Shown here in pieces: positions 1-5,055 of a stretch of DNA of 5,055 nucleotides. The stretch is taken from positions 1 through 5,055 of the forward strand of contig JAPYWL010000076.1 of assembly GCA_028276365.1 (NCBI GenBank), read 5' to 3'. Source of the stretch: Deltaproteobacteria bacterium. Its GTDB lineage: Bacteria > DRYD01. The notes below the pieces were generated by a model. That model saw only the letters and a list, made by a program, of their open reading frames with translations. It was not told where the DNA came from and did not search any database. Every line of letters starts with the position of its first letter. Within the stretch, counting starts at the first letter, position 1. The translations under genes were made by a program, and so were the position numbers.

Positions 1-395
1 AAAGGTTGATACTTATCAAAAGACCTTAAACCAGCTTCTACATGTGCTATTTTTATATTTTTATTTATATAAAAAGCAGATAAAGCTACTAAAAAAGCAG
101 TACTCGTATCTCCCTGAATAAATAAAAATTCTATATCATAATTATTTAAGAAATCCTTTATTTTAGATAAAACATTAATAGAGATATCAAATAAATCTTG
201 ATCAGGTTTCATTATATCTAAATCTATATCAAATTCGATATTAAATACTTTATTAGCCATAAATAAGAGTTCTCTATGTTGAGAAGTAGATAATACTAAA
301 GTTTTAAAATTATTTTGTTTAAATTCCTTAATAACGGGAGCCATTTTAATTAGCTCAGGTCTAGTACCTACTACAAATACAAAGTACTTTTTCAT
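1..395 (-). CDS. wecB: UDP-N-acetylglucosamine 2-epimerase (non-hydrolysing, WecB type), N-terminal part; runs off the left edge
   Basis: About 131 residues of the N-terminal Rossmann-like domain are present; the family is normally near 370 residues, so about two thirds is missing because the window ends. Family enzymes interconvert UDP-GlcNAc and UDP-ManNAc in the cytoplasm for surface polysaccharide synthesis. Visible motifs are VVGTRPELIKMAP (residues 8-20), STSQHRELL (36-44), DLDIMKPDQ (58-66), IQGDTST (93-99) and AHVEAGLRS (117-125). These align with E. coli WecB, placing K17, D96 and E120 at the positions of its active-site K15, D95 and E117. The start is the ATG at 395, which overlaps the TGA of the upstream sugar transferase as ATGA; an AGGAG lies 10 bases upstream (410-406) inside that gene. 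The ATG at 402 is out of frame. Translational coupling is inferred. Some homologues act on related UDP-sugars, so the exact substrate is open. Confidence 0.9.
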   Translation of the reverse strand, partial: MKKYFVFVVGTRPELIKMAPVIKEFKQNNFKTLVLSTSQHRELLFMANKVFNIEFDIDLDIMKPDQDLFDISINVLSKIKDFLNNYDIEFLFIQGDTSTAFLVALSAFYINKNIKIAHVEAGLRSFDKYQP

Positions 396-1021
396 CTTTC
401 ATATACTCCTTCCCCACTTATTACTATAAAAAATGTCTTATATAATATATACAAATCCAAAAGTAGATTGTAATTTTTAATATAAATTAAATCGTAATAA
501 ATTCGTTCTTCCCATTTTAATTTATTTCTTCCGTTAATTTGAGCCAAACCTGTTATTCCAGGTTTAACTAAGTATCTTTGTTTTTGGATATCATTAAGAG
601 TTTGGTATTGAAAAGGTAAATTAGGCCTAGGACCAATAAAACTCATATCTCCTTTTATTATGTTTATCAATTGGGGTAATTCATCAATAGAAAATCTCCT
701 TATAAATTTACCTACTTTTGAAATCCTAGGATCATCACTATAGGTATAAACATTACTTAAATCCGCATTTTTTCTAAAACTTCTAAACTTATACATCTTA
801 AATATTTTCCCATTTAATCCGACTCTGTCTTGAATAAAAAACACCGGATACCCATCCTCTATAATTATTAATAAAGAAATTATTAAAAATACAGGTAACA
901 ATAAAATAAATAACAAAATAGCAAATATTTTATCAAAAAAATATTTTATAAATAATTGGAATTTTTGAAAATTAGTTAATTGTATTTTTAAATCAATTAG
1001 GTTATTTTCTAAATCATTCAT
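392..1021 (-). CDS. Small monotopic sugar-phosphate transferase (bacterial sugar transferase, PglC/WcaJ catalytic-domain family)
   Basis: This 209-residue protein matches the minimal catalytic form of the bacterial sugar transferase family (PF02397). These enzymes move a sugar 1-phosphate from a UDP-sugar to undecaprenyl phosphate at the inner membrane, the first step of a lipid-linked glycan. In order: an N-terminal hydrophobic segment (about 27-54) with the helix-breaking P43 expected of a re-entrant membrane helix; FFIQDRVGLNGKIFKMYKFRS (within 61-81); the catalytic Asp-Glu pair D113-E114 in SIDELPQLINIIKGDMS; FIGPRP (128-133); and KPGITGLAQINGRN (153-166) followed by WEERIYYDL. It lacks the extra N-terminal membrane helices of full WcaJ/WbaP, so it resembles PglC in size. 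The start has no convincing Shine-Dalgarno sequence; only a weak TAAGA precedes it. It is followed directly by the epimerase, with a 4-base overlap, suggesting one glycan operon. The sugar specificity cannot be read from the sequence. Confidence 0.93.
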   Translation of the reverse strand: MNDLENNLIDLKIQLTNFQKFQLFIKYFFDKIFAILLFILLLPVFLIISLLIIIEDGYPVFFIQDRVGLNGKIFKMYKFRSFRKNADLSNVYTYSDDPRISKVGKFIRRFSIDELPQLINIIKGDMSFIGPRPNLPFQYQTLNDIQKQRYLVKPGITGLAQINGRNKLKWEERIYYDLIYIKNYNLLLDLYILYKTFFIVISGEGVYER

Positions 1022-1079
1022 TCTTATTTTATTTTTTTACAATAAATAAGAAACCCCTTTGTATTCTATAATTATTTTT

Positions 1080-1105
1080 ATAAAAAAATAGAATAAAAAA
1101 ATAGC
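1080..1105. repeat. Tandem duplication of a 13-base A-tract unit
   Basis: The 12-mer ATAAAAAAATAG occurs at 1080-1091 and again, identical, at 1093-1104; the repeat period is 13 bases. It lies in the divergent intergenic region between the two candidate -10 boxes. Each copy carries a seven-A tract, so the pair may bend the DNA or act as an UP-like element, which is inference. Confidence 0.75.
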
Positions 1106-1136
1106 TAAAGTAAAAGAAGGGAAGAAATAATTTATA

Positions 1137-1154
1137 TAGAATAGATAGAATAGA
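1137..1154. repeat. Perfect 9-base tandem repeat abutting the 5' end of tRNA-Arg
   Basis: TAGAATAGA occurs twice head to tail (1137-1145 and 1146-1154) and the first base of the mature tRNA-Arg is 1155. Each copy contains a -10-like TAGAAT, so the duplication may have doubled a promoter element or may simply be replication slippage. Confidence 0.8.
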
Positions 1155-1229
1155 GCGCCTGTAGCTCAGTAGGATTAGAGCATGGGATTTCTAATCCCAG
1201 GGTCGCAGGTTCGAATCCTGCCAGGCGCG
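1155..1229 (+). tRNA. trnR: tRNA-Arg, anticodon UCU
   Basis: The 75-base cloverleaf folds completely by eye. The acceptor stem is GCGCCTG (1155-1161) paired with CAGGCGC (1222-1228). The D stem is GCTC/GAGC around a loop with GG. The anticodon stem is TGGGA/TCCCA with loop TTTCTAA, giving anticodon TCT at 1190-1192. The variable loop has 5 bases and the T stem GCAGG/CCTGC encloses TTCGAAT. The discriminator is G1229 and CCA is not encoded, so it must be added after transcription. It reads AGA, the arginine codon favoured in AT-rich genomes. The cysteine-rich ORF and tRNA-Gln follow on the same strand and may be co-transcribed. Confidence 0.97.
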
Positions 1230-1233
1230 CTTC

Positions 1234-1280
1234 ATAAATAATACTAAGGGTAGGGTATAAATAATATTAAGGAGGAGGGT
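1234..1280. repeat. Imperfect tandem duplication that creates the ribosome binding site of the cysteine-rich ORF
   Basis: Unit 1 (1234-1256, 23 bases) and unit 2 (1257-1280, 24 bases) are head-to-tail copies. Both start ATAAATAATA, then have CTAAGGGTAGGGT in unit 1 and TTAAGGAGGAGGGT in unit 2. They differ at about three positions including one inserted base. The second copy carries the full AAGGAGGAGGG Shine-Dalgarno sequence; the first carries a degraded version with no ORF behind it. Confidence 0.75.
1269..1279 (+). promoter_or_regulatory. Strong Shine-Dalgarno sequence pointing to an ATA start codon
   Basis: AAGGAGGAGGG is an extended match to the anti-Shine-Dalgarno sequence. The last GGAGG ends at 1278, leaving 7 bases before the ATA at 1286. 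No ATG, GTG or TTG lies at a suitable distance in the frame of the cysteine-rich ORF. The nearest alternative, a GTG at 1297 in another frame, stops after four codons. The site is therefore the main evidence that the ORF is translated and for its chosen start. Confidence 0.6.
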
Positions 1281-1285
1281 AAAAT

Positions 1286-1438
1286 ATAGAAAGTAAGTGT
1301 TGCTGCTGTAAAAAGCGTGAATGTAATTGCTGTAAAGAAAGTTGTTGTTCTTGTTGTAAAAAAGAAAGCAGCGTTTGTTGTTCAGAATGTAAATGTGTTG
1401 GATGCTGTGAAAACGAAACCTGTGAATGCTGTAAATAA
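1286..1438 (+). CDS. Candidate metallothionein-like protein, 50 residues with 20 cysteines, apparent ATA start
   Basis: The reading frame encodes 50 residues, of which 20 are Cys (5-8, 13, 15-16, 20-21, 23-24, 31-32, 35, 37, 40-41, 46, 48-49). The rest is mostly Lys (8), Glu (8) and Ser (6), with no aromatic residue, His, Pro or Leu. This is metallothionein composition: a cytoplasmic metal-thiolate cluster protein that sequesters Zn, Cd or Cu(I). An 11-Cys part (5-24) and a 9-Cys part (31-49) are separated by KKESSV (25-30). Residues 16-24, CKESCCSCC, differ at one position from the CKKSCCSCC I recall in mammalian metallothioneins. It is not obviously the SmtA/BmtA type, which includes His ligands. 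An in-frame TAA at 1280-1282 limits the start to the ATA at 1286 or later; the Shine-Dalgarno sequence fits that ATA, and a single A-to-G change would make it ATG. It may share a transcript with the flanking tRNAs. Alternatives are a decayed gene, a cysteine-rich RiPP precursor (no maturation genes are seen), or a chance TGT/TGC repeat. Confidence 0.55.
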   Translation: MESKCCCCKKRECNCCKESCCSCCKKESSVCCSECKCVGCCENETCECCK

Positions 1439-1481
1439 AAACTAAAAAAAAACATTATTAAAACTTAAAGAATAAAATTGC

Positions 1482-1552
1482 TGGCGGGTCGTCTAGTGGT
1501 AGGACATGGGACTTTGGATCCCACCGCGAGGGTTCGAATCCTTCCCCGCCAG
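1482..1552 (+). tRNA. trnQ: tRNA-Gln, anticodon UUG
   Basis: The 71-base cloverleaf folds completely. The acceptor stem is TGGCGGG (1482-1488) with CCCGCCA (1545-1551), starting with a U-A pair as is usual for bacterial tRNA-Gln. The D stem is GTCT/GGAC with one U-G pair. The anticodon stem is TGGGA/TCCCA with loop CTTTGGA, giving anticodon TTG at 1514-1516. The variable loop is 4 bases and the T stem GAGGG/CCTTC, with one G-U pair, encloses TTCGAAT. The discriminator is G1552 and CCA is not encoded. It lies 43 bases after the cysteine-rich ORF and 58 bases before the MNT gene, all on the same strand. No GC-rich terminator hairpin follows it. Confidence 0.97.
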
Positions 1553-1610
1553 CTTTATTATTTTCCTAAATCTCCTTCCTTTCTTTTATAAATAAAACCC
1601 TTATAAACAA

Positions 1611-1919
1611 ATGGAAATAAAAACCCTAATAAAAGAATGCTATAAAATAATAAAAAAATACTTACCAAAATCAAAAGTAATTTTATTTGGATCATTTGCT
1701 AAAAATCAAGCACTACCTTATTCCGATATCGACTTAGCAATTGATAATAACACTAAAATAGATCATAATATCTTCAATAAAATTAAATACGAAATAGAAG
1801 AAATAAAAACACTAAGAAATATTGATATAATAGATATAAACAATACTTCTAAGGAATTAAAAGAATCAATCTTAAAAGAAGGGATAATATTAAATGATGA
1901 AAAAATTAATTCAATTTGA
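1611..1919 (+). CDS. mntA: MNT-domain nucleotidyltransferase, antitoxin of a MntA-HepT type pair
   Basis: This 102-residue minimal nucleotidyltransferase (MNT, pol-beta superfamily) carries the full GSX10DXD signature: G27-S28 in LFGSFA and D39/D41 in YSDIDLAID. A third acidic position is available in NIDIIDIN (D72 or D75). These residues bind the metal-nucleotide, so the enzyme looks catalytically intact. Characterised MntA antitoxins transfer AMP from ATP to the active-site tyrosine of the partner HEPN RNase and silence it; applying that here is inference from the family and the neighbour. The ATG at 1611 has no Shine-Dalgarno sequence upstream (TATAAACAA). A TATAAA at 1587-1592 could be a -10 box giving a leader of about ten bases, but the -35 is weak. 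The gene overlaps the HEPN gene by 26 bases, so the two are presumably one operon. Without testing, it could also be a non-toxin MNT/HEPN pair of the HI0073/HI0074 type. Confidence 0.9.
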   Translation: MEIKTLIKECYKIIKKYLPKSKVILFGSFAKNQALPYSDIDLAIDNNTKIDHNIFNKIKYEIEEIKTLRNIDIIDINNTSKELKESILKEGIILNDEKINSI

Positions 1920-2265
1920 AAAAGCACTAAATAAATTAAAAGATATTTTAAATAAAGAAGAATCAGAAGAAATAAGAGATGCTACTATTAAAAGATTTGA
2001 ATTCACTTTTGAATTATGTTGGAAATCATTACAAGAATTTTTTAAAGAAAAAGGAATAATTTGTAGATCGCCTAAAGATTGTTTTAAACAAGCTTTTTCT
2101 TACGGATTAATAGAAAATGAAGATATATGGATAAACATTATCCAAGACAGAAACTTAACCACACATACTTACCAAGAAAAAATAGCAAAAGAAATATATC
2201 TTAAAATAAAAGAATATGTATATCACTTTGAAAAAATATTAATTAATATGAAAAAAAATCTATAA
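1894..2265 (+). CDS. hepT: HEPN-domain protein of the HI0074 / nucleotidyltransferase-substrate-binding family, candidate HepT toxin
   Basis: This 123-residue all-helical HEPN protein matches the HI0074-type family (nucleotidyltransferase substrate binding protein). Recognisable segments are RFEFTFELCWKSLQEFF (34-50), SPKDCFKQAFSYGLI (59-73), and DRNLTTHTYQEKIAKEI (85-101). The last contains the RNase signature RX4HXY: R86, H91 and Y93. In characterised HepT proteins R and H cleave RNA and the Tyr is the residue adenylylated by MntA. All three being present argues for an active RNase rather than a degenerate binder. The start is either ATG 1894 or the adjacent ATG 1897. A weak AAGGGA (1879-1884) precedes them, and the first leaves the better spacing of 9 bases. 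It overlaps the upstream MNT gene by 26 bases, which suggests coupled translation. It ends 15 bases before the end of the convergent adaptor gene. The RNA target cannot be inferred. Confidence 0.9.
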   Translation: MMKKLIQFEKALNKLKDILNKEESEEIRDATIKRFEFTFELCWKSLQEFFKEKGIICRSPKDCFKQAFSYGLIENEDIWINIIQDRNLTTHTYQEKIAKEIYLKIKEYVYHFEKILINMKKNL

Positions 2266-2280
2266 AAAGTTTTTTTTAAA

Positions 2281-3618
2281 TTATTTTTTAATTACGTTAA
2301 CTAAAGAACCATCTACTAAAAAGTATTGCCCATCTATAACCACTAAATCTCCTTCTTCTAAATTATCAACAAGTACATCTTTCCCACTAGTTAATATAAT
2401 ATTAACTTCTTTTTTATAAGCTTTATCACCTTTTACCACAAAAATATAATTTTTATTTTCACTAAATATAATGGCTTGCCTGGGGATAATAAAACCTTGC
2501 TTAGCTAAAGTAATAATCTGTAAGCTAACATAATCGTTTTGATTTAGATCATTAGGTTCTAAAAACTTAGCTTCTAAGATATAAGTGTTATTAGCTGTTA
2601 AGGACGGATAAATAGAAGTAACTTTGGCAGTATATTTTTTATTATTAAAATAAGCAAAAGCAATAGTATTAATTGGGATTTTTTTAGCATCAATATCAGA
2701 AACATTAGCTTGTATAATCTTAGATTTTTGATTACCTACAATAAAAGCAACTAAAGAAGGGCTAACAATACTACCTACATCAATATTCTTTTTAAGTACT
2801 ACCCCATCCACAGGACTAACTAATTTAGAATCATTTAAATAAGTTAGGCTCAACTGATAAGCATTATAAAGGTTTTGCATATTATAGTAAGCAGCTTTTA
2901 ATTGATTTTGTACTATTTGTAATCTATCTTTCTTTAGTTTAGCTACATTATAATTTTCTTTAGCTTGTTCTAAAGCATATAATGCATTATAGTAATTCGT
3001 TAAGCTATTTTGATATTGTAATTTAATATTTTCATAATTAGAAGCAGAGATAGCACCATTATTATATAAAATAGTATATCTTTCGAAATCTTTTTTAGCT
3101 TGATATAAAATAGTTTTAGTTAATTCAACATTAGTTTTAGCTTGATTAATAGCAATGATAGACTTAGCTAAATCGGAATCTACTTGAACCTTCTGAATAT
3201 TATAATTACTAAGAGCTTGTTCATAATTAGATTTAGCTGTATTATAAGCTTCATACGCTTGCTTTATTTGATAATTAATAGCCTCTATGTCTAAGTCAGC
3301 TAAAAGCTGCCCCTTACTTATTTGTTGCCCTTCTGAAACATAAACATTTTTCACCTTCCCATTTATTTTAAACCCTAAATTAGAAGTTATTTTATAAACT
3401 ACTTTAGCATCTATATCCAAAAAATTAGCTAAACTACCTTTCTTAGCTTCTATAACCAATACAGGAGTTTTGGATTCACCTTTAGCACTAACTTTATCTT
3501 GTACTTTATTAGAATTACAAGAAAAAATATTTAATAAAATAAAAACTACTAAAAACAAATGGACTAATTTTAAGTTTTTATTTTTTAAGTATAATTCTTT
3601 TAAATTAATTTTACTCAT
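2281..3618 (-). CDS. Periplasmic adaptor (membrane fusion) lipoprotein of a tripartite efflux system, HlyD/AcrA family
   Basis: The protein has 445 residues. A hydrophobic N-terminal segment (about 18-33) ends in IFSC, a plausible lipobox with C34 as the lipidated residue, so it is probably an inner-membrane-anchored periplasmic lipoprotein. The first lipoyl half is GFKINGKVKNVYVSEGQQ onward (82-110) and the second LVSPVDGVVLKKNIDVGS onward (266-296). Between them lies a helical hairpin of about 155 residues rich in Ala, Asn, Tyr and Gln. Its midpoint has R180, L184 and S191 in RYTILYNNGAIS, with the spacing of the AcrA R-L-S motif that contacts TolC. A beta-barrel (about 300-370) and membrane-proximal domain (about 371-445, with IIPRQAI) follow. 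Adaptors bridge an inner-membrane pump and the outer-membrane factor. The ATG has AGGAGG (3631-3626) 7 bases upstream, and the gene starts 19 bases after the TolC-like gene. The exported substrate is unknown and no pump gene is visible. Confidence 0.93.
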   Translation of the reverse strand: MSKINLKELYLKNKNLKLVHLFLVVFILLNIFSCNSNKVQDKVSAKGESKTPVLVIEAKKGSLANFLDIDAKVVYKITSNLGFKINGKVKNVYVSEGQQISKGQLLADLDIEAINYQIKQAYEAYNTAKSNYEQALSNYNIQKVQVDSDLAKSIIAINQAKTNVELTKTILYQAKKDFERYTILYNNGAISASNYENIKLQYQNSLTNYYNALYALEQAKENYNVAKLKKDRLQIVQNQLKAAYYNMQNLYNAYQLSLTYLNDSKLVSPVDGVVLKKNIDVGSIVSPSLVAFIVGNQKSKIIQANVSDIDAKKIPINTIAFAYFNNKKYTAKVTSIYPSLTANNTYILEAKFLEPNDLNQNDYVSLQIITLAKQGFIIPRQAIIFSENKNYIFVVKGDKAYKKEVNIILTSGKDVLVDNLEEGDLVVIDGQYFLVDGSLVNVIKK

Positions 3619-3637
3619 ATTCCAACCTCCTATTTAA

Positions 3638-5041
3638 TTATTTAATTATTTTAAAAAAGTAATTTAAGAAATTATTTAGATTTAAATCAACATCATTATA
3701 ATAAAGAATGTAAACATAATTAAGAAGCAGATCAGATTTAGTATTATTTAAATTTAATTCAGATTGAAGTAAAGAGTTTTGAGAATCTAAATATTCTAAA
3801 TAAGTAGATAATCCATTTTCATATCTTAATTTAGTAACTCTAAAAAGTTCTTTTTGATAATTAAAAGTTCTATAATAAGAAATTAAAGAATTATAGTTAT
3901 TAATAAACTTAGTTTTATAATTACTTTTAGCTAAATCCAAATTAATTATTAATCTCTTGTAATCTTGATATAAAGAGTCTATATTTTGTAAGAGAATTTG
4001 CTTATTATAATAAGAGTTGCCAGAATCAAATAATTTCCAAGACAAAGATAGATTAATATTAAAGTTATAATCTCTAGAAAAACCAGTAGGCTTATGCTTA
4101 TCATAAGTAGCAGTTAATAATAATTTTGGAGCATTCTGATAATTTAGGGCTTTAGCTTGATATTTTAAAGCTTCAATTGAAGAATACAAAATTCTTGAAA
4201 TTAGTAAATCTTTGGGATCTTTATTTAATTCATTTAAATAAGCTAAATCAATATTGAGATTGTTATCTTTTAAGTAAATTTTGTCTTGATAATTACCTTT
4301 ATATATGTAAGTAATAAAAGAGTCTATATTAAAATTATTTTCGGTAGTATTTAAAAATGAAAGTAAAGATTGCTTTGCTAACATATAATTATCCTTGGCT
4401 ATAATATTTTGAGTTAAAGATTCTTGGTAAACAGATTGAGCTTTAATATAATCTAACTTAGGTAAAACACCAACAGAATATAAATTATATGTAGTTTTAA
4501 GAAACTCATTTGTATAATTAATTAAATTATATGTATAATCTAAAAAATCTTTAGCTTTAATAACATTAGACATTAATTCATAAAATTTCAGATAATTATC
4601 ATTTAAAGTTTGTTGATTTTTTAAGTATTTTGAATAATAATTTATTTGCTTAGAAATAATAATATTCTCAAGAAAATTAAACGAATAAAGCAATTTTGTT
4701 AATCTTAATCCATAATTATAAGTATAATCATTAGAAATATTAATCGTATTAGGGCCAATATTAATCTTAACAGTTGGTTGATTATAACCATAATTATAAT
4801 ACGATTCTAAATTAACACCATATTGAGAATAAGCCAATTTTAAATCATAATAAGCACTATATAATTCATCCTTAGCTTTTTTTACCTCAGGAATACTATA
4901 TATTAACTCAGAAATCATATTACTATAATAATAATAATCCTTAAGCTTATCATTGTTATTAGCAAAAGATAATTTAAAAACAATTAAAAAAACAATAAAG
5001 ATAAGAAAAATATATTTAACAATATCTATTTTTTTTTGCAT
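3638..5041 (-). CDS. TolC-like outer-membrane efflux protein (outer membrane factor)
   Basis: The 467-residue length is typical for the OEP/TolC family. A signal peptide has a basic start (MQKKIDIVKY), a hydrophobic core (11-23) and a probable cleavage near LSFA-NN (residues 27/28), so the mature protein goes to the outer membrane. The family's two homologous halves are visible. In the first half, YSVGVLPKLDYIKAQ (188-202) is followed by a long helix; the matching part of the second half is RYENGLSTYLEYLDSQ (406-421). A beta-strand pair typical of the family carries LSWKLFDSGNSYYNKQ (333-348). Trimers form a beta-barrel plus an alpha-helical tunnel through the periplasm. The protein is notably rich in Tyr and Asn, partly reflecting AT-rich codons. 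The ATG has AGGAGG (5052-5047) 5 bases upstream. The adaptor gene follows 19 bases after its stop, so the two form an operon whose promoter lies right of the window. Confidence 0.93.
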   Translation of the reverse strand: MQKKIDIVKYIFLIFIVFLIVFKLSFANNNDKLKDYYYYSNMISELIYSIPEVKKAKDELYSAYYDLKLAYSQYGVNLESYYNYGYNQPTVKINIGPNTINISNDYTYNYGLRLTKLLYSFNFLENIIISKQINYYSKYLKNQQTLNDNYLKFYELMSNVIKAKDFLDYTYNLINYTNEFLKTTYNLYSVGVLPKLDYIKAQSVYQESLTQNIIAKDNYMLAKQSLLSFLNTTENNFNIDSFITYIYKGNYQDKIYLKDNNLNIDLAYLNELNKDPKDLLISRILYSSIEALKYQAKALNYQNAPKLLLTATYDKHKPTGFSRDYNFNINLSLSWKLFDSGNSYYNKQILLQNIDSLYQDYKRLIINLDLAKSNYKTKFINNYNSLISYYRTFNYQKELFRVTKLRYENGLSTYLEYLDSQNSLLQSELNLNNTKSDLLLNYVYILYYNDVDLNLNNFLNYFFKIIK

Positions 5042-5055
5042 AAAAACCTCCTAAT

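Follow-up and report, generated by a model that had tools for sequence, protein, structure and literature searches.

A hot-spring bacterial lineage of a rarely sampled phylum carries, between two tRNA genes, a gene for a small protein of which two residues in five are cysteine. Judging from its sequence, this protein very probably wraps metal ions as animal metallothioneins do, and it matched no known metallothionein family. We analyzed the complete 5,055-base contig that harbors the gene (C55; hereafter, the window), which belongs to a draft genome of 1.59 Mb in 124 contigs that is 87% complete, and compared seven genomes of the phylum, one of which (G001; the sister) is the other member of the genus. 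In all likelihood purifying selection maintains the gene, and its product is a metallothionein-like protein whose family is absent from the libraries that we searched.

A cysteine-rich gene kept in sequence and place within the genus

The open reading frame (ORF) at positions 1286–1438 of the plus strand translates to IESKCCCCKKRECNCCKESCCSCCKKESSVCCSECKCVGCCENETCECCK, 50 residues followed by a TAA stop codon at 1436–1438. Its 20 cysteines (15 TGT and 5 TGC codons), which make up 40% of the residues, are arranged as one CCCC and six CC pairs, amounting to nine CC and four CxC steps in all, and are split 11 + 9 around the string KKESSV; the counts given in a preliminary description of the locus are all correct. 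Lysine, glutamate and serine act as spacers, and the protein lacks histidine, aromatic residues and any hydrophobic signal-like stretch. It thus falls within the broad metallothionein class, which comprises Cys-rich proteins shorter than about 100 residues that have CC and CxC motifs and few or no aromatic residues. When we counted cysteines in 50-codon stretches of open frames of at least 30 codons, the maximum in 200 dinucleotide-shuffled contigs was 7, as compared with 20 in the real ORF; when the ORF itself was shuffled, fewer than 3% of the shuffled versions stayed free of stops, and none of these had more than 11 cysteines. We found no tandem repeat inside the ORF, which gives no support to the earlier suggestion that the gene arose from simple Cys-rich repeats. 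Because the antisense of Thr-rich repeats can yield Cys-rich frames in these genomes, conservation, and not composition, is the decisive evidence.

That evidence comes from the sister genome (locus L002, 1498–1647; public contig CAKZQG010000004.1, read set SRR5214706), where a syntenic orthologue lies in the same order of tRNA-Arg, ORF and tRNA-Gln. The genome is labeled RSA_SRR5214706_50 in a comparison of hot springs (PMC7692377), which we take to denote a spring in South Africa at about 50 °C. The sister product, MENKCCCCEKCECNCCKDSCCSCCKEEKTLCCSECKCSECCDTENCECR, has 49 residues and 20 cysteines and is about 69–70% identical to the window protein; phmmer retrieves it at an E value of 2e-10, and it was the only match in a search of the genome contigs; the family comprises these two sequences. 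In the alignment of the two, 19 of the 21 cysteine columns are common to both proteins, as against 15 of the 28 other columns, which on two sequences indicates purifying selection on the cysteine positions. The codon comparison gives 22 identical, 12 synonymous (seven of the silent changes being swaps between TGT and TGC) and 15 nonsynonymous codons; third codon positions hold 20 of the 33 base changes, and in the sense frame dN is 0.14–0.16 with dS saturated or about 2.9. Nucleotide identity is 76% in the ORF, about 52–54% in both flanking gaps and 80% in a neighboring transferase gene, and no other sense frame at the ORF is conserved between window and sister. The preliminary description had proposed a coding gene of metallothionein-like composition and had pointed to frame integrity, cysteine conservation and an excess of synonymous change in relatives as the way to check it; in the one available relative, the frame is intact, the cysteines are kept and silent change is saturated. 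Since the sense frame is conserved and the antisense frame of the sister is without a usable start codon, we read the ORF as a gene of the plus strand that is almost certainly coding. These findings demonstrate that the cysteine positions are the most conserved part of the protein and that the gene has been kept in sequence and place within the genus.

The placement between two tRNA genes, noted at the outset from the letters, was borne out by ARAGORN and Rfam, which locate tRNA-Arg(TCT) at 1155–1230 upstream of the ORF and tRNA-Gln(TTG) at 1482–1553 downstream, both on the plus strand and separated from the ORF by 55 and 43 bases, respectively. In the sister, the tRNA-Arg gene is identical over 75 bases and the tRNA-Gln gene at 71 of 72, and both loci have in common wecB and a sugar transferase gene on the opposite strand before tRNA-Arg. 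A scan of positions 1000–1700 that assumes σ70-type sites revealed no promoter-like site on the plus strand and no terminator-like site. Given the shared strand, the short gaps and the lack of such sites between the genes, we infer that the ORF lies on a single transcript with both tRNAs. Beyond tRNA-Gln, the window contains a nucleotidyltransferase gene and an HI0074/HepT-like gene (1611–1919 and 1894–2265, plus strand), a pair of the MntA/HepT toxin–antitoxin kind whose MntA match is below the cut-off; the pair is absent there in the sister, and this site is therefore variable. On the minus strand follow genes for an RND efflux adaptor (TIGR01730, with some CzcB/CusB likeness; 2281–3618) and a TolC-family outer membrane protein (3638–5041), with no pump gene before the end of the contig. 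Because neither gene is seen at the sister locus, we claim no link between them and the Cys-rich gene. No metal-responsive regulator adjoins the ORF, and no conserved metal-resistance gene lies beside it, at the window and sister loci.

Relation to known metallothioneins

To our knowledge, few bacterial metallothioneins have a known function, and those that have been described are either SmtA-like or MymT, the latter of which has fewer cysteines than the window protein. Searches with the window protein gave no match in Pfam, PHROGs or PDB sequences up to an E value of 10, or in NCBIfam up to 1. Such negative results carry less weight than they normally would, since correction for composition strips most of the score; BLASTP of the window protein against its about 70%-identical orthologue gave only E = 40, whereas phmmer, as noted, still retrieves it. 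The window protein shares with SmtA and BmtA (PF02069) a bacterial origin, a small size, richness in cysteine and a proposed metal-holding role, but the clusters of SmtA and BmtA are built from about nine cysteines plus histidine in a zinc-finger-like fold (PMC7387436, PMC7558416), whereas the window protein offers 20 cysteines and neither histidine ligands nor aromatic residues. No PF02069 match was found in any of the seven phylum genomes, in a search whose control recovered the Synechococcus protein, and this result, together with the lack of any other Pfam match, rules out the SmtA type, as had been anticipated. MymT of Mycobacterium tuberculosis is comparable in that it, too, was a small unannotated Cys-rich ORF, later proven to be a copper metallothionein (PMC7558416); it differs in its locus and gives no Pfam-level match to the window protein.

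The likeness to vertebrate metallothioneins (rat MT2, PF00131) consists of 20 cysteines, the lack of aromatic residues, richness in lysine and serine, and the strings CCSCC and CKxSCCSCC; the motif CKKSCCSCC, which the preliminary description gave for the mammalian protein, is present in rat MT2 (4mt2). However, the window protein has nine CC and four CxC steps in 50 residues, as compared with three CC and seven CxC steps in the 61 residues of rat MT2. In a control, an MT2 query sequence matched 12 metallothionein chains in the PDB, including rat MT2. Scores of the ORF against MT2, the MT2 halves and a domain-swapped MT2 were inside the range of Cys-preserving shuffles, and the best case, that of the sister protein against the beta half, was matched by 25 of 1,000 such shuffles, so that we detect no profile or sequence match to vertebrate metallothioneins beyond cysteine composition. 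Moreover, of positions 11 and 49, only the latter is a cysteine in the window protein and only the former in the sister protein, whose cysteines consequently divide 12 + 8 rather than 11 + 9, and the vertebrate arrangement of two domains with 9 and 11 cysteines does not describe the pair. The idea that the protein carries the two animal clusters in reverse order is ruled out by the sister split together with the Cys-preserving shuffles, above which the MT2 scores do not clearly rise.

Ciliate Cd-metallothioneins place most of their cysteines in CC and CCC runs and have CxCCK closing segments (PMC1808422, PMC4862169). The CxCCK motif occurs three times in the window protein, a count found in 0.2% of shuffles, and twice in the sister protein (2% of shuffles). 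The resemblance to the subfamily 7a Cd-metallothioneins of Tetrahymena, compared by description, lies in CC and CCC runs (the window protein has a CCCC) and CxCCK ends and is one of motif style only: the ciliate proteins are mostly about 100–180 residues long, with several modules and about 24–30% cysteine, whereas the window protein is bacterial, has 50 residues and is 40% cysteine. In its cysteine style, the window protein seems nearer to the ciliate Cd-metallothioneins, presumably by convergence.

Start codon and alternative readings

The window ORF contains no in-frame ATG, GTG or TTG. Its sole near-cognate start is the ATA at 1286, and a stop codon lies two codons before it. The sister ORF opens with an ATG, nine bases after AGGAGGT, and the window ATA aligns exactly with this ATG. 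The claim in the preliminary description that the gene is without a standard start codon thus stands for the window copy, which has ATA only, and fails for the family. On the 5' side of the ATA there is an extended Shine–Dalgarno (SD) sequence, GGAGGAGGGT (1271–1280, plus strand), the sister counterpart of which, AGGAGGTAGG, precedes the ATG. The window leader (1234–1286, plus strand) comprises 2.3 copies of a duplicated 23-base unit, with a weak SD in the first copy and a strong SD in the second; by reading, this duplication is not in the sister. The gene infC often starts at near-cognate codons. In the window genome (L063, C4:3881–4375) and the sister, infC reads SD-ATA-ATT-AAG and lacks a canonical start; the matching position in another genus is an ATC, and the SD is good throughout (three genomes in all: L063, L064 and L065). 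Near-cognate initiation is therefore likely in this lineage. In Staphylococcus aureus, infC, ccpN and citZ use AUA starts, those of ccpN and citZ being measured at roughly 10–30% of AUG, and extended SD motifs are found at infC and ccpN (PMC13009471). An AUA start of the window ORF is plausible in light of these S. aureus genes and of the ATA that opens infC here, and we think it fairly probable that this start is in use in the window species.

Being without a canonical start, the window copy could instead be silenced. The ATA sits exactly where the sister has its ATG, and no alternative in-frame start exists, which is consistent with a gene that is dying or silenced in the window species through a change of ATG to ATA, or with a single-base consensus error in the metagenome-assembled genome. 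However, the window copy has retained its 20 cysteines, an unbroken frame and a strong SD; ATA also seems to serve as the start of infC in that genome; and a consensus error that hits exactly the start codon is a priori unlikely. We consider silencing or error unlikely, but worth keeping in view beside translation from the AUA.

Other readings accept the frame but not the metal, or dispense with the gene altogether. The ORF is short and has runs of Cys codons, as would a cysteine-sensing leader ORF on which ribosome stalling controls a downstream gene, and Cys-rich regulatory short ORFs exist in mycobacteria (PMC9094748); nevertheless, the next gene is tRNA-Gln and not a cysteine or sulfur gene, constraint spans the whole sequence and not just a Cys run near its end, and we found no terminator-like hairpin, all of which makes a leader ORF very improbable. 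A Cys-rich RiPP precursor, destined for modification rather than metal binding, would likewise be small and rich in cysteine and serine, yet the product has no leader–core division, and the neighbors shared by the two loci (wecB, the sugar transferase and the tRNAs) include neither a conserved maturation enzyme nor a dedicated exporter; we regard this reading as a shade less probable still. A chance Cys-rich frame, for example the antisense of a Gln/Leu-coding ORF, might be suspected because in window and sister alike the antisense frame is open, with mirrored constraint (dN 0.139, dS 1.34), and because a Cys-rich frame elsewhere (L043) is such an artefact. The antisense constraint mirrors that of the sense frame since third positions coincide, and the sister antisense has no start codon that gives at least 40 residues, whereas the sense frame has an SD, an ATG in the sister and a conserved stop, and a density of cysteines that contig shuffles never approached. 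We accordingly place next to no weight on chance.

Proposed function and distribution

Metallothioneins are soluble peptides without a folded core that bind soft metals through Cys thiolates, serve in buffering or detoxification and fold only with metal. For the window protein, a metal-thiolate function is highly likely from its composition and cysteine pattern. In the mechanism that we propose, the ORF would be transcribed together with tRNA-Arg and tRNA-Gln, and the normal tRNA end-processing enzymes would free its message from the shared transcript. Translation would begin at AUG in the sister and, at reduced strength, at the AUA behind the extended SD in the window species. The soluble, coreless peptide would then enclose soft metals, either Zn/Cd or Cu(I), in clusters formed by the thiolates of its 20 cysteines and so buffer or detoxify metal in the cytoplasm. 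The position of the gene inside a tRNA unit suggests a supply that is constitutive and growth-linked rather than metal-induced. More tentatively, the gene may represent a family of bacterial metallothioneins that arose independently and is restricted to a single genus of this little-sampled phylum. Such a family would have as many cysteines as the animal proteins (20, in 50 residues), be denser in them than the bacterial metallothioneins described in the cited studies and be expressed inside a tRNA unit, with an AUA start and extended SD in one species, so that its supply could follow tRNA transcription and the level of IF3 and not a metal sensor. If true, a protein that is 40% cysteine, restricted to one genus and unmatched by any family would cleanly exemplify the convergent origin of metal-thiolate proteins. 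The case also illustrates why such genes go unseen: the frame is short, the start may be AUA, and searches correct for composition.

A profile search did not find the gene in the other five phylum genomes, and it is therefore not essential to the lineage. Among 386 genomes across the domain (the seven of the phylum and 379 more), only the two genus members have it, and there was no match in plasmids and phages (tblastn with the low-complexity filter on) or in viral contigs. This distribution looks like a gain at the level of the genus, or loss elsewhere, the draft genomes being incomplete. The pattern CCxCC occurs at 119 places in the phylum, fewer than half of which were inspected (30 automatically taken loci and 20 chosen ones, clustered matches first); among those inspected, we found no gene-like second frame with at least nine cysteines, the readings being short and startless or out of frame. 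The open frame with 27 cysteines at L043 (G001:C15:32800–33900, about 466–690) was rejected because it only reads a Thr-rich repeat linker (TTTAPTTTT) in antisense, a pitfall for any scan aimed at Cys-rich frames. Within the examined flank of tRNA-Arg(TCT), the family's other genus has no tRNA-Gln. There, a 223-residue ORF adjoins tRNA-Arg(TCT) (L007, 820–1491, minus strand; L008, 1628–2299, plus strand), and by eye its product resembles a deacetylase of the LmbE/PIG-L group and the bacillithiol (BshB) type.
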